Shown here: positions 1 through 64,000 of the stretch, piece by piece | How the letters are laid out: every line of letters begins with the position of its first letter | Position numbering within the stretch: the first letter of the stretch is position 1 | DNA from: Micromonospora coriariae | GTDB lineage: Bacteria; Actinomycetota; Actinomycetes; Mycobacteriales; Micromonosporaceae | NCBI RefSeq assembly: GCF_900091455.1 | Contig: NZ_LT607412.1 | Location: 3,906,001 to 3,970,000 of the forward strand | Length of the DNA stretch: 64,000 nt | Direction: 5' to 3' | Program-made: the position numbers and the translations under genes | Notes under the pieces: model-generated | Told to the model about the DNA's origin: nothing | The model's input: only the letters and a program-made list of their open reading frames with translations | Databases searched by the model: none

Positions 1-471
1 TTCCCAGTCGATCTGCTCCCGCAGTGACCGGGCCAGTGGCAGGCCACGGGCGAAGTCGCAGTAGTGCTGGGAGAAGCTGAGGAGCTTGTGCACCATCAGC
101 TGGGTGGCGGACAGGACCGGCATGTGAATCGCGTCCACCGGCCGGACGACCGTGTCGGCGAACGTCTCCTCGGTCACCGGCGTCTCGATCGGCCGGTGGA
201 TCAGATCGACCATCCGCCCGTCGTCGAAGACCTTCACCAGCCAGTCCTCCGGCGGACGCTCAGCGACGAAGCCGGCGGCCACCAGGGCCTCCAGGGCTCG
301 CTCGACGTCGGCCTCCCGGATCAGGAAATCGACGTCGTGATCGCTGGAGTGACCACCGTGGGCGTAGACGGCGAAGCTGCCACCCAGCGCGAACGGGATC
401 TCGGACTGCTTGAGCACGGCGGCGACCTTCTTCAGGGTGTGCACCAGACTCTCGTCCCCGCGCTCAGCCAT
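1..471 (-). CDS. Nucleotidyltransferase family protein, C-terminus beyond window
   Basis: The frame reads from ATG at 471 leftward through base 1 with no stop, giving 157 residues of a gene cut by the window edge. Near residues 30-48 it has LGGSFAVYAHGG followed by SSDHDVDFLI. This is the G-G-S plus D-x-D pattern of the minimal nucleotidyltransferase fold (AadA/MNT-like proteins annotated as nucleotidyltransferase or hypothetical). A GGGAGA ribosome site lies 5 nt before the ATG. Substrate is unknown. It is divergent from the kinase-like gene at 674. Confidence 0.7.
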   Translation of the reverse strand, partial: MAERGDESLVHTLKKVAAVLKQSEIPFALGGSFAVYAHGGHSSDHDVDFLIREADVERALEALVAAGFVAERPPEDWLVKVFDDGRMVDLIHRPIETPVTEETFADTVVRPVDAIHMPVLSATQLMVHKLLSFSQHYCDFARGLPLARSLREQIDWE

Positions 472-673
472 CTGGTTCTCCCGTCGGTCGTGTTGGTGGA
501 CAGGCGGTTGGATTCGAACTCCCGTACCCGGCATTCCGGTCGTCCACACCTGGCCCGGTCGCGGGCGGGTGCGAACAGGGATCAAGCACCACAAACTGCG
601 CAGGCTGGAGCGCAGGTCGGATAACCTGTCGAGGGTGGCGAGATCATCGGGGACGCGACGCGGCAGGACCCGG

Positions 674-1387
674 TTGCGCACAGTGGCCCTGATCGGCATC
701 GACGGTTCGGGCAAGACCACACAGGCGCACCGGCTGGCCGCCGCGTTGACCGCCGCGGGCCGCCCGGCCACCTACCGCCGCAACGCCAGCGGGCGCCGCT
801 GGCTCGGACGGCTCGCCCACCGGCTCGGCCGCCCCGACGCCCAGCGACTCGTCGGGCGCGACGGCGTGCTGGCGGTGGAATCCGTGCTGCGCTGGCTCGC
901 CATCGCCGCCGCCCTGCTCAGCTGCCTGCTCACCGGCCGGACGGCGGTGATGGATCGCTACTCGGCCTGCCAGTACGCCAGCATCCGCGCGCACGGGGGG
1001 CACCGCTGGGAGCGGCTGGCCCGGGCCGGTTACCGGTTCTTCCCCACACCGCAGGTGACCTTCCTGCTCGCCGTCGACCCGGCTGAGGCGTACCGGCGGA
1101 TCGAACAGCGGGGCACCGACCACGAGACGATGGGCTGGCTGACCGCCGCCGACACCGCCTACCGCGCCCTACCCGAATATCCGACCTTCGTCCTGGTGGA
1201 CGCGGGCCGCCCGGCCGAGGAGGTGACCGAGCAGATTCAGGCGCACCTGGCGACCTGGCTGCCGCCGTCCGCCCGCCCCGGCCCGAGCCGTCCGCCCGCC
1301 GAACCGCCGCCGTCCGACGTGCCGGCGGCGGGGGAGCGGACCAGCCGCACGGCTGCCGGGCCGCTGGTGGGTCAGGCCCGTCCGTAG
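674..1387 (+). CDS. dTMP kinase-like P-loop protein
   Basis: The protein has a Walker A motif close to its N-terminus (ALIGIDGSGKTTQAHRLA), a DR pair in AVMDRYSACQYAS as in the thymidylate kinase DRY/H motif, and a later lid-like stretch (RRIEQRGTDHETM). About 237 residues, including a low-complexity Pro-rich tail after about residue 200. The family fold is clear, but true dTMP specificity is not: many actinobacterial homologues are only called thymidylate kinase-like. The start is uncertain. TTG 674 has GGCAGGA 5 nt upstream, while GTG 683 and GTG 635 are also in frame. Its 3' end overlaps the opposing SDR gene by 16 bp. Confidence 0.7.
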   Translation: MRTVALIGIDGSGKTTQAHRLAAALTAAGRPATYRRNASGRRWLGRLAHRLGRPDAQRLVGRDGVLAVESVLRWLAIAAALLSCLLTGRTAVMDRYSACQYASIRAHGGHRWERLARAGYRFFPTPQVTFLLAVDPAEAYRRIEQRGTDHETMGWLTAADTAYRALPEYPTFVLVDAGRPAEEVTEQIQAHLATWLPPSARPGPSRPPAEPPPSDVPAAGERTSRTAAGPLVGQARP

Positions 1388-2064
1388 ACCGGGACGGTGG
1401 CGCCGCTGGTCGGCGCGGACTCCCCGGACGCCAGGAAGCGGATCACCGGGGCGATCTCGGCCGGGGCCACCCAGCGGGAGTGGTCGGCGTCGGGCTGAGC
1501 GGCACGGTTCGCCGGTGTGTCGATGATGCTGGGCAGCACGGTGTTGCAGCGCACGTTGCGGGACCGGTACTCGACCGCGACCGCGTTGGCGAAGGCGAGC
1601 ACCGCGGCCTTGGCCGTGACGTAGCCGGCCGCGCCGGGGAACGGGGCGACCGCCGCGCGGGCCGAGACGCAGACCACGGCCCCGCCACCGGCCGCCACCA
1701 GGTGGGGCAGCGCGGCCTGGGTCACCAGGTAGGTGGGCCGCAGATTGGCGGTGAGCATCCGCTCGAACTCCTCGACCGGCGTCTCATGCACCAGCCCGCC
1801 GCTGGCGTAACCGCCGACCAGGTTGACCACCGCCCGCAGCGGCGCCGCCGGTTCGCCGGCGGCGGCCTCGACGGCCCGCGCCGCGCCGGCCGGGTCGGTC
1901 AGGTCCGCGACGAGCCGGACCAGCCCGTCGGCCGCCGGCTCCGACCGGGGCCGGGCTCCCCGCTCCGGTACGACCACCCGCCAGCCGGCCGTCAGGAAGG
2001 CGGTGGTGACCGCCCCGCCCAGCCCGCCCGTGCCCCCGGTGACCAGCACACTGCGCTCCGCCAT
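1372..2064 (-). CDS. SDR family oxidoreductase
   Basis: A 230-residue short-chain dehydrogenase/reductase. It has the N-terminal Rossmann motif TGGTGGLG (residues about 8-15), NLVGGYASG corresponding to the NAG region, the catalytic serine region CVSARAA, and the Tyr-x3-Lys pair in GYVTAKAA. Length is normal for a classical SDR. The ATG at 2064 is preceded by TAGCGT seven nucleotides upstream and no Shine-Dalgarno, so the mRNA is probably leaderless. Substrate cannot be told from sequence. It converges on the kinase-like gene with a 16-bp overlap. Confidence 0.85.
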   Translation of the reverse strand: MAERSVLVTGGTGGLGGAVTTAFLTAGWRVVVPERGARPRSEPAADGLVRLVADLTDPAGAARAVEAAAGEPAAPLRAVVNLVGGYASGGLVHETPVEEFERMLTANLRPTYLVTQAALPHLVAAGGGAVVCVSARAAVAPFPGAAGYVTAKAAVLAFANAVAVEYRSRNVRCNTVLPSIIDTPANRAAQPDADHSRWVAPAEIAPVIRFLASGESAPTSGATVPVYGRA

Positions 2065-2366
2065 GCGGCACACGCTAGCGCCGCCCCGGTCCGTTGACCG
2101 CCCCGACCCGCTCCGCCGCGTCCACGCCGTCCGGTCGGCTCGGGTCGACGCGTCGGCGGGGGAGCCCTGCCCGGTGTGGCTGGTCGGGGACGCCGTACGG
2201 TCTGGCCAGGCCCGGTTTTCGGTGCGCCCCGAGCCGTCCGGCAGGTTGACCGGGCCCGGCGGGGGAGGTGGCACGGTCCCGGCGGTGGCACGCTTGGCCT
2301 GACGGGCTCGCCCGATCGGCGGTACTTTCCCCAACACGTGGAGTCATGGTTGACGCTCACGCCTCG

Positions 2367-2381
2367 TGAAAGTAAGTTTCA
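2367..2381. promoter_or_regulatory. Palindromic operator candidate before the murR-like gene
   Basis: TGAAAGTAAGTTTCA is a 15-bp inverted repeat with perfect 5-bp arms, ending 3 bp before the GTG of the RpiR-type regulator. It stands out as A/T-rich in a very G+C-rich region. Its position suggests autoregulation of the regulator-etherase operon by blocking transcription or initiation. No protein-binding evidence is available. Confidence 0.55.
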
Positions 2382-2384
2382 TCC

Positions 2385-3299
2385 GTGGCGAAGAGTCCGA
2401 AGATTTCTGCGAGTCACGAGCCCGGTGGGCTGATCGTCCACATCAGCGGGCTGCTGCCGTCGCTGTCGCCTGCTGAGCAGCGGGTCGCCCGGTTGGTCGT
2501 CGCCGACCCGGCTGCCGCCGCCCGCCGGACGATCACCGATCTCGCCACCGCAGCCGAGACGTCCGAGGCGACGGTCATCCGGTTCTGCCGTTCGGTGGGC
2601 ATGGACGGTTACCCGCAGCTGCGCATCCGGCTCGCCGCCGAGGCCGCCCGCCGGGTCGAACCACCGGACGCCCGGGTCGTCGGCGGTGACATCCCGCCCG
2701 GCGCCGACCTCGCCCAGATCATCGCCACCATCGCGTTCAACGACGCCCGCGCGGTCGAGGAGACTGCCGAGCAGCTCGACCCGGCCATCTGTGAGCAGGT
2801 GGTCGAGGCGATCGCCGGCGCCGGCCGGATCGACATCTACGGTGCCGGCGCCAGCGGCTTCGTCGCCTCCGATTTCCAGCAGAAGCTGCACCGCATCGGC
2901 CGGATCGCCTTCTACTTCCCGGACGTGCACACCGCGCTGACCTCGGCCGCGCTGCTCGGCCGGGGCGACGTGGCGGTCGGCATCTCGCACACCGGCACCA
3001 CCTCTGACGTGATCGAGGTGCTGGAGCAGGCCCGGACGCGGGGCGCCGTGACCGTCGCGCTGACCAACTTCCCGCGCTCGCCGATCACCGACGTGGCCGA
3101 CTTCGTGCTGACCACCGCCGCCCGGGAGACCACCTACCGCTCCGGCGCGACGGCCAGCCGATTGGCCCAACTCACCGTGGTCGACTGCCTGTTCGTCGGA
3201 GTGGCCGCGCGCAACCGGTCCCGGGCGCGCAAGGCGCTCGAAGCGACCGCCGAGGCCGTCCTGTCGCACCGGGTGGGTGCGAATCGGAGGCGGGGATGA
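2385..3299 (+). CDS. MurR/RpiR-family transcriptional regulator
   Basis: 304 residues. The N-terminus carries the RpiR-type helix-turn-helix (LSPAEQRVARLV...TSEATVIRFCRSVGMDGYPQLRIRLA, about residues 25-85). The C-terminal half is a SIS sugar-isomerase domain (GAGASGFVASDFQQKL and GISHTGTTSDVIEVLEQA) that would bind a phosphosugar. It is fused by a 4-bp ATGA overlap to the MurNAc-6-P etherase gene, so the likely inducer is MurNAc-6-P or GlcNAc-6-P. An inverted repeat sits just before its GTG start. MurR-like is inferred from the neighbour; the symbol is not assigned. Confidence 0.85.
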   Translation: MAKSPKISASHEPGGLIVHISGLLPSLSPAEQRVARLVVADPAAAARRTITDLATAAETSEATVIRFCRSVGMDGYPQLRIRLAAEAARRVEPPDARVVGGDIPPGADLAQIIATIAFNDARAVEETAEQLDPAICEQVVEAIAGAGRIDIYGAGASGFVASDFQQKLHRIGRIAFYFPDVHTALTSAALLGRGDVAVGISHTGTTSDVIEVLEQARTRGAVTVALTNFPRSPITDVADFVLTTAARETTYRSGATASRLAQLTVVDCLFVGVAARNRSRARKALEATAEAVLSHRVGANRRRG

Positions 3300-4252
3300 C
3301 GGCCGGTGCGGTGGAGCCGGACGAGGACATGCCAGCACCGCCCGCCCGCCCGACTGTCCGGGTGGGCGCCCCCACCGAACGGCGCAACCCGCTCAGCGCC
3401 GACCTCGACCTGATGTCGACCCGGGACGTACTCACCGTGATCAACGAGGCCGATCGGCGCGTGCCCACGGCGGTCGCCGCGGTGCTCGACGAGATCGCCG
3501 CCGCAGTCGACCTGGCGGTCGCGGCGCTGCGCGACGGCCACCGGGTCCACTACTTCGGTGCCGGCACCTCGGGCCGGCTGGCTGTGCTCGACGCGGCCGA
3601 GCTGGCCCCCACCTTCAACTCGCCTCGGCACTGGTTCTGCTCGCACCTCGCCGGCGGGCCGGACGCCATGTGGCAGGCCGTGGAGGATGCCGAGGACGAC
3701 GACCGGGGCGGCGCGGCCGATGCGGCCGGATGTGTGCGCGCGGGTGACCTCGTGGTCGGTCTCGCCGCCAGCGGACGCACCCCGTACGTCCTCGGGGCGC
3801 TCGCCGCGTCCCGCGCCAAGGGCGCCTCGACCGTGCTGCTCTGCGCCAATCCGGAGGCGGAGGCGGCCCGATCGGTCGACGTGTTCATCGGGGTGGACAC
3901 CGGACCCGAGGTCGTCACGGGGTCGACGCGCATGAAGGCGGGCACAGCGCAGAAGTTGGTGCTCAACGCGTTCTCGACCGCCGTCATGGTGCGCCTGGGT
4001 CGCGTCTACTCGAACCTCATGATCGACATGGTGGCGACGAACGCGAAGCTCCGGGGGCGGATGATCTCGATCCTGGTCGAGGCCACCGGCTGCTCGGAGG
4101 AGGTCTCCCGGCGGGCCCTCAACGAGGCCGACGGCGATCTGAAGACCGCCCTGGTCTCACTGGTCTCCGGCGCCGAGGTCGCTGCCGCGCGGGCCGCGCT
4201 GGCCCGCTCCGCCGACCAGGTTCGCGGCGCCCTCGCCCTGCTCGCCACCTGA
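3296..4252 (+). CDS. murQ: N-acetylmuramic acid 6-phosphate etherase MurQ
   Basis: 318 residues, the usual length. MurQ cleaves the lactyl ether of MurNAc-6-P to give GlcNAc-6-P and D-lactate in cell-wall recycling. Visible hallmarks are the SIS motif FGAGTSGRLAVLDAAELAPTF, containing the conserved Glu of the catalytic region, the HLAGGPDAMWQAVEDAEDD segment with the second conserved acidic residue, and the family signature TGSTRMKAGTAQKLVLN. The start overlaps the regulator stop by 4 bp, implying translational coupling. No MurNAc transporter or sugar kinase lies nearby, so uptake and phosphorylation must be encoded elsewhere. Confidence 0.95.
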   Translation: MTAGAVEPDEDMPAPPARPTVRVGAPTERRNPLSADLDLMSTRDVLTVINEADRRVPTAVAAVLDEIAAAVDLAVAALRDGHRVHYFGAGTSGRLAVLDAAELAPTFNSPRHWFCSHLAGGPDAMWQAVEDAEDDDRGGAADAAGCVRAGDLVVGLAASGRTPYVLGALAASRAKGASTVLLCANPEAEAARSVDVFIGVDTGPEVVTGSTRMKAGTAQKLVLNAFSTAVMVRLGRVYSNLMIDMVATNAKLRGRMISILVEATGCSEEVSRRALNEADGDLKTALVSLVSGAEVAAARAALARSADQVRGALALLAT

Positions 4253-4656
4253 CCCCAACCGCCCGAGTCGACGGCGGGAAGCGAACCGGGCTTCGGATTG
4301 TTCATCTTGCCGAGGGGTAATAACACCCTCGTGGATGAACCGACCGGTCCACCGGTGCGTATCTGGCAGTGACCAGGATCGCACCGCGGTGGTGACCCGG
4401 GTCGCTGTGCCCCCGCGGCGGGCGGTGTTGCCATGGTGCGGGCGTTCGGCGATTCGTCGACCCGCCAACCCGTACGTGGTGCCCAGCGGCGAGCCACCCG
4501 ACGGGTGCTGACAGCAAACATGGACCGTGCTCTCAGCTACTACTCAGGCATTCGTGACACTTTCGACTCACGACATGGAATCCCCGACACGTCTCATCTG
4601 TTGTGTAGGTGTCAGCGCCGGTGGGCACAGCGGAAGTTACCGGGGGGCTGACGGAC
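4253..4656 (+). other. Intergenic region before the sigma factor gene
   Basis: About 400 bp without a convincing gene. A weak hairpin (CGAGGG at 4311-4316 with CCCTCG at 4326-4331 around an A/T-rich loop) follows murQ and could be a poor terminator. The stretch 4520-4608 is A/T-richer than its surroundings and probably holds the sigma-factor promoter, but no unambiguous -35/-10 pair is seen. Confidence 0.4.
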
Positions 4657-5652
<996 letters not shown>

Positions 5653-5666
5653 CCCGGTAGTAATGA

Positions 5667-5713
5667 ACGGCGAACGGCCGGCGTCCGATAGGGGGACGCC
5701 GGCCGTTCGCCGT
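5667..5713. terminator. Bidirectional intrinsic terminator hairpin
   Basis: A perfect 20-bp inverted repeat (arms 5667-5686 and 5694-5713) with a 7-nt loop GATAGGG. It lies between the 3' end of the sigma factor and the 3' end of the opposing NlpC/P60 gene, so it can stop transcription from both sides. No clear U-tract follows, as is common in actinobacteria. Confidence 0.85.
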
Positions 5714-5725
5714 ATCCGCTCGCGG

Positions 5726-6700
5726 CTACCGGACCCGGCCGTAGCCCTGGATGGGCATCATGTTCATGCCCCGCTTGAGCACGTTGCGGCCGGCACTCGG
5801 TGCGTCGATAACCTGGTTGCCGCCCACGTAGAGGGCGACGTGCCCGAGCCCGCTGTAGAAGACCAGGTCTCCCGGGCGCAGGTCACTCCGGCCGATGTGG
5901 GCGACCGCCCCCCACTGCATCCGGGTGTTGTGCGGCAGCGACTTCCCGGCCGCCCGCCAGGCGGCGGAGGTCAGCCCGGAGCAGTCGTAGCCGTTCGGCC
6001 CGTCGGCCGCCCAGACGTACGGCTTGCCCAGCGCGCCGTAGGCGTAGCGCACCGCGGTGCCGGCCGCGCCGGCGATGGCGGGAACGTCTCCGGCCTCGGC
6101 CGCCGGCTTGGGCGAGGGGCGCTCGGTGGGCGCCCCGTACGCCTGCCGGCGCAGCTCGTACAGCCTGGTCAGGTCCCTCTCGATCTGCTTCTTGGCCGTC
6201 CCGAGCTGACGGGCCTGCGCGGCCTGCCGGGTCAGCGTGGCGTCCAGGCGGTGCTTCTCGTCGAGCAGCCGCTTCTGGCTGGCGGTGAAGCCGGAGATGC
6301 GTTCCTGCCGCTGACGGGTGAGCTGGTCGAGCGCTCCGAGCCGATCCAGCAGCGCGGCCGAGCCGCCGGGACGCAGCAGCGCGTCCGCGGTACGCAGCTC
6401 GCCGCTCTTGTAAGCGGTGTTGGCCAACTCGGCGACGTCGGCCCGGCTCTGCTCGGCCTGCTGTTCCAGCGGGCCGATGCGGGCCTGTAATCGGGCTGCC
6501 GAGGTCTTGTTGGACTTGATCTCCTCGGCGAGCTTGTTGTACGACTCGACGACCCGCTCCAACTCGGCCGAGGACGTCTCGATCCGGCGGGTCAGGTCGG
6601 CGGGGGACGGCTCCGCGTGGGCCGCCGCCGACGGGGCGATCAACGCGGCCGACATGCCGGCGAGCGCCATGGTGCGCAGCAGGGTTCTCAGGGATGACAA
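5726..6700 (-). CDS. Secreted NlpC/P60 peptidoglycan endopeptidase
   Basis: 324 residues. A signal peptide runs through about residue 29 (ending APSAAAHA, before EP). A long coiled coil follows (about 35-190, rich in E/R/L heptads such as SSAELERVVESYNKLAEE), then a linker and a C-terminal NlpC/P60 domain. The catalytic cysteine is in NGYDCSGLTSAAW and the histidine in LGHVALYVGG. The architecture matches RipA-like or PcsB-like actinobacterial cell-wall hydrolases that cut stem peptides outside the membrane. A TTG start is chosen because it gives an intact signal peptide and has GAGAGGGG about 10 nt upstream. Expression is probably tightly controlled, but no riboswitch motif was recognised in its 5' region. 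Confidence 0.85.
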   Translation of the reverse strand: MSSLRTLLRTMALAGMSAALIAPSAAAHAEPSPADLTRRIETSSAELERVVESYNKLAEEIKSNKTSAARLQARIGPLEQQAEQSRADVAELANTAYKSGELRTADALLRPGGSAALLDRLGALDQLTRQRQERISGFTASQKRLLDEKHRLDATLTRQAAQARQLGTAKKQIERDLTRLYELRRQAYGAPTERPSPKPAAEAGDVPAIAGAAGTAVRYAYGALGKPYVWAADGPNGYDCSGLTSAAWRAAGKSLPHNTRMQWGAVAHIGRSDLRPGDLVFYSGLGHVALYVGGNQVIDAPSAGRNVLKRGMNMMPIQGYGRVR

Positions 6701-7202
6701 GAGCGAAAGGCCCCTCTCCCACGGCCGCCGACGGGGCTGCTGACGCCCTCGGCGACACCGGCCGGGGCCATCCGGGCGGACGGCACTGGGCCGGACCGGC
6801 TCGCCCAACCTAACCCGGGACGGCTGTCGCCCGCAGTTGAAGTAGTGGCGAATGTTGGCGTTGTGGCCGGTAGTGCCGCTGCGCTCGATGAAATCCAGCG
6901 AGGCTGCTGGCGCTGCACGGACCGATCGATATGCCGCTCTCGTCGCCAAATGGCAGGTTTGTGACCTTCGTCGTTCTCGGCGTATGCCGCCGGATACCTG
7001 CGCTCCATAACCGATAAAACCTGAAATGGATGCTGTTTCTCGACGATGTCCGCCGGACGAGCGAGCTGTCGGAAGCCGGTAAATGGCCCGGCGGGCTGGC
7101 GGCGCCCGAACACAATGAACACCGGAGCCGGGAATCCCGTCGACAGGCAGCGATGCCTGCGACCTGCGGGCCAGCCCGGCGAACCGCCCCACGGGAGGAA
7201 CC
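6701..7202. other. 500-bp divergent intergenic region, A/T-richer than its surroundings
   Basis: This spacer separates the NlpC/P60 gene (leftward) from the DUF6232-like gene (rightward). On the minus strand a TAGGTT hexamer (6812-6807) is a plausible -10 for the hydrolase gene, leaving a 5' UTR of about 100 nt. The part 6841-7130 is clearly lower in G+C than its surroundings and holds no gene I can support. A GGGAGGA ribosome site for the rightward gene is at 7192-7198. Confidence 0.45.
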
Positions 7203-7724
7203 GTGAATCGTGAAGGCGCAGCCACGCGACCGCAGCGAACGGTGCCCGGTGCCAGGTCCACCCTGCTGTACGCGCGGCCCGGCATCATCGTGACCGTCGA
7301 CCGGTTCACCGTCGGCCGGACCAGTTACCGGATCGCCGACCTGACCCACCTACGCACCACCCGGGGTCCACACGACCGGATCGCCGTCCGGGCGGTCGCG
7401 ATCACCGCCGCCATGCTCGGCGGCGTCGGGCTGCTGCTCGGCTTCACCGGCGGCCTGCAACGGCTGACCGCCGGGGCGTACCTCATCCTCGGGGCGGTGT
7501 TCCTGCTGCCCGCGGTGCTGGCCCTGGTCGGCGATCGCTGGCGCCCGCCCCCGCACGAGCTGTGGGGATGGCACCGGGGCGCGGAGGTGCTTCTGTTCAG
7601 CGCCGACGACGAGCGCCAGTTCGGCCAGGTCACCCGGGCGCTGCTGCGAGCCCGGGAAGTGAACCGGTACGGCGGCTGGGCGGATCCGCTCGCCTCGGCG
7701 GACCCGTGGCGACCCAGCCGCTGA
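7203..7724 (+). CDS. DUF6232-like membrane protein
   Basis: 173 residues. The N-terminal third is a soluble stretch with YARPGIIVTVDRFTVGRTSYRIADLTHLRT, followed by two hydrophobic segments (AVAITAAMLGGVGLLLGFTGG and AYLILGAVFLLPAVLALV). It ends in a cytosolic tail with LLFSADDERQFGQVTRALLRA. This layout resembles the DUF6232 family of actinobacteria, a PH-like domain around a two-helix membrane anchor. The family call is from memory. GTG start with GGGAGGA 5 nt upstream. Function unknown. Confidence 0.7.
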   Translation: MNREGAATRPQRTVPGARSTLLYARPGIIVTVDRFTVGRTSYRIADLTHLRTTRGPHDRIAVRAVAITAAMLGGVGLLLGFTGGLQRLTAGAYLILGAVFLLPAVLALVGDRWRPPPHELWGWHRGAEVLLFSADDERQFGQVTRALLRAREVNRYGGWADPLASADPWRPSR

Positions 7725-7732
7725 CCCGCCTG

Positions 7733-7756
7733 CCCCGACACGGGCCCGTGCCGGGG
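7733..7756. terminator. Bidirectional terminator hairpin
   Basis: CCCCG-A-CACGGG followed directly by CCCGTG-C-CGGGG forms a near-perfect palindrome in the 49-bp gap between two converging genes. Its position and stability suggest termination in both directions. Confidence 0.65.
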
Positions 7757-7773
7757 TGCCGACGATCGGCCGC

Positions 7774-8100
7774 TCAGCTGGCGACCGGCTCCGGCGTACG
7801 CTCCGTCGGGCGGGCCAGCCACCCGGTGACCCGGCGCTCGGCGTAGAACGAGACGAACGGCACAGTGCCGGCCAGCATCACCAGGAGCATCCGCTTCAGC
7901 GGCCAGTCGGCCCGGCGGCTCAGGTCGAACGCGGCCACCAGGTAGATCATGTAGAGGAAGCCGTGTGCCGGCCCCACCGTCTCCACCACGACCGGGTTGT
8001 CGAACGCGTACTTCAGCGGCATGCCGATCACGACAAGCAGGATCAGCACCACGCCCACGATCCAGGCGATCACGCGGTACCGGGTAAGGGCTGCGCCCAC
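7774..8100 (-). CDS. DUF3817 domain integral membrane protein
   Basis: 108 residues with three hydrophobic segments: VIAWIVGVVLILLVVIGMPL, AHGFLYMIYLVAAFDL and MLLVMLAGTVPFVSFYAERR. The GPAHGFLYMIYL and PFVSFYAER motifs are typical of the DUF3817 family (YdzA-like) in Actinobacteria. GTG start with AAGGA about 9 nt upstream. It lies 26 bp downstream of another small membrane protein gene, probably in one transcript. Role unknown. Confidence 0.85.
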   Translation of the reverse strand: MGAALTRYRVIAWIVGVVLILLVVIGMPLKYAFDNPVVVETVGPAHGFLYMIYLVAAFDLSRRADWPLKRMLLVMLAGTVPFVSFYAERRVTGWLARPTERTPEPVAS

Positions 8101-8126
8101 CTTCGTCCGTCCTTCCGAGCCCCGGC

Positions 8127-8561
8127 TCAGCCGGGATAGTCACCGGGCCGGGCGCCCGGATTGGCGTTCAACCATGACAGGTAGTCGTTGTAGGCGGCCA
8201 GGTCCGTGTCGTCGGCAGCCTCGCCGCCCGCGGCGACCCGGGCGACCCGCACCGGTCGGCGTACCGCCGGACGGGACCCTGCGGTCCCGGCCGGCACCGC
8301 CTCGGCGACCGGCGCGTCGGCGGGGTCGGCCGGCGGTTCGGCGGCGACCGCCGCCTTCCGGCGGGCCAGCCGCACCTCGCGCCACCAGACGTAGACCACG
8401 AAGCCGGCGAAGATCGGCCACTCGACCGCGTATCCCCAGCTCAGGCTGTTGCCGGCGGTGGCCCGGCTGATCTGCCACCAGCCCAACCCGAGGAAGCCCA
8501 CGACCAGCACGACCATGGCCACGTGACGCGCGATCCACGCCGGGGTCCAGAGCCACCTCAT
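8127..8561 (-). CDS. Actinobacterial two-helix membrane protein of unknown function
   Basis: 144 residues. Two predicted membrane segments lie in the first 65 residues ([20 protein letters not shown] and [13 protein letters not shown]), then a long, charged Ala/Pro-rich linker and a short conserved-looking C-terminal patch [16 protein letters not shown]. The ATG at 8561 is preceded by TACCCT and seven nucleotides, so the message is probably leaderless. It is transcribed with the DUF3817 gene. The family is widespread next to DUF3817 proteins, but I know of no assigned function. Confidence 0.75.
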
Positions 8562-8694
8562 GGCGTCGAGGGTACCGGGGAGCGGGCGCGTCTCCGACAC
8601 CGTGTCGTAGTTGTCGCGCGTCCGGGATGGTTTGGCGACACCCGGTGTGGGCATCCGTCTAGACGCCAGCCCAAACGAGACCAGGGGGGCGATG

Positions 8695-9036
8695 ATGACC
8701 GGATCGGTACGCGAGGACGGCTTTCCGTCCAGTGGCGGCAGGGACATGAGCCCCGAGCAGCGGGTGCCGGAGTGGGGCGGCGACCAACTCGCCGACCCGG
8801 CGGACGTCGGCGGGGAGCTCGACGGTGACGCGCTCGGCGTCGACCCGACGGAGCTGAGCGACGAGGATCTGACCCGCGAGATGCACAGCCTGCACCGCAC
8901 CCGGCTGGACACCCTCCGGCACGCGGCGGACTCCGCGCTCGCCAACCACCTGCGACGCACGGCTGAACTCGAGACCGAGTACCTGGCCCGCCACCCGGGC
9001 CGGGAGGTGGACCCGAGCCGCCTGCGGGACGCCTGA
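8695..9036 (+). CDS. DUF6158-like small acidic protein
   Basis: 113 residues from the second of two adjacent ATGs, which has a better spacing (5 nt) to the GGGGGG ribosome site at 8684-8689. The C-terminal half ([26 protein letters not shown] and [19 protein letters not shown]) matches my recollection of the DUF6158 family of Micromonosporaceae. The N-terminal part is acidic and disordered-looking. Its stop codon shares a base with the next ATG (TGATG), indicating translational coupling to the SRPBCC-like gene. Confidence 0.7.
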
Positions 9037-9371
9037 TGGCGGCGCGTGCCGTGCGTGGCATGTCCGCCCCGCCCGAGGTGGTCTTCAATACGGCCACCGA
9101 CCCGGCCCGGGCCTCGGCGTGGCTGCCCGAGCCGTTGCGCGGCGATGGCAGCCCCGCCACGGAGATCAGCAATGAGGAGCTGCGGGCCCGCTGGGGCGGC
9201 GACGACGCTGACTGGTCCGCGGAGATCCGGGTGGAGCCGGCGGACTCCGGCGGGGCCCGGATCCAGCTCGACCTGGCCGACGCCTCGGGCGGCGCTGCAC
9301 TGGACGAGCTGGCCGACGAGGCGCTGAGCAACCTGCTGCGCGAGGTCGCCGACAACCTCCAGGCCGGCTGA
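9036..9371 (+). CDS. SRPBCC/polyketide cyclase-like protein
   Basis: 111 residues. The N-terminal [23 protein letters not shown] resembles the start of START/SRPBCC ligand-binding folds (P-x-x-V-F-x-x-x-T-D-P-x-x-x-x-x-W-L). It is followed by alternating strands ([22 protein letters not shown]) and a C-terminal helix ([20 protein letters not shown]). It begins on the last base of the upstream DUF6158-like gene. The ligand is unknown. Confidence 0.65.
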
Positions 9372-9428
9372 GATCGCGGCCACGCGGGAGGGCTGCTCCC
9401 GCACCACAACGACACGTGAGGAGACCGG

Positions 9429-9968
9429 GTGACCGGCATTGGCCTGCGACAGAAGGCGGCCCGGCTGCGCCGGGCGTACGCGCCGCACGAGCACCGCCCA
9501 CTCGGCGGCTACCTGGCGGCGATGGGCACCTACGCCGGGGTGACCGGTGCCATCGCCGGCCTGGTCAAGGTGACCGGGCGGCCGGTGCCCGAGCGGCCCG
9601 CCCCGGCCGACGTGGTGCTGCTCTCCATCGCCACGCACAAGCTGAGCCGGCTGCTGTCCAAGGACGCGGTGACCAGCCCCTTGCGGGCGCCTTTCACCCG
9701 GTACGACCACCCGATCGGCAGCGGGGAGGTGATGGAGCAGGTCCGTGACTCGGGCAGCTCCACCCGGCACGCCATCGGCGAGTTGCTGAGCTGCCCGTTC
9801 TGTCTGGCGGTCTGGGTGGCCACCGGGCTGACCGGTGGCCTGGTCCTCGCGCCCCGGCTGACCCGGCTGGTCGCCACCGCGCTCACCGCGGTCGCCGCGT
9901 CCGACTTCCTGCAGATGGCGTACGCGACCGCGCAGCAGGCCGCCGAGGGCGGCCACGACGACGACTGA
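9429..9968 (+). CDS. DUF1360 domain membrane protein
   Basis: 179 residues. It has four hydrophobic stretches, and the diagnostic part is [30 protein letters not shown] followed by [18 protein letters not shown]. The conserved C-P-F-C pair and the K-D-x-V-T-x-P-x-R motif define the DUF1360 family (YjcA-like proteins in Bacillus). GTG start with GAGGAG 6 nt upstream. A strong terminator follows. Function unknown. Confidence 0.85.
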
Positions 9969-9982
9969 TCCGCGGACGAACG

Positions 9983-10014
9983 AAGAGGGGGCCGGCGGAT
10001 GCCGGCCCCCTCTT
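9983..10014. terminator. Intrinsic terminator
   Basis: A 14-bp perfect stem (arms 9983-9996 and 10001-10014) with a GGAT loop, lying between the rightward DUF1360 gene and the leftward small gene ending at 10024. It can act for both strands. Confidence 0.8.
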
Positions 10015-10023
10015 CCGTAAGCG

Positions 10024-10218
10024 TCAGCGCTGCATGCCGGACCAGCCGTGCGGCGACTCCGGCTCCCGTTCGTCCTCGTCCGCCCCGGTGATGATGTCCC
10101 GGTCCACCGCCGTGCGGTCGTGTTCGTTGGCGAAGTCCGGCTCGGGCGTGGTGTCCCTGCCCTTCGGCGGTTGACCCAGCGCCGGCACCTTCCCGTCGTG
10201 GTCCTCGTGATGCGTCAT
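10024..10218 (-). CDS. Small hydrophilic protein of unknown function
   Basis: 64 residues ([20 protein letters not shown]... ending GWSGMQR), very polar and probably disordered. The ATG at 10218 has AAGGGA 7 nt upstream. It is 23 bp downstream of another small gene on the same strand and ends at a shared terminator. No family recognised. Confidence 0.65.
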
Positions 10219-10241
10219 GTCGGTGTCCCTTCTGCGGTCGC

Positions 10242-10466
10242 TCACGCGACGGAACCGCCCAGCAGGTCACTGGCCTCGTCCACCGCATACTCGCCCTCGG
10301 GCAGCGAGTCGATCCGGGCGAGCAGGTCCGCGGGGAGGTCGGCGGCCACCGCCCGGCGGTAGATGTCCGCCTGGGTGACCCGCTCCTGACCCCGGTAGAT
10401 GTCGTCGAGCAGGTCGTCGAGAGCCCGGGTGTCCGGCTCGCCGGCCACGGATGCGTCGTCGGTCAC
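10242..10466 (-). CDS. Small DUF2795-like protein
   Basis: 74 residues. The C-terminal half, DIYRRAVAADLPADLLARIDSLPEGEYAVDEASDLL, resembles the short helical repeat of DUF2795-type proteins (a helix, then a LP-x-G-x-Y turn). It is the first gene of a two-gene leftward unit. GTG start; TAGCTG six nt upstream is a near match to the leaderless -10 pattern used elsewhere here. Family assignment tentative. Confidence 0.6.
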   Translation of the reverse strand: MTDDASVAGEPDTRALDDLLDDIYRGQERVTQADIYRRAVAADLPADLLARIDSLPEGEYAVDEASDLLGGSVA

Positions 10467-10787
10467 GCTGATCAGCTACCCGGGCCGGATTCGGTCAAAC
10501 GTCACGCCAGTGACCCGTCCGCGGCCTCCCGGCCGTCGCGATTCTGGCCGGCCAGGTCCGGGTGTGGAGACAGCGCCGCCCCCGGCCGGTGGCCGGGGGC
10601 GGCGCTGGTGTCGGTGTGCAGGTCGCCTCTCGGCGAGTGGCACTACGCGGCTCCAGCCGGACGGTATTCCGCGAAGGCTATTTGGGTGAGGCCCGGGGAC
10701 ACTGGACACACCGACACCTCAGTCAACGGGCCGACCCCCGAAGCTGTTCCGTCCACCGCCGTGTCCGCCGTCACAACACCTGGCGGG
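10467..10787. other. Intergenic region downstream of aroG
   Basis: 320 bp. It holds the promoter side of the leftward small-gene unit and the strong hairpin at 10571-10607. The remainder up to the aroG stop has no gene that I can support; short open frames across it look like chance frames. Confidence 0.4.
10571..10607 (-). terminator. Strong terminator hairpin downstream of aroG
   Basis: A perfect 17-bp stem (arms 10571-10587 and 10591-10607) with a 3-nt loop GGT, about 180 bp past the aroG stop. It would end the aroG transcript before the next leftward unit. Confidence 0.7.
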
Positions 10788-11882
10788 TCAGGCGGGGGTC
10801 GGCAGGGTGGCCCGGCGGGCCCGGACGGCGGTGGCCAGGTGGTCGAGCACCTCGGCGGTGTCGTCCCAGCCGAGGCAGGCGTCGGTGACCGACTGGCCGT
10901 ACACCAGCTCCCGGGTGGGGTCGAGGTCCTGCCGGCCGGGCAGCAGGAACGACTCCAGCATCACGCCGGTGATCCCACGTTGGCCGCCGGCCAGCTGGGC
11001 GGCCACGTCCGCGGCGACCAGCGGCTGGTTGCGGTGGTCCTTGCCGCTGTTGGCGTGGCTGGCGTCGATCACCAGACGCTCCGGCAGCCCGGCCGCGCGG
11101 AGCAGGTCCAGGGCGCCGGCCACCGACTCCGCGTCGTAGTTGGGCCGGCCGCCCCCGCCGCGCAGCACCAGGTGCCCGTCGGTGTTGCCCCGGGTGTGCA
11201 TGATCGCCGGGGTGCCGGAGAAGTCGATGCCGGGGAAGACGTGCGGTACCCCGGCCGCGCGGATCGCGTCCACGGCGGTGCCGATGCTGCCGTCCGGGCG
11301 GTTCTTCATGCCGATCGGCATGGACAGGCCGGAGGCGAGCTGCCGGTGCACCTGGCTCTCCACAGTGCGGGCACCGATCGCGCCCCAGGCCACCGTGTCG
11401 GCGATGTACTGCGGCGTGATCGGGTCGAGGAACTCGCAGCCCACCGGCAGTCCGAGGCGTAGTACGTCGAGCAGCAGCGCCCGGGCCCGTCGCAGGCCGG
11501 TGTTGACGTCCCCGCTGCCGTCCAGCCCCGGGTCGTTGATCAGCCCCTTCCAGCCCACCGTGGAGCGCGGCTTCTCGAAGTAGACCCGCATGACGATCAG
11601 CAGGTCGTCGGCGAGCCGGTCGGCGGCGGTACGCAGCCGCTGCGCGTAGTCGAGGGCGGCGGCCGGGTCGTGCACGGAGCACGGGCCGACCACCACCAGC
11701 AGGCGGTCGTCCTCGCGGTCCAGCACCCGACCCACCGCGCGTCGGCCGGTCAGCACGGCCGAGGCGAGCGGGGCGTCCAGAGGCAACTCGTGGTGCAGCA
11801 GCGCGGGCGTGGTCAGCGGCACGACACGGTCGATCCGCTGATCGCTGACCCGATCGGTCTCCGGGGTCGTCACGGTGGGCAT
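10788..11882 (-). CDS. aroG: 3-deoxy-7-phosphoheptulonate synthase (class I DAHP synthase)
   Basis: 364 residues, the length of the class I AroG/AroF/AroH type. It condenses PEP and erythrose-4-P in the first step of aromatic amino acid synthesis. Hallmarks are VVVGPCSVHDPAAALDYA, VMRVYFEKPRSTVGWKGLINDP, GCEFLDPITPQYIAD, MPIGMKNRPDG, VIDASHANSGKDH and GVMLESFL. ATG 11882 abuts a GGAAGG, whereas in-frame GTG 11873 would give a 9-nt spacing, so the true start may be three codons in. The long 5' leader encodes an aromatic-rich peptide and a terminator, which suggests attenuation. Confidence 0.95.
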   Translation of the reverse strand: MPTVTTPETDRVSDQRIDRVVPLTTPALLHHELPLDAPLASAVLTGRRAVGRVLDREDDRLLVVVGPCSVHDPAAALDYAQRLRTAADRLADDLLIVMRVYFEKPRSTVGWKGLINDPGLDGSGDVNTGLRRARALLLDVLRLGLPVGCEFLDPITPQYIADTVAWGAIGARTVESQVHRQLASGLSMPIGMKNRPDGSIGTAVDAIRAAGVPHVFPGIDFSGTPAIMHTRGNTDGHLVLRGGGGRPNYDAESVAGALDLLRAAGLPERLVIDASHANSGKDHRNQPLVAADVAAQLAGGQRGITGVMLESFLLPGRQDLDPTRELVYGQSVTDACLGWDDTAEVLDHLATAVRARRATLPTPA

Positions 11883-11918
11883 CCTTCCGCCGACCGTGCC
11901 CGGGGCCGGTGCCCGGGA

Positions 11919-12027
11919 CGAGCCGGCTGCTCGTACGCAAAAGGGCAGGAACGACAGCTCCTGCCCAGCCGGCTCGGTCCGTGGTGACGTCAGATCATGG
12001 TGAAGTCACCGGCGTGCGAGCCGGCTG
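11919..12027 (-). promoter_or_regulatory. Alternating pairing segments of the aroG leader
   Basis: CAGCCGGCTCG occurs at 12027-12017 and again at 11929-11919. Its exact complement CGAGCCGGCTG lies between them at 11976-11966, immediately before the terminator stem. The middle copy can pair with either outer copy. A further GGTGAC (12010-12005)/GTCACC (11989-11984) pair overlaps the leader-peptide end. This is the layout of a ribosome-controlled switch, although I could not work out by hand which fold is the antiterminator. Confidence 0.55.
11939..11966 (-). terminator. Attenuator terminator in the aroG leader
   Basis: On the minus strand GGGCAGGA (11966-11959), an 8-nt loop and TCCTGCCC (11950-11943) form a perfect 8-bp stem followed directly by TTTT. 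It lies 28 nt after the stop of the putative leader peptide and 56 nt before aroG. A genuine U-run is unusual for this genome and supports a working intrinsic terminator. Confidence 0.75.
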
Positions 12028-12054
12028 CCTAAACCATCGATACGAACGCGTCAC
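11995..12054 (-). CDS. Aromatic leader peptide upstream of aroG
   Basis: A 19-codon frame from GTG 12054 to TGA 11995 reads MTRSYRWFRQPARTPVTSP. Tyr, Trp and Phe codons lie within four consecutive codons (12042-12031), which is hard to explain by chance directly ahead of DAHP synthase, whose products are exactly these three amino acids. There is no Shine-Dalgarno. TAGGCT lies six nucleotides upstream, so the leader would be translated from a leaderless 5' end. It is inferred to be the sensing element of an attenuator. Confidence 0.7.
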   Translation of the reverse strand: MTRSYRWFRQPARTPVTSP

Positions 12055-12060
12055 GAGGTC

Positions 12061-12066
12061 AGCCTA
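12061..12066 (-). promoter_or_regulatory. -10 element of the aroG leader transcript
   Basis: Minus-strand TAGGCT at 12066-12061 is six nucleotides from the leader GTG, so transcription would begin at or next to that codon. A possible -35, TTGTGC, lies 20 nt further upstream, a longer gap than usual. Confidence 0.55.
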
Positions 12067-12145
12067 CCCGACGGGCGGCGGGACCCGCACAACCGAGCGG
12101 CGGAACACCGCGTGCCGGGGCCGGGGTCGGGGTAACAGGGGTGCC

Positions 12146-12361
12146 ATGACTGACGAGCAGAGCGACCAGGACCGGGTGGAGTCCCGTGCGCACCTCCTGC
12201 CGGAGGAGGCCGCGGTCGGCAGCGACGACCCGGAGGCGCAGGCCGACGCCATCCTCACCGAGTCGGACATCCGCGAGGAGGACCAGAACGCGGCGCCGGA
12301 CACGGTGCTGGAGCACCGCACCTCCGATCAGACGGTGGTCGCGTCCGAGCCACCGGACTGA
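12146..12361 (+). CDS. Small acidic protein of unknown function
   Basis: 71 residues (MTDEQSDQDRVESRAHLLPEEA...), highly acidic and probably disordered, with AGGGG 4 nt before the ATG. It is transcribed divergently from the aroG leader. Its last 34 bp overlap the 3' end of the opposing catalase-fold gene. No family recognised. Confidence 0.6.
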   Translation: MTDEQSDQDRVESRAHLLPEEAAVGSDDPEAQADAILTESDIREEDQNAAPDTVLEHRTSDQTVVASEPPD

Positions 12362-13083
12362 ACGGTTGCTCCGCGCCCTCGGCGTGACCCCCGGTAGGTC
12401 TGCTCCCGCAGCCAGGCCAGCGGGCCGGCCGCCCACAGCCCGGGCGGCAGGTTGCGCACCGGGTCGAAGGCGAGCGCGGCGTCCTCCCGAGCGCTGAGCT
12501 GCGCACCGATGCTGACCTGCCCGACCGGCCGCCACGGTCCCACTGCGGACGCGACCGCGAGCACCAGGCGCGGCGCGTCCGCCCGGGTCGCGGCGGCCAC
12601 CGCGGCCAGGCTCCGGCCGAGGTCGACCGAGTCGGGGTCGGCCAGCGCGGCCAGCCAGAGCCGGCGCCGACCCGCCCGGTAGCACATGATCGTGCTGTAC
12701 GTCCCGGCGAAGCGACGTCGGGGCAGCGGCAGGTTCCGCAGCGCCGGGGCCGCGCCGCTGGAGCTGACCAGCAGGTCGAACGGGCCAGCGTCGGCGTGCA
12801 CGCGCACCGCCAGGCCCAGCACGTCCGGCCAACTGCCGGGCGTCGGCACCCCCTTGGAGAGCCGAACGGTGGCCCGGTAGCGGCCGGGGTCGTCGAGCAG
12901 GCCGACCCCGGTGGGAGGTCCGGGCGTACCCCAGATCATCACCTCGCCGGAGAACGAGCGACCGGCCGGATGCAGCAACCGGCCGCGGCGCAGCCGGGTC
13001 AGTGCGGCGGTGGCGCGTACGACGGCGGTGGCGACCCGGCCGGCGGTGCGGGACGCGGGCGGGGGAACGGGCGGCGCGGGCAT
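12328..13083 (-). CDS. Catalase-fold protein without obvious heme ligands
   Basis: 251 residues. GRSFSGEVMIWGTP, TVRLSKGVPTPGSWPDVLGLAVRV and GQVSIGAQLSAREDAALAFDPVRNLPPGLW follow the core of the catalase beta-barrel (compare the usual R-F-S-x-G and D-x-x-G-x-A-x-[KR] stretch). The distal His and the heme-ligand Tyr motif R-x-x-x-Y are not evident. Similar proteins are often mis-called phosphodiesterases or left hypothetical. An N-terminal Arg/Ala-rich segment (about 10-45) precedes the fold. Enzyme activity is doubtful. Confidence 0.6.
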   Translation of the reverse strand: MPAPPVPPPASRTAGRVATAVVRATAALTRLRRGRLLHPAGRSFSGEVMIWGTPGPPTGVGLLDDPGRYRATVRLSKGVPTPGSWPDVLGLAVRVHADAGPFDLLVSSSGAAPALRNLPLPRRRFAGTYSTIMCYRAGRRRLWLAALADPDSVDLGRSLAAVAAATRADAPRLVLAVASAVGPWRPVGQVSIGAQLSAREDAALAFDPVRNLPPGLWAAGPLAWLREQTYRGSRRGRGATVQSGGSDATTV

Positions 13084-13184
13084 GCCCCACCGGTACCCCG
13101 AACGGCCGGCTCGATGCCGGCGGGTCGGCTCGCCGACCGACCGCACGTCACCTTTCCACCCGCGAGATCGGATAGCGTCGTCCC

Positions 13185-14477
13185 ATGCCCGACAGCGGTT
13201 ACCCCTGGCCCATCGAGACGTCCCGACTGGACAACGGCCTGCGCGTGGTGGTGAGCGAGGACCGCACCGCCCCGGCGGTGGCCGTCAACCTCTGGTACGA
13301 CGTCGGCTCCCGGCACGAGCCGGCTGGGCAGACCGGCTTCGCCCACCTCTTCGAGCACCTGATGTTCGAGGGCTCGGTGAACGTGGCGAAGACCGAGCAC
13401 ATGAAGCTCATCCAGGGCTCCGGTGGTTCGCTCAACGCCACCACCAACCCGGACCGGACCAACTACTTCGAGACGGTCCCGGCCGAGCACCTGGAACTGG
13501 CGCTCTGGCTGGAAGCCGACCGGATGGGCGGCCTGGTCCCCGCGCTGACCCAGGAGACCCTGGACAACCAGCGTGACGTGGTGAAGAACGAACGCCGGCA
13601 GCGCTACGAGAACGTCCCCTACGGCGACGCCTGGCTGCGGCTGCTGCCGCTGCTCTACCCGCCGGGTCACCCCTACCACCACGCGACGATCGGCTCGATG
13701 GCCGACCTCAACGCCGCCGACCTCGCCACCTTCCAGGCGTTCCACCAGACGTACTACGCGCCGAACAACGCGGTGCTCACCGTGGTCGGCGACGCCGAGG
13801 CCACCGAGGTGTTCGCGCTGGCCGACAAGTACTTCGGCGCGCTGCCCGCGCGCGACGACATCCCGCCGGCACCGGACGGCCGGACCGTCCCGGCGACCGG
13901 GCGGCCGGCCGTGGAGAAGGTGACCGCCGACGTGCCGGCACCCCGGGTGTACGTCGCGCACCGCGGCTACCCGTTCGGCAGCGCGGGGTACGACGTGCTC
14001 ACCGTGCTCGCCACCGTGCTCGGCAGTGGCCGGGGCAGCCGGCTCTACCAGCGGCTCGCCGACGGTGAGCGGATCGCCCAGCCGGACCTGGTCGGCGCGT
14101 ACGGGGTGGACCTGGCGCACGCCCCGGCGCCGCTGATCGCCACCGCCACCGCCCGCCCCGGCGTGAGCGCCGAACGGCTGGCCGAGGGGCTGACCGAGGT
14201 CGTCGACGAGCTGGCGACCGTGCCGGTGACCGCAGCCGAGCTGGACCGCGCGAAGGCGTTGCTGAGCACCGCGTGGTGGCGTCAGATGTCGACAGTGGAT
14301 GGTCGTGCGGACACGCTCGGCCGGTACGCCACCCAGTTCGGTGACCCGGCCCGGGCCGCTGACCGGCTGCCCGCCTGGCTCGCGGTGACCGCCGAGCAGA
14401 TCGCCGAGGCGGCCGTCGACGTGCTCGGCGCGGCCGACCGGGTGACCCTGACCTACCTGCCCGAGGAGACCCCATGA
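13185..14477 (+). CDS. M16 family zinc metalloprotease, catalytic subunit
   Basis: 430 residues. The inverted zinc motif HLFEH is in GFAHLFEHLMFEGS, and the third ligand Glu lies about 75 residues later (VVKNERRQRYENVPYG). This is an intact M16B protease (mitochondrial-processing-peptidase/PqqL-like). A second M16 gene lacking the zinc site overlaps its stop by 4 bp, so the two probably form a heterodimer around a closed chamber. TAGCGT lies 6 nt before the ATG with no Shine-Dalgarno, suggesting a leaderless mRNA. No signal peptide is seen. Confidence 0.9.
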   Translation: MPDSGYPWPIETSRLDNGLRVVVSEDRTAPAVAVNLWYDVGSRHEPAGQTGFAHLFEHLMFEGSVNVAKTEHMKLIQGSGGSLNATTNPDRTNYFETVPAEHLELALWLEADRMGGLVPALTQETLDNQRDVVKNERRQRYENVPYGDAWLRLLPLLYPPGHPYHHATIGSMADLNAADLATFQAFHQTYYAPNNAVLTVVGDAEATEVFALADKYFGALPARDDIPPAPDGRTVPATGRPAVEKVTADVPAPRVYVAHRGYPFGSAGYDVLTVLATVLGSGRGSRLYQRLADGERIAQPDLVGAYGVDLAHAPAPLIATATARPGVSAERLAEGLTEVVDELATVPVTAAELDRAKALLSTAWWRQMSTVDGRADTLGRYATQFGDPARAADRLPAWLAVTAEQIAEAAVDVLGAADRVTLTYLPEETP

Positions 14478-15817
14478 CGCTGATCGCCGACCGTCCCGGC
14501 CCGGGTGCCGCCCGCCCGTACCGGTTCCCGCCGGTGGTTCGCCGCGCCGTGGCCGGCGGTCAGGTGGTCGCCGCGCACCTGCCCGGGCAGAACCTCGCCG
14601 TCGCGCTGCTGCTGCTCGACGCCGGCGCCGGTCGGGAGCCGACCGGCAAGGAGGGGCTGGGTGGGGTGCTGGCCAAGGCACTGGAGGAGGGCACCGCGCA
14701 GCGGGACGCGACCGCGTACGCGCTGGCCATCGAGGCGCTCGGCACCGAGCTGGTGACCGGGCTGGACTGGGACTCGTTCCAGGTCAGCGTCCAGGTGCCG
14801 GTCGACCGGTTGACCGCCGCGGTGCAGCTGCTCGCCGAGGCCGTGCGGACGCCCCGACTGGACCCGGCCGACGTCCGGCGGGTTCGCGACGACGAGGCCA
14901 ACGCGCTGCGGATGGACTGGGCGAACCCGGGCCCGCGCGCCGACGCCGCGTTGCGCGCGGACCTGTTCGGGGCCCAGAACCGGTGGGGGCGCCCGATGTA
15001 CGGCGACCCGGAGTCGGTGGCCGGGCTGGACGTCGAGGACGTGACCGTCTTCCACTCCGAGTGGTTCCTGCGGCCGGGCACCCTGGTCGTCGCCGGTGAC
15101 CTGGACCGGATCGACCTGGACGCGCTGGCCGCCGCGGTGTTCGCCGGCACCGGCGGGGGCCCGGCGGACCGGGGTGGCCCGATCGAGGTGCCGGTGCGCA
15201 CCGGCCGGCGCATCATTCTGGTGGACCGTCCGGGCTCGGTGCAGTCCACGCTGCGACTGGGCCACCCGGCGCCGCACCGGGCACACCCCGACCACGTGCC
15301 GATGACGCTCGCCGGCACGGTCCTCGGCGGGGCGTTCACCTCCCGGCTCAACCACCTGATCCGCGAGGTGCACGGCTACACGTACGGCATTCGGGGTGAC
15401 TTCGCCTCGTCCCGCCAGTTCGGCCGGTTCGCGGTCAGCTCCGGGGTGCAGACCGCGGTGACCGCGCCGGCCCTGGTCGAGGCGGTGGGCGAGATCACCC
15501 GTACCCAGGTCGGCGGGGTGACCGAAAACGAGCTGGCGGTGGCCCGCTCCTGGCGGGCCGGGCAGCTCTCGGTCGAGTTGCAGAGCCCCCGGGCGATCGC
15601 CTCCGCGCTGACCACGCTGGTGGTGCACGACCTGCCGGACGACTACCACGCCCGGCTGCGCGAGGAGTTGCTCGCCGCCGACGTGGACCAGGTCTCCGCG
15701 GCTGCCGCCATCCACCTGCACCCGGACGCGTTGACCCTGGTCATCGAGGGCGACGCCGCCATCATCCGCGACGACCTCACCGCCGCCGCCCTGGGCGAAA
15801 TGATCACCCCCGCCTGA
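14474..15817 (+). CDS. M16 family peptidase-like, non-catalytic partner
   Basis: 447 residues. The position of the zinc motif is occupied by GLGGVLAKALEEGT, so H-x-x-E-H is absent. The substrate-clamping Arg/Tyr motif of M16B partners is present (TSRLNHLIREVHGYTYGIRGDF). This division (one subunit with the metal, the other with R/Y) is known for heterodimeric M16B enzymes. It starts inside the upstream stop (ATGA), so the two are translated together in equal amounts. Confidence 0.88.
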   Translation: MTLIADRPGPGAARPYRFPPVVRRAVAGGQVVAAHLPGQNLAVALLLLDAGAGREPTGKEGLGGVLAKALEEGTAQRDATAYALAIEALGTELVTGLDWDSFQVSVQVPVDRLTAAVQLLAEAVRTPRLDPADVRRVRDDEANALRMDWANPGPRADAALRADLFGAQNRWGRPMYGDPESVAGLDVEDVTVFHSEWFLRPGTLVVAGDLDRIDLDALAAAVFAGTGGGPADRGGPIEVPVRTGRRIILVDRPGSVQSTLRLGHPAPHRAHPDHVPMTLAGTVLGGAFTSRLNHLIREVHGYTYGIRGDFASSRQFGRFAVSSGVQTAVTAPALVEAVGEITRTQVGGVTENELAVARSWRAGQLSVELQSPRAIASALTTLVVHDLPDDYHARLREELLAADVDQVSAAAAIHLHPDALTLVIEGDAAIIRDDLTAAALGEMITPA

Positions 15818-15857
15818 CCCCGCCCTCCTCCTCCCCCTCGTGCCCCCTCGTCCTTCT

Positions 15858-17659
<1,802 letters not shown>

Positions 17660-17839
17660 CTGGCTGTCCCTTCCCGGTCGGCCCGGCTCGACAGGCGAGG
17701 TCGCGCCGACGGTGTGGGGCGGGCCCGCCGTACCCGGCGCAGGGCAGCGGCGTCGGAACCATTGCCCGGTGGGTAGCACGTGTTACCCCGCCCCGGGCCG
17801 CGGGTAGACGGGCCGTGCCGACACCGAGAGGGGAGCACC

Positions 17840-18256
17840 ATGACAACGGTCGGAGAGTTCATGACGACCCGGTTGGTGACGATGGACGGCAACGACACAC
17901 TCATCGCGGCCGCGCAGGAGATGCGTGACAGCGCGATCGGTGACGTGGTGGTGACCGACGGCGACAGCGTGGTCGGGATCGTCACGGACCGGGACATCAC
18001 GGTCCGGGGTGTCGCGGAGAACATGGATCCGGGCTCGACCCGGCTGAACCAGATCACCACCCGCGATGTGGTCACGGTGAGCCAGTACGACGACGCGGTC
18101 GCGGCTGCGGACCTGATGCGCACCTACGCCGTACGCCGGTTGCCGGTGATCGACGACGGGCGCCTGGTCGGCCTCGTCTCGATGGGTGACCTCGCGGTCG
18201 AGCGTGAACCGCAGTCGGTGCTGGCGGACATCAGCGCCGACGATCCGAACAACTGA
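17840..18256 (+). CDS. CBS domain-pair protein
   Basis: 138 residues consisting of two CBS motifs: MTTRLVTMDGNDTLIAAAQEMRD...VVVTDGDSVVGIVTDRDI, then ITTRDVVTVSQYDDAVAAADLMRT...LPVIDDGRLVGLVSMGDLA. Stand-alone CBS pairs bind adenosine nucleotides and act as energy or stress sensors; this one resembles the mycobacterial hypoxic-response type. GAGGGGAG ribosome site. A terminator follows the gene. Confidence 0.9.
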   Translation: MTTVGEFMTTRLVTMDGNDTLIAAAQEMRDSAIGDVVVTDGDSVVGIVTDRDITVRGVAENMDPGSTRLNQITTRDVVTVSQYDDAVAAADLMRTYAVRRLPVIDDGRLVGLVSMGDLAVEREPQSVLADISADDPNN

Positions 18257-18273
18257 CCCGTCCGCCGCGGGCG

Positions 18274-18305
18274 CGCCGGCTCTCCCCTTTCGGGGAGGGC
18301 CGGCG
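18274..18305 (+). terminator. Terminator hairpin after the CBS gene
   Basis: CGCCGGC-TCTCCCC and GGGGAGG-GCCGGCG pair around TTTC with one mismatch, 18 bp after the CBS gene stop. Confidence 0.65.
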
Positions 18306-18496
18306 TTGCGCTGGCTGGAGCACCCCCGGCGCGAGCGCGGCGACAGCGGCCGCCTCGGCGGCCTCACCCGATTCGGGCGAGGTTGATCGGAGAACCGGCG
18401 GGGACCCGTGCCGGGACGTGCAACGCCGGTCCTGCGCGCCACGCGAGCGCGGCGGGCGGAATCCCGGGCGGCGCAACTGGGGGAGGAGTGGACCCG

Positions 18497-18868
18497 ATGG
18501 TGGACGCGACCACGAGGTTCTTCGAGGACCTGGACCGGCGGGGGTACGAACCTCGGCTGGCGAAGGCCTCCGGGACACTGCGCATCGATTTGCACCAGGG
18601 GGCGCAGACCCGGCACTGGCTGCTGAGGATCGACCACGGCCGGCTGGACGTGAGTCAGGAGGATCGGGAGGCCGACACGGTCATCGGAACCAGCCCGGAG
18701 CTCTTCGACGACATCGCCACGGGCCGCGAGCACGGCCTTGCCGCCCTGCTGCGGGGGGACATGACGGTGGTGGGTGACGCCCGGTTGGTGGTTCAGGTGG
18801 AGCGGATCTTCCCGGGTTCCCCGGACGCCATCGGGCCGCGCCACCGATTCGCCGGGGAGGTGCACTGA
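18497..18868 (+). CDS. SCP2-like sterol-binding fold protein
   Basis: 123 residues. WLLRIDHGRLDVSQEDREADTVIGTSPELFDDIATGREHGLAALLRGDMTVVGD follows the SCP2 domain pattern, in which a D-x-x-I/L-x-x-G-x-x-x-x-x-x-x-L-x-x-G-x-x-x-x-x-G stretch builds the lipid-binding tunnel. ATG chosen, with GGAGG 10 nt upstream; GTG 18488 is also in frame. The last base of its stop is the first base of the debranching-enzyme ATG, so the two are tightly coupled. Ligand unknown. Confidence 0.75.
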   Translation: MVDATTRFFEDLDRRGYEPRLAKASGTLRIDLHQGAQTRHWLLRIDHGRLDVSQEDREADTVIGTSPELFDDIATGREHGLAALLRGDMTVVGDARLVVQVERIFPGSPDAIGPRHRFAGEVH

Positions 18869-20928
18869 TGGGACAGAGCAACACGATCCGGATCCTGGAC
18901 GGCAACACCTTCGTCGTCTGCGAGGACACCGGCGACATCGAGGCGACACCGAGTGAGCCGACCGGGCTGTTCTCCATCGACACCCGCTTTCTGTCCACCT
19001 GGGTGCTGACCGTGAACGGCGAGCGGCTCAACTCGCTCTCCTTCGACGACCTCCAGTACTTCGAATCGCGGTTCTTCCTGGTGCCCGGGATGGCCACGCA
19101 CTACATCGACGCAAAGTTGTCGATCATCCGGGAACGTGCGGTCGGCGGCAGCTTCCGGGAGCAGATCACCATCCTCAACCACGACGAGAAGCCGGTGGAT
19201 CTGGAGATCCGGATGGAGGCGGCGTCGGACTTCGCCGACCTGTTCCAGGTCAAGGACGAGATCCTGAACAAGAAGGGCGAGATCTACAGCGAGGTCGAGG
19301 CGGACCGGTTGCGGTTGGGCTACCGCCGGGGCAACTTCCGACGGGAGACGATCATCTCCTCGTCCGTGGCGCCCCGCTACGACAGCAAGGGATTCGCGTA
19401 CACCGTCCACCTGGAACCCAACGAGCAGTGGGACACCGCGATCGACGTCCAGACGCAGGCGATCGGGCCCGGGGACCGGGACCTGCGGATCGGGCTGCGG
19501 GTGCACGGCGGCGAGCGGCTGGCCCTCCAGCACGACCTGGAGAAGTGGATCGCGGACGCGCCCAAGGTCAACAGTGAGCATGGCCGGGTGTCCAGCACGT
19601 ACCAGCGCAGTCTGATCGACCTGGCGGCGCTGCGCTTCTCGCCGCTGTCGCTCGGCGGCGCCACCCTGCCGGCCGCCGGCCTTCCCTGGTTCATGACGAT
19701 GTTCGGCCGGGACAGCATCCTCACCTGCCTGCAGACGCTGCCGTTCACCCCGCAACTGTCGAAGACCACGCTGCGGATCCTGGCCGCACTCCAGGGCAGC
19801 CGGTTCGACGACTTCCGCGACGAGGACCCCGGGCGGATCCTGCACGAGATGCGCTACGGCGAAACCGCCGCCTTCGAGGAGCAGCCACACTCGCCGTACT
19901 ACGGCTCGGTGGACGCGACACCGCTGTTCGTCGTGCTGCTCGACGAGTACGAGCGGTGGTCCGGGGACGTCGCACTGGTCAAGGAGCTGGAGCAGGAGTC
20001 CCGGGCGGCGCTGAAGTGGATCGACAGCTACGCCGACCTGATCGGCAACGGCTACATCTGGTACGAGCGGCGCAACACCGACACCGGCCTGGAGAACCAG
20101 TGCTGGAAGGACTCCTGGGACTCGATCTCCTACTCCGACGGCACGCTGCCGCCGTTCCCCCGGGCCACCTGTGAGGTGCAGGGGTACGCGTACGACGCGA
20201 AGGTCCGCGGGGCGCGGCTGGCCCGGGAGTTCTGGGGTGACCCGGAGTTCGCCGACCAGTTGGAGCGGGAGGCGGAGGAGCTGAAGCAGCGGTTCAACCG
20301 CGACTGGTGGGTGGCCGACGGCGAGTACTACGCCCTGGCCCTGGACCCGGACGGTCGCCAGTGCGACGTCCTCAGCTCGAACATCGGTCACCTGCTGTGG
20401 AGCGGGATCGTCGAACCCGAGCGGGCCGAGAAGCTCGCGCAGCACCTGGTCGGGCCGCGTCTCTTCACCGGGTGGGGGGTGCGGACGCTGGCCGAGGGAG
20501 AGGCACGGTACAACCCCATCGGCTACCACAACGGCACGATCTGGCCGTTCGACAACTCCTTCATCGCCTGGGGTCTGCGCCGGTACGGCTTCACCGAGGA
20601 GGCCGCCACTATCGCCAGCGGCATCCTGGACGCGGCAACCTACTTCGACGGGCGGTTGCCGGAGGCGTTCGGCGGCTACCCGCGGGAGCTGACGAAGTTC
20701 CCGGTGGAGTACCCGACGGCTTGCAGCCCGCAGGCATGGTCGACAGGTACGCCGCTGCTGCTGCTGCGCACAATGCTCGGCCTGGAACCACACGAGGGGC
20801 ACCTGGCGGTCGATCCACAGTTGCCGAGGGGAATGGGCCGTATCGAGGTGCTGGACATCCCGGGCCGCTGGGGGCGGGTGGACGCGTTCGCCCGGGGCCG
20901 GATCGACCTCCAGGAGCTCTCCGACTGA
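18868..20928 (+). CDS. Amylo-alpha-1,6-glucosidase / glycogen debranching-type enzyme
   Basis: 686 residues. The N-terminal domain (about 1-230, from LDGNTFVVCEDTGDIEATPSEPTGLFSIDTRFLSTW) is the bacterial-type debranching N-terminal domain. The rest is an (alpha/alpha)6 barrel with PWFMTMFGRDSILTCLQTL, ENQCWKDSWDSISYSDG and RYNPIGYHNGTIWPFDNSFIAWGL, motifs of GH133/MGH1-type glucosidases with acidic residues in the active-site loops. It probably removes alpha-1,6 branches or acts on related glucosides. No signal peptide. Coupled by a 1-bp overlap to the SCP2-like gene; followed by a strong terminator. Confidence 0.85.
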   Translation: MGQSNTIRILDGNTFVVCEDTGDIEATPSEPTGLFSIDTRFLSTWVLTVNGERLNSLSFDDLQYFESRFFLVPGMATHYIDAKLSIIRERAVGGSFREQITILNHDEKPVDLEIRMEAASDFADLFQVKDEILNKKGEIYSEVEADRLRLGYRRGNFRRETIISSSVAPRYDSKGFAYTVHLEPNEQWDTAIDVQTQAIGPGDRDLRIGLRVHGGERLALQHDLEKWIADAPKVNSEHGRVSSTYQRSLIDLAALRFSPLSLGGATLPAAGLPWFMTMFGRDSILTCLQTLPFTPQLSKTTLRILAALQGSRFDDFRDEDPGRILHEMRYGETAAFEEQPHSPYYGSVDATPLFVVLLDEYERWSGDVALVKELEQESRAALKWIDSYADLIGNGYIWYERRNTDTGLENQCWKDSWDSISYSDGTLPPFPRATCEVQGYAYDAKVRGARLAREFWGDPEFADQLEREAEELKQRFNRDWWVADGEYYALALDPDGRQCDVLSSNIGHLLWSGIVEPERAEKLAQHLVGPRLFTGWGVRTLAEGEARYNPIGYHNGTIWPFDNSFIAWGLRRYGFTEEAATIASGILDAATYFDGRLPEAFGGYPRELTKFPVEYPTACSPQAWSTGTPLLLLRTMLGLEPHEGHLAVDPQLPRGMGRIEVLDIPGRWGRVDAFARGRIDLQELSD

Positions 20929-20935
20929 CGCGCCG

Positions 20936-20971
20936 CGCCCGGGCCGGTCCCCGTCGGGGGCGGCCCGGGCG
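20936..20971. terminator. Bidirectional terminator between converging genes
   Basis: CGCCCGGGCC (20936-20945) and GGCCCGGGCG (20962-20971) form a 10-bp stem with an inner CCCC/GGGG pair, located between the debranching-type gene and the opposing hydrolase gene. Confidence 0.75.
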
Positions 20972-20981
20972 GTCAGTGTGG

Positions 20982-21623
20982 TCAGCCGGGCGGCAGCACG
21001 GTGTCCAGGAAGGCGGCGGCCACCGCGAGCAGGTCCGGTCGGTCCAGCTCGAGCGCGTGGCCACCGTGTGTCACCCAGCTGTGCACCGCGTGCCCGGCGG
21101 CGAGCAACGCACCGGTGAACCGGACGGTCTGGCTCACCGGGACCGCGCTGTCGGCCGTTCCGTGCACCAGCAGCACCGGCACCCGGTTGCCGACATGGGT
21201 GCCGACCGTGGCGTCGACGGTGGCCGGGTCGCCGGTCGCGGGCGGGTGGCCGAGCAGGTCGACCCACGGATCGTTGCCGGCGCGCAGCCGTACCCATTCG
21301 GGGTCGAGCGGGTCCACGGCCGGCCAGTACGCCAGCACCCCGGCCACGTCGTCCGGCCGGTCGATGCCACGCAACCCCGCCTGGAGGGCGAGCATGGCCC
21401 CGGCCGAGTCGCCACCCACCAGCAGTGGCAGGCCGTCGTCGCGGGCGCGCCGGGCCTCCTCGCGTACGTCGGCCAACTGGGCCGGCCAGTGCGCCTCGTG
21501 CACCAGTCGGTAGCGGGCCGGCACCACCCGCAGCCCGTGCACGGCCAGAGCCGCACCGTCCTCGTCCGCCCGCCCGCGCCAGCCACCGCCGTGGATCCAG
21601 AGCAGCACCGCTCGTTCCGTCAT
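20982..21623 (-). CDS. Alpha/beta hydrolase of the HSL/esterase group
   Basis: 213 residues. Oxyanion motif HGGG in LWIHGGGWRGRA near residue 11, nucleophile elbow GGDSAGAMLALQ (serine about residue 71), and a C-terminal histidine in THGGHALEL. This is the hormone-sensitive lipase-like family without the N-terminal cap domain, so it is shorter than most. Probably a cytosolic esterase. It converges on the debranching enzyme gene. Substrate not determinable. Confidence 0.85.
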   Translation of the reverse strand: MTERAVLLWIHGGGWRGRADEDGAALAVHGLRVVPARYRLVHEAHWPAQLADVREEARRARDDGLPLLVGGDSAGAMLALQAGLRGIDRPDDVAGVLAYWPAVDPLDPEWVRLRAGNDPWVDLLGHPPATGDPATVDATVGTHVGNRVPVLLVHGTADSAVPVSQTVRFTGALLAAGHAVHSWVTHGGHALELDRPDLLAVAAAFLDTVLPPG

Positions 21624-21746
21624 TCCGCCATCCTGCGACCAGGTCCGACGGGCGGCCAAGGGGATCCGCCGAGGGCAGAATGAACAGCGCCGTTCCGACC
21701 GGTCTCCACCCAGGCGCCCCTCAGTCGGGCAGGGTAGATTCTGCGA

Positions 21747-22499
21747 ATGCCGGAGTTCGTGTACCCGCCCGTTATCGCCGTCGCCAAGACGATGTTTCGT
21801 GTCCTCGACCTGAAGATCACGATCGAGGGCGCCCACCACGTACCGCGTACCGGCGGGGCGGTGCTGGCCAGCAACCACGTCAGCTACCTCGACTTCATCT
21901 TCGCGGGGTTGGGCGCGAACGCGTCGGGTCGTCTGGTCCGGTTCATGGCCAAGCAGTCGGTCTTCGCGCACAAGATCTCCGGTCCGCTGATGCGTGGAAT
22001 GCGGCACATCCCGGTGGACCGGCAGGCCGGGGCCGCCTCGTTCCGCGCCGCCGTGGCCGCGCTCAAGCGTGGCGAGGTCGTCGGCGTCTTCCCGGAGGCG
22101 ACGATCAGCCAGTCCTTCACCGTCAAGGAGCTCAAGAGCGGCACCGTCCGGATGGCCCGGTCGGCGAAGGTGCCGGTGCTGCCGGTCGCGCTGTGGGGCA
22201 CCCAACGCCTCTGGACGAAGGGACGCCCGCGCACCCTCACCCGCCGGCACACGCCGATCAGCATCCTGATCGGCGAGCCGATCGACCCGGCGGATTTCCC
22301 GGACCCGAACGTGCTGGCCGCCGAGTTGACCACCCGCCTCAGTGCGCTCGTCGACCGGGCGCAGCGGGAGTACCCGGACGCGCCGGCCGGCCCGGACGAC
22401 ACCTGGTGGCTGCCGGCGCACCTGGGCGGCAGCGCGCCGACTCCGGAGGAGGCCGCTGCCCTGGACGCCGCCGCCGAGCACCGCACTCCCAGCGCCTGA
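21747..22499 (+). CDS. 1-acyl-sn-glycerol-3-phosphate acyltransferase-like protein
   Basis: 250 residues. The PlsC motif NHVSYLD (N-H-x4-D) is at about residue 47, with RGMRHIPVDRQAG and FPEATISQSF (F-P-E-G-like block) and VPVLPVALWGT downstream. It transfers an acyl chain to lysophosphatidic acid or a related acceptor at the inner membrane face. TAGATT lies six nt before the ATG, an unusually good leaderless promoter layout. Plain PlsC versus a specialised acyltransferase cannot be separated. Confidence 0.88.
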   Translation: MPEFVYPPVIAVAKTMFRVLDLKITIEGAHHVPRTGGAVLASNHVSYLDFIFAGLGANASGRLVRFMAKQSVFAHKISGPLMRGMRHIPVDRQAGAASFRAAVAALKRGEVVGVFPEATISQSFTVKELKSGTVRMARSAKVPVLPVALWGTQRLWTKGRPRTLTRRHTPISILIGEPIDPADFPDPNVLAAELTTRLSALVDRAQREYPDAPAGPDDTWWLPAHLGGSAPTPEEAAALDAAAEHRTPSA

Positions 22500-22583
22500 C
22501 TGCCTCGGCGGTGGCCGGATCGTTCCGCATCCGGGCATGATGGTGTCTGCCGTCGGGGCGGTCCTGCGGTCAGGATCGGAGCC

Positions 22584-23192
22584 ATGAGCAGAGCAGCACT
22601 CGTCGTGATCGACGTCCAGGAGTCCTTCCGTCAGCGCCCGATCTGGGCGTACGGCTCCAACCCCGACCTGGTCCGGCAGGTAGACCGGCTGGTCGCCGCC
22701 GCCCGTGAGCGTGGCGACCTGGTGGTCTGGGTCCTGCACTCGGAGCCCGGCACGGGCGGGCTCTTCGACCCGGCCCTCGGGCACGTGCGGCTGATCGACG
22801 GGCTGGTCCCGGTCGAGGGCGAGCCGACGTTGGTCAAGACCGCGCACAACGCCTTCACCACCACCAACCTTCAGCAACTGCTCACCGTGGCCGGCGTGCA
22901 CGACCTCACCGTCTGCGGCATCCGCACCGAGCAGTGCGTCGAGACCACCACCCGGGTCGGCGCCGACCTCGGCTACCGGATGACCTTCGTCACCGACGCC
23001 ACGCTGACCTTCCCCATTCCGCACCGGGATCTGCCGGAGACCGCCACCGTCGAGGAGATCCTCGCCGACCCGCGCACCCTGACCAACGAGGAGATCGTCA
23101 CCCGCACCGAGTACGCGCTGGCCGGCCGCTTCGCCACCATCGCGACGGTGGACGAGTTGACCGGCGCGACCTACGCCGGCGCCCGGGGCTGA
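22584..23192 (+). CDS. Isochorismatase-family cysteine hydrolase
   Basis: 202 residues. The catalytic triad of the family is visible: Asp in ALVVIDVQESF, Lys in TLVKTAHNAF and Cys in ICGIRTEQCVETT-like context (TVCGIRTEQCVETTTR). It hydrolyses an amide or vinyl-ether bond; homologues include nicotinamidases and N-carbamoylsarcosine amidases. CAGGAT lies seven nt before the ATG. Four bases downstream starts a GlxA-type regulator that probably controls it. Confidence 0.88.
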   Translation: MSRAALVVIDVQESFRQRPIWAYGSNPDLVRQVDRLVAAARERGDLVVWVLHSEPGTGGLFDPALGHVRLIDGLVPVEGEPTLVKTAHNAFTTTNLQQLLTVAGVHDLTVCGIRTEQCVETTTRVGADLGYRMTFVTDATLTFPIPHRDLPETATVEEILADPRTLTNEEIVTRTEYALAGRFATIATVDELTGATYAGARG

Positions 23193-23196
23193 CCGA

Positions 23197-24177
23197 GTGA
23201 CCCGGGTCGTCTTCCTGCTGGTCCCGCAGTTGCACCTGCTGGACCTCGCCGGGCCGGCCCAGGTCTTCTCCAGCGCCGCCGACCTCGGCTACGACTACCG
23301 GCTGCACTACGTCGCCGAGCGGGAGCAGGTGCCCACCGTGCAGGGCGTACCGCTGGTCGCCGACACCCGTTGGCCCGAGCTGACCCCGGACGACCTGGTG
23401 CTGGTGCCGGGCTGGCGGCCCGCGGCGCACGGGCCGCAGGGGCCGGTTTCGCCCGTCGACCTGCGGCGGTTGGCCGATCATCACGCCGCCGGCGGCACCG
23501 TGGCCAGCGTCTGCGCCGGCGCGTACGCCCTCGGCCGGGCCGGCCTGCTCGACGGCCGGCGCTGCACCACTCACCACGAGGTGCAGGACGACCTGGCCCG
23601 TCGGCATCCGGCGGCGCGGGTGGTCCGCGACGTGCTGTACGTGGTCGACGACCGGGTGGTCACCTCGGCCGGCATCGCCAGCGGCATCGACGTGGCGCTG
23701 CACCTGGTGGCCACCCGGCACGGCCCGGCGGTCGCCGCCCGGATCGCCCGCACGCTGGTCGTCTACGCGCGGCGCAACGGGCACGAGCAGCAGGCCAGCG
23801 CGATGATGCGACACCGCTCGCACCTCTCCGACGCTGTCCACCAGGTGCAGGATCTGATCGACAGCCGGTACGCGGAGCCCCTGCCCCTGGCCGAGCTGGC
23901 CGCCGCCGGTGGCGTGGCCGAACGGACGTTGACCCGGCTGTTCCGCGCGACCACGGGGCTCACGCCGCTCGGCTACCAGCAGTTGCTGCGGGTGGAACGC
24001 GCCGAGCACCTGATCGGGCACGGCGCGACGGTGGAGGCCGCCGCGCGGACCGTCGGCTTCACGGACGCCCGGATGCTGCGCCGCCTGCGAGCCCGCCCCA
24101 CCGGGTCGGCTCCGGCCCGGAACGGTAGTAGTCGTCCCGGGATCGGAACTCCACCGGCAGCGAGCCGGGCAGCGTGA
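23197..24177 (+). CDS. GlxA-type AraC-family transcriptional regulator
   Basis: 326 residues. An N-terminal DJ-1/PfpI-like domain (VVFLLVPQLHLLDLAGPAQVF; VASVCAGAYALGRAG with the nucleophile-elbow Cys) is followed by two AraC helix-turn-helix units (LPLAELAAAGGVAERTLTRLFRATTGLTPLGYQQ and ATVEAAARTVGFTDARMLRRL). The second half of the last HTH is cut short. After about residue 290 the protein runs on in a low-complexity tail with unusual codons (AGT AGT) inside the 3' end of the opposing gene. The real functional end may be earlier. Confidence 0.82.
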   Translation: MTRVVFLLVPQLHLLDLAGPAQVFSSAADLGYDYRLHYVAEREQVPTVQGVPLVADTRWPELTPDDLVLVPGWRPAAHGPQGPVSPVDLRRLADHHAAGGTVASVCAGAYALGRAGLLDGRRCTTHHEVQDDLARRHPAARVVRDVLYVVDDRVVTSAGIASGIDVALHLVATRHGPAVAARIARTLVVYARRNGHEQQASAMMRHRSHLSDAVHQVQDLIDSRYAEPLPLAELAAAGGVAERTLTRLFRATTGLTPLGYQQLLRVERAEHLIGHGATVEAAARTVGFTDARMLRRLRARPTGSAPARNGSSRPGIGTPPAASRAA

Positions 24178-24781
24178 CCCGGGTTTCTCCGGTGAGCAAC
24201 GCGGCGCCTTCCCGCAGCAGCAGCACGTCACGCTCCTGCGCGGAGAGGTCGACCAGTTGCGGGCGGGTGAGCCGGAACATGGCCACCGCCCGGCGGACCT
24301 GCCGGGCCAGCGCGATGACCTCTTCGGCCGGGCCGCCGAGGGCCAGCGCCGGTTGTTGGATGGTGCGCAGCGCGTCGCAGACGATCAGCAGCTGCTCCGG
24401 CCCGTCCGGGCCTCCCGGCGGCAGCTCCAACCGGGACGGCCACTGCCAGCGGATCTGCCCGCTCATCAGGCCGGCGGGCCGGCCCGCCGGCCGGCGCGGG
24501 GGCGTCTCGTCGGCGACCAGGGACAGCTGCGCCCCGGTGCCGACCCAGCAGATTCGTTGGTCGGTGACGGTCACCGACACCGGCCCCGGGAGCCGCCAGC
24601 CGCGCCGCGCCTCGGTCGGCCCGAGCAGGTAGCCCGAGACCAGCAACCGGTAACGGCCGAGCACCTTCTCGCCGGGCACCGGTCGCAGGGCGTAGCGGCG
24701 GTCCAGGATGGGCCCCGCATCGTCGTCCGGCGCGTCGAACCGGTGGGGACCGATGAAGAAGGGGGACGCGTCGGCGTGCAT
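24059..24781 (-). CDS. Conserved hypothetical protein, PH-like N-terminal half
   Basis: 240 residues. The N-terminal half has strands like GRYRLLVSGYLLGPTEARRGWRLPGPVSVTVTDQRICWVGTG, the pattern V-T-x-x-R-I common in PH-type or GRAM-type barrels. The C-terminal part is helical (EEVIALARQVRRAVAMFRLTRP). ATG 24781 is preferred because GGGAGG lies 8 nt upstream. It lies 73 bp downstream of the LuxR-type regulator gene, maybe in the same transcript. Its 3' end overlaps the GlxA-type gene by 119 bp. Confidence 0.65.
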   Translation of the reverse strand: MHADASPFFIGPHRFDAPDDDAGPILDRRYALRPVPGEKVLGRYRLLVSGYLLGPTEARRGWRLPGPVSVTVTDQRICWVGTGAQLSLVADETPPRRPAGRPAGLMSGQIRWQWPSRLELPPGGPDGPEQLLIVCDALRTIQQPALALGGPAEEVIALARQVRRAVAMFRLTRPQLVDLSAQERDVLLLREGAALLTGETRVTLPGSLPVEFRSRDDYYRSGPEPTRWGGLAGGAASGRP

Positions 24782-24853
24782 CGTCACGACCTCCCGGGTC
24801 AGCTTGGTGTGCGTTGAGCCTCGCGGATCCGGGGGGCCGTGTCATGACGCCCG

Positions 24854-25567
24854 TTAGGGGGTCGGCCGGTCGTGCGTCGCCTGTGACCGGTAGATGCCGA
24901 TCTCCTCCGGGCGGACGAGGCCGTCCTCGATCGCCCGGGCGAGCAGCGCCGCCTTTGTGGCGGCCGGCCGCCCCGCTCGGGTGTACTTGATCCGCGCACG
25001 GTCGACGTACTGCTTCACGGTGTGTTCGCTGATCTGCATCCGGCGGGCCACCGACGCCTTGGACATCGACTGGAACCAGAGCAGCAGCGCCTCGCGCTCC
25101 TTGTCGGACAGCATCGGCCGGTCCGGCCGCGGGTCGCCGACCATCGCGCCGGCCAGCGCGGGCGGCACGTACGGGCGGTCGCTCGCCGCGGCCAGAACGG
25201 TCGCCACGCAGTGCTCGCGGCCCTCGTGCTTGGCCAGGAAGGCCACCGCCCCGGCGTCCAGCGCGGCGAGCATCGTCTCCGGGTCGGTGTGCTCGGAGTA
25301 GACCACCACCCGCCGTCCGGTGGCGCTCAGCTCGGCCAGCTTGTCCAGCGCCATCCGGCCGTGCAGTCGCAGGTCGAGCAGGACCACGTCGGCATCCGGC
25401 GCCGCCCGCAACACCTCGTCCGGGTCGTCCCCGGTGGACAGCACGGTCAGCCTCGGCTCGCTGGCGAGCCAGGCGCGGACGCCCTCGACAACCACCGGGT
25501 GGTCGTCGACGATCGCCACGCCGACCGGTCGGTCGCCGATCATCTCCGCCACCGGGTCTGCGCCCAT
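24854..25567 (-). CDS. LuxR/NarL-family response regulator
   Basis: 237 residues. Receiver domain with VAIVDDHPVVVEGVRAWL (acidic pocket DD), phospho-acceptor Asp in DVVLLDLRLHG, Thr/Ser position VVYSEH and Lys in AFLAKHEG. The C-terminal LuxR helix-turn-helix is MLSDKEREALLLWFQSMSKASVARRMQISEHTVKQYVDRARIKY. The start overlaps the preceding kinase-like gene by 28 bp. It is probably phosphorylated by the intact kinase encoded at 26750. Targets unknown. Confidence 0.9.
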   Translation of the reverse strand: MGADPVAEMIGDRPVGVAIVDDHPVVVEGVRAWLASEPRLTVLSTGDDPDEVLRAAPDADVVLLDLRLHGRMALDKLAELSATGRRVVVYSEHTDPETMLAALDAGAVAFLAKHEGREHCVATVLAAASDRPYVPPALAGAMVGDPRPDRPMLSDKEREALLLWFQSMSKASVARRMQISEHTVKQYVDRARIKYTRAGRPAATKAALLARAIEDGLVRPEEIGIYRSQATHDRPTP

Positions 25568-26760
25568 CTGATGTCCCCGTCCCGTTCGTAGAGGTGCCGC
25601 ACCGGCCCGTCGTCGTGCTCCCCGGGCGGCGGCCCGGTCGCCTCCGGCCCGTCCCGGTCCGGTGTGACCAGGCTGACCACGACCTCGTCCCGACCGGAGA
25701 CGACTGTCAGTCGGGCCCAGCCCCGGGCGTCGGCGAGGATGCCGGTGAGCGGGTCGGCGAGCCGGCGGCGGATCTCCACCGGCAGTGGTGGCGGGTTGCC
25801 GATGGTGACCAGATCGATCGGCAGCCCGTTGCGTTCGGCCAGGTCGGCGGCCGCGCGCAGCTCGTGCAGCAGCGGGTCGGGCACGTCGTCGGATTCGGCG
25901 ATCAGGCGGCGCAGCCGGGCCGCGGCCAGCACGCACCGGCGCTGCACCTCCGGGTCGTCCGGGTCGGCCTGCCCGTCGGCCAGTTCGCCGAGCACCCGCC
26001 CGGCCGCCGCACCGACCAGGGCGAGCCGGTTCCGGCGCTCCCGCAGGCCCTGTTCGGCGGCGTCCCGTTCCGCGGCCATCGCGTGCATGGCGGCCGCCGA
26101 GGCGGCCCGTTCGCGGGCCAGGCCGACGATCGTCACGCCGCCCACGAAGACCGCCACCGGCAGTGAGAAGGTGCCGTAGACGTACATCGCGTAGCGGGCC
26201 AGGTCGGCCGGCTCGTGGCCGTGCCCGAGCACGGCGACCAGGGCGATCAACGCGTGCGTGGTCAGCAGCGCGACGAGCCCGGTGACCCGCCGACCCCACA
26301 TCGCCAGCAGGAAGAACCAGCCGAGGGTGCTCCACACCCAGTTGGCAGCGGCGAACAGTTGTCGTTCACCAACCGCGGCGAAGACCGCCGCGTCGACGGC
26401 GAGCAGCAGCCCGGCGAGTGGCCACGGCGGCAGCTGCGCTCCGCGCAGCAGCCGCATCCCGGCCACCACCCCGGCGACGGCGACCAACAGCCAGCCGCCG
26501 AGCACCACCGCCGGCGCGGCGAAGTCCGCGCGGGCACCCAGCACCGCCGGCAGCCCGATCGCGACGTGCCAGGCCAGCGCGATCGCGACCGAGACGATCC
26601 GGGCACCCCGGTCGGAGGCGTGCGCCACGGCGGCCGGCGCGGCGAGCACAGCCGTGGGTGCCGGGCCCCGGGGCGCCGGCACGCTGGCCCGGCCCGGCTG
26701 CGGATCCGTGGCCCTGGGTGCCGTGGTGCGGTCCGTCGAGGCGCCGAGGTCAGCCGACAC
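25540..26760 (-). CDS. Histidine-kinase-like membrane protein, apparently lacking catalytic motifs
   Basis: 406 residues. About five hydrophobic segments (residues about 50-210, e.g. VVLGGWLLVAVAGVVAGMRL and YGTFSLPVAVFVGGVTIVGLA) are followed by a coiled coil (AAERDAAEQGLRERRNRLALVG) and a C-terminal domain in the place of DHp/HATPase. At the H-box the sequence is RNRLALVGAAAGRVL without histidine, and no N-box or D-x-G-x-G box is seen. It resembles a pseudokinase partner. GTG start overlaps the upstream kinase stop by 11 bp. Confidence 0.7.
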   Translation of the reverse strand: MSADLGASTDRTTAPRATDPQPGRASVPAPRGPAPTAVLAAPAAVAHASDRGARIVSVAIALAWHVAIGLPAVLGARADFAAPAVVLGGWLLVAVAGVVAGMRLLRGAQLPPWPLAGLLLAVDAAVFAAVGERQLFAAANWVWSTLGWFFLLAMWGRRVTGLVALLTTHALIALVAVLGHGHEPADLARYAMYVYGTFSLPVAVFVGGVTIVGLARERAASAAAMHAMAAERDAAEQGLRERRNRLALVGAAAGRVLGELADGQADPDDPEVQRRCVLAAARLRRLIAESDDVPDPLLHELRAAADLAERNGLPIDLVTIGNPPPLPVEIRRRLADPLTGILADARGWARLTVVSGRDEVVVSLVTPDRDGPEATGPPPGEHDDGPVRHLYERDGDIRWAQTRWRR

Positions 26761-27928
26761 CGGGCCACTCCAGCCGGATCGTGGTGCCCGCGCCGGGGGC
26801 GGAGCGGACCTCGGCCCGCCCGCCGACCGCCGCCATCCGGCCGCGGATCGACTCGCGCAGCCCGTACCGATGTGGAGGGACGCCGGCCGGGTCGAAGCCG
26901 GGGCCGTCGTCGATCACCTCGACCACGACGGCGATTCCGTCTCGGGTCATCCGCAGCGTGACGTGCGCGCCCGGCGCGTGCCGGACCACGTTGGACAGCG
27001 CCGCGTAGGCGCTCTCGGCGACCGCGTCGGCCACACCGGCGGGCACCGCGCACGGCGCCAGCTCCAGGCTCACCCGCAGCTCGGCGAGGCGGTCGGGCAC
27101 CGTCCGCAGCCGCCCGTCCAGGGGCACCGGGCCGTCGCCGGGCACCGGGCCGGCGTCGGTCAGCGCGACGAGGGTACGCAGATCGGCCGCGCACCGCTCG
27201 CGCAGCGCGGCGGACGGCCCGGGCACCGCACCGAGCCCCACCATGGTCAGCGTGCCGAGGACCGTGTCGTGCAGGTCGCGGTTCTGCCGCCGCTCGGCCT
27301 CCCGGGCGGCCCGGGCGATCAGGGTGTCCCGGGTCAGCCGCTGGTGCTCGGCGAACGCCCGGTCCGCCCGCCCGATCCTGCGGCGCATCACCGCCACCAT
27401 CATCGCCGTGCAGGCGGTCTGCACCAGCAGGGTGGCCGCATGCGCCCGGGCCTCGGCGGGATTGCCCGCCGCGTGCGCCCCCGCCGCGTACGTGGCGGTG
27501 ACCAGCAGCCCGGCCGGGACCGACCAGCGTGCCGGGGCGGTGGCCTGTGCGTTGATCACGGTGGTGCTGGCCAGCACCGCGATCCAGCTGCCCTCGCCGG
27601 GCAGCACCCCGGGCGCCACCAGGCGGGGGATGAGCAGGCAGGCCACCGCTGTGACGGCGACGTCACCGGCGACCAGGGCCGGGGTGATGCCGTGGCGCAT
27701 CGCGCGGCCGGCGTACCAGAGCGACCAGCCGGTCAGCGCGGCCACGCCGGGCAGGAGCAGGGCGGGCTCGACCGGTGGGGTACGCACCGACAGCGCCACC
27801 ACCGCGCCGACCAGCCCGCAGGTGAGCCGCAGCAGCGCCGGCAACGTGGTGAAGATGAGGCTCAACGCGCCGCCGGCTGGATTGTCCAGCGCGGGCGGCG
27901 ACGCGGTCGGGGTGGCAACGGCCGGCAT
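26750..27928 (-). CDS. Sensor histidine kinase (NarL-system type)
   Basis: 392 residues. The N-terminal half has about six membrane segments. The HisKA_3-type H-box is RQNRDLHDTVLGTLTMVG with the phospho-acceptor His. The HATPase has an N-box (SAYAALSNVVRHAPGAHV), G1 (VIDDGPGFDPAG) and G2 (GAGTTIRLEWP). It is first in a three-gene unit with a pseudokinase and a LuxR-type regulator, so it is the likely phosphate donor. ATG 27928 has AAGGA 9 nt upstream. The signal is unknown. Confidence 0.88.
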   Translation of the reverse strand: MPAVATPTASPPALDNPAGGALSLIFTTLPALLRLTCGLVGAVVALSVRTPPVEPALLLPGVAALTGWSLWYAGRAMRHGITPALVAGDVAVTAVACLLIPRLVAPGVLPGEGSWIAVLASTTVINAQATAPARWSVPAGLLVTATYAAGAHAAGNPAEARAHAATLLVQTACTAMMVAVMRRRIGRADRAFAEHQRLTRDTLIARAAREAERRQNRDLHDTVLGTLTMVGLGAVPGPSAALRERCAADLRTLVALTDAGPVPGDGPVPLDGRLRTVPDRLAELRVSLELAPCAVPAGVADAVAESAYAALSNVVRHAPGAHVTLRMTRDGIAVVVEVIDDGPGFDPAGVPPHRYGLRESIRGRMAAVGGRAEVRSAPGAGTTIRLEWPGVG

Positions 27929-28046
27929 CGGGAAGTGTCCTTCCGACAACGACCCGATCCGGGTCCGCGGGGCGGAGATCGACATCGGAGAATAGCATGG
28001 CCGATGGCAAGCAATCACCCCTTGTGCCCGGAGTGTCGCCGATGTG

Positions 28047-28442
28047 TCACTCCGTGCTGCGCGGCTGGAGCAGGTCCCACCGATTGCCGTACAGGTCGGC
28101 GAAGACCGCGACCGAACCGTACGCTTCGTGCCGCGGCTCCTCCAGGAACCGCACCCCGGCCGCGACCATCCGGGCGTGGTCCCGAGCGAAGTCCTCGGTG
28201 TACAGGAACAGGCCGACCCGACCGCCGGTCTGGTCGCCGATCCGCGCCCGCTGCTCGGCGCTGCTCGGCCGGGCCAGCAGCAGCGCCGTCTCCCGGGCAC
28301 CCGGCGGGCGGACCACCACCCAGCGCGAGCCGTCCGGGCGCGCGGTGTCCTCCACCAGCTCGAAGCCGAGGCCGCCGACGTAGAAGTCGATCGCCTCGTC
28401 GTACTCCCGCACCAGCAGCGCGACAAGTCCCAGATGTGCCAT
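28047..28442 (-). CDS. VOC-family (glyoxalase-like) protein
   Basis: 131 residues of paired beta-alpha-beta-beta-beta units: LGLVALLVREYDEAIDFYVGGLGFELVEDT..., then GLFLYTEDFARDHARMVAAGVRFLEEPRHEAYGSVAVFADLYGNRWDLLQ. Length and motifs fit the single-domain VOC family (glyoxalase, dioxygenase or antibiotic-binding). CATGAT six nt before the ATG could be a -10. Metal ligands are not clear enough to say whether it is an enzyme. Confidence 0.85.
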   Translation of the reverse strand: MAHLGLVALLVREYDEAIDFYVGGLGFELVEDTARPDGSRWVVVRPPGARETALLLARPSSAEQRARIGDQTGGRVGLFLYTEDFARDHARMVAAGVRFLEEPRHEAYGSVAVFADLYGNRWDLLQPRSTE

Positions 28443-28585
28443 CGGGTCATCATGCCGGGCGGTCGCAGGGCAATCCCGATCAGCGTTCGGCGGATGTGAG
28501 CTGGCACGCCGGCCTCGGTCGCCCCTTCGGAACCGGACGCTGTTCAAGCCCGTCCCATCACTGGTGGAGAGGCGGTGAGAGCCGG

Positions 28586-29587
28586 ATGCGCTCGGGCGGG
28601 ACGGTACTGGCTGTGGGGCTGCTGGGCGTGGCGCTGGTCGGCTGCGCGGGCCGGGACACCGGGCGTGGCGCGGGAGACGATCCCGGCCCGGCCCGGATCA
28701 TGGGGAAGTGGACCTCCTGCGCCGAGGCGGCCCCACGGGCCGGCGCCGGGGTGGTGCTTCCGGCGCCGGACAGCGCTGAGCCGGTGCCGACCGCTGAGGA
28801 TCCGGCGATCGGGCGGATCGACCCCGCGTTCACGCCGGTCGCCGTGGTGCTCTGCGGCCGCGAGATTCGACCGCGCCCCGGTGGCGGTGCGGAACAGGTC
28901 GTTACCGAGCGGCGTGCCGACGAGATCGGCGCGCTGGTCGGCGCGCTGCGCCTGCCGGACCGCCGGCCGGACGGAGAGATCATCTGCACTGCCGACATGG
29001 TCGTCCCGCCCTGGTTGGCTCTGCTCGACGAGCGGGGTCGGTGGCTGCGCCCGTACCTGCCGACGGACGTCTGCGGCAAGCCCCGCGCCGAGGTGCGCGC
29101 GGCGCTGGACGGGCTGCGGCTGACCACGGTGGACAGCCGTACCGTCGGGCCGGTCGGATCCCCGGCGGCCGAGGCCGCCGGCTGCGCGCAGCGGTGGGCG
29201 GACATGGTGTGGGTGGAGACCACGACCGGGCGAACCGCACCGCCCGCGCCGGCGACGGTCCCGGCCGCGGAGCCGCTGCGCCTCTGCGTCTATGAGGTGC
29301 CCGCGTCGGAGCGGGGCGGTGGCAAGCCGGCGGGTGAGTTCGCGTACGGCGGGCCGCTGGCGCCCGAGCGGCAGGCGGCGGTGCTCCGCGCACTGGCCAC
29401 CGCCGGACCGGCGACGGCGTGTGTCACCGCGGCGTCCCGCTTCGCGGTGCTGCGGCCACTGGGCGGCACCGGCGGTCCCGACCGGTACGTGGAGCTGGAC
29501 GGCTGCCGACGCTTCCTGGTCGTGCCGCCCACCGGTGGGGCGCAGCTCGGGCAGGGCGACGCCACGCTTGTCGAGCTGCTGAGCTGA
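28586..29587 (+). CDS. Lipoprotein of unknown function
   Basis: 333 residues. The N-terminus MRSGGTVLAVGLLGVALVGC is a lipoprotein signal with lipobox LVGC and Cys at residue 20. The mature part contains several cysteines (TSCAEAA, VVLCGREIR, IICTADMVV, DVCGKPR, AAGCAQRW, LCVYEV, CVTAAS, LDGCRRF), likely disulphide-linked outside the membrane. No domain recognised. It has its own upstream region and is not in an evident operon. Confidence 0.75.
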   Translation: MRSGGTVLAVGLLGVALVGCAGRDTGRGAGDDPGPARIMGKWTSCAEAAPRAGAGVVLPAPDSAEPVPTAEDPAIGRIDPAFTPVAVVLCGREIRPRPGGGAEQVVTERRADEIGALVGALRLPDRRPDGEIICTADMVVPPWLALLDERGRWLRPYLPTDVCGKPRAEVRAALDGLRLTTVDSRTVGPVGSPAAEAAGCAQRWADMVWVETTTGRTAPPAPATVPAAEPLRLCVYEVPASERGGGKPAGEFAYGGPLAPERQAAVLRALATAGPATACVTAASRFAVLRPLGGTGGPDRYVELDGCRRFLVVPPTGGAQLGQGDATLVELLS

Positions 29588-29685
29588 GCGGGCCCAGGTT
29601 GGCTCTTTCCGTGATCCCGCCCGGAGCGGCGTGGCGGTCTGCTGGACTGGGACGGGGAGCGTGCCGGGTGGGGTGAGGAGCAGCC

Positions 29686-30528
29686 GTGGGTTCGTTGGCC
29701 TGGACAACCTATGTCGCCCCGGCCAAGCCGGTCGTGTCCACCGACCTGCCGCCCGGCGAGAGCCGCGAGATGTGGTCGCCCACCAGCTCCACCCTGATCT
29801 ACGGAGACCGCGACGCCGTCCTGGTCGACGCGTTGCTGACCCTCGACGAGGGCCGGGCCCTGGCCGACTGGGTCGCGGCGTGCGGCAGGAACCTCACGAC
29901 GATCTACATCACCCACGCCCACGGTGACCACTTCTTCGGCGCGGCCGCCGTGCTGGAGCGCTTTCCCGGGGCGCGGATGGTGGCGCCGGTGAGCGTGGTG
30001 GACAAGATGCACGACCAGTTGGGGGAGCGGTGGCTCAACGGTGTCTGGCGCAAGGGTTTCCCCGAGCAGATCGCCGAGCTTCCACCCGTCGCCGAGCCGC
30101 TGGAGGACAACACCATCGACCTTGAGGGGGAGCAGTTGGTGGCGGTCGAGACCGGCCGCACCGACACCAACGGCACGAGCGTGCTGCACGTACCGTCGCG
30201 CGGTCTCGTGGTGGCCGGCGACGTGGTCTACAACGACGTCCACATATACCTCGGCGAGGCCGGACACGGCGGGATCGCGGCCTGGCTCGACGCCCTCACC
30301 ATCGTGAACTCGTTGCGGCCGTGCGTGGTGATCGCCGGCCACAAACCCAGTGGTGCCGACGACGACCCGCACGACGTCGAGGAGACCGCCAGCTACCTGC
30401 GGGAGGTCCAGGCCGCCGCGGAGCGGACGAAGAGCGCCGAGGAGTTGTACGACGCGATCATCGAGCGCTACCCGGACCGGATCAACCGCGCCGTGGCCTG
30501 GAAGTCCGCCCACGCGCTCAAGAGCTGA
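29686..30528 (+). CDS. MBL-fold metallo-hydrolase
   Basis: 280 residues. The metal motif is THAHGDH in TIYITHAHGDHFFGAAAVL; later ligands are the Asp in VVAGDVVYNDVHIYL and His in VVIAGHKPSG. This is a standard metallo-beta-lactamase fold with a helical C-terminal extension (YLREVQAAAERTKSAEELYDAIIERYPDRIN) seen in a group annotated as MBL hydrolases of unclear substrate. GTG start with GAGGAG 5 nt upstream. Confidence 0.88.
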   Translation: MGSLAWTTYVAPAKPVVSTDLPPGESREMWSPTSSTLIYGDRDAVLVDALLTLDEGRALADWVAACGRNLTTIYITHAHGDHFFGAAAVLERFPGARMVAPVSVVDKMHDQLGERWLNGVWRKGFPEQIAELPPVAEPLEDNTIDLEGEQLVAVETGRTDTNGTSVLHVPSRGLVVAGDVVYNDVHIYLGEAGHGGIAAWLDALTIVNSLRPCVVIAGHKPSGADDDPHDVEETASYLREVQAAAERTKSAEELYDAIIERYPDRINRAVAWKSAHALKS

Positions 30529-30602
30529 CCCGTTCGACCGAGGCCGCCGGCTCCACCTCAGGTTGGGCCGCGCGGCCAGGGCACCGCCAAAGGTGCCAAC
30601 GG

Positions 30603-30678
30603 TGATCGACTCGACATCGGCGATATGGGGATATCCCCGCGCCGCGACACCCCAACGTCGGCGATACGGAGTCGATCA
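30603..30678. repeat. Dispersed palindromic element, copy 1
   Basis: TGATCGACTC (30603-30612) and GAGTCGATCA (30669-30678) are perfect 10-bp outer arms. Inside are GGCGATAT/GCGATAC-like internal segments and the palindrome GGGGATATCCCC. A second copy with the same outer arms and matching internal words is at 42338-42415. Lies between the MBL and VOC genes. Confidence 0.75.
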
Positions 30679-30817
30679 ACCTCGCAGCGGCCGATGCGAG
30701 GCCGCGAGAAGGAACGAGACGGAGGCCGGCGTCGAGATCCTCAGCTCCTCAGCGCCGATGCCGGTCTGGCGAGGCGCGTCTCCGGTGAAAGTCAGAGGAG
30801 CCGACTACGGTCGCGGC

Positions 30818-31252
30818 ATGGGAGCCAGCATTGACCTGACGCTCGACTCCACCGACGCCCAGGTTCTCGCCACATTCTGGAAGACGGCCCTGGGCTACGT
30901 CGACGAGCCGCCGCCCGCGCCCTTCGCCACCCGTGCGGAGTGGCTCGCGCAGTTCGACCTGCCAGAGGATGACGTGGCCGATGACGGCGCGTGGCTGTGC
31001 GATCCGGACGGCATCGGTCCCCGCCTTTCGATCCTCAACGTTCCCGAGCCCAAGACGGCGAAGAACCGGCTGCACATCGACATCCGGGTGCCCGGCCACG
31101 GCGGCCCCGACGAGCGGTGGGCGCGGATCAGGGCGGAGTCGGAGCGCCTGGTGAAGGCGGGCGGGAGTGTCCAGGAGATCGTCGATGGCCACCACGTGGT
31201 GATGGCCGACCCGGAGGGCAACGAGTTCTGCGTGGCCGCGGCCTCAGCGTGA
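30818..31252 (+). CDS. VOC-family (glyoxalase-like) protein
   Basis: 144 residues. IDLTLDSTDAQVLATFWKTALGYV opens the first unit, then PRLSILNVPEPKTAKNRLHIDIRVPG and VMADPEGNEFCVA close the second. The D-P-E-G-N-E-F-C ending is typical of the glyoxalase-like subgroup. TACGGT lies six nt before the ATG with no Shine-Dalgarno, deciding this start over upstream in-frame codons. Confidence 0.85.
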   Translation: MGASIDLTLDSTDAQVLATFWKTALGYVDEPPPAPFATRAEWLAQFDLPEDDVADDGAWLCDPDGIGPRLSILNVPEPKTAKNRLHIDIRVPGHGGPDERWARIRAESERLVKAGGSVQEIVDGHHVVMADPEGNEFCVAAASA

Positions 31253-31303
31253 AGGCTGGCTCCAGCGCCACGCGCCAGCACCGTTCCGGGTAGCGTCGGC
31301 GGC

Positions 31304-31849
31304 GTGGCTGACGCAGTCGTGATTCCCGGCCGCATGTTCGGACCTGGTGCGCCTCTCCTGATGTATGCCGGCGACGTCGCCGAACAGCGCGGTGCGACGG
31401 TGCACAGACACGCGTGGTCCGAGGAGCCGGCACGGCCGGACGCCCCGGAGATCGAAGGCTGGGTACGCGGCCAGATCGCCCCGCTGATCGACGCCGTCGG
31501 TGGTCGCACACTGCTGATCGCCAAGTCGCTCGGCACCAACGCGGCAGCCATCGCCGCCGAGAGGTCCCTGCCCGCGGTGTGGCTCACGCCCGTGCTCACC
31601 CTGCCGTGGGTGGTCGAGGCACTCAGCCGGGCGACCGCACCGTTCCTCCTCGTCGGTGGCACGGCCGACAAGCTGTGGGACGGTGACACCGCCCGCCGGC
31701 TGTCACCTCACGTGCTGGAGGTGCCCGAAGCGGATCACGGGATGTACGTACCCGGTCCGTTGACGGAGTCGATCGCTGTGCTCAGCCGGGTAGTGGTCGC
31801 CGTGGACGAATTCCTCGACGGGATCGGCTGGCCGGGTGCCCCGACCTAG
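31304..31849 (+). CDS. Small alpha/beta hydrolase
   Basis: 181 residues. TLLIAKSLGTNAAAIAAE is the nucleophile elbow (A-K-S-L-G instead of the usual G-x-S-x-G). The acidic residue is in LLVGGTADKLWD and the histidine in PEADHGMYVPG. This short version lacks a lid domain. GTG start with TAGCGT seven nt upstream, so probably leaderless. Substrate unknown. Confidence 0.78.
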   Translation: MADAVVIPGRMFGPGAPLLMYAGDVAEQRGATVHRHAWSEEPARPDAPEIEGWVRGQIAPLIDAVGGRTLLIAKSLGTNAAAIAAERSLPAVWLTPVLTLPWVVEALSRATAPFLLVGGTADKLWDGDTARRLSPHVLEVPEADHGMYVPGPLTESIAVLSRVVVAVDEFLDGIGWPGAPT

Positions 31850-31895
31850 CCTTGTCGCCCCCGCTCCGGGTCAGGACCGCACAATGCCGGAGGCA

Positions 31896-31924
31896 ATGGC
31901 CCCGGCGCTCAGCGCCGGGGCCAT
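31896..31924. terminator. Bidirectional terminator
   Basis: ATGGCCCCGGCGCT (31896-31909), one base, AGCGCCGGGGCCAT (31911-31924): a perfect 14-bp inverted repeat between two converging genes. Confidence 0.8.
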
Positions 31925-31954
31925 CAGGTAGGTCGATCTAACCGCTACCGGTCG

Positions 31955-32632
31955 TCAGTTCACCGACTCGGGGAACAGGTACAGGTCGAACCACAGTCCC
32001 TGACCGTCAACCTCCAACTGCTGGCTGCTGCCCGAGAGGCTGGGCGGGCCGGCGTACGTGCCGGTGAGCGTGTAGAGGCCCGGGTCGACGGCGAACTGAA
32101 AGCCGCCGTCGGGGCCGGTGACAGCCTCGATCCCGACCGGCTCCAGCCGGATCGTCGCCCCCGCCAGCGGCAGCCAGGTGGAGGTGTCGATCGCCTGGCC
32201 CCGGAGGCTCCACATGACGGACACCGTGAAGGATCCCTGCGCCAGGGGACTGAGCCGGCCCCGGCGGTCGACCGCCACCGCGTACACCGGACGCTCACCG
32301 CTCACGTTGCCGACGTCGATCGTCACAGTGGCCGCACCATCACGCCCCGACCGGACCACGCTGCTCAGGTCGGTGCCGCCAACGCTGTACCGGTAGCTGG
32401 CCACCGAGGTGTCACCGTTCGCGTCGAACCTGATGGCAAGCTGGCCGCCTTCCACCACGCTGTCCCCGTTCGGGAAGCTGATCGACGGCTGGAGGGGAGC
32501 CTTCGTCTTGACCGAAAGCGTGACGGCCGCAGATGCGGGCGGCGCCAGCAGCGTCGAACCGACGGCCAACAGCACCAGTGACGCGGTCATAGCAACGAGC
32601 CCACGGCGAGTAGAACGCTTACGCGTACCCAT
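31955..32632 (-). CDS. Secreted protein with carboxypeptidase-regulatory-like domain
   Basis: 225 residues. A signal peptide (twin basic MGTRKRSTRRG, hydrophobic core, cleavage after PPASA, about residue 35) is followed by an Ig-like region (ISFPNGDSVVEGGQLAIRFDANGDTSVASYRYSVGG) and a C-terminal beta-sandwich LRGQAIDTSTWLPLAGATIRLEPVGIEAVTGPDGGFQF...GLYTLTGTYAG typical of CarboxypepD_reg-like domains. GGGAG 5 nt before the ATG. Function unknown; probably surface-exposed or extracellular. Confidence 0.75.
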   Translation of the reverse strand: MGTRKRSTRRGLVAMTASLVLLAVGSTLLAPPASAAVTLSVKTKAPLQPSISFPNGDSVVEGGQLAIRFDANGDTSVASYRYSVGGTDLSSVVRSGRDGAATVTIDVGNVSGERPVYAVAVDRRGRLSPLAQGSFTVSVMWSLRGQAIDTSTWLPLAGATIRLEPVGIEAVTGPDGGFQFAVDPGLYTLTGTYAGPPSLSGSSQQLEVDGQGLWFDLYLFPESVN

Positions 32633-33022
32633 TCAAGCTCCCGAATTCTCAGAATGTCACAGCGTGGTCAAGCTAGTCGGCAAGATGATCTCCGTCAACG
32701 TCTTCGCAATCCGGGAGTGGCCCGCTGTTTCCGGCTGTACGGAAGGCTGTGCGGCCGGCCGAGGGGCGTTGATGTGCACCTCGGGGTCGTCCGGCCGTGG
32801 CCACGGAAACCCTAGGCTGACGCCACGTCGGTCGGGCACAACGTGATTGACCTAGACGAGCACGATCGCCAGCCGGCGCTGTCGGGCCGAACCGCCCCTG
32901 TCCGCCTCGGGACCAAACGACGGTGGAACGTAGGGCGCAGTTGCAGTACGCGAACCGCAGGTACCGGGGCCGCCTAGCTCACCACCTGCGGCCCCGAATG
33001 CTGTGCGGGTCGGTTAAATGCG
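32633..33022. other. Intergenic stretch at the left edge of the integrative-element relic
   Basis: 390 bp with no supportable gene. It holds a small inverted repeat TTCCG (32729-32733)/CGGAA (32740-32744). Base composition is less uniformly G+C-rich than in flanking genes. I looked for another partial tRNA-Arg copy here that would mark the element end and saw none. Confidence 0.4.
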
Positions 33023-33553
33023 CTACGTCCAGCGCCCGCCGTTGCGGGTGGCCTTGGTCATGTCGATCAGGTTGCCCAACCGGTACCGCAATACCCGCGC
33101 CTGCCCCACGGAGAGCAGGAGGCAGGCCGTGGCGCTGCCCTCCACGCTGGTCAGGGCAACCATGGGCGCGGCGGCCGGGTGCAGGGCTTGCACCAGGGCC
33201 ACGTCAACGATGAACGCCTCCGGCCGGTTGGTGTCCAGGTGCAGGGCTGGCGAACGGTGTCGGCCCCTGCGCGCGCAGTCGCCCCGGTCGCACCAGCGCG
33301 GGTGGGTCAGGTCGGCGGGCTCGGTGGCAAGGGTGCCGGTCGGATAGACGTGCACGTAGCCGCAGGGCCGATCCACGTCCGGTGCCATGCCGACCGGATG
33401 GGCGTCCATCCCGGCCTTAACCACCACGGCGGTGACGTGGATCGTGTGCGCGGCACAGGTGTACGCGCAGGCGTCGAGGGAGTCGGCGGTGTACAGCTCG
33501 ATGCGGACGGTCGCTGGTTCTCCGCAGGCGGGCGGGGTGGGTAGGGTGCTCAC
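33023..33553 (-). CDS. DUF6907-like protein of integrative elements
   Basis: 176 residues. Cysteine/histidine-rich patches (CAYTCAAHTIHV and HPRWCDRGDCARRGRHRSPALHLD) are followed by a C-terminal segment ending LSVGQARVLRYRLGNLIDM. The P-x-W-C plus H-x-S-x-x-x-x-L-x layout resembles DUF6907, common among actinomycete integrative and conjugative elements. GTG start with GGAGG 7 nt upstream. Divergent from a GntR-type regulator, as in such elements. Confidence 0.65.
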   Translation of the reverse strand: MSTLPTPPACGEPATVRIELYTADSLDACAYTCAAHTIHVTAVVVKAGMDAHPVGMAPDVDRPCGYVHVYPTGTLATEPADLTHPRWCDRGDCARRGRHRSPALHLDTNRPEAFIVDVALVQALHPAAAPMVALTSVEGSATACLLLSVGQARVLRYRLGNLIDMTKATRNGGRWT

Positions 33554-33638
33554 GGGTCGCCTCCTAGCTAGGCGATCAAGGCCCTCGGTCAGCGGCGCAA
33601 TCGCTGGTCGGGGGCCGCCTTGGTTTTGGCCATGACAA

Positions 33639-33657
33639 ACGTACAGTCGATGTACGT
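33639..33657. promoter_or_regulatory. Palindromic operator candidate O1
   Basis: ACGTACA-GTCGA-TGTACGT has perfect 7-bp arms. The same half-sites (GTACA-N5-TGTRC) recur at 33694-33716, so this is probably one of two sites for the adjacent GntR-type repressor. Confidence 0.6.
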
Positions 33658-33676
33658 CTAGTGACTAGACGTCTAG
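33654..33676. promoter_or_regulatory. Overlapping palindromes between divergent genes
   Basis: ACGTCTAG-TGA-CTAGACGT (33654-33672) has perfect 8-bp arms and overlaps the perfect 12-bp palindrome CTAGACGTCTAG (33665-33676). Both also overlap or abut O1. Confidence 0.5.
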
Positions 33677-33693
33677 AGGCTGGACAACCCCGA

Positions 33694-33716
33694 ACACGTA
33701 CAGATCATGTGCGTGT
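33694..33716. promoter_or_regulatory. Palindromic operator candidate O2, next to the GntR start
   Basis: ACACGTACA-GATCA-TGTGCGTGT has 9-bp arms with one mismatch. It shares CGTACA-N5-TGTRCG with O1. It lies just upstream of a TACGCT -10 element (33718-33723), so a bound repressor would block its own promoter. Confidence 0.6.
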
Positions 33717-33730
33717 CTACGCTCCCGCCC

Positions 33731-33964
33731 ATGACGAGCCCGCTGTCCAATGTGCCGATCTATCGGCAGTTGGCGGACCTGCTCGCGGAGCAGATCGAGG
33801 AAGGCAAGCTGCGCCCCGGGCAGCCGTTGCCGAGTGAGCTCCACTTGCAGCAGACCTACGGCGTAGCGCGAGGCACGGTGCGGATGGCCATGCGCGAGCT
33901 ACGCGACAGGGGCTTGGTCGTCACCGTGCACGCGCGGGGCACCTTCGTTGCCGAACAGGGCTGA
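33731..33964 (+). CDS. Short GntR-family transcriptional repressor
   Basis: 77 residues, essentially only a GntR winged helix: IYRQLADLLAEQIEEGKLRPGQPLPSELHLQQTYGVARGTVRMAMRELRDRGLVVTVHARGTFVAEQ. No effector-binding domain follows, so it is likely a constitutive repressor of the KorSA kind in actinomycete integrative elements. The ATG at 33731 is chosen because TACGCT lies seven nt upstream; in-frame ATG 33707 falls inside the operator O2. Confidence 0.8.
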   Translation: MTSPLSNVPIYRQLADLLAEQIEEGKLRPGQPLPSELHLQQTYGVARGTVRMAMRELRDRGLVVTVHARGTFVAEQG

Positions 33965-34041
33965 CCACTGCTGACGCGGTTGTACCGGGGCTGTACCGGG
34001 CGATATCGGAGATCATCCATGAAGGGGTTTCCGCTGGTGGC

Positions 34042-34086
34042 GGGTGCGCCGGGCAGGATTCGAACCTGCGGCTTTGGGATTAGAAG
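34042..34086. repeat. att-like direct repeat: partial tRNA-Arg 3' half, distal copy
   Basis: 45 bp matching 35086-35130 at 43 of 45 positions. It contains the T-arm and part of the anticodon loop of tRNA-Arg(UCU) but no 5' half. This is the expected scar (attachment site) of a site-specific element that integrated into the tRNA 3' end. Confidence 0.8.
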
Positions 34087-34224
34087 AAGATCGCGGATGG
34101 CTGATTGGGTGGCTGCACACCTGGTCAGCCCATCCGTCGTTGTCGGGTGGCGTCGGCGTCAGCCGGTGGTCTTGGCTGTACGACTGGCTGTACAGCGCTC
34201 AGTCCTCGCGGCGGCCGCAGGGCA

Positions 34225-34569
34225 CTAGGTGCGCTCGTAACCGCAGATGTCGTGCAGCCAGTGATCGAGATAGCGCTCGACCGCACAGCGGTCCGCCTGG
34301 TCCACGCCAAGCCAATCCTGCGCTGCCTGCCTCATTGCGGCTTCAGCCTGGTCCGCCTCGTCCGGCTTCAGCTCCACCCAGTCGGTCAGGGCTCCCCATA
34401 AAGCGCAGAGATTCCCCGCAAGCTCCCCCGCCTCGACTGCGCGTCCAGCCTCCTCCCACAGCCGCAAGCCAGCCGCGTACACGTCACTCGCCTCGCCCAC
34501 TTCTGTTGCCAGGAGGTGCATGCGAGCAAGGAACGCCGGCTGCTCGGGGATCGGAGGGACCTGCATCAT
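34225..34569 (-). CDS. Hypothetical protein within the element relic
   Basis: 114 residues, helical and acidic (PPIPEQPAFLARMHLLATEVGEASDVYAAGLRLWEEAGRAVEAGE). No family recognised. It lies between the two att-like repeats, so it is probably cargo left from the integrated element. ATG 34569 or 34566 could be the start. Base composition is a little lower in G+C than chromosomal neighbours. Confidence 0.55.
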   Translation of the reverse strand: MMQVPPIPEQPAFLARMHLLATEVGEASDVYAAGLRLWEEAGRAVEAGELAGNLCALWGALTDWVELKPDEADQAEAAMRQAAQDWLGVDQADRCAVERYLDHWLHDICGYERT

Positions 34570-34820
34570 GCGGGAACCATAAGGTCTTAAAGCGGATCTC
34601 CTCGTCGGGCAGTCGTAGACCTTCCAGGGAGGCTGGTAGCCCTTGTGGTGTCCGTCGAGGTGATCTGCGGCGGCATCTCTGAGGAGGGCCGGGGTTTGGG
34701 GCAGAGCCCCGAGGTCCTCTCATCGTGTCGTCCCTCAGCGTGGCCGGCTGGCCCGGCCGATGCCGGCCGGAGGTCGCCAGCAGGCCGGGGCCGGGCCGTC
34801 GCGGCCCGCTTGCGGGCCGC

Positions 34821-35017
34821 CTTGATTGGTTGCGTCTGCACGACCTGCGGCACGCCGCCGCCACATTCCTGCTCGTCTCCGGTGCCTCGCCCCGGACCCG
34901 TGACGAAGGTGCTCGGTCACAGCCAGATCGGGCTGACGATTGAACACCTACGCCCACGTCCTGCCGGAGATTGAGCGGGCGGCCGTGGACGAGGCCGCGA
35001 AGCACCTCTTCGGGTGA
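34821..35017 (+). pseudogene. Tyrosine integrase C-terminal remnant with frameshifts
   Basis: Three consecutive frames give LDWLRLHDLRHAAATFLLVSG, then VTKVLGHSQIGLTI, then NTYAHVLPEIERAAVDEAAKHLFG and a stop at 35015-35017. Together these are the H-x-x-R, GH and catalytic Tyr boxes of a tyrosine recombinase, joined only by two frameshifts. The N-terminal and arm-binding parts are gone. It ends 71 bp before the tRNA 3' end, the normal place for an integrase that uses this tRNA. Confidence 0.8.
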
Positions 35018-35085
35018 CTTGGCTGTACGGGAGCCGTGATGATCGCTAGGACCCGGAGCGGAAAGCCGCTGACCTGCGGTGAGGT

Positions 35086-35130
35086 GGGTGCGCCCGGCAG
35101 GATTCGAACCTGCGGCCTTGGGATTAGAAG
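35086..35130. repeat. att-like direct repeat: copy inside the intact tRNA-Arg
   Basis: Proximal copy of the 45-bp repeat, covering the 3' half of the functional tRNA from the anticodon loop to just past the discriminator base. Two mismatches separate it from the distal copy at 34042-34086, so the insertion is old. Confidence 0.8.
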
Positions 35131-35161
35131 TCCCCTGCTCTATCCGCTGAGCTACGGGCGC
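35089..35161 (-). tRNA. tRNA-Arg (anticodon UCU)
   Basis: The minus strand folds into a full cloverleaf of 73 nt. The acceptor stem is GCGCCCG with CGGGCGC, followed by TAGCTCAGCGGATAGAGC (D arm). The anticodon loop is CTTCTAA with TCT in the centre, and the T arm is GCAGG-TTCGAAT-CCTGC. Discriminator A; CCA is not encoded. It is the integration site for the adjacent element relic. Confidence 0.95.
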
Positions 35162-35319
35162 GCGGCGTGGGTGTCGCGCCCAGAGGGTACCGCCGACCCG
35201 CCGGCCGACGGGGAAAAGGGTGCCCGCGTCCACGTTGCCGAGCAGGGTCTCACGGGGACCCGGTGACCGGCATCCGGGTTCCCACGGACCGACCCGGCGC
35301 GGGCCCGTACCCTCGGCTG

Positions 35320-36027
35320 GTGCTGCTGGACCCCGACGCGGAGAACGACGTCGCCTACGAGCTGTGCCAGATCGTGGGCCGTGCCATCCTGCCGTACCGG
35401 TCGTCGGACGCCACCGACCGGCGCTTCGGCACCGCGTTCTTCTTCCAGGGCACCGAGGACCCGGTGGGGGAGTCGCTGCTGACGGCGGCCGACCTGGTGG
35501 GCACCCCCGGCGGGGAGCTGAGTCTGCGGGCGAGTGTCACCGAGCCGGCCGGGGTCGCACCGGACGCCGTCGCGGAGGCCGAGATCAAACCCGGCTGGGC
35601 GCGCTTCCCCGGCGACGGCATCGCGGTGCTGCCCACCGGTGGGTTGCACCGGTACGCCGGTGACGGCGGCTGGCGCTGGCGGGTGCAGCCGGTGCCCGCC
35701 GGGATCGCCGCCGGGCCCGAGGTGGTCGCCCGCCTCGGCACCGACGCCAGTTCCGCTTTCGTGCTGGCCCATGGGGTACGCGAAGACGGGTCGCGGCCAC
35801 TGGAGGTGGCCATCGAGCGGGTGGTCCGCGACGGGGACGCCGTGCGGATCACCACTGAGCTGCCATCGGGGTACGTCGGGGCGCCGGTCTTCGTCGTGCA
35901 GGCGGACGCGGCCGGGGAGGCGTCGCTGTACTGCCTGGGCCTGGTGCTGCCCGGTGTCGGCGGTCACCCGGTGGCGACCTTCGACCGGATCAGCGCCGTC
36001 CTCCCGCCCGCGTCCGGCGACGACTGA
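35320..36027 (+). CDS. Conserved hypothetical protein with trypsin-like-fold features
   Basis: 235 residues from GTG 35320, chosen because TACCCT lies six nt upstream; GTG 35263 is an in-frame alternative. RRFGTAFFFQGTEDPVGESLLTAADLVGTPG looks like the first strands of a trypsin-like peptidase (G-T-A-F-F.. then L-T-A-A-D), and TELPSGYVGAPVFVV resembles the G-x-S-G-x-P region with the serine replaced by Val-Gly. If this is right it is an inactive homologue. No neighbours give its role. Confidence 0.55.
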   Translation: MLLDPDAENDVAYELCQIVGRAILPYRSSDATDRRFGTAFFFQGTEDPVGESLLTAADLVGTPGGELSLRASVTEPAGVAPDAVAEAEIKPGWARFPGDGIAVLPTGGLHRYAGDGGWRWRVQPVPAGIAAGPEVVARLGTDASSAFVLAHGVREDGSRPLEVAIERVVRDGDAVRITTELPSGYVGAPVFVVQADAAGEASLYCLGLVLPGVGGHPVATFDRISAVLPPASGDD

Positions 36028-36072
36028 GGCACGCCGCTCGGCGGGTGGTGTGGCGGGCGTGGTCGGGCCGGG

Positions 36073-37140
36073 TCAGCCGCCGGTCGTCGCCGCACCTTCT
36101 GGATCGGACGCCGGACGCCGGCTCTCCGGCAGCTGCACGGCGTCCTCGCTCGACTCGTCCTCGGCCGCCACGTCGTCGGCCGGGGCGGTGGGGCCGGCGG
36201 CGAGGAACGCCTCGGCCCACCTGCCGACCTCGTCGAAGACCTTCGCGCGTACGGCGGGGCCGGAGAGCGTGAGGTCGTGCAGCCCGCCGTCGAAGCGGGC
36301 CAGGGTGACGTGCCGGCCGAGGCGGGGCGCATACCGGACCATGTGCTCCACGTCCAGCACGGCGTCGGCAAGGGTGGCGTTGTCGTGCCACTTGGTGCCC
36401 CGGAACGAGCGGGTCGAGCAGGCCAGCAGCACCGGCACCTGGATGTCCAGCCCGGCGCGCAGGCGGCGTTGGCCGGTGCGGATCGCGTTCAGCCAGCCGG
36501 CCCGGACCGGGAACCCGGCCAGCGGCTTCCACGCCAGGTCGTAGGTCCACTCGCCCCGGTGGTCGGCGTGCAGGCTCTCGCCGTACACCGTGCCCAGCCC
36601 GAACGGCACGATGCGGTGCGGCGCCCTGCGGCCCAGCCGGGAGACGGCGGCCGCGAGGGGTCGGCGCACCGCCCAGGGGGCGTTCAGGTCGAAGAAGGGG
36701 CTGTTGAGCACGAGGCCGTCGACGGTGCCGGCGTCGCGGCGGGCGTCCGCCCAGAGCGAGGTGATCAGGCCGCCGGTGGAGTGGCCCATCGCCAGCAGGG
36801 TGTCGTGCCCGTCGTCCTTGCGGATGATCTCGGCGGCGGCGTCCAGCTCCGGGAAGTAGTCGCTGATGTCGCTGCAGAAGTTCGGGGTCTGGTGCGGGAG
36901 CAGGCTGCGACCGTACTTGCGCAGGTCGAGGGCGTAGAAGTCCCAGCCCCGCTCGGCGAAGAAGTCGGCCAGGTGGGTCTGGAAGAAGTAGTCGACGAAG
37001 CCGTGCACGTAGAGCACCGCCCGCCCGGTGGGGCGCTCGGCCCGCCGCCGGACCACTGTCGCGACGACCGGGCCCTCGTCGTCGGTGCCCAGGTCGATCG
37101 TCTGCCGCTCGTACGGCGGCCCCAACACGTCCGGTTCCAC
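36073..37140 (-). CDS. Alpha/beta hydrolase (monoacylglycerol lipase/S33-like)
   Basis: 355 residues. VLYVHGFVDYFFQ gives the oxyanion region, LLAMGHSTGGLITSLWAD the nucleophile elbow (G-H-S-T-G), and ARFDGGLHDLTLSG the catalytic His. A lid-like insertion lies between. Probably a cytosolic lipase or esterase. GTG start with TAGCGT seven nt upstream and no Shine-Dalgarno. The last 35 residues are acidic and disordered. Confidence 0.85.
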   Translation of the reverse strand: MEPDVLGPPYERQTIDLGTDDEGPVVATVVRRRAERPTGRAVLYVHGFVDYFFQTHLADFFAERGWDFYALDLRKYGRSLLPHQTPNFCSDISDYFPELDAAAEIIRKDDGHDTLLAMGHSTGGLITSLWADARRDAGTVDGLVLNSPFFDLNAPWAVRRPLAAAVSRLGRRAPHRIVPFGLGTVYGESLHADHRGEWTYDLAWKPLAGFPVRAGWLNAIRTGQRRLRAGLDIQVPVLLACSTRSFRGTKWHDNATLADAVLDVEHMVRYAPRLGRHVTLARFDGGLHDLTLSGPAVRAKVFDEVGRWAEAFLAAGPTAPADDVAAEDESSEDAVQLPESRRPASDPEGAATTGG

Positions 37141-37238
37141 GTTCGCGACGCTACGCCGCCAAGCTACCCGGCGGTAGCCCCGGGATCCGGCCGCCCCGAC
37201 CGGCCATGCCAGCCGGCCGGGGCATACCGGGGTACGCG

Positions 37239-37670
37239 TCAGACGGTTTCCGCGTCGGCACGGCTCGGGTCGGCGTCGGGGAGTGCCTCAGCCGGATCGA
37301 CCTCATCCTGCGGCTGGCTGACGTCGCGCAGGTGCTTGTTGTGCCGAGGCTCCTGACGGGTCTTGGCGTCGTTGAGCCGCCGGCGCAGGTCGTCGCGGAC
37401 GTCGTTGAGCGCCGCGTGCAGGTCCTCCTCGCCAGAGGTGGTGACGATCTTCTGCCGGCCGGCGATCCAGCACTCCAGGGTGACCTTCTGCCCCCGCGCC
37501 TCGCGGTCCTTCACCGACACCTCCAGCTCGGTGGCGTCGGCGTGGAAGCCGGCGAGCCGGGCATCGAGGGTGGCGAACTGCTCGGCGATCCAGGCGCGGT
37601 CGCCCTGTGAGAACCCGGCGCCCACCCGCAGGCACTCGGCCACGGTGGCCGGGTTCGTCACGGCGCTCAT
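37239..37670 (-). CDS. HPF/RaiA-type ribosome hibernation factor
   Basis: 143 residues. RVGAGFSQGDRAWIAEQFATLDARLAGFHADATELEVSVKDREARGQKVTLECWIAG...SGEEDLHAALNDVRDDLRRRLND is the beta-alpha-beta3-alpha fold of HPF/RaiA proteins that bind the 30S decoding centre in stationary phase. It lacks the long-HPF dimerisation domain but has a charged tail. A 16-codon upstream frame overlaps its ATG by 4 bp and has the better ribosome site. Confidence 0.8.
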   Translation of the reverse strand: MSAVTNPATVAECLRVGAGFSQGDRAWIAEQFATLDARLAGFHADATELEVSVKDREARGQKVTLECWIAGRQKIVTTSGEEDLHAALNDVRDDLRRRLNDAKTRQEPRHNKHLRDVSQPQDEVDPAEALPDADPSRADAETV

Positions 37671-37717
37671 CGCCGCGCCTCGCAAGCGGTTGCGGAGCCG
37701 ATCGTGGTGATCATCAT
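37667..37717 (-). CDS. Upstream mini-ORF overlapping the HPF start
   Basis: ATG 37717 to TGA 37667 encodes MMITTIGSATACEARR. GAGAGG lies about 8 nt upstream, while the HPF ATG (37670) has no clear ribosome site of its own. The ATGA overlap suggests the HPF gene is read by reinitiation after this peptide. It could also simply be the 5' extension of a mis-framed gene. Confidence 0.45.
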   Translation of the reverse strand: MMITTIGSATACEARR

Positions 37718-37851
37718 GGCGCTGACCTCTCGTCGACGTGGAGCTGTTCGGTCGTGCTTGATCAAGTCCATACCCAGTTCGGTCGGACCCGGAAACCGCT
37801 GACGCCCCTCCGGGCGGGTCGGCCGTACCACATCCGGGCCTGATCAGGGAG

Positions 37852-37879
37852 TTGTCCACAGGTGGCGTCGTTGTCCACA
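37852..37879. promoter_or_regulatory. Pair of DnaA-box-like sequences upstream of the ssb-like gene
   Basis: TTGTCCACA occurs at 37852-37860 and 37871-37879, in direct orientation with starts 19 bp apart (nearly two helical turns). This is the DnaA-box consensus of high-G+C actinobacteria. The pair lies about 100 bp before the SSB start codon and between it and the divergent HPF gene. Confidence 0.65.
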
Positions 37880-37976
37880 GGCCGTGGGTTGGGTGCTGGC
37901 GAGGACCGTCCGCAGCGCCGAGGCTCGGTGTCGAGTCGACTCGCGCTGGCAGGCCCCCGATCCCCCTGGAGGGACG

Positions 37977-38768
37977 ATGTTCGACACTTACGTGACAATC
38001 GTCGGCAATGTGCTGACCACGCCCGAGTGGCGGCGTACCACCCAGAGCAACACCCTGGTGGCCAACTTCAAGGTCGCCTCCACCGCCCGCCGGCTCGACC
38101 GCGACAGCGGCCGCTGGGTCGATGGCAACTCGCTTCGGGTCCGCGTCAACTGCTGGCGCAGGCTCGCCGAGGGGGTGGCCTCCTCCGTGATGGTCGGCGA
38201 CCCGGTGGTGGTCTGCGGCCGGCTCTACACCCGCGACTGGACCGACGACGCCGGCAACCACCGCACCCTCTACGAGCTGGAGGCCGTCGCCGTCGGCCAC
38301 GACCTGTCCCGGGGTCGGGCCCGGTTCCTGCGCAACCGCCCGAGCATGACCACCAGCACGACCGAGGACGCGGAGGCCGAGAGCCGGGTGCACGGTGAGC
38401 CCACCGAGCCGGTGCCGGCCGGGCAGACGCCCGTCCTGCCCGACCCCCGCCCGCTGGACGACGACTTCGAGCTGCCCGACTTCGGCGCGGCGCAGTCCGG
38501 TCCGTTCACCGCGGTGGGCCCGGTCGACGACGACGCTTCCCTCAGCGCCGGCGGCGCGCGGGGCGGCGACGCCGACGGCCCGGCGGGGCTCGACGACGAC
38601 GAGTTGGCCCTCCCGCCCGGGGCGGACGACGAGCAGCCGGACGACGACCAGCCGGACGACGACCAGCCGGACGACGAGTTGGGGCCGGTGCCGGACGAGG
38701 GCCGGCCGGAGCCCACGCCCTCCGGTCGGGGGCGGCGTGGCCGGGGGCGGGTCCCGCAGCCGGCGTGA
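37977..38768 (+). CDS. Single-stranded DNA-binding protein paralogue
   Basis: 263 residues. The OB fold occupies residues 1-125: MFDTYVTIVGNVLTTPEWRRTT, VANFKVASTARR, LRVRVNCWRRLAEGVASSVMVGDPVVVCGRLYTRDW and YELEAVAVGHDLSRG. The tail of about 135 residues is acidic and ends in GRRGRGRVPQPA, without the acidic D-D-x-P-F tip that housekeeping SSBs use to bind partner proteins. It contains three copies of a QPDDD repeat. It is therefore an accessory SSB, not the main one. GGAGGGA ribosome site. Confidence 0.88.
   Translation: MFDTYVTIVGNVLTTPEWRRTTQSNTLVANFKVASTARRLDRDSGRWVDGNSLRVRVNCWRRLAEGVASSVMVGDPVVVCGRLYTRDWTDDAGNHRTLYELEAVAVGHDLSRGRARFLRNRPSMTTSTTEDAEAESRVHGEPTEPVPAGQTPVLPDPRPLDDDFELPDFGAAQSGPFTAVGPVDDDASLSAGGARGGDADGPAGLDDDELALPPGADDEQPDDDQPDDDQPDDELGPVPDEGRPEPTPSGRGRRGRGRVPQPA
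38634..38678 (+). repeat. Tandem 15-bp repeat in the ssb-like gene
   Basis: CAGCCGGACGACGAC is repeated three times (last base of the third copy changed), coding for QPDDD QPDDD QPDDE in the acidic tail. An in-frame minisatellite that could vary in copy number between strains. Confidence 0.8.
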
Positions 38769-39120
38769 CCTCTCGGCTCCGCCATCCCGGCTGTCTGGGA
38801 CGACGGCCGGGATGGCGGCCAGGCGGCGGCGCGACCGCTTGGCGGCGGCGCGACCGGTGTGCGGGCGGCACCGGTGCGCGGGTGCTCCGGCGGCACGTCA
38901 CGAACGGGGGCGGGGTGGCGACGCGATCGGCGTTGTCACCCCGCGTGACGCCCGTGGCTCGGCCGCCAACGCCCGGCGCCGCCCTGCGGCCGGCCTCTGC
39001 CGCACCCGCGACCGCCCGCTGCCCGGCGCGGCGAGCAGGTTGGGCGGGGTGGTCGGGGCGTGCCGGGCCGGGCTGGTTCACGGGACGCTCGTCTAGGCTG
39101 GCCGGCCGGAGGTGGTGCGC
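38769..39120. other. Intergenic region between the ssb-like gene and cobD
   Basis: About 350 bp. It contains the terminator at 38779-38818 and, near its end, TAGGCT (39094-39099), a plausible -10 for the cobD transcript. I looked for a cobalamin riboswitch (B12-box-like sequence) and found none. Nothing else is supported. Confidence 0.45.
38779..38818 (+). terminator. Terminator hairpin after the ssb-like gene
   Basis: CCGCCATCCCGGC (38779-38791) and GCCGGGATGGCGG (38806-38818) form a perfect 13-bp stem with a 14-nt loop, 11 bp after the stop. Confidence 0.75.
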
Positions 39121-40185
39121 GTGCGACGGACAGCGCCGGTGGCGAACGCGGTGGGGCTGCTGGCCGGGTACGCGCTGGACAGGCTGCTCGGCGACCCACG
39201 CCGGTGGCACCCGGTGGCCGGCTTCGGGCAGGCCGCCGGCGCGCTGGAGCGGCGGCTCTACCGACCGGACCGGACGGCCGGGGTGCTGTTCACCGCGCTG
39301 GCCGTTGGTGGGCCGGTGCTGCTCGGGGCAGCCGCCGCGGTTGCCACCCGACGCCGGCCGGTGACCCGGGCGGTGCTCGTGGCCGCCGGCACCTGGACCG
39401 TGCTGGGCGGTCGCACCCTGCGGCACGAGGCCACCGTCATGGGTGCGGCGCTGCGCGACGGCGACCTGCCCGCCGCCCGGCGACGCCTCGGTCACCTCTG
39501 TGGCCGGGACCCGTCGACCCTGGGCGAGTCGGAACTGGCCCGGGCCACCGTCGAGTCGGTCGCGGAGAACACCTCCGACGCGGTGGTCGCCCCGCTGGTC
39601 TGGGGCGCGGTCGCCGGCCTGCCCGGGCTGCTGGGCTACCGCGCGGCCAACACCCTCGACGCGATGGTCGGGCACCGGTCGGCGCGCTACGCGCGGTTCG
39701 GCACCCCGGCCGCCCGGCTGGACGACCTGCTCAACCTGGTGCCGTCCCGGCTGACCGGGCTGCTCACCATCGCGGTCGCGCCGGTCGCGAACGGCGACCG
39801 GGAACGCGCGTGGCGGGTGTGGCGGCGCGACCGCAACGACCATCCGAGCCCCAACGCCGGTCAGTGCGAGGCGGCGATGGCCGGCGCGCTGGGGGTACGC
39901 CTCGGCGGCCGCAACGTCTACTTCGGGCGCTCCGAGGTGCGCCCCTTCCTGGGCGACGGTCCCCGCCCCGAGGCGCGGCACCTCAGGCGAGCCGCCCGGA
40001 TCTCCGGCGCGGTCGGCCTGGCCGCCCTCGGGCTGGCCGCCGCGTACCCGTTGACCGTCGGACGTCTGGCCGCCGCCGTCGGGCGACGCGGGTTGAGCGC
40101 GGCCGCCGGGCGGCGCGGGCCGGCCGGTGCTGTTGCCCGGCGCGGGCTGCGAGCCGTCGTGGCGGGCCAGGGGAGCGGGCGGTGA
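39121..40185 (+). CDS. cobD: Adenosylcobinamide-phosphate synthase CobD/CbiB
   Basis: 354 residues, an integral membrane enzyme that attaches the aminopropanol arm to adenosylcobyric acid. Signatures are [25 protein letters not shown] at the N-terminus, [25 protein letters not shown] in the centre and [28 protein letters not shown]. Four or five hydrophobic segments. GTG 39121 is chosen because GGAGG lies 8 nt upstream; GTGs at 39112 and 39115 are closer to it. The stop overlaps cobQ by 4 bp. Confidence 0.93.
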
Positions 40186-41723
40186 GCGGTGGGCTGCTGG
40201 TCGCCGGCACCACGTCCGACGCCGGCAAGAGTGTGCTCACCGCCGGCATCTGCCGCTGGCTGCACCGGCAGGGCGTGAAGGTGGCGCCGTTCAAGGCGCA
40301 GAACATGTCGAACAACTCGGCGGTGGTGGTCGGGCCGGACGGGCGTGGTGGCGAGATCGGCCGGGCCCAGGCCATGCAGGCTGCCGCCTGCGGCATCGCC
40401 CCCGACCTGCGCTTCAACCCGGTGCTGCTCAAGCCGGGCAGCGACCTCGCCAGCCAGGTCGTGCTGCTCGGCGAGGCGGTCGACACGATCACCGCCGGCA
40501 CCTTCCGGCAACTGCGTCCCCGGCTCGCCCAGACCGCGTACGCGGCGTTGGCTGAGCTGCGGGATGCGTACGACGTGGTGATCTGCGAGGGTGCCGGCAG
40601 CCCTGCCGAGATCAACCTGCGGGCCGGGGACTACGTCAACATGGGCTTGGCCCGGCACGCCAACCTGCCCGCGATCGTGGTCGGCGACATCGACCGGGGT
40701 GGCGTCTTCGCCTCGATGTTCGGCACTGTGGCCCTGCTCGACCCGGCCGACCAGGCGCTGATCGCCGGCTTCGTGATCAACAAGTTCCGGGGCGACCTCG
40801 GCCTGCTCCAGCCGGGGCTGGACATGCTGCGCCACGTCACCGGCCGCCCCACGTACGGGGTGCTGCCCTGGGCGCTCGACCTCTGGCTCGACGCCGAGGA
40901 TTCGCTCGCCTACGGTCGGGTGCTCGGTCGCCCGGCCGCCCCGCACGGCACCGAGTGGCTGGACGTGGCCGTCGTCCGGCTGCCCCGGATCAGCAACGCC
41001 ACCGACGTGGAGGCGCTGGCCACCGAGCCGGGCGTCCGCGTACGCCTCACCGTCGAACCAGCCGAGCTGGCCGCCGCCGACCTGGTCGTCCTGCCCGGGT
41101 CCAAGTCGACAGTGGCGGACCTCGCCTGGCTGCGCGAGACCGGCCTCGCCGACGCGGTCCTGGCCCACGCGGCGGCCGGCAAGCCGCTGCTGGGTCTCTG
41201 CGGCGGTTTCCAGATGCTCGGGCGCGCGATCCACGATCCGGTGGAGAGTCGCCAGGGCAGTGTGCCGGGCCTCGGCCTGCTGCCCATCGAGATCACCTTC
41301 GATCCGCGCAAGACCGTCCGGCAGTCGGTGGGCACCGCCCACGGCGACCTGCCGGTCCGGGGCTACGAGATCCACCACGGGTACGTCTCGCAGACCGACC
41401 CGACCCTGACCCCGCTGCTGACCGGGAGCGACGGTGCCGGCGAGGGCGCGGTGCTCGGCGTGGTGCACGGCACGCACTGGCACGGGGCGTTCGAGTCCGA
41501 CGGCTTCCGCCGCCGCTTCCTCACCGAGGCGGCCCGGCTGGCCGGTCGCACCGGGTTCCGGGTCGCACCCGACACCAGCTTCGCCGCCGCCCGGGAACGC
41601 TCCCTCGACCTGCTCGGCGACCTGGTGGAGGAGCATCTGGACACCGACGCCCTCTGGCGCCTCATCGAGACCGGCCCGCCCCCCGGCCTCCCATTCATCC
41701 CACCCGGTCCGCCACCGGCCTGA
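40182..41723 (+). CDS. cobQ: Cobyric acid synthase CobQ
   Basis: 513 residues. It amidates the b, d, e and g side chains of the corrin ring. The N-terminal ATPase has [19 protein letters not shown] and [13 protein letters not shown]. The C-terminal glutaminase has the catalytic Cys in [12 protein letters not shown] and the His in [14 protein letters not shown]. All functional motifs are intact, in contrast to the CobB-like protein at 48.8 kb. GTG start inside the cobD stop (GTGA). Confidence 0.95.
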
Positions 41724-41771
41724 CCGGCGACGCCGCCCGCCCGGTCACCGCGTCCCCGACTCGCACCGCCG

Positions 41772-42191
41772 TCAGTGGCGGACGTCGGCGGGGCGGTCGG
41801 TGGTGGGAAGGCCGGCGGCGAGCCACGCGTCGACACCACCGATCATGTCGGTGGCCCGGAGCAGCCCGAGCGTCTGCAGGCTGGCGGCGGCCAGGCTGGA
41901 GCTGTACCCCTCCCGGCACACCAGCACGATCTCCCGGTCGTAGCCGGTGGCCTCCGGGATGCGCCATTCGCTGGCCGGGTCGAGTCGCCACTCCAGCACC
42001 GTCCGGTCGATGACGACCGCCCCGGGCAGGTCCCCCTGGTCGCGGCGCTGCGTCTCGGTACGGGTGTCGACCAGCAGCGCGCCGCCGCGGACCGCCTCGA
42101 CGGTCTGCTGCGGAGTCAGTCGGTGCAGCCCGGCGCGGGCCTGTTCGAGCAGGGCGTCGACGCCGGGGCTCATCACGTCTCGGAGCACCAC
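41772..42191 (-). CDS. Rhodanese-like sulfurtransferase
   Basis: 139 residues, one rhodanese domain. The active-site loop is IVLVCREGYSSSLAAASLQ (Cys followed by R-E-G-Y-S-S), preceded by GALLVDTRTETQRRDQGDLPGAVVIDRTVLEWRLD and ended by GGVDAWLAAGLP. The start lies among GTG 42191, GTG 42188 and ATG 42173; CATGAT upstream favours 42188 for a leaderless message. Converges on cobQ. Sulfur acceptor unknown. Confidence 0.85.
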   Translation of the reverse strand: MVLRDVMSPGVDALLEQARAGLHRLTPQQTVEAVRGGALLVDTRTETQRRDQGDLPGAVVIDRTVLEWRLDPASEWRIPEATGYDREIVLVCREGYSSSLAAASLQTLGLLRATDMIGGVDAWLAAGLPTTDRPADVRH

Positions 42192-42337
42192 CCGATCATG
42201 CCGATTCGGGTGCGCGTCGGGCGGCGAACGGGCCCCGCATCACCCGTCGTCGCCCCAAATCCCTCGGACGTGACGGTGCCCGGCCGTGGCGGTCAGCCGG
42301 ACGTGTCAGCCCGGCCCAACCTGGCCGCTGATTCGGC

Positions 42338-42415
42338 GTGATCGACTCGGTTTCCCCGATCTCGCGGTATCCCTGTCGGCGGACACCGCGATATCAGCGA
42401 TCTGGAGTCGATCAC
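42338..42415. repeat. Dispersed palindromic element, copy 2
   Basis: GTGATCGACTC (42338-42348) and GAGTCGATCAC (42405-42415) are perfect 11-bp outer arms. An inner stem TCGCGGT/ACCGCGA with flanking GAT/ATC completes a long hairpin. It shares outer arms and words such as GCGATAT with the element at 30603-30678. It lies between the rhodanese and uridine-kinase-like genes, divergent units. Confidence 0.75.
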
Positions 42416-42570
42416 CCTGACCTGCGCCGGCGGCGGCATACTTCGGTGGTGTCCGAACCAGCCGGCCGAGGGCCGCTCCTCGACGGCATCCACCATCCCG
42501 CCCTGAGGCGGCCGGAACACGCGAGGCTGCGCTGAGCCCCGAAACCGGCCGGCCGGAAGCAAGCCCGCCC

Positions 42571-43188
42571 GTGGCGGTCGTCGAGGCGTACGCCGAGCTG
42601 GCGCGCCGGGTGCTCGCAGGCCCGGCACGGTTGGGTCGGACCCGGCTGGTCGCGGTCGACGGGCCGAGCGGCGCGGGCAAGAGCCGGTTCGCCGCGCACC
42701 TCGCGGACGCCCTGGCGGCGCTGCCCGGCGCTGCCCGACCGCCTGTGGTGCACACCGACGACCTGCTCGACGGCTGGGACGACCAGCTCACCTTCTGGCC
42801 CCGGCTCGACGAGTGGGTGCTGGGCCCGCTGCGTGCGGGGCGGCCCGGCTCCTACCGGCGCTACAGCTGGGTGCGGCGATGCTTCCTGCCCCGCCCGGTC
42901 CCGGTGCCGGCCGCGCCGGTGCTGATCCTGGAGGGGGTCAGCGCGGCGCGCGCCGCCGTTCGGCCGGAATTGACTCTGGCCGCCTTCGTCACCGCCCCCG
43001 CCTCGTTGCGGCTGACCCGCGCGGTCGCCCGCGACGGGCCGGAGATCCTGCCCGAGCTGCGCCGCTGGCACGCCGGGGAACGTGCGCACTTCGCCGCCGA
43101 CGACACGGCCACCCGGGCCGACCTGGTGGTCGACGGCGCGCCGAGGTTGCCGCACGACACGGACCGGTACTACGTGCGCATCCGCTGA
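42571..43188 (+). CDS. Uridine kinase-like P-loop protein
   Basis: 205 residues. Walker A is in VAVDGPSGAGKSRFAAHLADAL, followed by VVHTDDLLDGWDD (the D-D-x-x-D region that positions the nucleoside) and LILEGVSAARAAVRPEL (the E-G-x box of uridine kinases). Substrate cannot be fixed from sequence; such genes are annotated as uridine kinase or hypothetical ATP-binding. GTG start without a clear ribosome site. Confidence 0.78.
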   Translation: MAVVEAYAELARRVLAGPARLGRTRLVAVDGPSGAGKSRFAAHLADALAALPGAARPPVVHTDDLLDGWDDQLTFWPRLDEWVLGPLRAGRPGSYRRYSWVRRCFLPRPVPVPAAPVLILEGVSAARAAVRPELTLAAFVTAPASLRLTRAVARDGPEILPELRRWHAGERAHFAADDTATRADLVVDGAPRLPHDTDRYYVRIR

Positions 43189-43262
43189 GCGGGGCATGGA
43201 CGTGTGCCACCGGCTGCGGCACGATGCGAGGAGACTCAGGCGCGGCGAACGGGGGACTTCTC

Positions 43263-44408
43263 ATGTCGACAGCGGATTCGCCCGCGCGGCGCCGCATCAC
43301 CCTCACCGGCATCAGCTCGCGGGCCTGGGAGCATCCGGCCGACCGGGGCGCCCTTGTCGCGTTGCGTGAGCTGCGGGGTTTCGACGACGTGGTGCGGGCG
43401 TTCTTCGGCATGTGGAACGAGCGCGGCTTCCGGCTCTCCGTGCTGGCCTCGGGCATCCGGGTCGACCACCGGCAGTACCCGGCGGTCTGGCAGCGCTACA
43501 CCGAGGCCGCCGCTGCGCTCGACGTCGCCGAGCTTCCTGAGCTGTACGTGACGCATTCGCCCTGGCTGGGCGCCGAGGCGGTCGGCCTGGACCGGCCGTT
43601 CATCGTGCTGAACTCCGCCTGCGTGCAGCAGTTCGACGAGGACGAGCTGCGCTGTCTGCTCGGCCATGAGCTGGGGCACGTGGGCAGCGGGCATGCCGTC
43701 TACAAGACGATGCTCATGATCCTCACCCGCTGGGCGGCCAACCTGAGCTGGTTGCCGGTCGGCGCGTTCGCGCTGCGCGCGATCATCGCGGCGATGCTGG
43801 AGTGGTGGCGCAAGGCGGAGCTCTCCGCCGACCGGGCCGGTCTGCTCGCCGGGCAGGACCCGGCGGCCGCCCTGCGGCTGCTGATGAAGCTCGCCGGCGG
43901 GGGCGACCTGTCCCAGATCGACACCACCGCATTCCTCGAGCAGGCGGCCGAGTACGCCGGTGGCGGCGACCTGCGGGACAGCCTGCACAAGATCCGGATG
44001 ACCGCGTGGAGCACGCACCCGGTGCCGGTGGCACGCGCCGCCCAGCTGCGGCAGTGGATCGACTCCGGGGCGTACGGGCGGGTGCTGGCCGGGGACTACC
44101 CGCGCCGCGACGACGACGGGTCGACCAGCGTCTCGGAGGAGATCAAGGCGGCGGCCGAGTCGTACCGGGAGGAGTTCAGCCGGTCGACCGATCCGCTGGT
44201 CGGGCTGCTGCGTCGGCTCGGCGACGGCGCCAGCGACGTCGGCGAGTGGGTGGGCGGCACCGCGGGCCGGGCCCGTTCCTGGATGGACGCCGCCACCGAG
44301 GCCGCAGGCCGCGCGCACCGGGCCGGCCGGACCGCGCCCGGCGCGACGGCGGGCGCCGGCCCGGCGGGAGCCGGTGACAGTACGGGCTCGGCCGGCACGT
44401 CGGGGTAA
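43263..44408 (+). CDS. M48 family metallopeptidase
   Basis: 381 residues. Zinc motif HELGH in LLGHELGHVGSGHAVYKTM with the third ligand Glu in WWRKAELSADRAGLLAG. Two hydrophobic stretches flank it (MLMILTRWAANLSWLPVGAFALRAIIAAML). An Ala/Gly-rich tail follows residue 320. This is an HtpX-like or Ste24-like peptidase anchored at the membrane, possibly for quality control. GGGGG about 6 nt before the ATG. Confidence 0.9.
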   Translation: MSTADSPARRRITLTGISSRAWEHPADRGALVALRELRGFDDVVRAFFGMWNERGFRLSVLASGIRVDHRQYPAVWQRYTEAAAALDVAELPELYVTHSPWLGAEAVGLDRPFIVLNSACVQQFDEDELRCLLGHELGHVGSGHAVYKTMLMILTRWAANLSWLPVGAFALRAIIAAMLEWWRKAELSADRAGLLAGQDPAAALRLLMKLAGGGDLSQIDTTAFLEQAAEYAGGGDLRDSLHKIRMTAWSTHPVPVARAAQLRQWIDSGAYGRVLAGDYPRRDDDGSTSVSEEIKAAAESYREEFSRSTDPLVGLLRRLGDGASDVGEWVGGTAGRARSWMDAATEAAGRAHRAGRTAPGATAGAGPAGAGDSTGSAGTSG

Positions 44409-44429
44409 GGCCGGCATACGATGCCGGTC

Positions 44430-45797
44430 ATGACCACACCGATCATGTCCGAGTCCCAGGTGCGGGCCGCCGTCGAGCGGGAGATGCCCGGCGTCCGGGC
44501 CGACCTGGAACGTCTCGTCCGCATCCCCGGCATCGCCTTCGAGGGCTTCGACCACTCGCACGTGGAGCGCTCCGCCGAGGCGGTCGCCGAGCTGCTGCGC
44601 GGCTGTGGCCTGGACGTCGACATCGTGCGTTCCGGCGGGCAGCCCGCGGTGATCGGCCGCCGTGCCGCGCCGGCCGGTGCGCCCACCGTGCTGCTCTACG
44701 CCCACCACGACGTGCAGCCGGTAGGCGACCGGTCGCTGTGGGAGTCCGACCCGTTCGAGCCGGTCGAGCGGAACGGCCGGCTCTACGGTCGCGGCGCGGC
44801 CGACGACAAGGCCGGCATCATGGCGCACATCGCGGCGCTGCGCGCGTACGGTGACGCGCTGCCGGTCGGCGTGGTCCTCTTCATCGAGGGCGAGGAGGAG
44901 TACGGCTCCGACTCGCTGGAGCGGCTGCTCGCCGAGCACCGCGACGAGATCGCCTCGGACGTCATCGTGATCGCCGACTCCGGCAACTGGGACATCGGCG
45001 TACCGGCGCTGACGACCTCGCTGCGCGGCATCGTCAACTGCTTCGTCGAGGTCCGTACGCTGGACCACGCGGTGCACAGCGGCATGTTCGGCGGTGCCGT
45101 CCCGGACGCGCTCACCGCGTTGGTCCGGCTGCTGGCCACCCTGCACGACGACGCCGGTGACGTGGCGGTGGACGGGCTGGTCGGCCGCGAGGGCGCCACC
45201 GTCGACTACCCGGAGGACCGGATCCGGGGCGAGGCCGGGCTGTCCGAGGGCGTGCAGTTCATCGGCACCGGCCGGATCACCGACCGGCTCTGGACCAAGC
45301 CCGCGCTGGCGGTGCTCGGCATCGACGCGCCGTCCACCGGCGAGGCGCCGAACGCCCTGGTCCCGTCGGCGAAGGCGAAGCTGAGCATCCGCCTGGCCCC
45401 GGGCGACGACCCCAAGCGGGCGTACGCGGCGGTGCGCGCGCACCTGGAGAAGCACGCGCCGTGGGGCGCGCAGGTGACGGTCTCCTTCGAGCACGACGGT
45501 GACCCCTGCGTGATCGACGCGTCCGGGCCGATGTTCGACGCCGCCCGCTCGGCGTTCCGGGAGGCCTGGGACGGCACCGACCCGGTGGACATCGGCGTCG
45601 GCGGGTCGATCCCGTTCATCGCCACCTTCCAGGAGATGTTCCCGAAGGCGGCGATCCTGGTCACCGGTGTGGAGGACCCGCACGCCCGGGCGCACGGCCC
45701 GAACGAGAGCCTGCACCTCGGGGAGTTCGCCCGGGTCTGCCTCGCCGAGGCGCTGCTGCTGGGCAAGGTGGCCGCGGCGGGCTCGAACACGCCATAG
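44430..45797 (+). CDS. M20 family dipeptidase
   Basis: 455 residues. Metal-binding motifs are VLLYAHHDVQPVG, YGRGAADDKAGIMAHIAAL and LFIEGEEEYGSDSLE, with HAVHSGMFGG in the dimerisation/catalytic lid region and HGPNESLHLGEF at the C-terminus. It belongs to the carnosinase/CNDP-like dipeptidases. TACGAT lies exactly seven nt before ATG 44430, deciding this start over ATG 44421, which overlaps the -10. Confidence 0.92.
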   Translation: MTTPIMSESQVRAAVEREMPGVRADLERLVRIPGIAFEGFDHSHVERSAEAVAELLRGCGLDVDIVRSGGQPAVIGRRAAPAGAPTVLLYAHHDVQPVGDRSLWESDPFEPVERNGRLYGRGAADDKAGIMAHIAALRAYGDALPVGVVLFIEGEEEYGSDSLERLLAEHRDEIASDVIVIADSGNWDIGVPALTTSLRGIVNCFVEVRTLDHAVHSGMFGGAVPDALTALVRLLATLHDDAGDVAVDGLVGREGATVDYPEDRIRGEAGLSEGVQFIGTGRITDRLWTKPALAVLGIDAPSTGEAPNALVPSAKAKLSIRLAPGDDPKRAYAAVRAHLEKHAPWGAQVTVSFEHDGDPCVIDASGPMFDAARSAFREAWDGTDPVDIGVGGSIPFIATFQEMFPKAAILVTGVEDPHARAHGPNESLHLGEFARVCLAEALLLGKVAAAGSNTP

Positions 45798-45874
45798 GTG
45801 TCGGAACCGTAACTTCCGGTCTGATCTGGGAGTTTGCGGTGTGTCGGGCGCGGGGCTGTTATAGCCTTTCGAAC

Positions 45875-46081
45875 ATGAGTACGAACGAGGTGATGGCCCG
45901 GTTGGGGGCCGCCGTCAGCGCCCTGGGGGATGTCGACGTCTCCGCGTGGTCCGAGGACACGCTCAAAGAACAGCTCGGCGAGCTCTCCGCCGCCCTGGTC
46001 GCCCTCGACTCGGTGCTCTCCCGGGTCGCCGGCGAGGTCCGCGCCCGGGGGCTGCGCATCGAGGAACCCGTCTCCGCCTGA
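45875..46081 (+). CDS. Small helical protein of unknown function
   Basis: 68 residues, almost all helical with regular Leu/Ala/Val spacing (LGAAVSALGDVDVSAWSEDTLKEQLGELSAALVALDSVLSRVAGEVRARG). The pattern recalls the first helices of DUF222/HNH proteins, but the gene ends before any such domain. TAGCCT lies seven nt before the ATG. A very strong terminator follows, so it is a monocistronic unit and not a fragment of the ligase gene. Confidence 0.6.
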   Translation: MSTNEVMARLGAAVSALGDVDVSAWSEDTLKEQLGELSAALVALDSVLSRVAGEVRARGLRIEEPVSA

Positions 46082-46111
46082 TCCGCCGTCCACGTGGTCG
46101 GCGGCGTCCTG

Positions 46112-46151
46112 CCGACACCGCCCGGGCACGGCAATGCCCGGGCGGTGTCGG
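46112..46151 (+). terminator. Strong intrinsic terminator
   Basis: A perfect 17-bp stem (arms 46112-46128 and 46135-46151) with a 6-nt loop CGGCAA, between the small helical gene and the ligase promoter. Confidence 0.85.
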
Positions 46152-46174
46152 GGGCGACTGGCAGGATGAGTCTC

Positions 46175-47758
46175 GTGCGGTTCCTCGACCTGGCAGCCAC
46201 GTCCGCCGCCGTCGGCGCCACCAGCGGCCGGCGTGCCAAGGTGGAGTTGCTCGCCGACGCGCTGCGCCGTCTCGACCCGACCGAGGTGGAACCCGGCGCC
46301 GGCTATCTCGCCGGCGAGCTGCGTCAGCGACAGACCGGCGTGGGTTATGCGAGCCTGCGTGACCTGCCGCCGCCGGCTGCCGAGCCGACGTTGACCGTGG
46401 CCGCCGTCGACGCGGCCATCGAGCAGATCGCCGCTGTGCGGGGCGCGGGCTCGCAGGCCCGACGCCGAGCGCTGCTCGGGGCCCTCTACGCGGCGGCGAC
46501 GGCCGAGGAGCAGCGGCTGCTCACCAACCTGTTCAGCGGTGAGCTGCGGCAGGGCGCCCAGGCCGGGCTGCTCGCCGACGCGGTGGCGCGGGCCGCCGAG
46601 GTGCCGGTGGCGGCGGTCCGTCGAGCCCTGCTGCTCGCCGGTGACCTGCGCGCGGTGGCGGTGGCCGCGCTGGCCGGAGGTGCCGCCGAGCTGGCCGGGT
46701 TCGGCCTGCGGGTCGGCCGGCCGCTGGCGCCGATGCTCGCCCAGAGCGCCCCTTCGGTCGATGAGGCGCTGGCCGCGACCGGCACGCCGGCGGTGGTCGA
46801 CGTGAAGCTCGACGGCATCCGCATCCAGGTCCACCGGTCCGGCGCCGACATCGCCGTCTTCACCCGCAGCCTCGACGAGATCACCAGCCGGGTGCCCGAG
46901 GTGGTCGCCGCGGTCCGCGCCCTGCCCGGCCGGGAGCTGGTGCTCGACGGCGAGGCGATCGGCCTGGACGAGACCGGCCGCCCGCTGCCGTTCCAGCAGA
47001 CGTCCAGCCGGGCCGCCCGGCGCACCACGCCCAGCACCACGGGGCGCACACCTGTCGCCCCGGCGGTGCTCGCGGCCGCCGCCAGCGCCGGCGAGACCGT
47101 GCTGACGCCGTACTTCTTCGACCTGCTGCACCTCGACGGCGAGGATCTGATCGACCTGCCCGGCCGGGAGCGGTGGGCGGCCCTCGCCGGTGCGGTGGAC
47201 GCGTCGCTGCTGGTCGGGCGGCTGGAGGTCGACAACCCGGAGCAGGCGGGGGCGGCGTTCGCCGCCGCCATCGACGCCGGCCAGGAGGGCGTGGTGGTCA
47301 AGGCGCCGGACGCGCCCTACGACGCCGGTCGGCGCGGCTCGGCCTGGGTCAAGGTCAAACCCCGGCACACCCTCGACCTGGTGGTGCTCGCCGTCGAGTG
47401 GGGCAGCGGCCGGCGGCAGGGTTGGTTGTCCAACCTGCACCTCGGTGCGCGGGACCCGCGCACCGGCGACTTCGTGATGCTCGGCAAGACGTTCAAGGGG
47501 CTCACCGACGAGCTGCTGCGCTGGCAGACCGAGCGCTTCCTCGACCTCGCGGTGGAGCGCGGCGACTGGGTGGTCCGGGTCCGCCCCGAGCAGGTGGTGG
47601 AGATCGCCTTCGACGGGGTGCAGACGAGTTCGCGCTATCCGGGCGGGATGGCGCTGCGGTTCGCCCGGGTGGTGCGGTATCGCGACGACAAGTCCGCCGC
47701 CGAGGCGGACACCATCGACGCGGTTCGCGCCATCCACGCCGGCCGTCCCACCGGCTGA
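46175..47758 (+). CDS. ATP-dependent DNA ligase (LigB type)
   Basis: 527 residues. An N-terminal helical DNA-binding domain (about 1-200) precedes the nucleotidyltransferase core with motif I VDVKLDGIR (lysine about residue 211), motif III-like LVLDGEAIGLD, motif IV EGVVVKAPDAPY and motif V AWVKVKPRHTLDLVV, then the OB domain. It resembles mycobacterial LigB, not the LigD ligase domain. CAGGAT lies seven nt before GTG 46175; ATG 46166 in frame would overlap it. Probably accessory to the NAD-dependent replicative ligase. Confidence 0.92.
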   Translation: MRFLDLAATSAAVGATSGRRAKVELLADALRRLDPTEVEPGAGYLAGELRQRQTGVGYASLRDLPPPAAEPTLTVAAVDAAIEQIAAVRGAGSQARRRALLGALYAAATAEEQRLLTNLFSGELRQGAQAGLLADAVARAAEVPVAAVRRALLLAGDLRAVAVAALAGGAAELAGFGLRVGRPLAPMLAQSAPSVDEALAATGTPAVVDVKLDGIRIQVHRSGADIAVFTRSLDEITSRVPEVVAAVRALPGRELVLDGEAIGLDETGRPLPFQQTSSRAARRTTPSTTGRTPVAPAVLAAAASAGETVLTPYFFDLLHLDGEDLIDLPGRERWAALAGAVDASLLVGRLEVDNPEQAGAAFAAAIDAGQEGVVVKAPDAPYDAGRRGSAWVKVKPRHTLDLVVLAVEWGSGRRQGWLSNLHLGARDPRTGDFVMLGKTFKGLTDELLRWQTERFLDLAVERGDWVVRVRPEQVVEIAFDGVQTSSRYPGGMALRFARVVRYRDDKSAAEADTIDAVRAIHAGRPTG

Positions 47759-47786
47759 CCGGCCGCACCGGCCGCAGGCCAGGCGG

Positions 47787-48608
47787 TCAGCCGGACGCGC
47801 TCGGCGCCGGCTCGGCGGCCCGGTCCACAGGTGTCGAGGTGGTGCCGATGCCGGCGGCCCGGCGGGCCTCCCGGCGGGCCACCCAGCCGTAGCCGAACAG
47901 GGCCATCACGGCGAAGAGCCACCACTGCACGACGTAGCCGAAGTTCTGCCAGTTGTTGGTGTGCCCGACCGGCACCGCCTTGAACACCGGGTCGGCCGCC
48001 GGGGTCTGCTCGTCCAGCAGCAGGTAGGCGCCGTACACCGGGTAGGGCAGTTCGCGGGCCAGCTGAGACACCCCGACCCGCCGGGTCTCCAGCCGCCCGT
48101 CGCGGCGGTTCACCGCGCCGGCGCCGCTCTCGGTCTCGTGCACCCGGCCGACCACCGTCACGTCACCGGTCGGCGTGGCGGGCACCGTCGGCTGGGCCAT
48201 CGCCCCACCCGGCGCCGGCGGGACCCAACCCCGGTCCACCAGCAGCGCCGTGCCGTCGGCGAGCACCAGCGGGGTGAGCACCTCGAAGCCGACCCGGCTG
48301 TCCACCGTCCGGCCACGGACCAGGACGATGTTCGTCGGGTCGTACCGGCCGCTGACGGTGACCCGCGTCCACACCTTGTCCTCGGCGGGGGCCGGGCCGG
48401 CCGTCCCCGGGCCGCCGGCGGGAGCGCGCAGCGCCTCGGCCAGCGGAGCCGCGGCCATCCGCAGGCCGGCGTCGATCCGCTCGTTGATCTCGGTGCGCCC
48501 CCGGTAGCGGTCCAGCTGCCAGTTGCCGAGCAGGACCATGACCGCGGACGCGACCAGGGTCAGGGCGAGAGCGCCCAGCCAGCGTGGGCTCAGCAGGAAC
48601 CGGTACAC
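47787..48608 (-). CDS. SURF1 family cytochrome oxidase biogenesis protein
   Basis: 273 residues. Two membrane helices, near the N-terminus (WLGALALTLVASAVMVLLGNWQLDRY) and C-terminus (NNWQNFGYVVQWWLFAVMALFGYGWV), flank an extracytoplasmic domain containing LVRGRTVDSRVGFEVLTPL and LLVDRGWVPP. These are the hallmarks of SURF1, needed to mature aa3-type oxidase. GTG start with TAGCCT six nt upstream, hence leaderless. Confidence 0.92.
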   Translation of the reverse strand: MYRFLLSPRWLGALALTLVASAVMVLLGNWQLDRYRGRTEINERIDAGLRMAAAPLAEALRAPAGGPGTAGPAPAEDKVWTRVTVSGRYDPTNIVLVRGRTVDSRVGFEVLTPLVLADGTALLVDRGWVPPAPGGAMAQPTVPATPTGDVTVVGRVHETESGAGAVNRRDGRLETRRVGVSQLARELPYPVYGAYLLLDEQTPAADPVFKAVPVGHTNNWQNFGYVVQWWLFAVMALFGYGWVARREARRAAGIGTTSTPVDRAAEPAPSASG

Positions 48609-48780
48609 GCACCGAGGCTACCCGTATGACCGGCGCCACTGACCTGGACCGGGCCGTGACGGCCGAACCGGCCCCGATCGGCGGTGCTCGCGTGTCGCGC
48701 GGGGCGGGTATCGTCACGCGGACGGACCGGTCCAACCGGTCCGCCGTCGCGTACCCGCCGCCGCCCGCGAGGAGTCGATG

Positions 48781-50184
48781 ATGACCGTCGTGCCGCGCCT
48801 GGTGCTCAGCGCGCCGTCCTCCGGGCACGGCAAGAACGCGCTGGCTATCGGGCTGCTCGCCGCCCTCGCCGAGCGGGGTGTCGACGTCGCCGGGTTCAAG
48901 CTCGGTCCGGACCACGTCGACGCCGCCTACCTCGGCCTCGCCTCCGGTCGGCCGGGCCGGGTGATCGATCCCCGCCTGGTCGGCGTCGACCGGCTCGCTC
49001 CGCTGGTCGCGCACGGCGCCGAGGGCGCCGGGCTCGCCGTGGTGCAGGGCAGCATGGGCCTGTACGACTCGGTCGGCGGACGCCCGGAGCAGGAGTCGAC
49101 CGCCGCCGCGGCGGCCGCGCTGCGCAGCCCCGTGGTGCTCGTGGTCGACGTGGCCGCGATGGGCCAGTCGGTGGCCGCCCTGGTGCACGGTTTCCGCTCG
49201 TACGACGAGCAACTCTGGCTCGGCGGGGTGATCCTCAACCGGGTGGCGTCGTCGCGGCACGAGGGGATGCTGCGCGAGGCGCTGGATGACGTGAACGTGC
49301 CGGTCTACGGCGCGCTGCGCCGGCAGGACCTGCCGGCGGTACTGCCGTCGCGCCGGCACGGTGTGGTGCCGGTGGTCGGCGGGTCCGCCGACGCCGCCCG
49401 CGCGGTCCGCCGGCTGGGCGAGGCCGTCGCCGCCACTGTCGACCTGGAACGGCTGCTGGGGCTGGCCCGCTCCGCTCCGCCGCTGCCGGCCTCGGCGTGG
49501 TCGCCGGAGGAGGCGCTCGGTCCGGTGACGGCCCCGGCGGACCGCCCGCTGGTGGCGCTCGCGGGCGGGCCGGGCGGCAGCTTCAGCCACCCGGAGACCG
49601 CCGAGCTGCTGCGGGCCGCCGGCGCCGAGGTGGTCACGATCGATCCGCTGCGCGACGAGGCGCTGCCCGCCGGCACCCGCGCGCTGGTCGTCGGCGGCGC
49701 GCTGCCCGAGGCGTACGCCGAGCAGCTGTCCGCCAACCGGCGGCTCTGCATCGCCGTGGCCGAGTTGGCGCGCACCGGGCGTCCGGTGGTCGCCGAGGGC
49801 ACCGGCCTGCTCTGGCTGGCCCGGGAGCTGGACGGGCTGCCGATGTGTGGCGTGTTGGACGCGGTAGGCGTCAGCCGGGACGGCCTGGTGGTGGGCTACC
49901 GCGAGGCCACCGCCCAGACCGACAGCGTGGTCGCCGCGCGCGGCACTGTGCTGGTCGGGCACAAGGAGCACCGGGCGGTGCTCACCCCGCGATCCGGTCA
50001 GCGCCCGGCGTGGAGCTGGGACGGCGGCACGCCGGAGGGTTTCGTCTGGCGCAACGTGCACGCCTCGCAGCTCACAGTGCACTGGGCCGGCCACCCGGCG
50101 ACCGCCGCCCGGCTGGTCGCGGCGGCGGCAGCCGACCCGGCGGCCGAGCCGGTGCCCGTGGAGCCCGGCGGGGTGCCGGCGTGA
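48781..50184 (+). CDS. Cobyrinate a,c-diamide synthase (CobB)-like protein with degenerate active sites
   Basis: 467 residues collinear with actinobacterial CobB: GFKLGPDHVDAAYLGLASGRPGRVIDP, VVLVVDVAAMGQSVAALVHGF, GGVILNRVASSRHE, LVVGYREATA and NVHASQLTVHW. Two key sites differ. The P-loop reads APSSGHGKNAL (residues about 11-21) with Asn in place of the Thr that follows Lys in GKT. The glutaminase nucleophile region reads AEGTGLLWL (Gly at residue 340) where CobB has AECxGLxYL. It may be inactive, bind without catalysis, or use ammonia. ATG 48781 has GAGGAG 6 nt upstream. A GNAT gene overlaps its stop. Confidence 0.8.
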   Translation: MTVVPRLVLSAPSSGHGKNALAIGLLAALAERGVDVAGFKLGPDHVDAAYLGLASGRPGRVIDPRLVGVDRLAPLVAHGAEGAGLAVVQGSMGLYDSVGGRPEQESTAAAAAALRSPVVLVVDVAAMGQSVAALVHGFRSYDEQLWLGGVILNRVASSRHEGMLREALDDVNVPVYGALRRQDLPAVLPSRRHGVVPVVGGSADAARAVRRLGEAVAATVDLERLLGLARSAPPLPASAWSPEEALGPVTAPADRPLVALAGGPGGSFSHPETAELLRAAGAEVVTIDPLRDEALPAGTRALVVGGALPEAYAEQLSANRRLCIAVAELARTGRPVVAEGTGLLWLARELDGLPMCGVLDAVGVSRDGLVVGYREATAQTDSVVAARGTVLVGHKEHRAVLTPRSGQRPAWSWDGGTPEGFVWRNVHASQLTVHWAGHPATAARLVAAAAADPAAEPVPVEPGGVPA

Positions 50185-50750
50185 TCGGTCAGGTGGCGGT
50201 GCGCCGCTTCCCGGCGCTGACCGTCTCCACCCCGCGCACCGAGGTGCGGCGGCACACCGCGGCCGACGCGGCGGCGGTCGGGGAGATCTTCGCCGACAAG
50301 CTGACCCGGCGCTGGCTGCCGCTGGCCGACGACTCCGGGCCGATCGACGGGCACGCCTGGTGCACCGACCTGGCCCGGCAGCGGCGCGACAGCGGTGACG
50401 GGGACCACTGGGCGGTGCTCCGCCGGGAGGACGGCCAGGTGGTGGGCTCGCTGTGGACCCGGCGCACCGACTGGGGCGCCCGGGCCACCGAGATCTCCTA
50501 CGCGATGGCGCCGCACGCGCGCGGCTTCGGCCTGGCGGCCGAGGCGGTGGACGCGGTGGCCATCGCGCTGATCCTGGAGCACGGCTTCCAGCGGGTCGAG
50601 CTGCGGGTGGCCCCCGGCAACCTGGCCTCCCGCCGGGTCGCCGAGAAGGCCGGCTTCAGCTACGAGGGCCTGCTGCGCAACGCCGGTTTCGTCCGCGGCG
50701 GCCGGGTGGACCTCGAACTCTGGTCGTTCGTCGCCGCCGACCTGCGCTGA
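50181..50750 (+). CDS. GNAT family N-acetyltransferase
   Basis: 189 residues of the RimJ/RimL subgroup: TVSTPRTEVRRHTAADAAAVGEIF at the start, AVLRREDGQVVGSLWTRRTDW, EISYAMAPHARGFGLAAEAVDAVAI (acetyl-CoA loop) and VELRVAPGNLASRRVAEKAGFSYEGLLRN. Acceptor unknown. GTG start inside the stop of the CobB-like gene (GTGA), an unexpected coupling partner for a corrin gene. Confidence 0.88.
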   Translation: MIGQVAVRRFPALTVSTPRTEVRRHTAADAAAVGEIFADKLTRRWLPLADDSGPIDGHAWCTDLARQRRDSGDGDHWAVLRREDGQVVGSLWTRRTDWGARATEISYAMAPHARGFGLAAEAVDAVAIALILEHGFQRVELRVAPGNLASRRVAEKAGFSYEGLLRNAGFVRGGRVDLELWSFVAADLR

Positions 50751-50760
50751 CCCTCGCCGG

Positions 50761-52893
50761 TCACCCGACGATGGCGTCCGAGGGTGGGGTGAACTGGCGG
50801 GTCGGTTGACCCTTCAGACCGTCGCGCAGGGTCTCCGCGACCGCCGCGATCGGGATCTGGGACTGCCCGTCGCCCACCGCGTTGAACGGGTTGTCCGGGT
50901 CGGAGATGAAGCTCGCCGCGGCCAACTCCGGGGTGTAGCCGACGAACCAGGCGGACCGGGTGCTGTCGGTGGTACCGGTCTTGCCGGCCACCGGGCGGCC
51001 GACCGTACCCCGGACGCTGTCGGCGGTGGACCAGCCGCCGCAGCCCCCGCGCGCCGGGGTGTCCCCGGTCGGGCAGCGGGCGGCGTCGGTGGCCGCGCGG
51101 GCGGCGTCCGCGCTGACCACCTGCCGGCAGCGCGGCTTGGCCACCTCGCGCTCGATGCCGCTGGCGGTGGCGTATGTGGTCGGCGTGCCGTCCCGGTTCA
51201 TGATCGCCTGCACCGGGATCGCCTCGCAGTACCGGCCGTCGGCGGCGATGGCGGCGTACGCGTTCGCCATCTCCAGCGGGGTGGCGTCGGAGACGCCCAG
51301 GGTGAACGCGCCCCACTTCTTCGCCTTGGTCGGGGACGCCTGCTCCCGGTCGACGTCGGTGCGCCAGCGCAGCCCGAGCTGTTCGGCCAGTCGGACCGCC
51401 CGGTCCGCGCCGACCTGCTCCTCCAGCCACACGAAGTACGTGTTGACCGACTTGCCGAAGCCGGACCACATGGTCTGCTGCCCGGTCATCGCGCCACTGG
51501 CGTTGGAGGGCGCCCAGCCGTCGTAGACGGCCGACTTGTAGCGGTACGGAGCGTTGAACGATGTGGAGAGCGTCATCCCCGAGTCCAGCGCGGCCAGCAT
51601 CGGGAACATCTTGAACGTCGACCCGGCCTGGTAGCCCGGCAGGTCACCGCCGCCGAGCAGCGGCGCCACAGTGTTCGGGTAGTTGGCCTTCACCTTCGGC
51701 CCCGCCTCGGGGTTGGAGCTCTGCGGATTCTCGCTCAGGTCCAGCGAGTACGTCCGGTTCACCGCCATCGCCTTCACCCGCCCGGTGCCCGGTTCGGAGA
51801 CCACTATGCCGTTGGCGAACGGGCTGCCGGTGCCCTCCTTGGCGCCGACGTTCTTCTCGGCCGCCTCCTGGATCTTCGGGTCGATGCTGAGCACGATCCG
51901 GTAGCCGCCCCGACGCAGCTTGTCCATCCGTTCCAGCCGGTTCGCGCCGAACGCGGGCTGCGCGCTCCACCAGTTCTTCAGGTAGTCGCAGGCGAAGCCC
52001 CAACTGTTGTACTTCTCCGACACCGCGGCGCAGTCGTTCGGGGGGCTGGTCAGCTTCAGCCGGATCGGCTCGGTCTTCGCGGCGGCGGCCGAGTCGGGGG
52101 AGAGGTAGCCGAGTTGGCTCATCCGGTCGAGGACGTAGTTGCGCCGCCCGGTGGCCTCCTTCTGGTCGGAGTCGGCCGGGTCGTACTCCGACGGCGACTT
52201 GACCAGCCCGGCGAGGGTGGCCGCCTCGACCGGGGTGAGGTCCTTCGGGGTCTTGGAGAAGAAGATCTCGCTGGCCGCGTAGATGCCGTACGCCCGGTGC
52301 CCGAAGTACGCCGAGTTCAGGTAGCGCTCCAGGATCTGCTCCTTGCTCATCTCCTTCTCCAGGTCCAGCGCCATCCGCATCTCCTTGACCTTGCGCAGGC
52401 TGGTCTGCTGGGTGGCCTCCTGGACCTCCTTGGGTGTGGTAGCGCTGTCCCGCAGGGCCATCCGGACGTACTGCATGGTCAGGGTGGAGGCACCCTGCGA
52501 GACGCCGTTGGAGCGGGTGTTGGCCACGAAGGCCCGTGCCACGCCCTTCGGGTCGACGCCGTGGTGCTGGTAGAAGCGGGAGTCCTCGGCGGCGACGATC
52601 GCCTGCTGGATGTTCGGCGACATGTCCGACAGCTTGGTGTACTGCCGGTACTCCTCGTAGAACATCGTCAGCACGGTCTTGCCGTCCGGGGCGTAGAGGT
52701 ACGAGGTCTCGGCGGGCAGGGCGGTGGCCAGCAGCCGGGTCTTCTGCTCCACGGCGTGCGCTGTGGCCTTCGCGCCGAGCCCGGTGACGGCGACCAGCGG
52801 GTACGCGGCGGCGGCGATCACGATGCCGGCGATCAGCCCGGCGCGGAGGAGAGGGACGAGTCGACCAGCGGCAGCAAGGGGTCGGTTGCTCAC
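50761..52893 (-). CDS. Class A penicillin-binding protein
   Basis: 710 residues. A membrane anchor (LRAGLIAGIVIAAAAYPLVAV) is followed by a GT51 glycosyltransferase domain (AIVAAEDSRFYQHHGVD, QGASTLTMQYVRMAL, LERYLNSAYFGHRAYGIYAAS) and a transpeptidase with S-x-x-K in GYQAGSTFKMFPML, S-x-N in GKSVNTYFVWLE and K-T-G in VAGKTGTTDSTRSAWFVGY. It polymerises and cross-links peptidoglycan. GTG start with TAACTT six nt upstream. It splits the second cobalamin cluster on the opposite strand. Confidence 0.95.
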   Translation of the reverse strand: MSNRPLAAAGRLVPLLRAGLIAGIVIAAAAYPLVAVTGLGAKATAHAVEQKTRLLATALPAETSYLYAPDGKTVLTMFYEEYRQYTKLSDMSPNIQQAIVAAEDSRFYQHHGVDPKGVARAFVANTRSNGVSQGASTLTMQYVRMALRDSATTPKEVQEATQQTSLRKVKEMRMALDLEKEMSKEQILERYLNSAYFGHRAYGIYAASEIFFSKTPKDLTPVEAATLAGLVKSPSEYDPADSDQKEATGRRNYVLDRMSQLGYLSPDSAAAAKTEPIRLKLTSPPNDCAAVSEKYNSWGFACDYLKNWWSAQPAFGANRLERMDKLRRGGYRIVLSIDPKIQEAAEKNVGAKEGTGSPFANGIVVSEPGTGRVKAMAVNRTYSLDLSENPQSSNPEAGPKVKANYPNTVAPLLGGGDLPGYQAGSTFKMFPMLAALDSGMTLSTSFNAPYRYKSAVYDGWAPSNASGAMTGQQTMWSGFGKSVNTYFVWLEEQVGADRAVRLAEQLGLRWRTDVDREQASPTKAKKWGAFTLGVSDATPLEMANAYAAIAADGRYCEAIPVQAIMNRDGTPTTYATASGIEREVAKPRCRQVVSADAARAATDAARCPTGDTPARGGCGGWSTADSVRGTVGRPVAGKTGTTDSTRSAWFVGYTPELAAASFISDPDNPFNAVGDGQSQIPIAAVAETLRDGLKGQPTRQFTPPSDAIVG

Positions 52894-53014
52894 GTGGCCA
52901 AGTTATGACATTTCCGATTCGTACATGAGAAGAACTCATAAACCGGCGGGTGGTGACGCGGCTTACGCGGAGATCAGCTGTCCCATCGGCGACCTTCCCG
53001 GCAGGATCGCGGAC

Positions 53015-54118
53015 ATGCGTGATCAGCCGAGCGGAGTGGCACCGGACGCCGGGACCGGACCGGCCGCGGTTCCCGAGCCGGACCTGGGGCACCACGGCGA
53101 CGCGGAGGTCGGTGCCGGCCTGGTCGACCTCGCCGTGAACGTCCGCCAGGCACCGCTGCCGGACTGGCTGGCCGGGCCGATCACCGCCACCCTCACCGAC
53201 CTGGGCCGCTATCCGGACCCGGCGCCGGCCCGGGCCGCGGTCGCCGCCCGGCACCGGCGTCACCCGAACGAGGTACTGCTCACCGCCGGCGCCGCCGAGG
53301 GGTTCGTGCTGATCGCCCAGGCGCTGCGCGGCGTCCGTCGGCCGGTCGTTGTGCACCCCCAGTTCACCGAGCCGGAGGCGGCGCTGCGGGCCGCCGGGCA
53401 CCGGGTGGAGCGGGTGCTGCTGGACCCCGCCGACGACTTCCGGCTCGACCCGGACCGGGTGCCCGCCGACGCCGACCTGGTGATGATCGGCAACCCGACG
53501 AACCCGACCTCGGTGCTGCACCCGGCGCGCACCCTGGCCGCGCTGGCCCGACCGGGCCGGGTGCTGGTGGTCGACGAGGCGTTCGCCGACACCACCGCCG
53601 TACCCGGGCGACCCGGCGAGCCGGAGTCGCTGGCCGAGCGGCGCGACCTGCCCGGGCTGCTCGTGGTGCGCAGCCTCACCAAGACCTGGGGCCTGGCCGG
53701 CCTGCGCATCGGCTACCTGCTCGGCGCGCCGGAACTGCTGTCCCGGCTGGCCGCCGTCCAGCCGCTCTGGGCGGTCTCCACGCCGGCGCTGGCCGCCGCG
53801 TCGGCCTGCGCCACCCCCGTCGCGGTCCAGGCCGAGCGCGCGATCGCCGCCGAACTCGCCGCCGACCGCGACCACCTGACCGCCCGCCTGGCCGACCTGC
53901 CCGGCGTACGCGTCGTCGGCCGCCCGGCCAGCGCGTTCGTGCTGCTGCACCTGCCCGGAGCGGACCGCGTCCGGGCGGCCCTGCGCGCGCGTGGCTGGGC
54001 GGTACGCCGGGGTGACACGTTTCCCGGGCTCGGCCCGGACTGGCTACGCGTGGCGGTGCGCGACCGGACCACCACCGACGCGTTCATCGAGGTGCTGCGC
54101 GAGACCATGGAGGCATGA
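53015..54118 (+). CDS. cobC: CobC-like PLP-dependent aminotransferase/decarboxylase (Rv2231c type)
   Basis: 367 residues. Fold type I: GAAEGFVLIAQAL, GNPTNPTSVLHP, VLVVDEAFADTT and the PLP lysine in VRSLTKTWGLAGLRIGYLLG. It resembles histidinol-phosphate aminotransferase-like CobC proteins linked to cobalamin aminopropanol-arm synthesis (L-threonine-P decarboxylase role). The ATG is preceded by CAGGAT and seven nt. Its stop overlaps cobT by 4 bp, supporting the corrin role. The symbol follows actinobacterial usage; the decarboxylase activity is inferred. Confidence 0.85.
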   Translation: MRDQPSGVAPDAGTGPAAVPEPDLGHHGDAEVGAGLVDLAVNVRQAPLPDWLAGPITATLTDLGRYPDPAPARAAVAARHRRHPNEVLLTAGAAEGFVLIAQALRGVRRPVVVHPQFTEPEAALRAAGHRVERVLLDPADDFRLDPDRVPADADLVMIGNPTNPTSVLHPARTLAALARPGRVLVVDEAFADTTAVPGRPGEPESLAERRDLPGLLVVRSLTKTWGLAGLRIGYLLGAPELLSRLAAVQPLWAVSTPALAAASACATPVAVQAERAIAAELAADRDHLTARLADLPGVRVVGRPASAFVLLHLPGADRVRAALRARGWAVRRGDTFPGLGPDWLRVAVRDRTTTDAFIEVLRETMEA

Positions 54119-55212
54119 TGCTGGAGACCACGATCGCGGCGATCCAACCGCCGGACGAGTCAGCGATGGCCGACGCCCGCGCGCTGCACGGCCGGCTCAC
54201 CAAGCCGGCCGGCTCCCTGGGCGCGCTGGAGGAGCTGTCGGTACGCCTCGCCGGCCTGGCCGGTGCCTGCCCGCCGCCGCTGCCCGAGCCGGCCGCGGTG
54301 GCGATCTTCGCCGGGGACCATGGGGTGCACGCCCAGGGGGTGACCCCCTGGCCGCAGGAGGTCACCGGGCAGATGATCGGGAACTTCCTGGCCGGCGGTG
54401 CGGTGGTCAACGCGTTCGCCCGGCAGGCGGGCGCCTCGGTCACCGTTGTCGACGTCGGCGTGGCCACGCCGCTGCCCGTCCAGCCGGTCGTTGAGGCGTC
54501 CGGCCCGGTCGTCCTCGACCCGTCCACGCCCCGGCTGGTCGCCGCGTCGGTTCGCCGGGGCACCCGGGATCTCGCGGTGACCGCCGCGCTCACCCGGGAC
54601 GAGGCGCGGGCGGCGGTACAGACCGGCATCCGGATCGCCGACGGGTTGATCGACGCCGGGGCGGGCATCCTGCTCACCGGCGACATGGGTATCGGCAACA
54701 CCACCCCGGCCGCCGCGCTGATCGCCGCCTTCACCGGCGCCGACCCGCTCGACGCCACCGGCCGGGGCACCGGGGTCGACGACCCCACGTACGCCCGCAA
54801 GGTGGCGGTGGTGCGGGCCGCGCTGGCCCGGCACGCGCCCGACCCGGCCGACCCGCTGGGTGTGCTGGCCTCCGTCGGCGGCCTGGAGCACGCCGCGCTG
54901 GCCGGGCTGATCCTGGGCGCCGCGGCGCGCCGTACGCCGGTGCTGCTCGACGGGGTGATCGCGGTCTCCGCCGCCCTCGCCGCCGCCGCGTTCGCCCCGG
55001 ACGCGGTCAGCGCCATGGTCGCCGGCCACCGCTCGGCCGAGCCGGGCGCGACGGTGGCGCTGCGCCACCTCGGCCTCGACCCGCTGATCGACCTGGGGCT
55101 GCGCCTCGGCGAGGGCACCGGGGCGTTGCTGGCGCTGCCGGTGGTCACCGGCGCGGTCCGGGTGCTGCACGAGGTGGCCACCTTCGACTCGGCGGGCGTG
55201 GCCGAGAAGTGA
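54115..55212 (+). CDS. cobT: Nicotinate-nucleotide-dimethylbenzimidazole phosphoribosyltransferase CobT
   Basis: 365 residues. It makes alpha-ribazole phosphate, the lower-ligand precursor. Signatures are LHGRLTKPAGSLGALEELSVRLAG, VAIFAGDHGVHAQGVTPWPQEVTGQM, LLTGDMGIGNTTPAAALIAAF, GTGVDD, SVGGLEHAALAGLILGAAARR and LRLGEGTGALLALPVV (catalytic Glu). Overlaps cobC by ATGA and is overlapped by the cysG/cobA start, forming a three-gene coupled unit. Confidence 0.95.
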   Translation: MMLETTIAAIQPPDESAMADARALHGRLTKPAGSLGALEELSVRLAGLAGACPPPLPEPAAVAIFAGDHGVHAQGVTPWPQEVTGQMIGNFLAGGAVVNAFARQAGASVTVVDVGVATPLPVQPVVEASGPVVLDPSTPRLVAASVRRGTRDLAVTAALTRDEARAAVQTGIRIADGLIDAGAGILLTGDMGIGNTTPAAALIAAFTGADPLDATGRGTGVDDPTYARKVAVVRAALARHAPDPADPLGVLASVGGLEHAALAGLILGAAARRTPVLLDGVIAVSAALAAAAFAPDAVSAMVAGHRSAEPGATVALRHLGLDPLIDLGLRLGEGTGALLALPVVTGAVRVLHEVATFDSAGVAEK

Positions 55213-56438
55213 GCGCCAGCCCGTACCCCCTCGGCCTGCGGCTCGACGGGCGGCGGGTGGTCGTGGTGGGCGGTGGCGCGGTCGCCACCCGGCGGGTGCC
55301 CGCGCTGCTGGACGCCGGCGCGGACGTCCTGCTGGTGGCACCGGAGCTGACCCCGGCGCTGCGCGCCCGGGCGGACGCGGGCCGGTTGCGCTGGGTGCCC
55401 CGCCGATTCGAGCCGGATGACCTGGACGGGGCGTGGCTGGTCCAGGTGGCGATCGACGACCCGGTCGCGGCCGCCTCGGTGAGCGCCGTCGCCGCCGAGC
55501 GCCGGATCTTCTGCGTCCGGGCCGACGACCGCCTGGCGGCCACCGCCTGGACTCCGGCGGTGACCCGGCACGGCCCGGTCACCGTGGCGGTGCTCGGCGG
55601 CGGCGACCCACGCCGCGCGATGACCGTCCGCGACGCCATCCGTGACCTCCTGAGTGCAAGGAAGGGCCCCCTGTTAACGCCTGCGGTAGAGGAAGGGTCC
55701 CTTCCTAACACTGGCGGGCGGGTGGCACTGGTCGGGGCGGGACCGGGTGACCCGGAGCTGATCACTGTGAAGGGCTGGCGGCTGCTGACCGAGGCGGACG
55801 TGGTGGTCGCCGACCGGTTGGTGCCCGGACTGCTCCTGGACGAGCTACGCGCCGACGTCGAGCTGGTGGACGCCTCGAAGATCCCCTATGGACCGTCCCG
55901 GGCCCAGGAGGAGATCAACCGGATCCTGGTGGACCGCGCCCGGTCCGGCGCCCTGGTGGTCCGGCTCAAGGGCGGTGACCCGTACGTCTTCGGCCGGGGC
56001 GGCGAGGAGCTGTTGGCCTGCGCGGCGGCCGGCGTACCGGTGACCGTGGTCCCCGGGGTGACCAGCTCGATCGCCGCCCCCGCCGCGGCCGGTATCCCGG
56101 TCACCCACCGGGCGGTGGCGCACGAGTTCACAGTGGTCTCCGGGCACGTCGCGCCCGACGCACCGGCCTCGCTGGTGCGCTGGGAGGCGCTCGCCGGGTT
56201 GCGAGGCACCCTGGTGATCCTCATGGGGTTGAAGAACCTCGCCGCCATCACGGCCACGCTGATCGCACACGGCCGGTCTCCGCAGACGCCAGCCGCCGTC
56301 GTCCAGGAGGCCACGACGGGCGCCCAGCGGGTGCTGCGGTCGACGCTCGGCGCGGTGGCCGCCGACCTGCTCGCCGCCGACCTGCGCCCGCCGGCGGTCG
56401 TCGTGGTCGGCGACGTGGTGCACGCGCTGGACACCTGA
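55209..56438 (+). CDS. cobA: Bifunctional precorrin-2 dehydrogenase / uroporphyrinogen-III C-methyltransferase
   Basis: 409 residues, a CysG-type fusion. Residues 1-148 are the NAD-dependent precorrin-2 dehydrogenase half (RRVVVVGGGAVATRRVPALLDAGA). Residues about 170-405 are the SAM-dependent methyltransferase (GRVALVGAGPGDPELITVKGWRLL, VRLKGGDPYVFGRGGEE, VTSSIAAPAAAGIPVTHR). The linker (149-168, SARKGPLLTPAVEEGSLPNT) is encoded by a palindromic 60-bp element and includes a TTA codon, so this stretch looks inserted. It feeds siroheme and corrin pathways. GTG start inside the cobT stop. Confidence 0.92.
   Translation: MSASPYPLGLRLDGRRVVVVGGGAVATRRVPALLDAGADVLLVAPELTPALRARADAGRLRWVPRRFEPDDLDGAWLVQVAIDDPVAAASVSAVAAERRIFCVRADDRLAATAWTPAVTRHGPVTVAVLGGGDPRRAMTVRDAIRDLLSARKGPLLTPAVEEGSLPNTGGRVALVGAGPGDPELITVKGWRLLTEADVVVADRLVPGLLLDELRADVELVDASKIPYGPSRAQEEINRILVDRARSGALVVRLKGGDPYVFGRGGEELLACAAAGVPVTVVPGVTSSIAAPAAAGIPVTHRAVAHEFTVVSGHVAPDAPASLVRWEALAGLRGTLVILMGLKNLAAITATLIAHGRSPQTPAAVVQEATTGAQRVLRSTLGAVAADLLAADLRPPAVVVVGDVVHALDT
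55653..55712. repeat. In-frame palindromic element in the cobA/cysG linker
   Basis: The ends are an 18-bp imperfect inverted repeat (55653-55670 and 55695-55712, 15 of 18 paired), and inside lies the perfect AGGAAGGG-T-CCCTTCCT (55690-55706) and GTTAAC. Exactly 20 codons long and read in frame. Codons AGT, GCA, AGG, TTA, GTA, GAA, CCT and ACT differ sharply from the flanking high-G+C usage. I recall the same motif as a frequent intergenic repeat in Micromonospora. Confidence 0.75.
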
Positions 56439-56475
56439 CGGCAGCCGGCCTCAACCAGTCGCAGCCCGGGGACGG

Positions 56476-56511
56476 ACGACGGGCCGGAGCAGAACAGCTC
56501 CGGCCCGTCGT
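56476..56511. terminator. Bidirectional terminator
   Basis: ACGACGGGCCGGAGC (56476-56490) and GCTCCGGCCCGTCGT (56497-56511) form a perfect 15-bp stem with loop AGAACA, between the converging cobA and otsB-GH15 genes. Confidence 0.85.
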
Positions 56512-56526
56512 TGAACTGGCTGTCGA

Positions 56527-59133
56527 CTACTGCTTGAGCATGTTGTCCAGCAGCAGGGCGCACCGGATCAGACCGAGGTGGCTGTACGCCTGCGGGTGGT
56601 TGCCCAGCCCGCGCTCGGCGAGCGGGTCGTACTGCTCGGGTAGCAGCCCGGTCGGGCCGGCGGTGAGCACCATCTGCGCGAACAGCTCCTCGGCGTCGGT
56701 GCGGCGGCCGGTGCGCAGGTACGCCTCGATCAACCACGCCGTGCAGATGTGGAAGCCGCCCTCGCGGCCGGGCAGGCCGTCGTCCCAGTGGTAGCGGTAG
56801 ACGACCGGGCCGCTGCGCAGGTCGGCCTCGATCCGGAGCACAGTGGACAGGAAGCGCGGGTCATCGCCCGGAAGCAGGCCGGAGAGCCCGATCCAGAGCG
56901 ACGAGGCGTCCATGTCCTCGTCGCCGTACGCGACGCTGTACGCCTCGACCTCCTCGTGCCAGCCGTGCTCCAGGACGTTGGCGGCGATCCGGTCGCGGAG
57001 TTCCTTCCAGTCGGGCCGGTCCTCGCCGCCGTGCTGGCGCATCACGTGCAGCGCCCGGTCGACGGTCATCCAGCACATCACCTTGGAGAAGACGTGGTGC
57101 CGGGGTGGCAGACGGGCCTCCCAGATGCCGTGATCGGGCTCGTGCCAGCGGCGGCGGACCGCCTCGACCATGTTCTCCAGCACCCGCCACTCGTCCTCGC
57201 GGACCGAGCCGCGGGCATCGGCGACGGCCGCGATCAGGTCGGAGATCGGGCCGAAGACGTCCAGCTGGAGCTGGTGGTTGGCGAGGTTGCCGACCCGGAC
57301 CGGCCGGGAGCCGGCATACCCGGGCAGGGTGTCGATGACCGCCTCGGCGCCCAGCTCGTAGCCGTCGATGGTGTAGAGCGGGTGCAGCCGCTCGGGGTGA
57401 CCGCCGGTGCGTTCGATGCAGCCGTCCACCCAGAGCAGCAGCGCCTCGGCCTCCTCGATGGAGCCCAGGTCGACCAGCGCGCGGGCGGTCAGCGCCGCGT
57501 CGCGGAGCCAGCAGTAGCGGTAGTCCCAGTTGCGGACGCCGCCCAGCTCCTCGGGGAGCGAGGTGGTCGCCGCGGCCAGGATCGATCCGGTCGCCTCGTG
57601 GCACAGCCCGCGCAGGGTGAGCGCGCTGCGGGCGACCAGGTCGCGGGCGGTGGACGGCAGCCGCAGCGAGGCGACCCAGTCCTTCCACGGCTGCTCGGCC
57701 GCGGCCTGCCGGTCGTGGATCGGCACCCGATGGTGCTCCAGGCTGTGCGTGGCGAAGCGCAGCTCCAGCACGACCTGCCCGCCGGCGGCGGAGAGGTCGA
57801 CGACCGCCTTGGCGGTCTCGTAGCCGCCGTCGTTGTTGACCTGCCACTCCACCCCGGGGGAGTAGAGCGCGACCGGCTCGTTGGAGCCGAGCACCAGCAG
57901 GCCGTCGCCGAGTGGCTGCAACTGCACGGCGACCTGACCGAACTCGGGCCGCGGGGCGAACTCCAGCCGAACCCGGCCGCTGCCGGTGAGCACCCGGACC
58001 AGCGTCGAGTCGCCGGTGATCACCGCGGGGCCGTCCGGGGTGGTCTCCCGGGCCGGCTTGTCCAGCCAGTCGGTGACGGTGAGCCCGGACCAGCGGGTCT
58101 CCACGGTCATCGTGCCGGAGCGGTAGCGCTGGCCCAGCGGGATGCCGCCGCGTTCCGGGACGATGCTGAAGTGGCCGGCAGGGCTGCCGCCGACCAGGTC
58201 GGCGAAGATCGCCGCCGAGTCCGGCTTGGGGTGGCACAGCCAGCTGACCTTGGCATCGGGGGTGAGCAGCGCGACGGTGCGGCCGTTGGCCAGCATGGAG
58301 TGCCGCTCGATCGGCACCGCCCGCTCGCCGAACAGCCAGTGCCGGCGGGTCTCCAGCAGCAGCCCGAGCGCGCGGGCCGCTTCGATCGGCTCGGCCACCC
58401 GGTAGCCGGCCTGGGTCTCCCCGGGGCCGATCTTGATGCCGAGGTCCGGGCCGTGCAGGTTGCCGAACGCGTTCTCGTCGGTCACGTCGTCACCGATGAA
58501 GAGCACCGCGCTGGCCGCGAGCTGGGTCCGCAGCTGGTCGATCGCTGTGCCCTTGTGGGTGGCCACCACGGAGAGCTCGATGACCTCCTTGCCCTGCGTG
58601 ACCGTGACGCCGTCGAAGGTGGCCGGCCCGTTGCGTACCGCCTCGATGGCAGCGGCGGCGATCTGCGGAGCGACCCCCCGGGTGTGCACGGCGACGCTGG
58701 CCGGCTTGCGTTCCAGCCGGATGCCGGGGTGCTCGGCGGCGATCTCGCGCAGCGCGTTTCGCACCCGGGTGCGCACCGCGACCAGCTCGGGGGACAGCCG
58801 CTCGACGAAGCCGATGTCGAACTCGGAGCCGTGGCTGCCGACGAGGTGCACCTCGCTGGGCAACCGGGAGAGTGCGGCCAGGTCGCGTAGCGCCCGGCCG
58901 GAGATCACCGCCACGGTGGTCTGCGGCAGCGAGGCGAGCGCGCGGATCGCGGCCACCGACTCGGGCAGCGGTACGGCCGTGCTCGGATCCTCCACGATCG
59001 GCGCCAGCGTGCCGTCGTAGTCGCAGGCGATCAGGAGCTGGGGGACCCGGGCGATCCGGCCGATGGCGGAGCGCAGCTCGGGGTCCATCACCCCGGTGGC
59101 CGTCGCCGCTCCGTCGTTGACGGACGTGTTCAC
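56527..59133 (-). CDS. Trehalose-6-phosphate phosphatase fused to a GH15 glycosidase
   Basis: 868 residues, two enzymes in one. Residues 1 to about 255 are an OtsB-type HAD phosphatase ([14 protein letters not shown] with the nucleophile Asp, [38 protein letters not shown]). Residues about 275-868 are a GH15 glucoamylase/trehalase-like domain with an N-terminal beta-sandwich and a barrel ([83 protein letters not shown]). It overlaps otsA by 4 bp. The GH15 part might hydrolyse trehalose or a glucan; its substrate is not evident. Confidence 0.9.
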
Positions 59134-60530
59134 GCGGCCTCCGCCTCGGAGACTCCAAGCTCGGAAAGGAAAGACTTGGCCCAGTGCCCCACGTCGTGGG
59201 TACGCAGGTGGCGTTGCATTGTCCGCATCCGGCGGCGTGCCTCGGTTTTCTCCACGTGCACGGCCCGGAGCAGGGCGTCCTTGACCGCGTCCGGGTCGTG
59301 CGGGTTACACAAAAAGGCCTGGCGCAGCTCGGTGGCGGCGCCGGCGAATTCACTGAGCACGAGCGCGCCACCCTGGTCGGCGCGCGATGCGACGTACTCC
59401 TTGGCCACCAGATTCATTCCGTCTCGCAGCGGGGTCACCATCATGACGTCGGCAGCGACGTACATCGCGGCCAGTTCACTGCGACTGTACGACTGATGCA
59501 GGTAGTGCACCGCCGGCACGCCGACCCTGGCGAATTCACCATTAATCCGACCGACTTCGCGCTCCACCTTGACCCGAAGCGCCTGGTAGTGCTCGACGCG
59601 TTCCCGACTCGGCGTGGCCACCTGCACCATAACCGCGTCCGGGACTGTCAACTTTCCGTCAGCCAGCAGCTCGCGGAAAGCCTTGAGCCGCAACTCGATG
59701 CCCTTTGTGTAATCCAGCCGGTCCACGCCCAGGATTATCGTCTTCGGGTCGCCCAGCTCGGCCCGAATCTGCTTGGCCCGGGCCTGTACCGCCGGGTCGG
59801 CGGCCATCCGCTCCATCTCCTGGGTGTCGATCGAGATGGGGAAGGCGCCCGCCTTCACCTGCCGACCGTCGACCTGGATCATCTGCCCCTCGTAGCGGAG
59901 CCCGAGCAGGTGCCGGGCCAGCCGGACGAAGTTCTGCGCGGCCAGCCGCTGCTGGAAGCCGACCAGGTCGGCGCCGAGCAGGCCGCGAAGGATCTCGGTG
60001 CGGAACGGCATCTGCATGAACAGCTCGATCGGCGGGAACGGGATGTGCAGGAAGAAGCCGATCCGCAGGTCCGGTCGCAGCTCCCGGAGCATCGCCGGGA
60101 CCAACTGGAGCTGGTAGTCCTGCACCCAGACCGTCGCGCCCTCGGCCGCGACGTCCGCCGCGGCCTCCGCGAACCGCGCGTTGACCAGGCGGTACGCCTC
60201 CCGCCAGCGGCGCTTGTAGGCCGGCGTCTCCACCGCGTCGTGGTAGAGCGGCCAGATCGTCGCGTTGGACTGGCCCTCGTAGTAGCGCTCCAACTCCTCG
60301 GCGCTCAACGGGACCGGGTGCAGCCGGATGCCCTCCAGGTCGAACGGCTCGGGGGCGGCACCTGTGCCGCCGGCCCAGCCGACCCAGGTCCCCTGGTGCT
60401 CGGCGAGCACGGGATGCAGCGCGGTGACCAGCCCGCCGGGGCTGCGTCGCCACTGCCGTCCCTCGGGTGTGCTCACCTCGTCGACCGGCAGGCGGTTCGC
60501 CACTACGACAAAGGAGCTACGGACGGTCAC
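59130..60530 (-). CDS. otsA: Trehalose-6-phosphate synthase OtsA
   Basis: 466 residues, a GT20 glycosyltransferase joining UDP/GDP/ADP-glucose to glucose-6-P. Signatures are [84 protein letters not shown] and [24 protein letters not shown] start with GGAGGTGG upstream. Followed by the phosphatase fusion with a 4-bp overlap, so both trehalose steps are co-translated. Two TACGCT hexamers (60575-60570 and 60584-60579) are candidate -10 elements. Confidence 0.95.
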
Positions 60531-60848
60531 GATCGGCCACCTCCGGGTACTGACGGGTCCACCGCGATGAGCGTACTGAGCGTAGCTGCGGCCTCTGTTG
60601 CCTCGTGCCGGAGTTCCGTACCCGCTCCGCGAGGGCTGAATCGGAATCGTGATCTTGTTGACAGGGTGGTTCGGTGAGCGGCACGACGTACTCCTGGGGC
60701 GGGGTGATGTGGGCGAAGCGGGCCGTACCTGTCAGGATTGACGATGGCGTGCGCGCGGCCGGCTTCCGGCCGGCGGCGGCGGGCGGAGGTCGCAGCCCGC
60801 GCCGCGCCGCCGATCATGCGACAGCAACCGACGGAGGTAGCCCGCACC
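60531..60848. other. Divergent intergenic region between otsA and ettA
   Basis: 318 bp. On the left are two TACGCT -10-like hexamers for otsA. On the right TTGACA (60658-60663) and CAGGAT (60733-60738) are promoter-like elements for ettA. The spacing between them is too long for one promoter, so CAGGAT may act alone. The transcribed leader before ettA is G+C-rich and can form hairpins; no known riboswitch is seen. Confidence 0.4.
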
Positions 60849-62525
60849 GTGGCCCAGTACATCTACGTCCTGGAAAAGGCGCGCAAGGCGCACGGCGACA
60901 AGGTCGTGCTCGACAACGTGACGTTGAGCTTCCTGCCGGGGGCCAAGATCGGTGTGCTCGGCCCGAACGGCGCCGGTAAGTCCAGCCTCCTCAAGATCAT
61001 GGCAGGGTTGGACAAGCCGAGCAACGGCGAGGCCCGGCTGATGCCCGGCTACACCGTCGGAATGCTCGCGCAGGAGCCCCCGCTCAACGACGCCAAGACC
61101 GTGCTCGGCAACGTCGAGGAGGCGGTCGCCGAGACCAAGGCCAAGCTGGAGCGGTTCAACAAGATCGCCGAGCAGATGGCGACCGACTACTCCGACGAGC
61201 TGATGGAGGAGATGGGCAAGCTCCAGGAGGAGCTGGACCACCTCGACGCCTGGGACGTCGACTCCAAGCTCGAACTGGCCATGGACGCCCTGCGCTGCCC
61301 GCCGCCGGACGCCGACGTGACCCAGCTCTCCGGTGGTGAGCGCCGCCGCGTCGCGCTCTGCAAGCTGCTGCTGGAGGCGCCCGACCTGCTGCTGCTCGAC
61401 GAGCCCACGAACCACCTGGACGCGGAGAGCGTCTCCTGGCTGGAGCAGCACCTGGCCAAGTACGCCGGCACCGTCATGGCGATCACGCACGACCGGTACT
61501 TCCTCGACAACGTGGCCAACTGGATCCTGGAGCTGGACCGCGGCCGCACCTACCCGTACGAGGGCAACTACTCCACGTACCTGGAGAAGAAGGCCGCCCG
61601 GCTGGCCGTCGAGGGTCGCCGCGACGCCAAGATGAAGAAGCGCCTCACCGAGGAGCTGGAGTGGGTCCGCTCCAACGCCAAGGCCCGGCAGACCAAGTCC
61701 AAGGCACGCCTGGACCGGTACGACGAGATGGCCACCGAGGCGGAGAAGACCCGGAAGCTGGACTTCGAGGAGATCCAGATCCCGCCGGGTCCGCGCCTGG
61801 GCAGCACGGTCATCGAGGCGCACAGTCTCAGCAAGGGCTTCGGCGACCGGCTGCTGATCGACAACCTGTCGTTCTCGCTGCCCCGCAACGGCATCGTCGG
61901 CATCATCGGCCCGAACGGTGTCGGCAAGACCACGCTGTTCAAGACCATCGTCGGGTTGGAGGAGCCGACCAGCGGCGAGGTCCGGGTCGGTCCCACCGTC
62001 TCGCTGTCGTACGTCGACCAGAACCGGCAGGGCCTCGACGGCGACAAGACCGTCTGGGAGGTCGTCTCCGACGGGCTGGACTACCTGATGGTCGGCAAGG
62101 TCGAGATGCCGTCGCGGGCGTACATCGCCGCGTTCGGCTTCAAGGGACCGGACCAGCAGAAGCCGACCAAGGTGCTCTCCGGTGGCGAGCGCAACCGGCT
62201 CAACCTGGCGCTGACGCTCAAGATCGGCGGCAACGTCATCCTGCTCGACGAGCCGACGAACGACCTGGACGTGGAGACCCTCTCCAGCCTGGAGAACGCG
62301 CTGCTGGAGTTCCCCGGCTGCGCCGTGGTCATCTCCCACGACCGGATGTTCCTGGACCGGGTCGCCACGCACATCCTGGCGTGGGAGGGCGACGACCAGA
62401 ACCCGGCGAAGTGGTTCTGGTTCGAGGGCAACTTCGAGGCGTACGAGAAGAACAAGATCGACCGCCTCGGCGCGGAGGCCGCCCGGCCGCACCGGGTGAC
62501 CTACCGCAAGCTGACCCGCGACTGA
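60849..62525 (+). CDS. ettA: Energy-dependent translational throttle protein EttA (ABC-F)
   Basis: 558 residues. Two ABC cassettes: Walker A GPNGAGKSSLLK with signature LSGGERRRVALCKLLL, and Walker A GPNGVGKTTLFK with signature LSGGERNRLNLAL. The P-site tRNA interaction linker lies between (TEELEWVRSNAKARQTKSKARLDRYDEM). ABC-F proteins act on the ribosome E site, not in transport. GTG 60849 gives the usual N-terminus MAQYIYVLEKARKAHGDKVVL with GGAGG about 11 nt upstream; a longer in-frame extension is unlikely to be translated. Confidence 0.95.
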   Translation: MAQYIYVLEKARKAHGDKVVLDNVTLSFLPGAKIGVLGPNGAGKSSLLKIMAGLDKPSNGEARLMPGYTVGMLAQEPPLNDAKTVLGNVEEAVAETKAKLERFNKIAEQMATDYSDELMEEMGKLQEELDHLDAWDVDSKLELAMDALRCPPPDADVTQLSGGERRRVALCKLLLEAPDLLLLDEPTNHLDAESVSWLEQHLAKYAGTVMAITHDRYFLDNVANWILELDRGRTYPYEGNYSTYLEKKAARLAVEGRRDAKMKKRLTEELEWVRSNAKARQTKSKARLDRYDEMATEAEKTRKLDFEEIQIPPGPRLGSTVIEAHSLSKGFGDRLLIDNLSFSLPRNGIVGIIGPNGVGKTTLFKTIVGLEEPTSGEVRVGPTVSLSYVDQNRQGLDGDKTVWEVVSDGLDYLMVGKVEMPSRAYIAAFGFKGPDQQKPTKVLSGGERNRLNLALTLKIGGNVILLDEPTNDLDVETLSSLENALLEFPGCAVVISHDRMFLDRVATHILAWEGDDQNPAKWFWFEGNFEAYEKNKIDRLGAEAARPHRVTYRKLTRD

Positions 62526-62537
62526 CCGGCCGAGACG

Positions 62538-62984
62538 GTGTCTGACCGGTTCGTCTACCACTGCACGCTGCGCTGGTCCGACCTGGACGCGTACGGCCAC
62601 GTCAACAACTCGCGCTTCCTCACCCTGTACGAGGAGGCGCGGGTGGCGTTGATGTTCGCCGGCGGCCGGGCCTGGGGGGTCGGGTCGTTCGCCGACGGGG
62701 TGGTGATCCGCCGGCACGAGGTCGACTACCTGCGCCCGGTCGACTACGCGCTGGGCCGGGCCACCGCGGAGGCCGCGCCCACGGTCCGGATCGAGCTGTG
62801 GGTGGAGGAGATCCGGGCCTCCCGGTTCACCGTCGCCTACGAGCTGTACGACGGCGAGGTGCTGGCCAGCCGGGCCCGCTCGGTGCTGGTGCCGTTCGAC
62901 CTGACCCGCCAGGTGCCCCGGCGGATCACCGCCGAGGAGCGGGAGTTCCTGCTCACCTACGCTCCGCAGGGCGGCGTGGCGTGA
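62538..62984 (+). CDS. Acyl-CoA thioesterase (4HBT hot-dog fold)
   Basis: 148 residues. LRWSDLDAYGHVNNSRFLTLYEEARVALMF carries the D-x-D-x-x-G-H-V-N-N-x-x-Y/F-x-x-Y-x-E-x-A signature of 4-hydroxybenzoyl-CoA thioesterase-like enzymes, with catalytic Asp. The remainder (HEVDYLRPVDYALGRATAEAAPTVR...SRARSVLVPFD) completes the hot-dog fold. Located 12 bp after ettA, so co-transcribed; overlaps the next gene by 4 bp. Confidence 0.9.
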   Translation: MSDRFVYHCTLRWSDLDAYGHVNNSRFLTLYEEARVALMFAGGRAWGVGSFADGVVIRRHEVDYLRPVDYALGRATAEAAPTVRIELWVEEIRASRFTVAYELYDGEVLASRARSVLVPFDLTRQVPRRITAEEREFLLTYAPQGGVA

Positions 62985-63724
62985 CCCGGCCGGACACGGC
63001 TGGGCCGGACCGGGCGGCGGCGTCGCCGCCCGGGCACGGCCTCACCGGGGTGGCCGACGCGGGTGCCTTCCTGGCCCGGCTGGTCCGGCTGGATCCGGTG
63101 GCGCCGGTCCGGCTGCGGCCGGCCGGTGCCGCCGGCCGGGTCGCCCTCTGGGCCCGGCTGCCGTGGCAGGTGCTGGTGGTCCGGACGGTGGACGGCGGTC
63201 CGGCCGACGGCGCGTCCACGGACGTCACGGTGGCGGCCCCGGAGCTGCTGGCGGAGCTGGAGCGTGGCGGCGCGGCCCTGCCGGCCCGCCGGGACGCGCA
63301 GTGGCGGTGGCCGCTGCCGCCGGCCCGCAGCGAACCGGTGGAGGCGCTGCCCGCCGCCGACCTGTGGCGGATCGCGGGCGCGGCGGCCGGCACCCTGCGT
63401 GCCGCGAGCGAGCACGGCGTCGCCGGTCGCGCGGTGGGCCAGCGCGCGCTGCGCGACGCGCTGCTCGACCACGTGGCCGTGCTGGTCACTCCGGACGACC
63501 CGCCTGCTCCGCCGGTGGAGGTGCCGCAGCGACTGGTGCAGGGGCTGATCCGGATGGGCTTCCTGGGCACGGCCGACCGCCCGACGGGCGCGCCCGCCGA
63601 GGCCGCCGTCCAGGTGCGGGTCGCCGGCCGTTGGGTCGGCCTGGTGGGACCATACGGAGCGGCTTGGTTGCAGAAGGCCACGGATCTCGCCGTCACGCCC
63701 CTGGTGACTCGTCCGAACGGATGA
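62981..63724 (+). CDS. Actinobacterial protein of unknown function
   Basis: 247 residues, Ala/Pro/Arg-rich. Recognisable only as an acidic N-terminal leader, a central mixed fold (VALWARLPWQVLVVRTV and TVAAPELLAELERGG) and a helical region (LWRIAGAAAGTLRAASEHGVAGRAVGQRALRDALLDHVAVLV). The gene begins in the thioesterase stop (GTGA), and the order ettA-thioesterase-this gene looks conserved in relatives, from memory. No domain assigned. Confidence 0.75.
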   Translation: MTRPDTAGPDRAAASPPGHGLTGVADAGAFLARLVRLDPVAPVRLRPAGAAGRVALWARLPWQVLVVRTVDGGPADGASTDVTVAAPELLAELERGGAALPARRDAQWRWPLPPARSEPVEALPAADLWRIAGAAAGTLRAASEHGVAGRAVGQRALRDALLDHVAVLVTPDDPPAPPVEVPQRLVQGLIRMGFLGTADRPTGAPAEAAVQVRVAGRWVGLVGPYGAAWLQKATDLAVTPLVTRPNG

Positions 63725-63855
63725 CCCCTGGTCATTCTTCTGGGCTGGTGCGGTCGTTGGGGGGATGCTTCAACCCGGCTGTCCGGGTACCGTCCATCCT
63801 CGGATCCAACGCACCGTAGGCGGCTGGATCCGCTGGGGAGTGAGGTGCGCGAGCG

Positions 63856-64000
63856 ATGCCGTGGTGGTCATGGCGCCCGGGTCCCGCTGAGGGCGGCGAT
63901 CCGGAAACCCGAAGCGGGATCACAGTGGAGAGCGCGGTCCGGGTCGGGCCGCCCAGCCCTCGCCAGCCGGGGGACGACTGCCCGAGCAACGAGCGGCCCG
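63856..64000 (+). CDS. Start of a gene running off the right edge
   Basis: ATG 63856 opens a frame with no stop through base 64000 (MPWWSWRPGPAEGGDPETRS...). GGGGAG and GAGG lie upstream at a workable distance. Only 48 residues are visible, polar and disordered-looking after a tryptophan-rich start, so no function can be given. The frame could be spurious. Confidence 0.4.
   Translation, partial: MPWWSWRPGPAEGGDPETRSGITVESAVRVGPPSPRQPGDDCPSNERP

Follow-up and report, generated by a model that had tools for sequence, protein, structure and literature searches.

The trp, pheA and pheST systems of Escherichia coli are transcription attenuators. Translational attenuators of the ermC type are built from four segments, which pair either as 1:2 and 3:4 or as 2:3. 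For Corynebacterium glutamicum, an aromatic leader of the DAHP synthase gene aroF, designated AroR, has been described (PMC4046766, PMC11802643); the available part of the latter paper reports that phenylalanine limitation raises transcription and that tyrosine availability has no effect. In Streptomyces lividans the trpE, trpS, leuS, leuA and ilvB leader peptides (PMC8079986), together with predicted leaders (PMC1262725), are, in the accessible text of these sources, leaderless short frames with end-product codons followed by a hairpin with or without a T run. The same portion of PMC8079986 lists eight leaders, none of them for an aromatic amino acid except tryptophan, and according to that of PMC1262725 the phenylalanine and tyrosine operons of Actinobacteria showed no conserved RNA structures upstream. 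Attenuators predicted from databases precede tyrA operons, including a DAHP synthase-tyrA operon of Vibrio (PMC1173090, in excerpt), and the accessible section of PMC2965389 holds nothing on the gene considered here. Among the titles and abstracts searched, none was found that describes this leader in Micromonosporaceae.

The window, a stretch of 64,000 nucleotides of Micromonospora coriariae DNA, carries on its minus strand, to which all features below belong, the gene aroG (10788..11873). Its product had been taken for a DAHP synthase in an earlier note on this DNA, an assignment which profile matches confirm and narrow to the type I enzyme (TIGR00034, 468 bits; NF009395, 491 bits). Rather than at ATG 11882, the gene most likely starts at GTG 11873, nine bases further on, because the Shine-Dalgarno GGAAGG is well spaced for this GTG and because several relatives have no ATG at the upstream position yet keep GTG-AC. 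Ahead of aroG lies an arrangement that is confirmed as real, non-chance and conserved. We read it as an AroR-like attenuator, leaderless, mediated by the ribosome and tuned to phenylalanine, and assign this reading a probability of roughly 0.8; leader-peptide attenuation before aroG is in itself well supported.

The arrangement opens with a TAGGCT box (12061..12066), the −10 element of a predicted leaderless promoter, which is separated by 6 nt from the GTG (12054) of a frame of 19 codons plus TGA (11995..12054, TGA at 11997-11995; MTRSYRWFRQPARTPVTSP). As the earlier note had it, codons for Tyr (TAT, 12040..12042), Trp (TGG, 12034..12036) and Phe (TTT, 12031..12033) fall within four codons of this frame; they are predicted to be, in that order, an ineffective sensor, a partial sensor and the main control codon. 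Right behind the Phe codon and still within the frame, segment S1 (12017..12027) is the first copy of an 11-nt word, CAGCCGGCTCG, which recurs as S4 (11919..11929), whereas its reverse complement forms S2 (11966..11976), so that the three copies in alternating orientation are as previously described. S1 and S2 can form a long helix of 11 pairs; in a 77-row alignment 699 of 838 cells are paired, the outer pairs often failing. A local hairpin P1 (CCGGC/GCCGG, 12009..12024) competes with S1:S2; it is paired in 384 of 385 cells of the 77 rows, a figure that is weakly informative since the sequence is almost invariant. Around the stop codon lies hairpin P2 (GGTGAC/GTCACC, 11983..12010; 410 of 461 cells paired). 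S2 overlaps by one base with T (11939..11966), the perfect 8-bp hairpin noted earlier, whose arms (11966-11959 and 11950-11943) are paired in 606 of 616 cells (77 rows) and are followed by TTTT (11942-11939); hairpin and T run, placed between leader and gene, make up a predicted intrinsic terminator. Past it, S4 can pair with S2 (688 of 843 cells), hairpin P5 (CCCGGG/CCCGGG, 11899..11917; 346 of 409 cells) lies upstream of the Shine-Dalgarno, and a GGTCGGC that can pair with S4 directly precedes GGAAGG (both within 11883..11895; 465 of 507 cells).

Comparison with AroR reveals both likeness and divergence. Here, too, an aromatic leader peptide stands directly before a DAHP synthase gene, and the reported response to Phe and not to Tyr is consistent with the modelled folding of leaders of the Micromonospora type. 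The Micromonospora leader differs in its Tyr-x-Trp-Phe motif with a Trp codon, in having S4 past the terminator and in its stem sequences. Two genomes that probably belong to Corynebacterium display Phe-Tyr-Phe leaders, MSVQRFYFGGAP and MRMWRFYFSKAP, followed by S1 and S2 segments that are complementary and by a hairpin ending in TTTT. These leaders fit the description of AroR, the comparison covering these two genomes. One of the two, G877, shows the layout and matches the covariance model presented below (E 1.8e-4); in the other, G747, the layout was recognized by eye only, and a third genome of the same probable genus contains no type I synthase. Most likely, the leader before aroG is a variant of the switch already reported in Corynebacterium. 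The Streptomyces and other predicted leaders resemble it in being leaderless short frames with end-product codons and serve other pathways, as far as the accessible text of PMC8079986 and PMC1262725 goes.

The individual parts are rarely assembled by chance. Across 5000 shuffles of the 184-nt region that preserved dinucleotides, no 11-mer came up in three copies, both orientations being counted, an 8-bp hairpin with TTTT arose three times, and Tyr, Trp and Phe within four codons of a short frame seven times; hairpin with TTTT and the aromatic frame did not occur together in any shuffle. The fold of 12066-11860 lies 4.65 SD below that of shuffles. A search for a −10 box, a 6-nt gap, GTG and TAY-NNN-TGG-TTY gave one hit in the M. 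coriariae genome, hits in 3 of the 21 genomes overall, and none for the reversed control; as only a 6-nt gap before GTG is admitted, this search is a check of specificity and not a census. The sensing codons are moreover rare synonyms: TAT and TTT are uncommon in the 29 long frames of the window (12 of 236 Tyr codons and 7 of 264 Phe codons), yet among 92 of the 94 leaders recovered by rule (see below) Tyr is TAT in 92 of 93 cases, the last Phe codon is TTT in 92 of 92, and all Phe codons together comprise 97 TTT and 7 TTC. In this comparison the long frames are mechanical and uncurated, and the leaders are mutually related.

A type I DAHP synthase is encoded in all 121 genomes of the genus and in 219 of 250 of the family. 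Ninety-six upstream regions were sampled, 36 from one set of loci and 60 from further sets, and a leader was scored where a TANNNT box preceded a frame holding three or more aromatic codons. It is present in 95 of them, 94 by this rule and one (L087) by inspection, the gene start having been missed there; in the remaining region (L154) no leader was detected and the stretch before the synthase reads, by eye, as another coding frame. TANNNT followed after 5-8 nt by GTG or ATG occurs in 94 of the 96 regions, and T2, A3 and T7 of the −10 box alignment are unchanged across 77 rows; position is what supports the predicted leaderless start that the earlier note remarked upon. Within the 77 aligned rows, Phe TTT is invariant, Trp TGG is kept in 73, and the Tyr position holds TAT in 66 and a Phe codon (TTC or TTT) in the remaining 11; start and Phe are 21, 24 or 27 nt apart, always a multiple of 3. 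Behind Phe, the frame drifts between species (RQPARTPVTSP versus RQPAGGAGDFTMI, for instance), which indicates that the N-terminal codons are kept as codons and the tail only as RNA. At least three T follow the terminator hairpin in 71 of the 77 rows. Judged by comparison alone, a short frame with end-product codons upstream of a biosynthetic gene, as expected of a leader peptide, is in place.

Compensatory changes are numerous in the S1:S2 helix and in the terminator stem. The covariation set comprised 90 matched rows, 86 true and 4 antisense partials, in an alignment fitted to the model, and 90.9% of its cells are paired compared with 77.9% in shuffles; cells changed on both sides number 196, where shuffles give 45.7 and slid versions 17-45. 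In these 90 rows the 8-pair core of S1:S2 is paired in 93.4% of cells, with changes on both sides in seven of the eight pairs; P2 is paired in 84.6%, with such changes in all six pairs; and the inner six pairs of the terminator are paired in 98.6%, again with both-side changes in all six, the outer two holding in 73.3% of cells. When S1 segments were matched with S2 segments, the own partner surpassed the mean of those from other families in 70 of 74 cases, the segments being cut with the same alignment. The earlier note had proposed to align the regions upstream of aroG and had held that missing conservation in close relatives would speak against attenuation; conservation was found, in the aromatic codons and the terminator alike, and the hairpins carry compensatory changes.

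The triple repeat deserves a reading of its own, as AGCCGGCT is a perfect palindrome present in three copies spaced 46 and 52 nt apart, which could make these copies operator sites for a DNA-binding repressor and the leader frame incidental. That changes in leader length preserve the frame argues against this alternative. It was rejected, and we regard it as extremely improbable: in other families S1 and S2 are non-palindromic yet complementary (GGCTCCGGGTGG with CCACCCGGAGCC, for example), a relationship explained by RNA pairing and not by an operator.

Which amino acid is sensed can be predicted from the geometry of the leader. Across families, the distance from the first T of the Phe codon to the S1 core is 8 nt in 77 of 86 sequences. 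From the first base of the A-site codon, the footprint of a ribosome extends a further 12 nt, and at a spacing of 8 nt a ribosome stalled at Phe would therefore cover the start of S1. In stall models of 77 sequences folded up to the T run, the mean probability of S1:S2 is 0.84 without a ribosome and 0.92 with the ribosome at the stop codon; a stall at Tyr gives 0.94, one at Trp 0.69 and one at Phe 0.19. S1:S2 falls below 0.5 in none of the 77 upon a Tyr stall, in one upon a Trp stall and in all 77 upon a Phe stall; without any ribosome it is already below 0.5 in eight. The models thus predict an order of sensing in which Phe comes first, Trp is partial and Tyr is without effect, and the proposition that one peptide senses all three aromatic amino acids is not supported, a Phe stall alone breaking S1:S2 in them. 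An equal sensor of Tyr, Trp and Phe might still be suggested by the crowding of the three codons into four and by the retention of the Trp and Tyr codons in most rows. Footprint arithmetic and folding nonetheless favour Phe; Trp is missing from all 21 leaders found before chorismate mutase and from 13 of 18 before DAHP synthase in family f22, both described below; and AroR is said to ignore Tyr (PMC11802643, in the part available). Equal sensing is accordingly judged improbable.

Comparison supports a coding constraint up to Phe and the distance kept between Phe and S1, together with S1:S2 pairing, the terminator hairpin and their wide conservation. Where transcription starts, that the ribosome stalls, that S1:S2 bears on termination and that Phe is sensed first all belong to a mechanism that we infer as follows. 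A ribosome would begin immediately at the first codon of the transcript. When charged tRNA-Phe is scarce, it would stall at the invariant TTT codon, and to a lesser extent at Trp. The leading edge of the Phe-stalled ribosome would cover the start of S1 and keep it from joining S2 in the long helix adjacent to the terminator hairpin, permitting read-through into aroG. With enough aromatic amino acids the ribosome would leave, S1:S2 would form beside the hairpin and transcription would end at TTTT. In read-through RNA, S4 would take over S2, and may thereby prevent S2 from pairing again or act on the translation of aroG. S1:S2 and the terminator hairpin share only one base, though in this mechanism loss of the former would weaken the latter.

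No antiterminator was detected: neither arm of the terminator has an alternative partner by eye or in partition functions computed for the free RNA and for RNA carrying a stalled ribosome, and the hairpin has a probability of 0.96 free and 0.97 stalled in the ensembles of 77 sequences, which describe secondary structure only. Attenuation by stalling at aromatic codons, as advanced in the earlier note, therefore stands in part, with a translated leader, its codons, the terminator and compensatory changes on its side and, on the other, no antiterminator joining stall to read-through; the interpretation of that note as a whole is partly supported. The trp, pheA and pheST attenuators of E. coli, which are named in the available part of PMC11802643, share with the Micromonospora element the control codons, a pause-like hairpin and a terminator; the latter element differs in its mixed aromatic codons and in that no antiterminator was found, and because an antiterminator was sought without success it is not classed here as a classical trp-type attenuator, although alike in outline. 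An antiterminator might be hidden, for example in non-nested or protein-assisted pairing that nearest-neighbour folding would miss, so that a classical 1:2, 2:3, 3:4 switch would operate after all. The leader, the pause-like hairpin, the terminator and the position of the stop codon match that layout, and such attenuators have been predicted before the trp operons of Corynebacterium and Streptomyces (PMC1262725, in the accessible text). Given the missing arm partner and the unmoved hairpin, we think this unlikely, though the least so of the alternatives to the Phe-tuned attenuator.

S4 cannot decide termination at T, as it emerges only past the terminator. A rival reading is translational. In an ermC topology, segments 1 to 4 would be S1, S2, S4 and the GGTCGGC by the Shine-Dalgarno: in the unstalled state 1:2 and 3:4 would form and hold back the translation of aroG, and a stall would favour 2:3 and free the start. 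The Micromonospora element does possess four segments with these pairing options, and all three helices can form. In models of the read-through RNA a stall raises S2:S4 from 0.50 to 0.91 (higher in 72 of 77) and takes S4:GGTCGGC down from 0.13 to 0.00 (a fall in 70 of the 77). In relatives from Rhodococcus, Nocardia and Amycolatopsis there is no separate terminator hairpin, which counts against the Phe-tuned attenuator; S2 and S4 constitute one plain hairpin, and in most of them no T run follows it directly. However, a stall does not free the Shine-Dalgarno in the models: its accessibility is 0.66 free and 0.63 stalled, more open in 13 of 77 and less so in 22, with the site chosen by a crude purine rule. 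The Micromonospora element also departs from the ermC type in that it is predicted to sense amino acids, in the terminator-like hairpin between segments 2 and 3 and in a Shine-Dalgarno that is not clearly masked.

The specificity of S2:S4 varies between lineages. When S2 was compared with the 50 nt past the terminator, the own partner surpassed the mean in 46 of 74 cases, against 34 of 74 for a control region farther down. By group the figures are 22 of 25 (control 18 of 25) in Micromonosporaceae, 14 of 19 (control 0 of 19) in f22, 4 of 21 (control 13 of 21) in the chorismate mutase group, 3 of 5 (control 2 of 5) in f2 and 3 of 4 (control 1 of 4) in others. S4 is hence best supported in f22, moderately in Micromonosporaceae and not in the chorismate mutase group. 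Together with the pairing that is unspecific in the chorismate mutase group and in f2 and close to control in Micromonosporaceae, the report that AroR acts on transcription (PMC11802643, available part) weighs against the ermC arrangement, which we deem distinctly unlikely beside transcriptional attenuation tuned to Phe.

Far from being confined to Micromonosporaceae, the leader recurs in other lineages. A covariance model, R1, built from 47 rows finds a single match of 134 bits in the M. coriariae genome; a second copy was not found there, the next best hit reaching 19.3 bits (E 0.47) at a site with no leader. Nor does the type II DAHP synthase of this genome appear to have one: in the 450 nt before the family match, which may be partly coding, no short frame has more than two aromatic residues in 12. 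A search against Rfam returned only a chance mir-39 match on the plus strand (23.8 bits against a cut-off of 62), and no T-box or other element. At E ≤ 0.01, R1 matches 52 of 394 genomes of the class, in 24 of 137 genera, the other 342 giving no match at this threshold with strict filters. In the related family f2 it matches 113 of 201 genomes and 22 of 31 genera at E ≤ 0.1, for most on the model match alone. Among 80 named loci, R1 matches 19 of the 22 DAHP synthase loci titled Actinobacteria, the weakest at E 0.019; they come from Micromonospora, Paractinoplanes, Catellatospora, Kribbella, Streptomyces, Tsukamurella, Rhodococcus, Nocardia, Mycobacterium, Williamsia, Antrihabitans, Amycolatopsis and a Streptosporangiaceae bin. 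The three actinobacterial loci missed (L007, L035 and L062) are two from Nocardiopsis and one from a Streptosporangiales bin. The two weak matches outside Actinobacteria concern one locus titled Hyphomicrobiales (E 0.011) and one titled Bordetella (E 0.29).

Downstream of each of 47 distant R1 loci there is either a type I DAHP synthase (26 loci, comprising the complete f22 set of 19 and seven more) or a chorismate mutase domain (21 loci, comprising 20 of family f19 and L181, from a genome of f22). The chorismate mutase occurs by itself or following a domain whose match to DAHP synthase I-beta falls far short of the curated cut-offs. The 21 leaders before chorismate mutase contain Phe in every case, Tyr in 15 and Trp in none. 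As the f22 leaders before DAHP synthase mostly lack Trp as well, the link between Trp codon and gene is not strict. The start rule used for distant leaders at times takes an earlier in-frame ATG, so that some of these peptides come out a few residues too long, and at one f22 locus (L201) it missed a leader that can be seen in the sequence; in f22 the T run as counted is mostly 1 or 2 long. These observations permit a tentative and rather doubtful proposal, of a leader family spanning the actinobacterial class in which S1:S2 would act as a booster stacked on the terminator with no antiterminator, S4 would trap S2 in some lineages, and one module would serve both DAHP synthase and chorismate mutase, lacking Trp codons where only the Phe/Tyr branch is served. 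The S1:S2 pairs that a Phe-stalled ribosome would block are exactly those adjoining the terminator.

If the Phe-tuned attenuator is as described, a single reported attenuator of Corynebacterium would become a family extending across many actinobacterial genera, and the sensed amino acid would follow a simple rule, a Phe codon placed 8 nt before S1. The element would also offer a tractable case of attenuation without an evident antiterminator. The entry step of the shikimate pathway feeds many antibiotics in these organisms, and the switch would for this reason be a practical target for engineering as well.

Leader-like open reading frames packed with aromatic codons also precede DAHP synthase genes at loci titled Burkholderia, Caballeronia, Paraburkholderia, Bordetella or Xanthomonas (loci L019, L022, L026, L030, L054, L057, L060, L063, L064, L066, L074 and L076), with peptides such as MSAKFYFYFFWHLKPLADREG and MNANRSFYFWYYGFPMPLAEEGVRSP. 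Among the named DAHP synthase loci of all phyla, L017 excluded, 25 of the 79 upstream regions encode at least six aromatic residues within 12, as against 3 of 553 control stretches. The frames of the Burkholderia and Xanthomonas type are unrelated to the actinobacterial leader and look like the same idea, used independently. A metagenome-assembled genome titled Anaerolineae (L032) harbours a further aromatic-rich frame, MSRYFSFFSWYGYFAAGQVERAVVRPRDV, which starts 194 nt upstream of a type I DAHP synthase match.

Closer to Micromonospora, relatives of the Rhodococcus/Nocardia type (L008, L015, L021, L024, L218 and L219) display a single hairpin, formed by the inverted (S2) and third (S4) copies of the 11-nt word, that replaces the separate terminator. 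A T-rich stretch lies shortly 3' of this hairpin in L218, and TTTT is found approximately 10 nt beyond it in L024. In family f19, the gene behind the leader can be a fusion, in which a DAHP synthase I-beta-like domain is followed by chorismate mutase (L176 and L193). The former domain scores far under the curated cut-offs and is perhaps decayed or regulatory.

Within the genus, one genome carries an aroG match split into two overlapping pieces in different frames (G014:C36:13227-14305), possibly a frameshift or an assembly error. The M. coriariae genome that harbours aroG also encodes a type II DAHP synthase (PF01474; G000:C1:4464040-4465323). No aromatic leader was found in the 450 nt upstream of this family match, a stretch that may be partly coding; thus, leader control is perhaps exerted on just one of the two entry enzymes of this organism.
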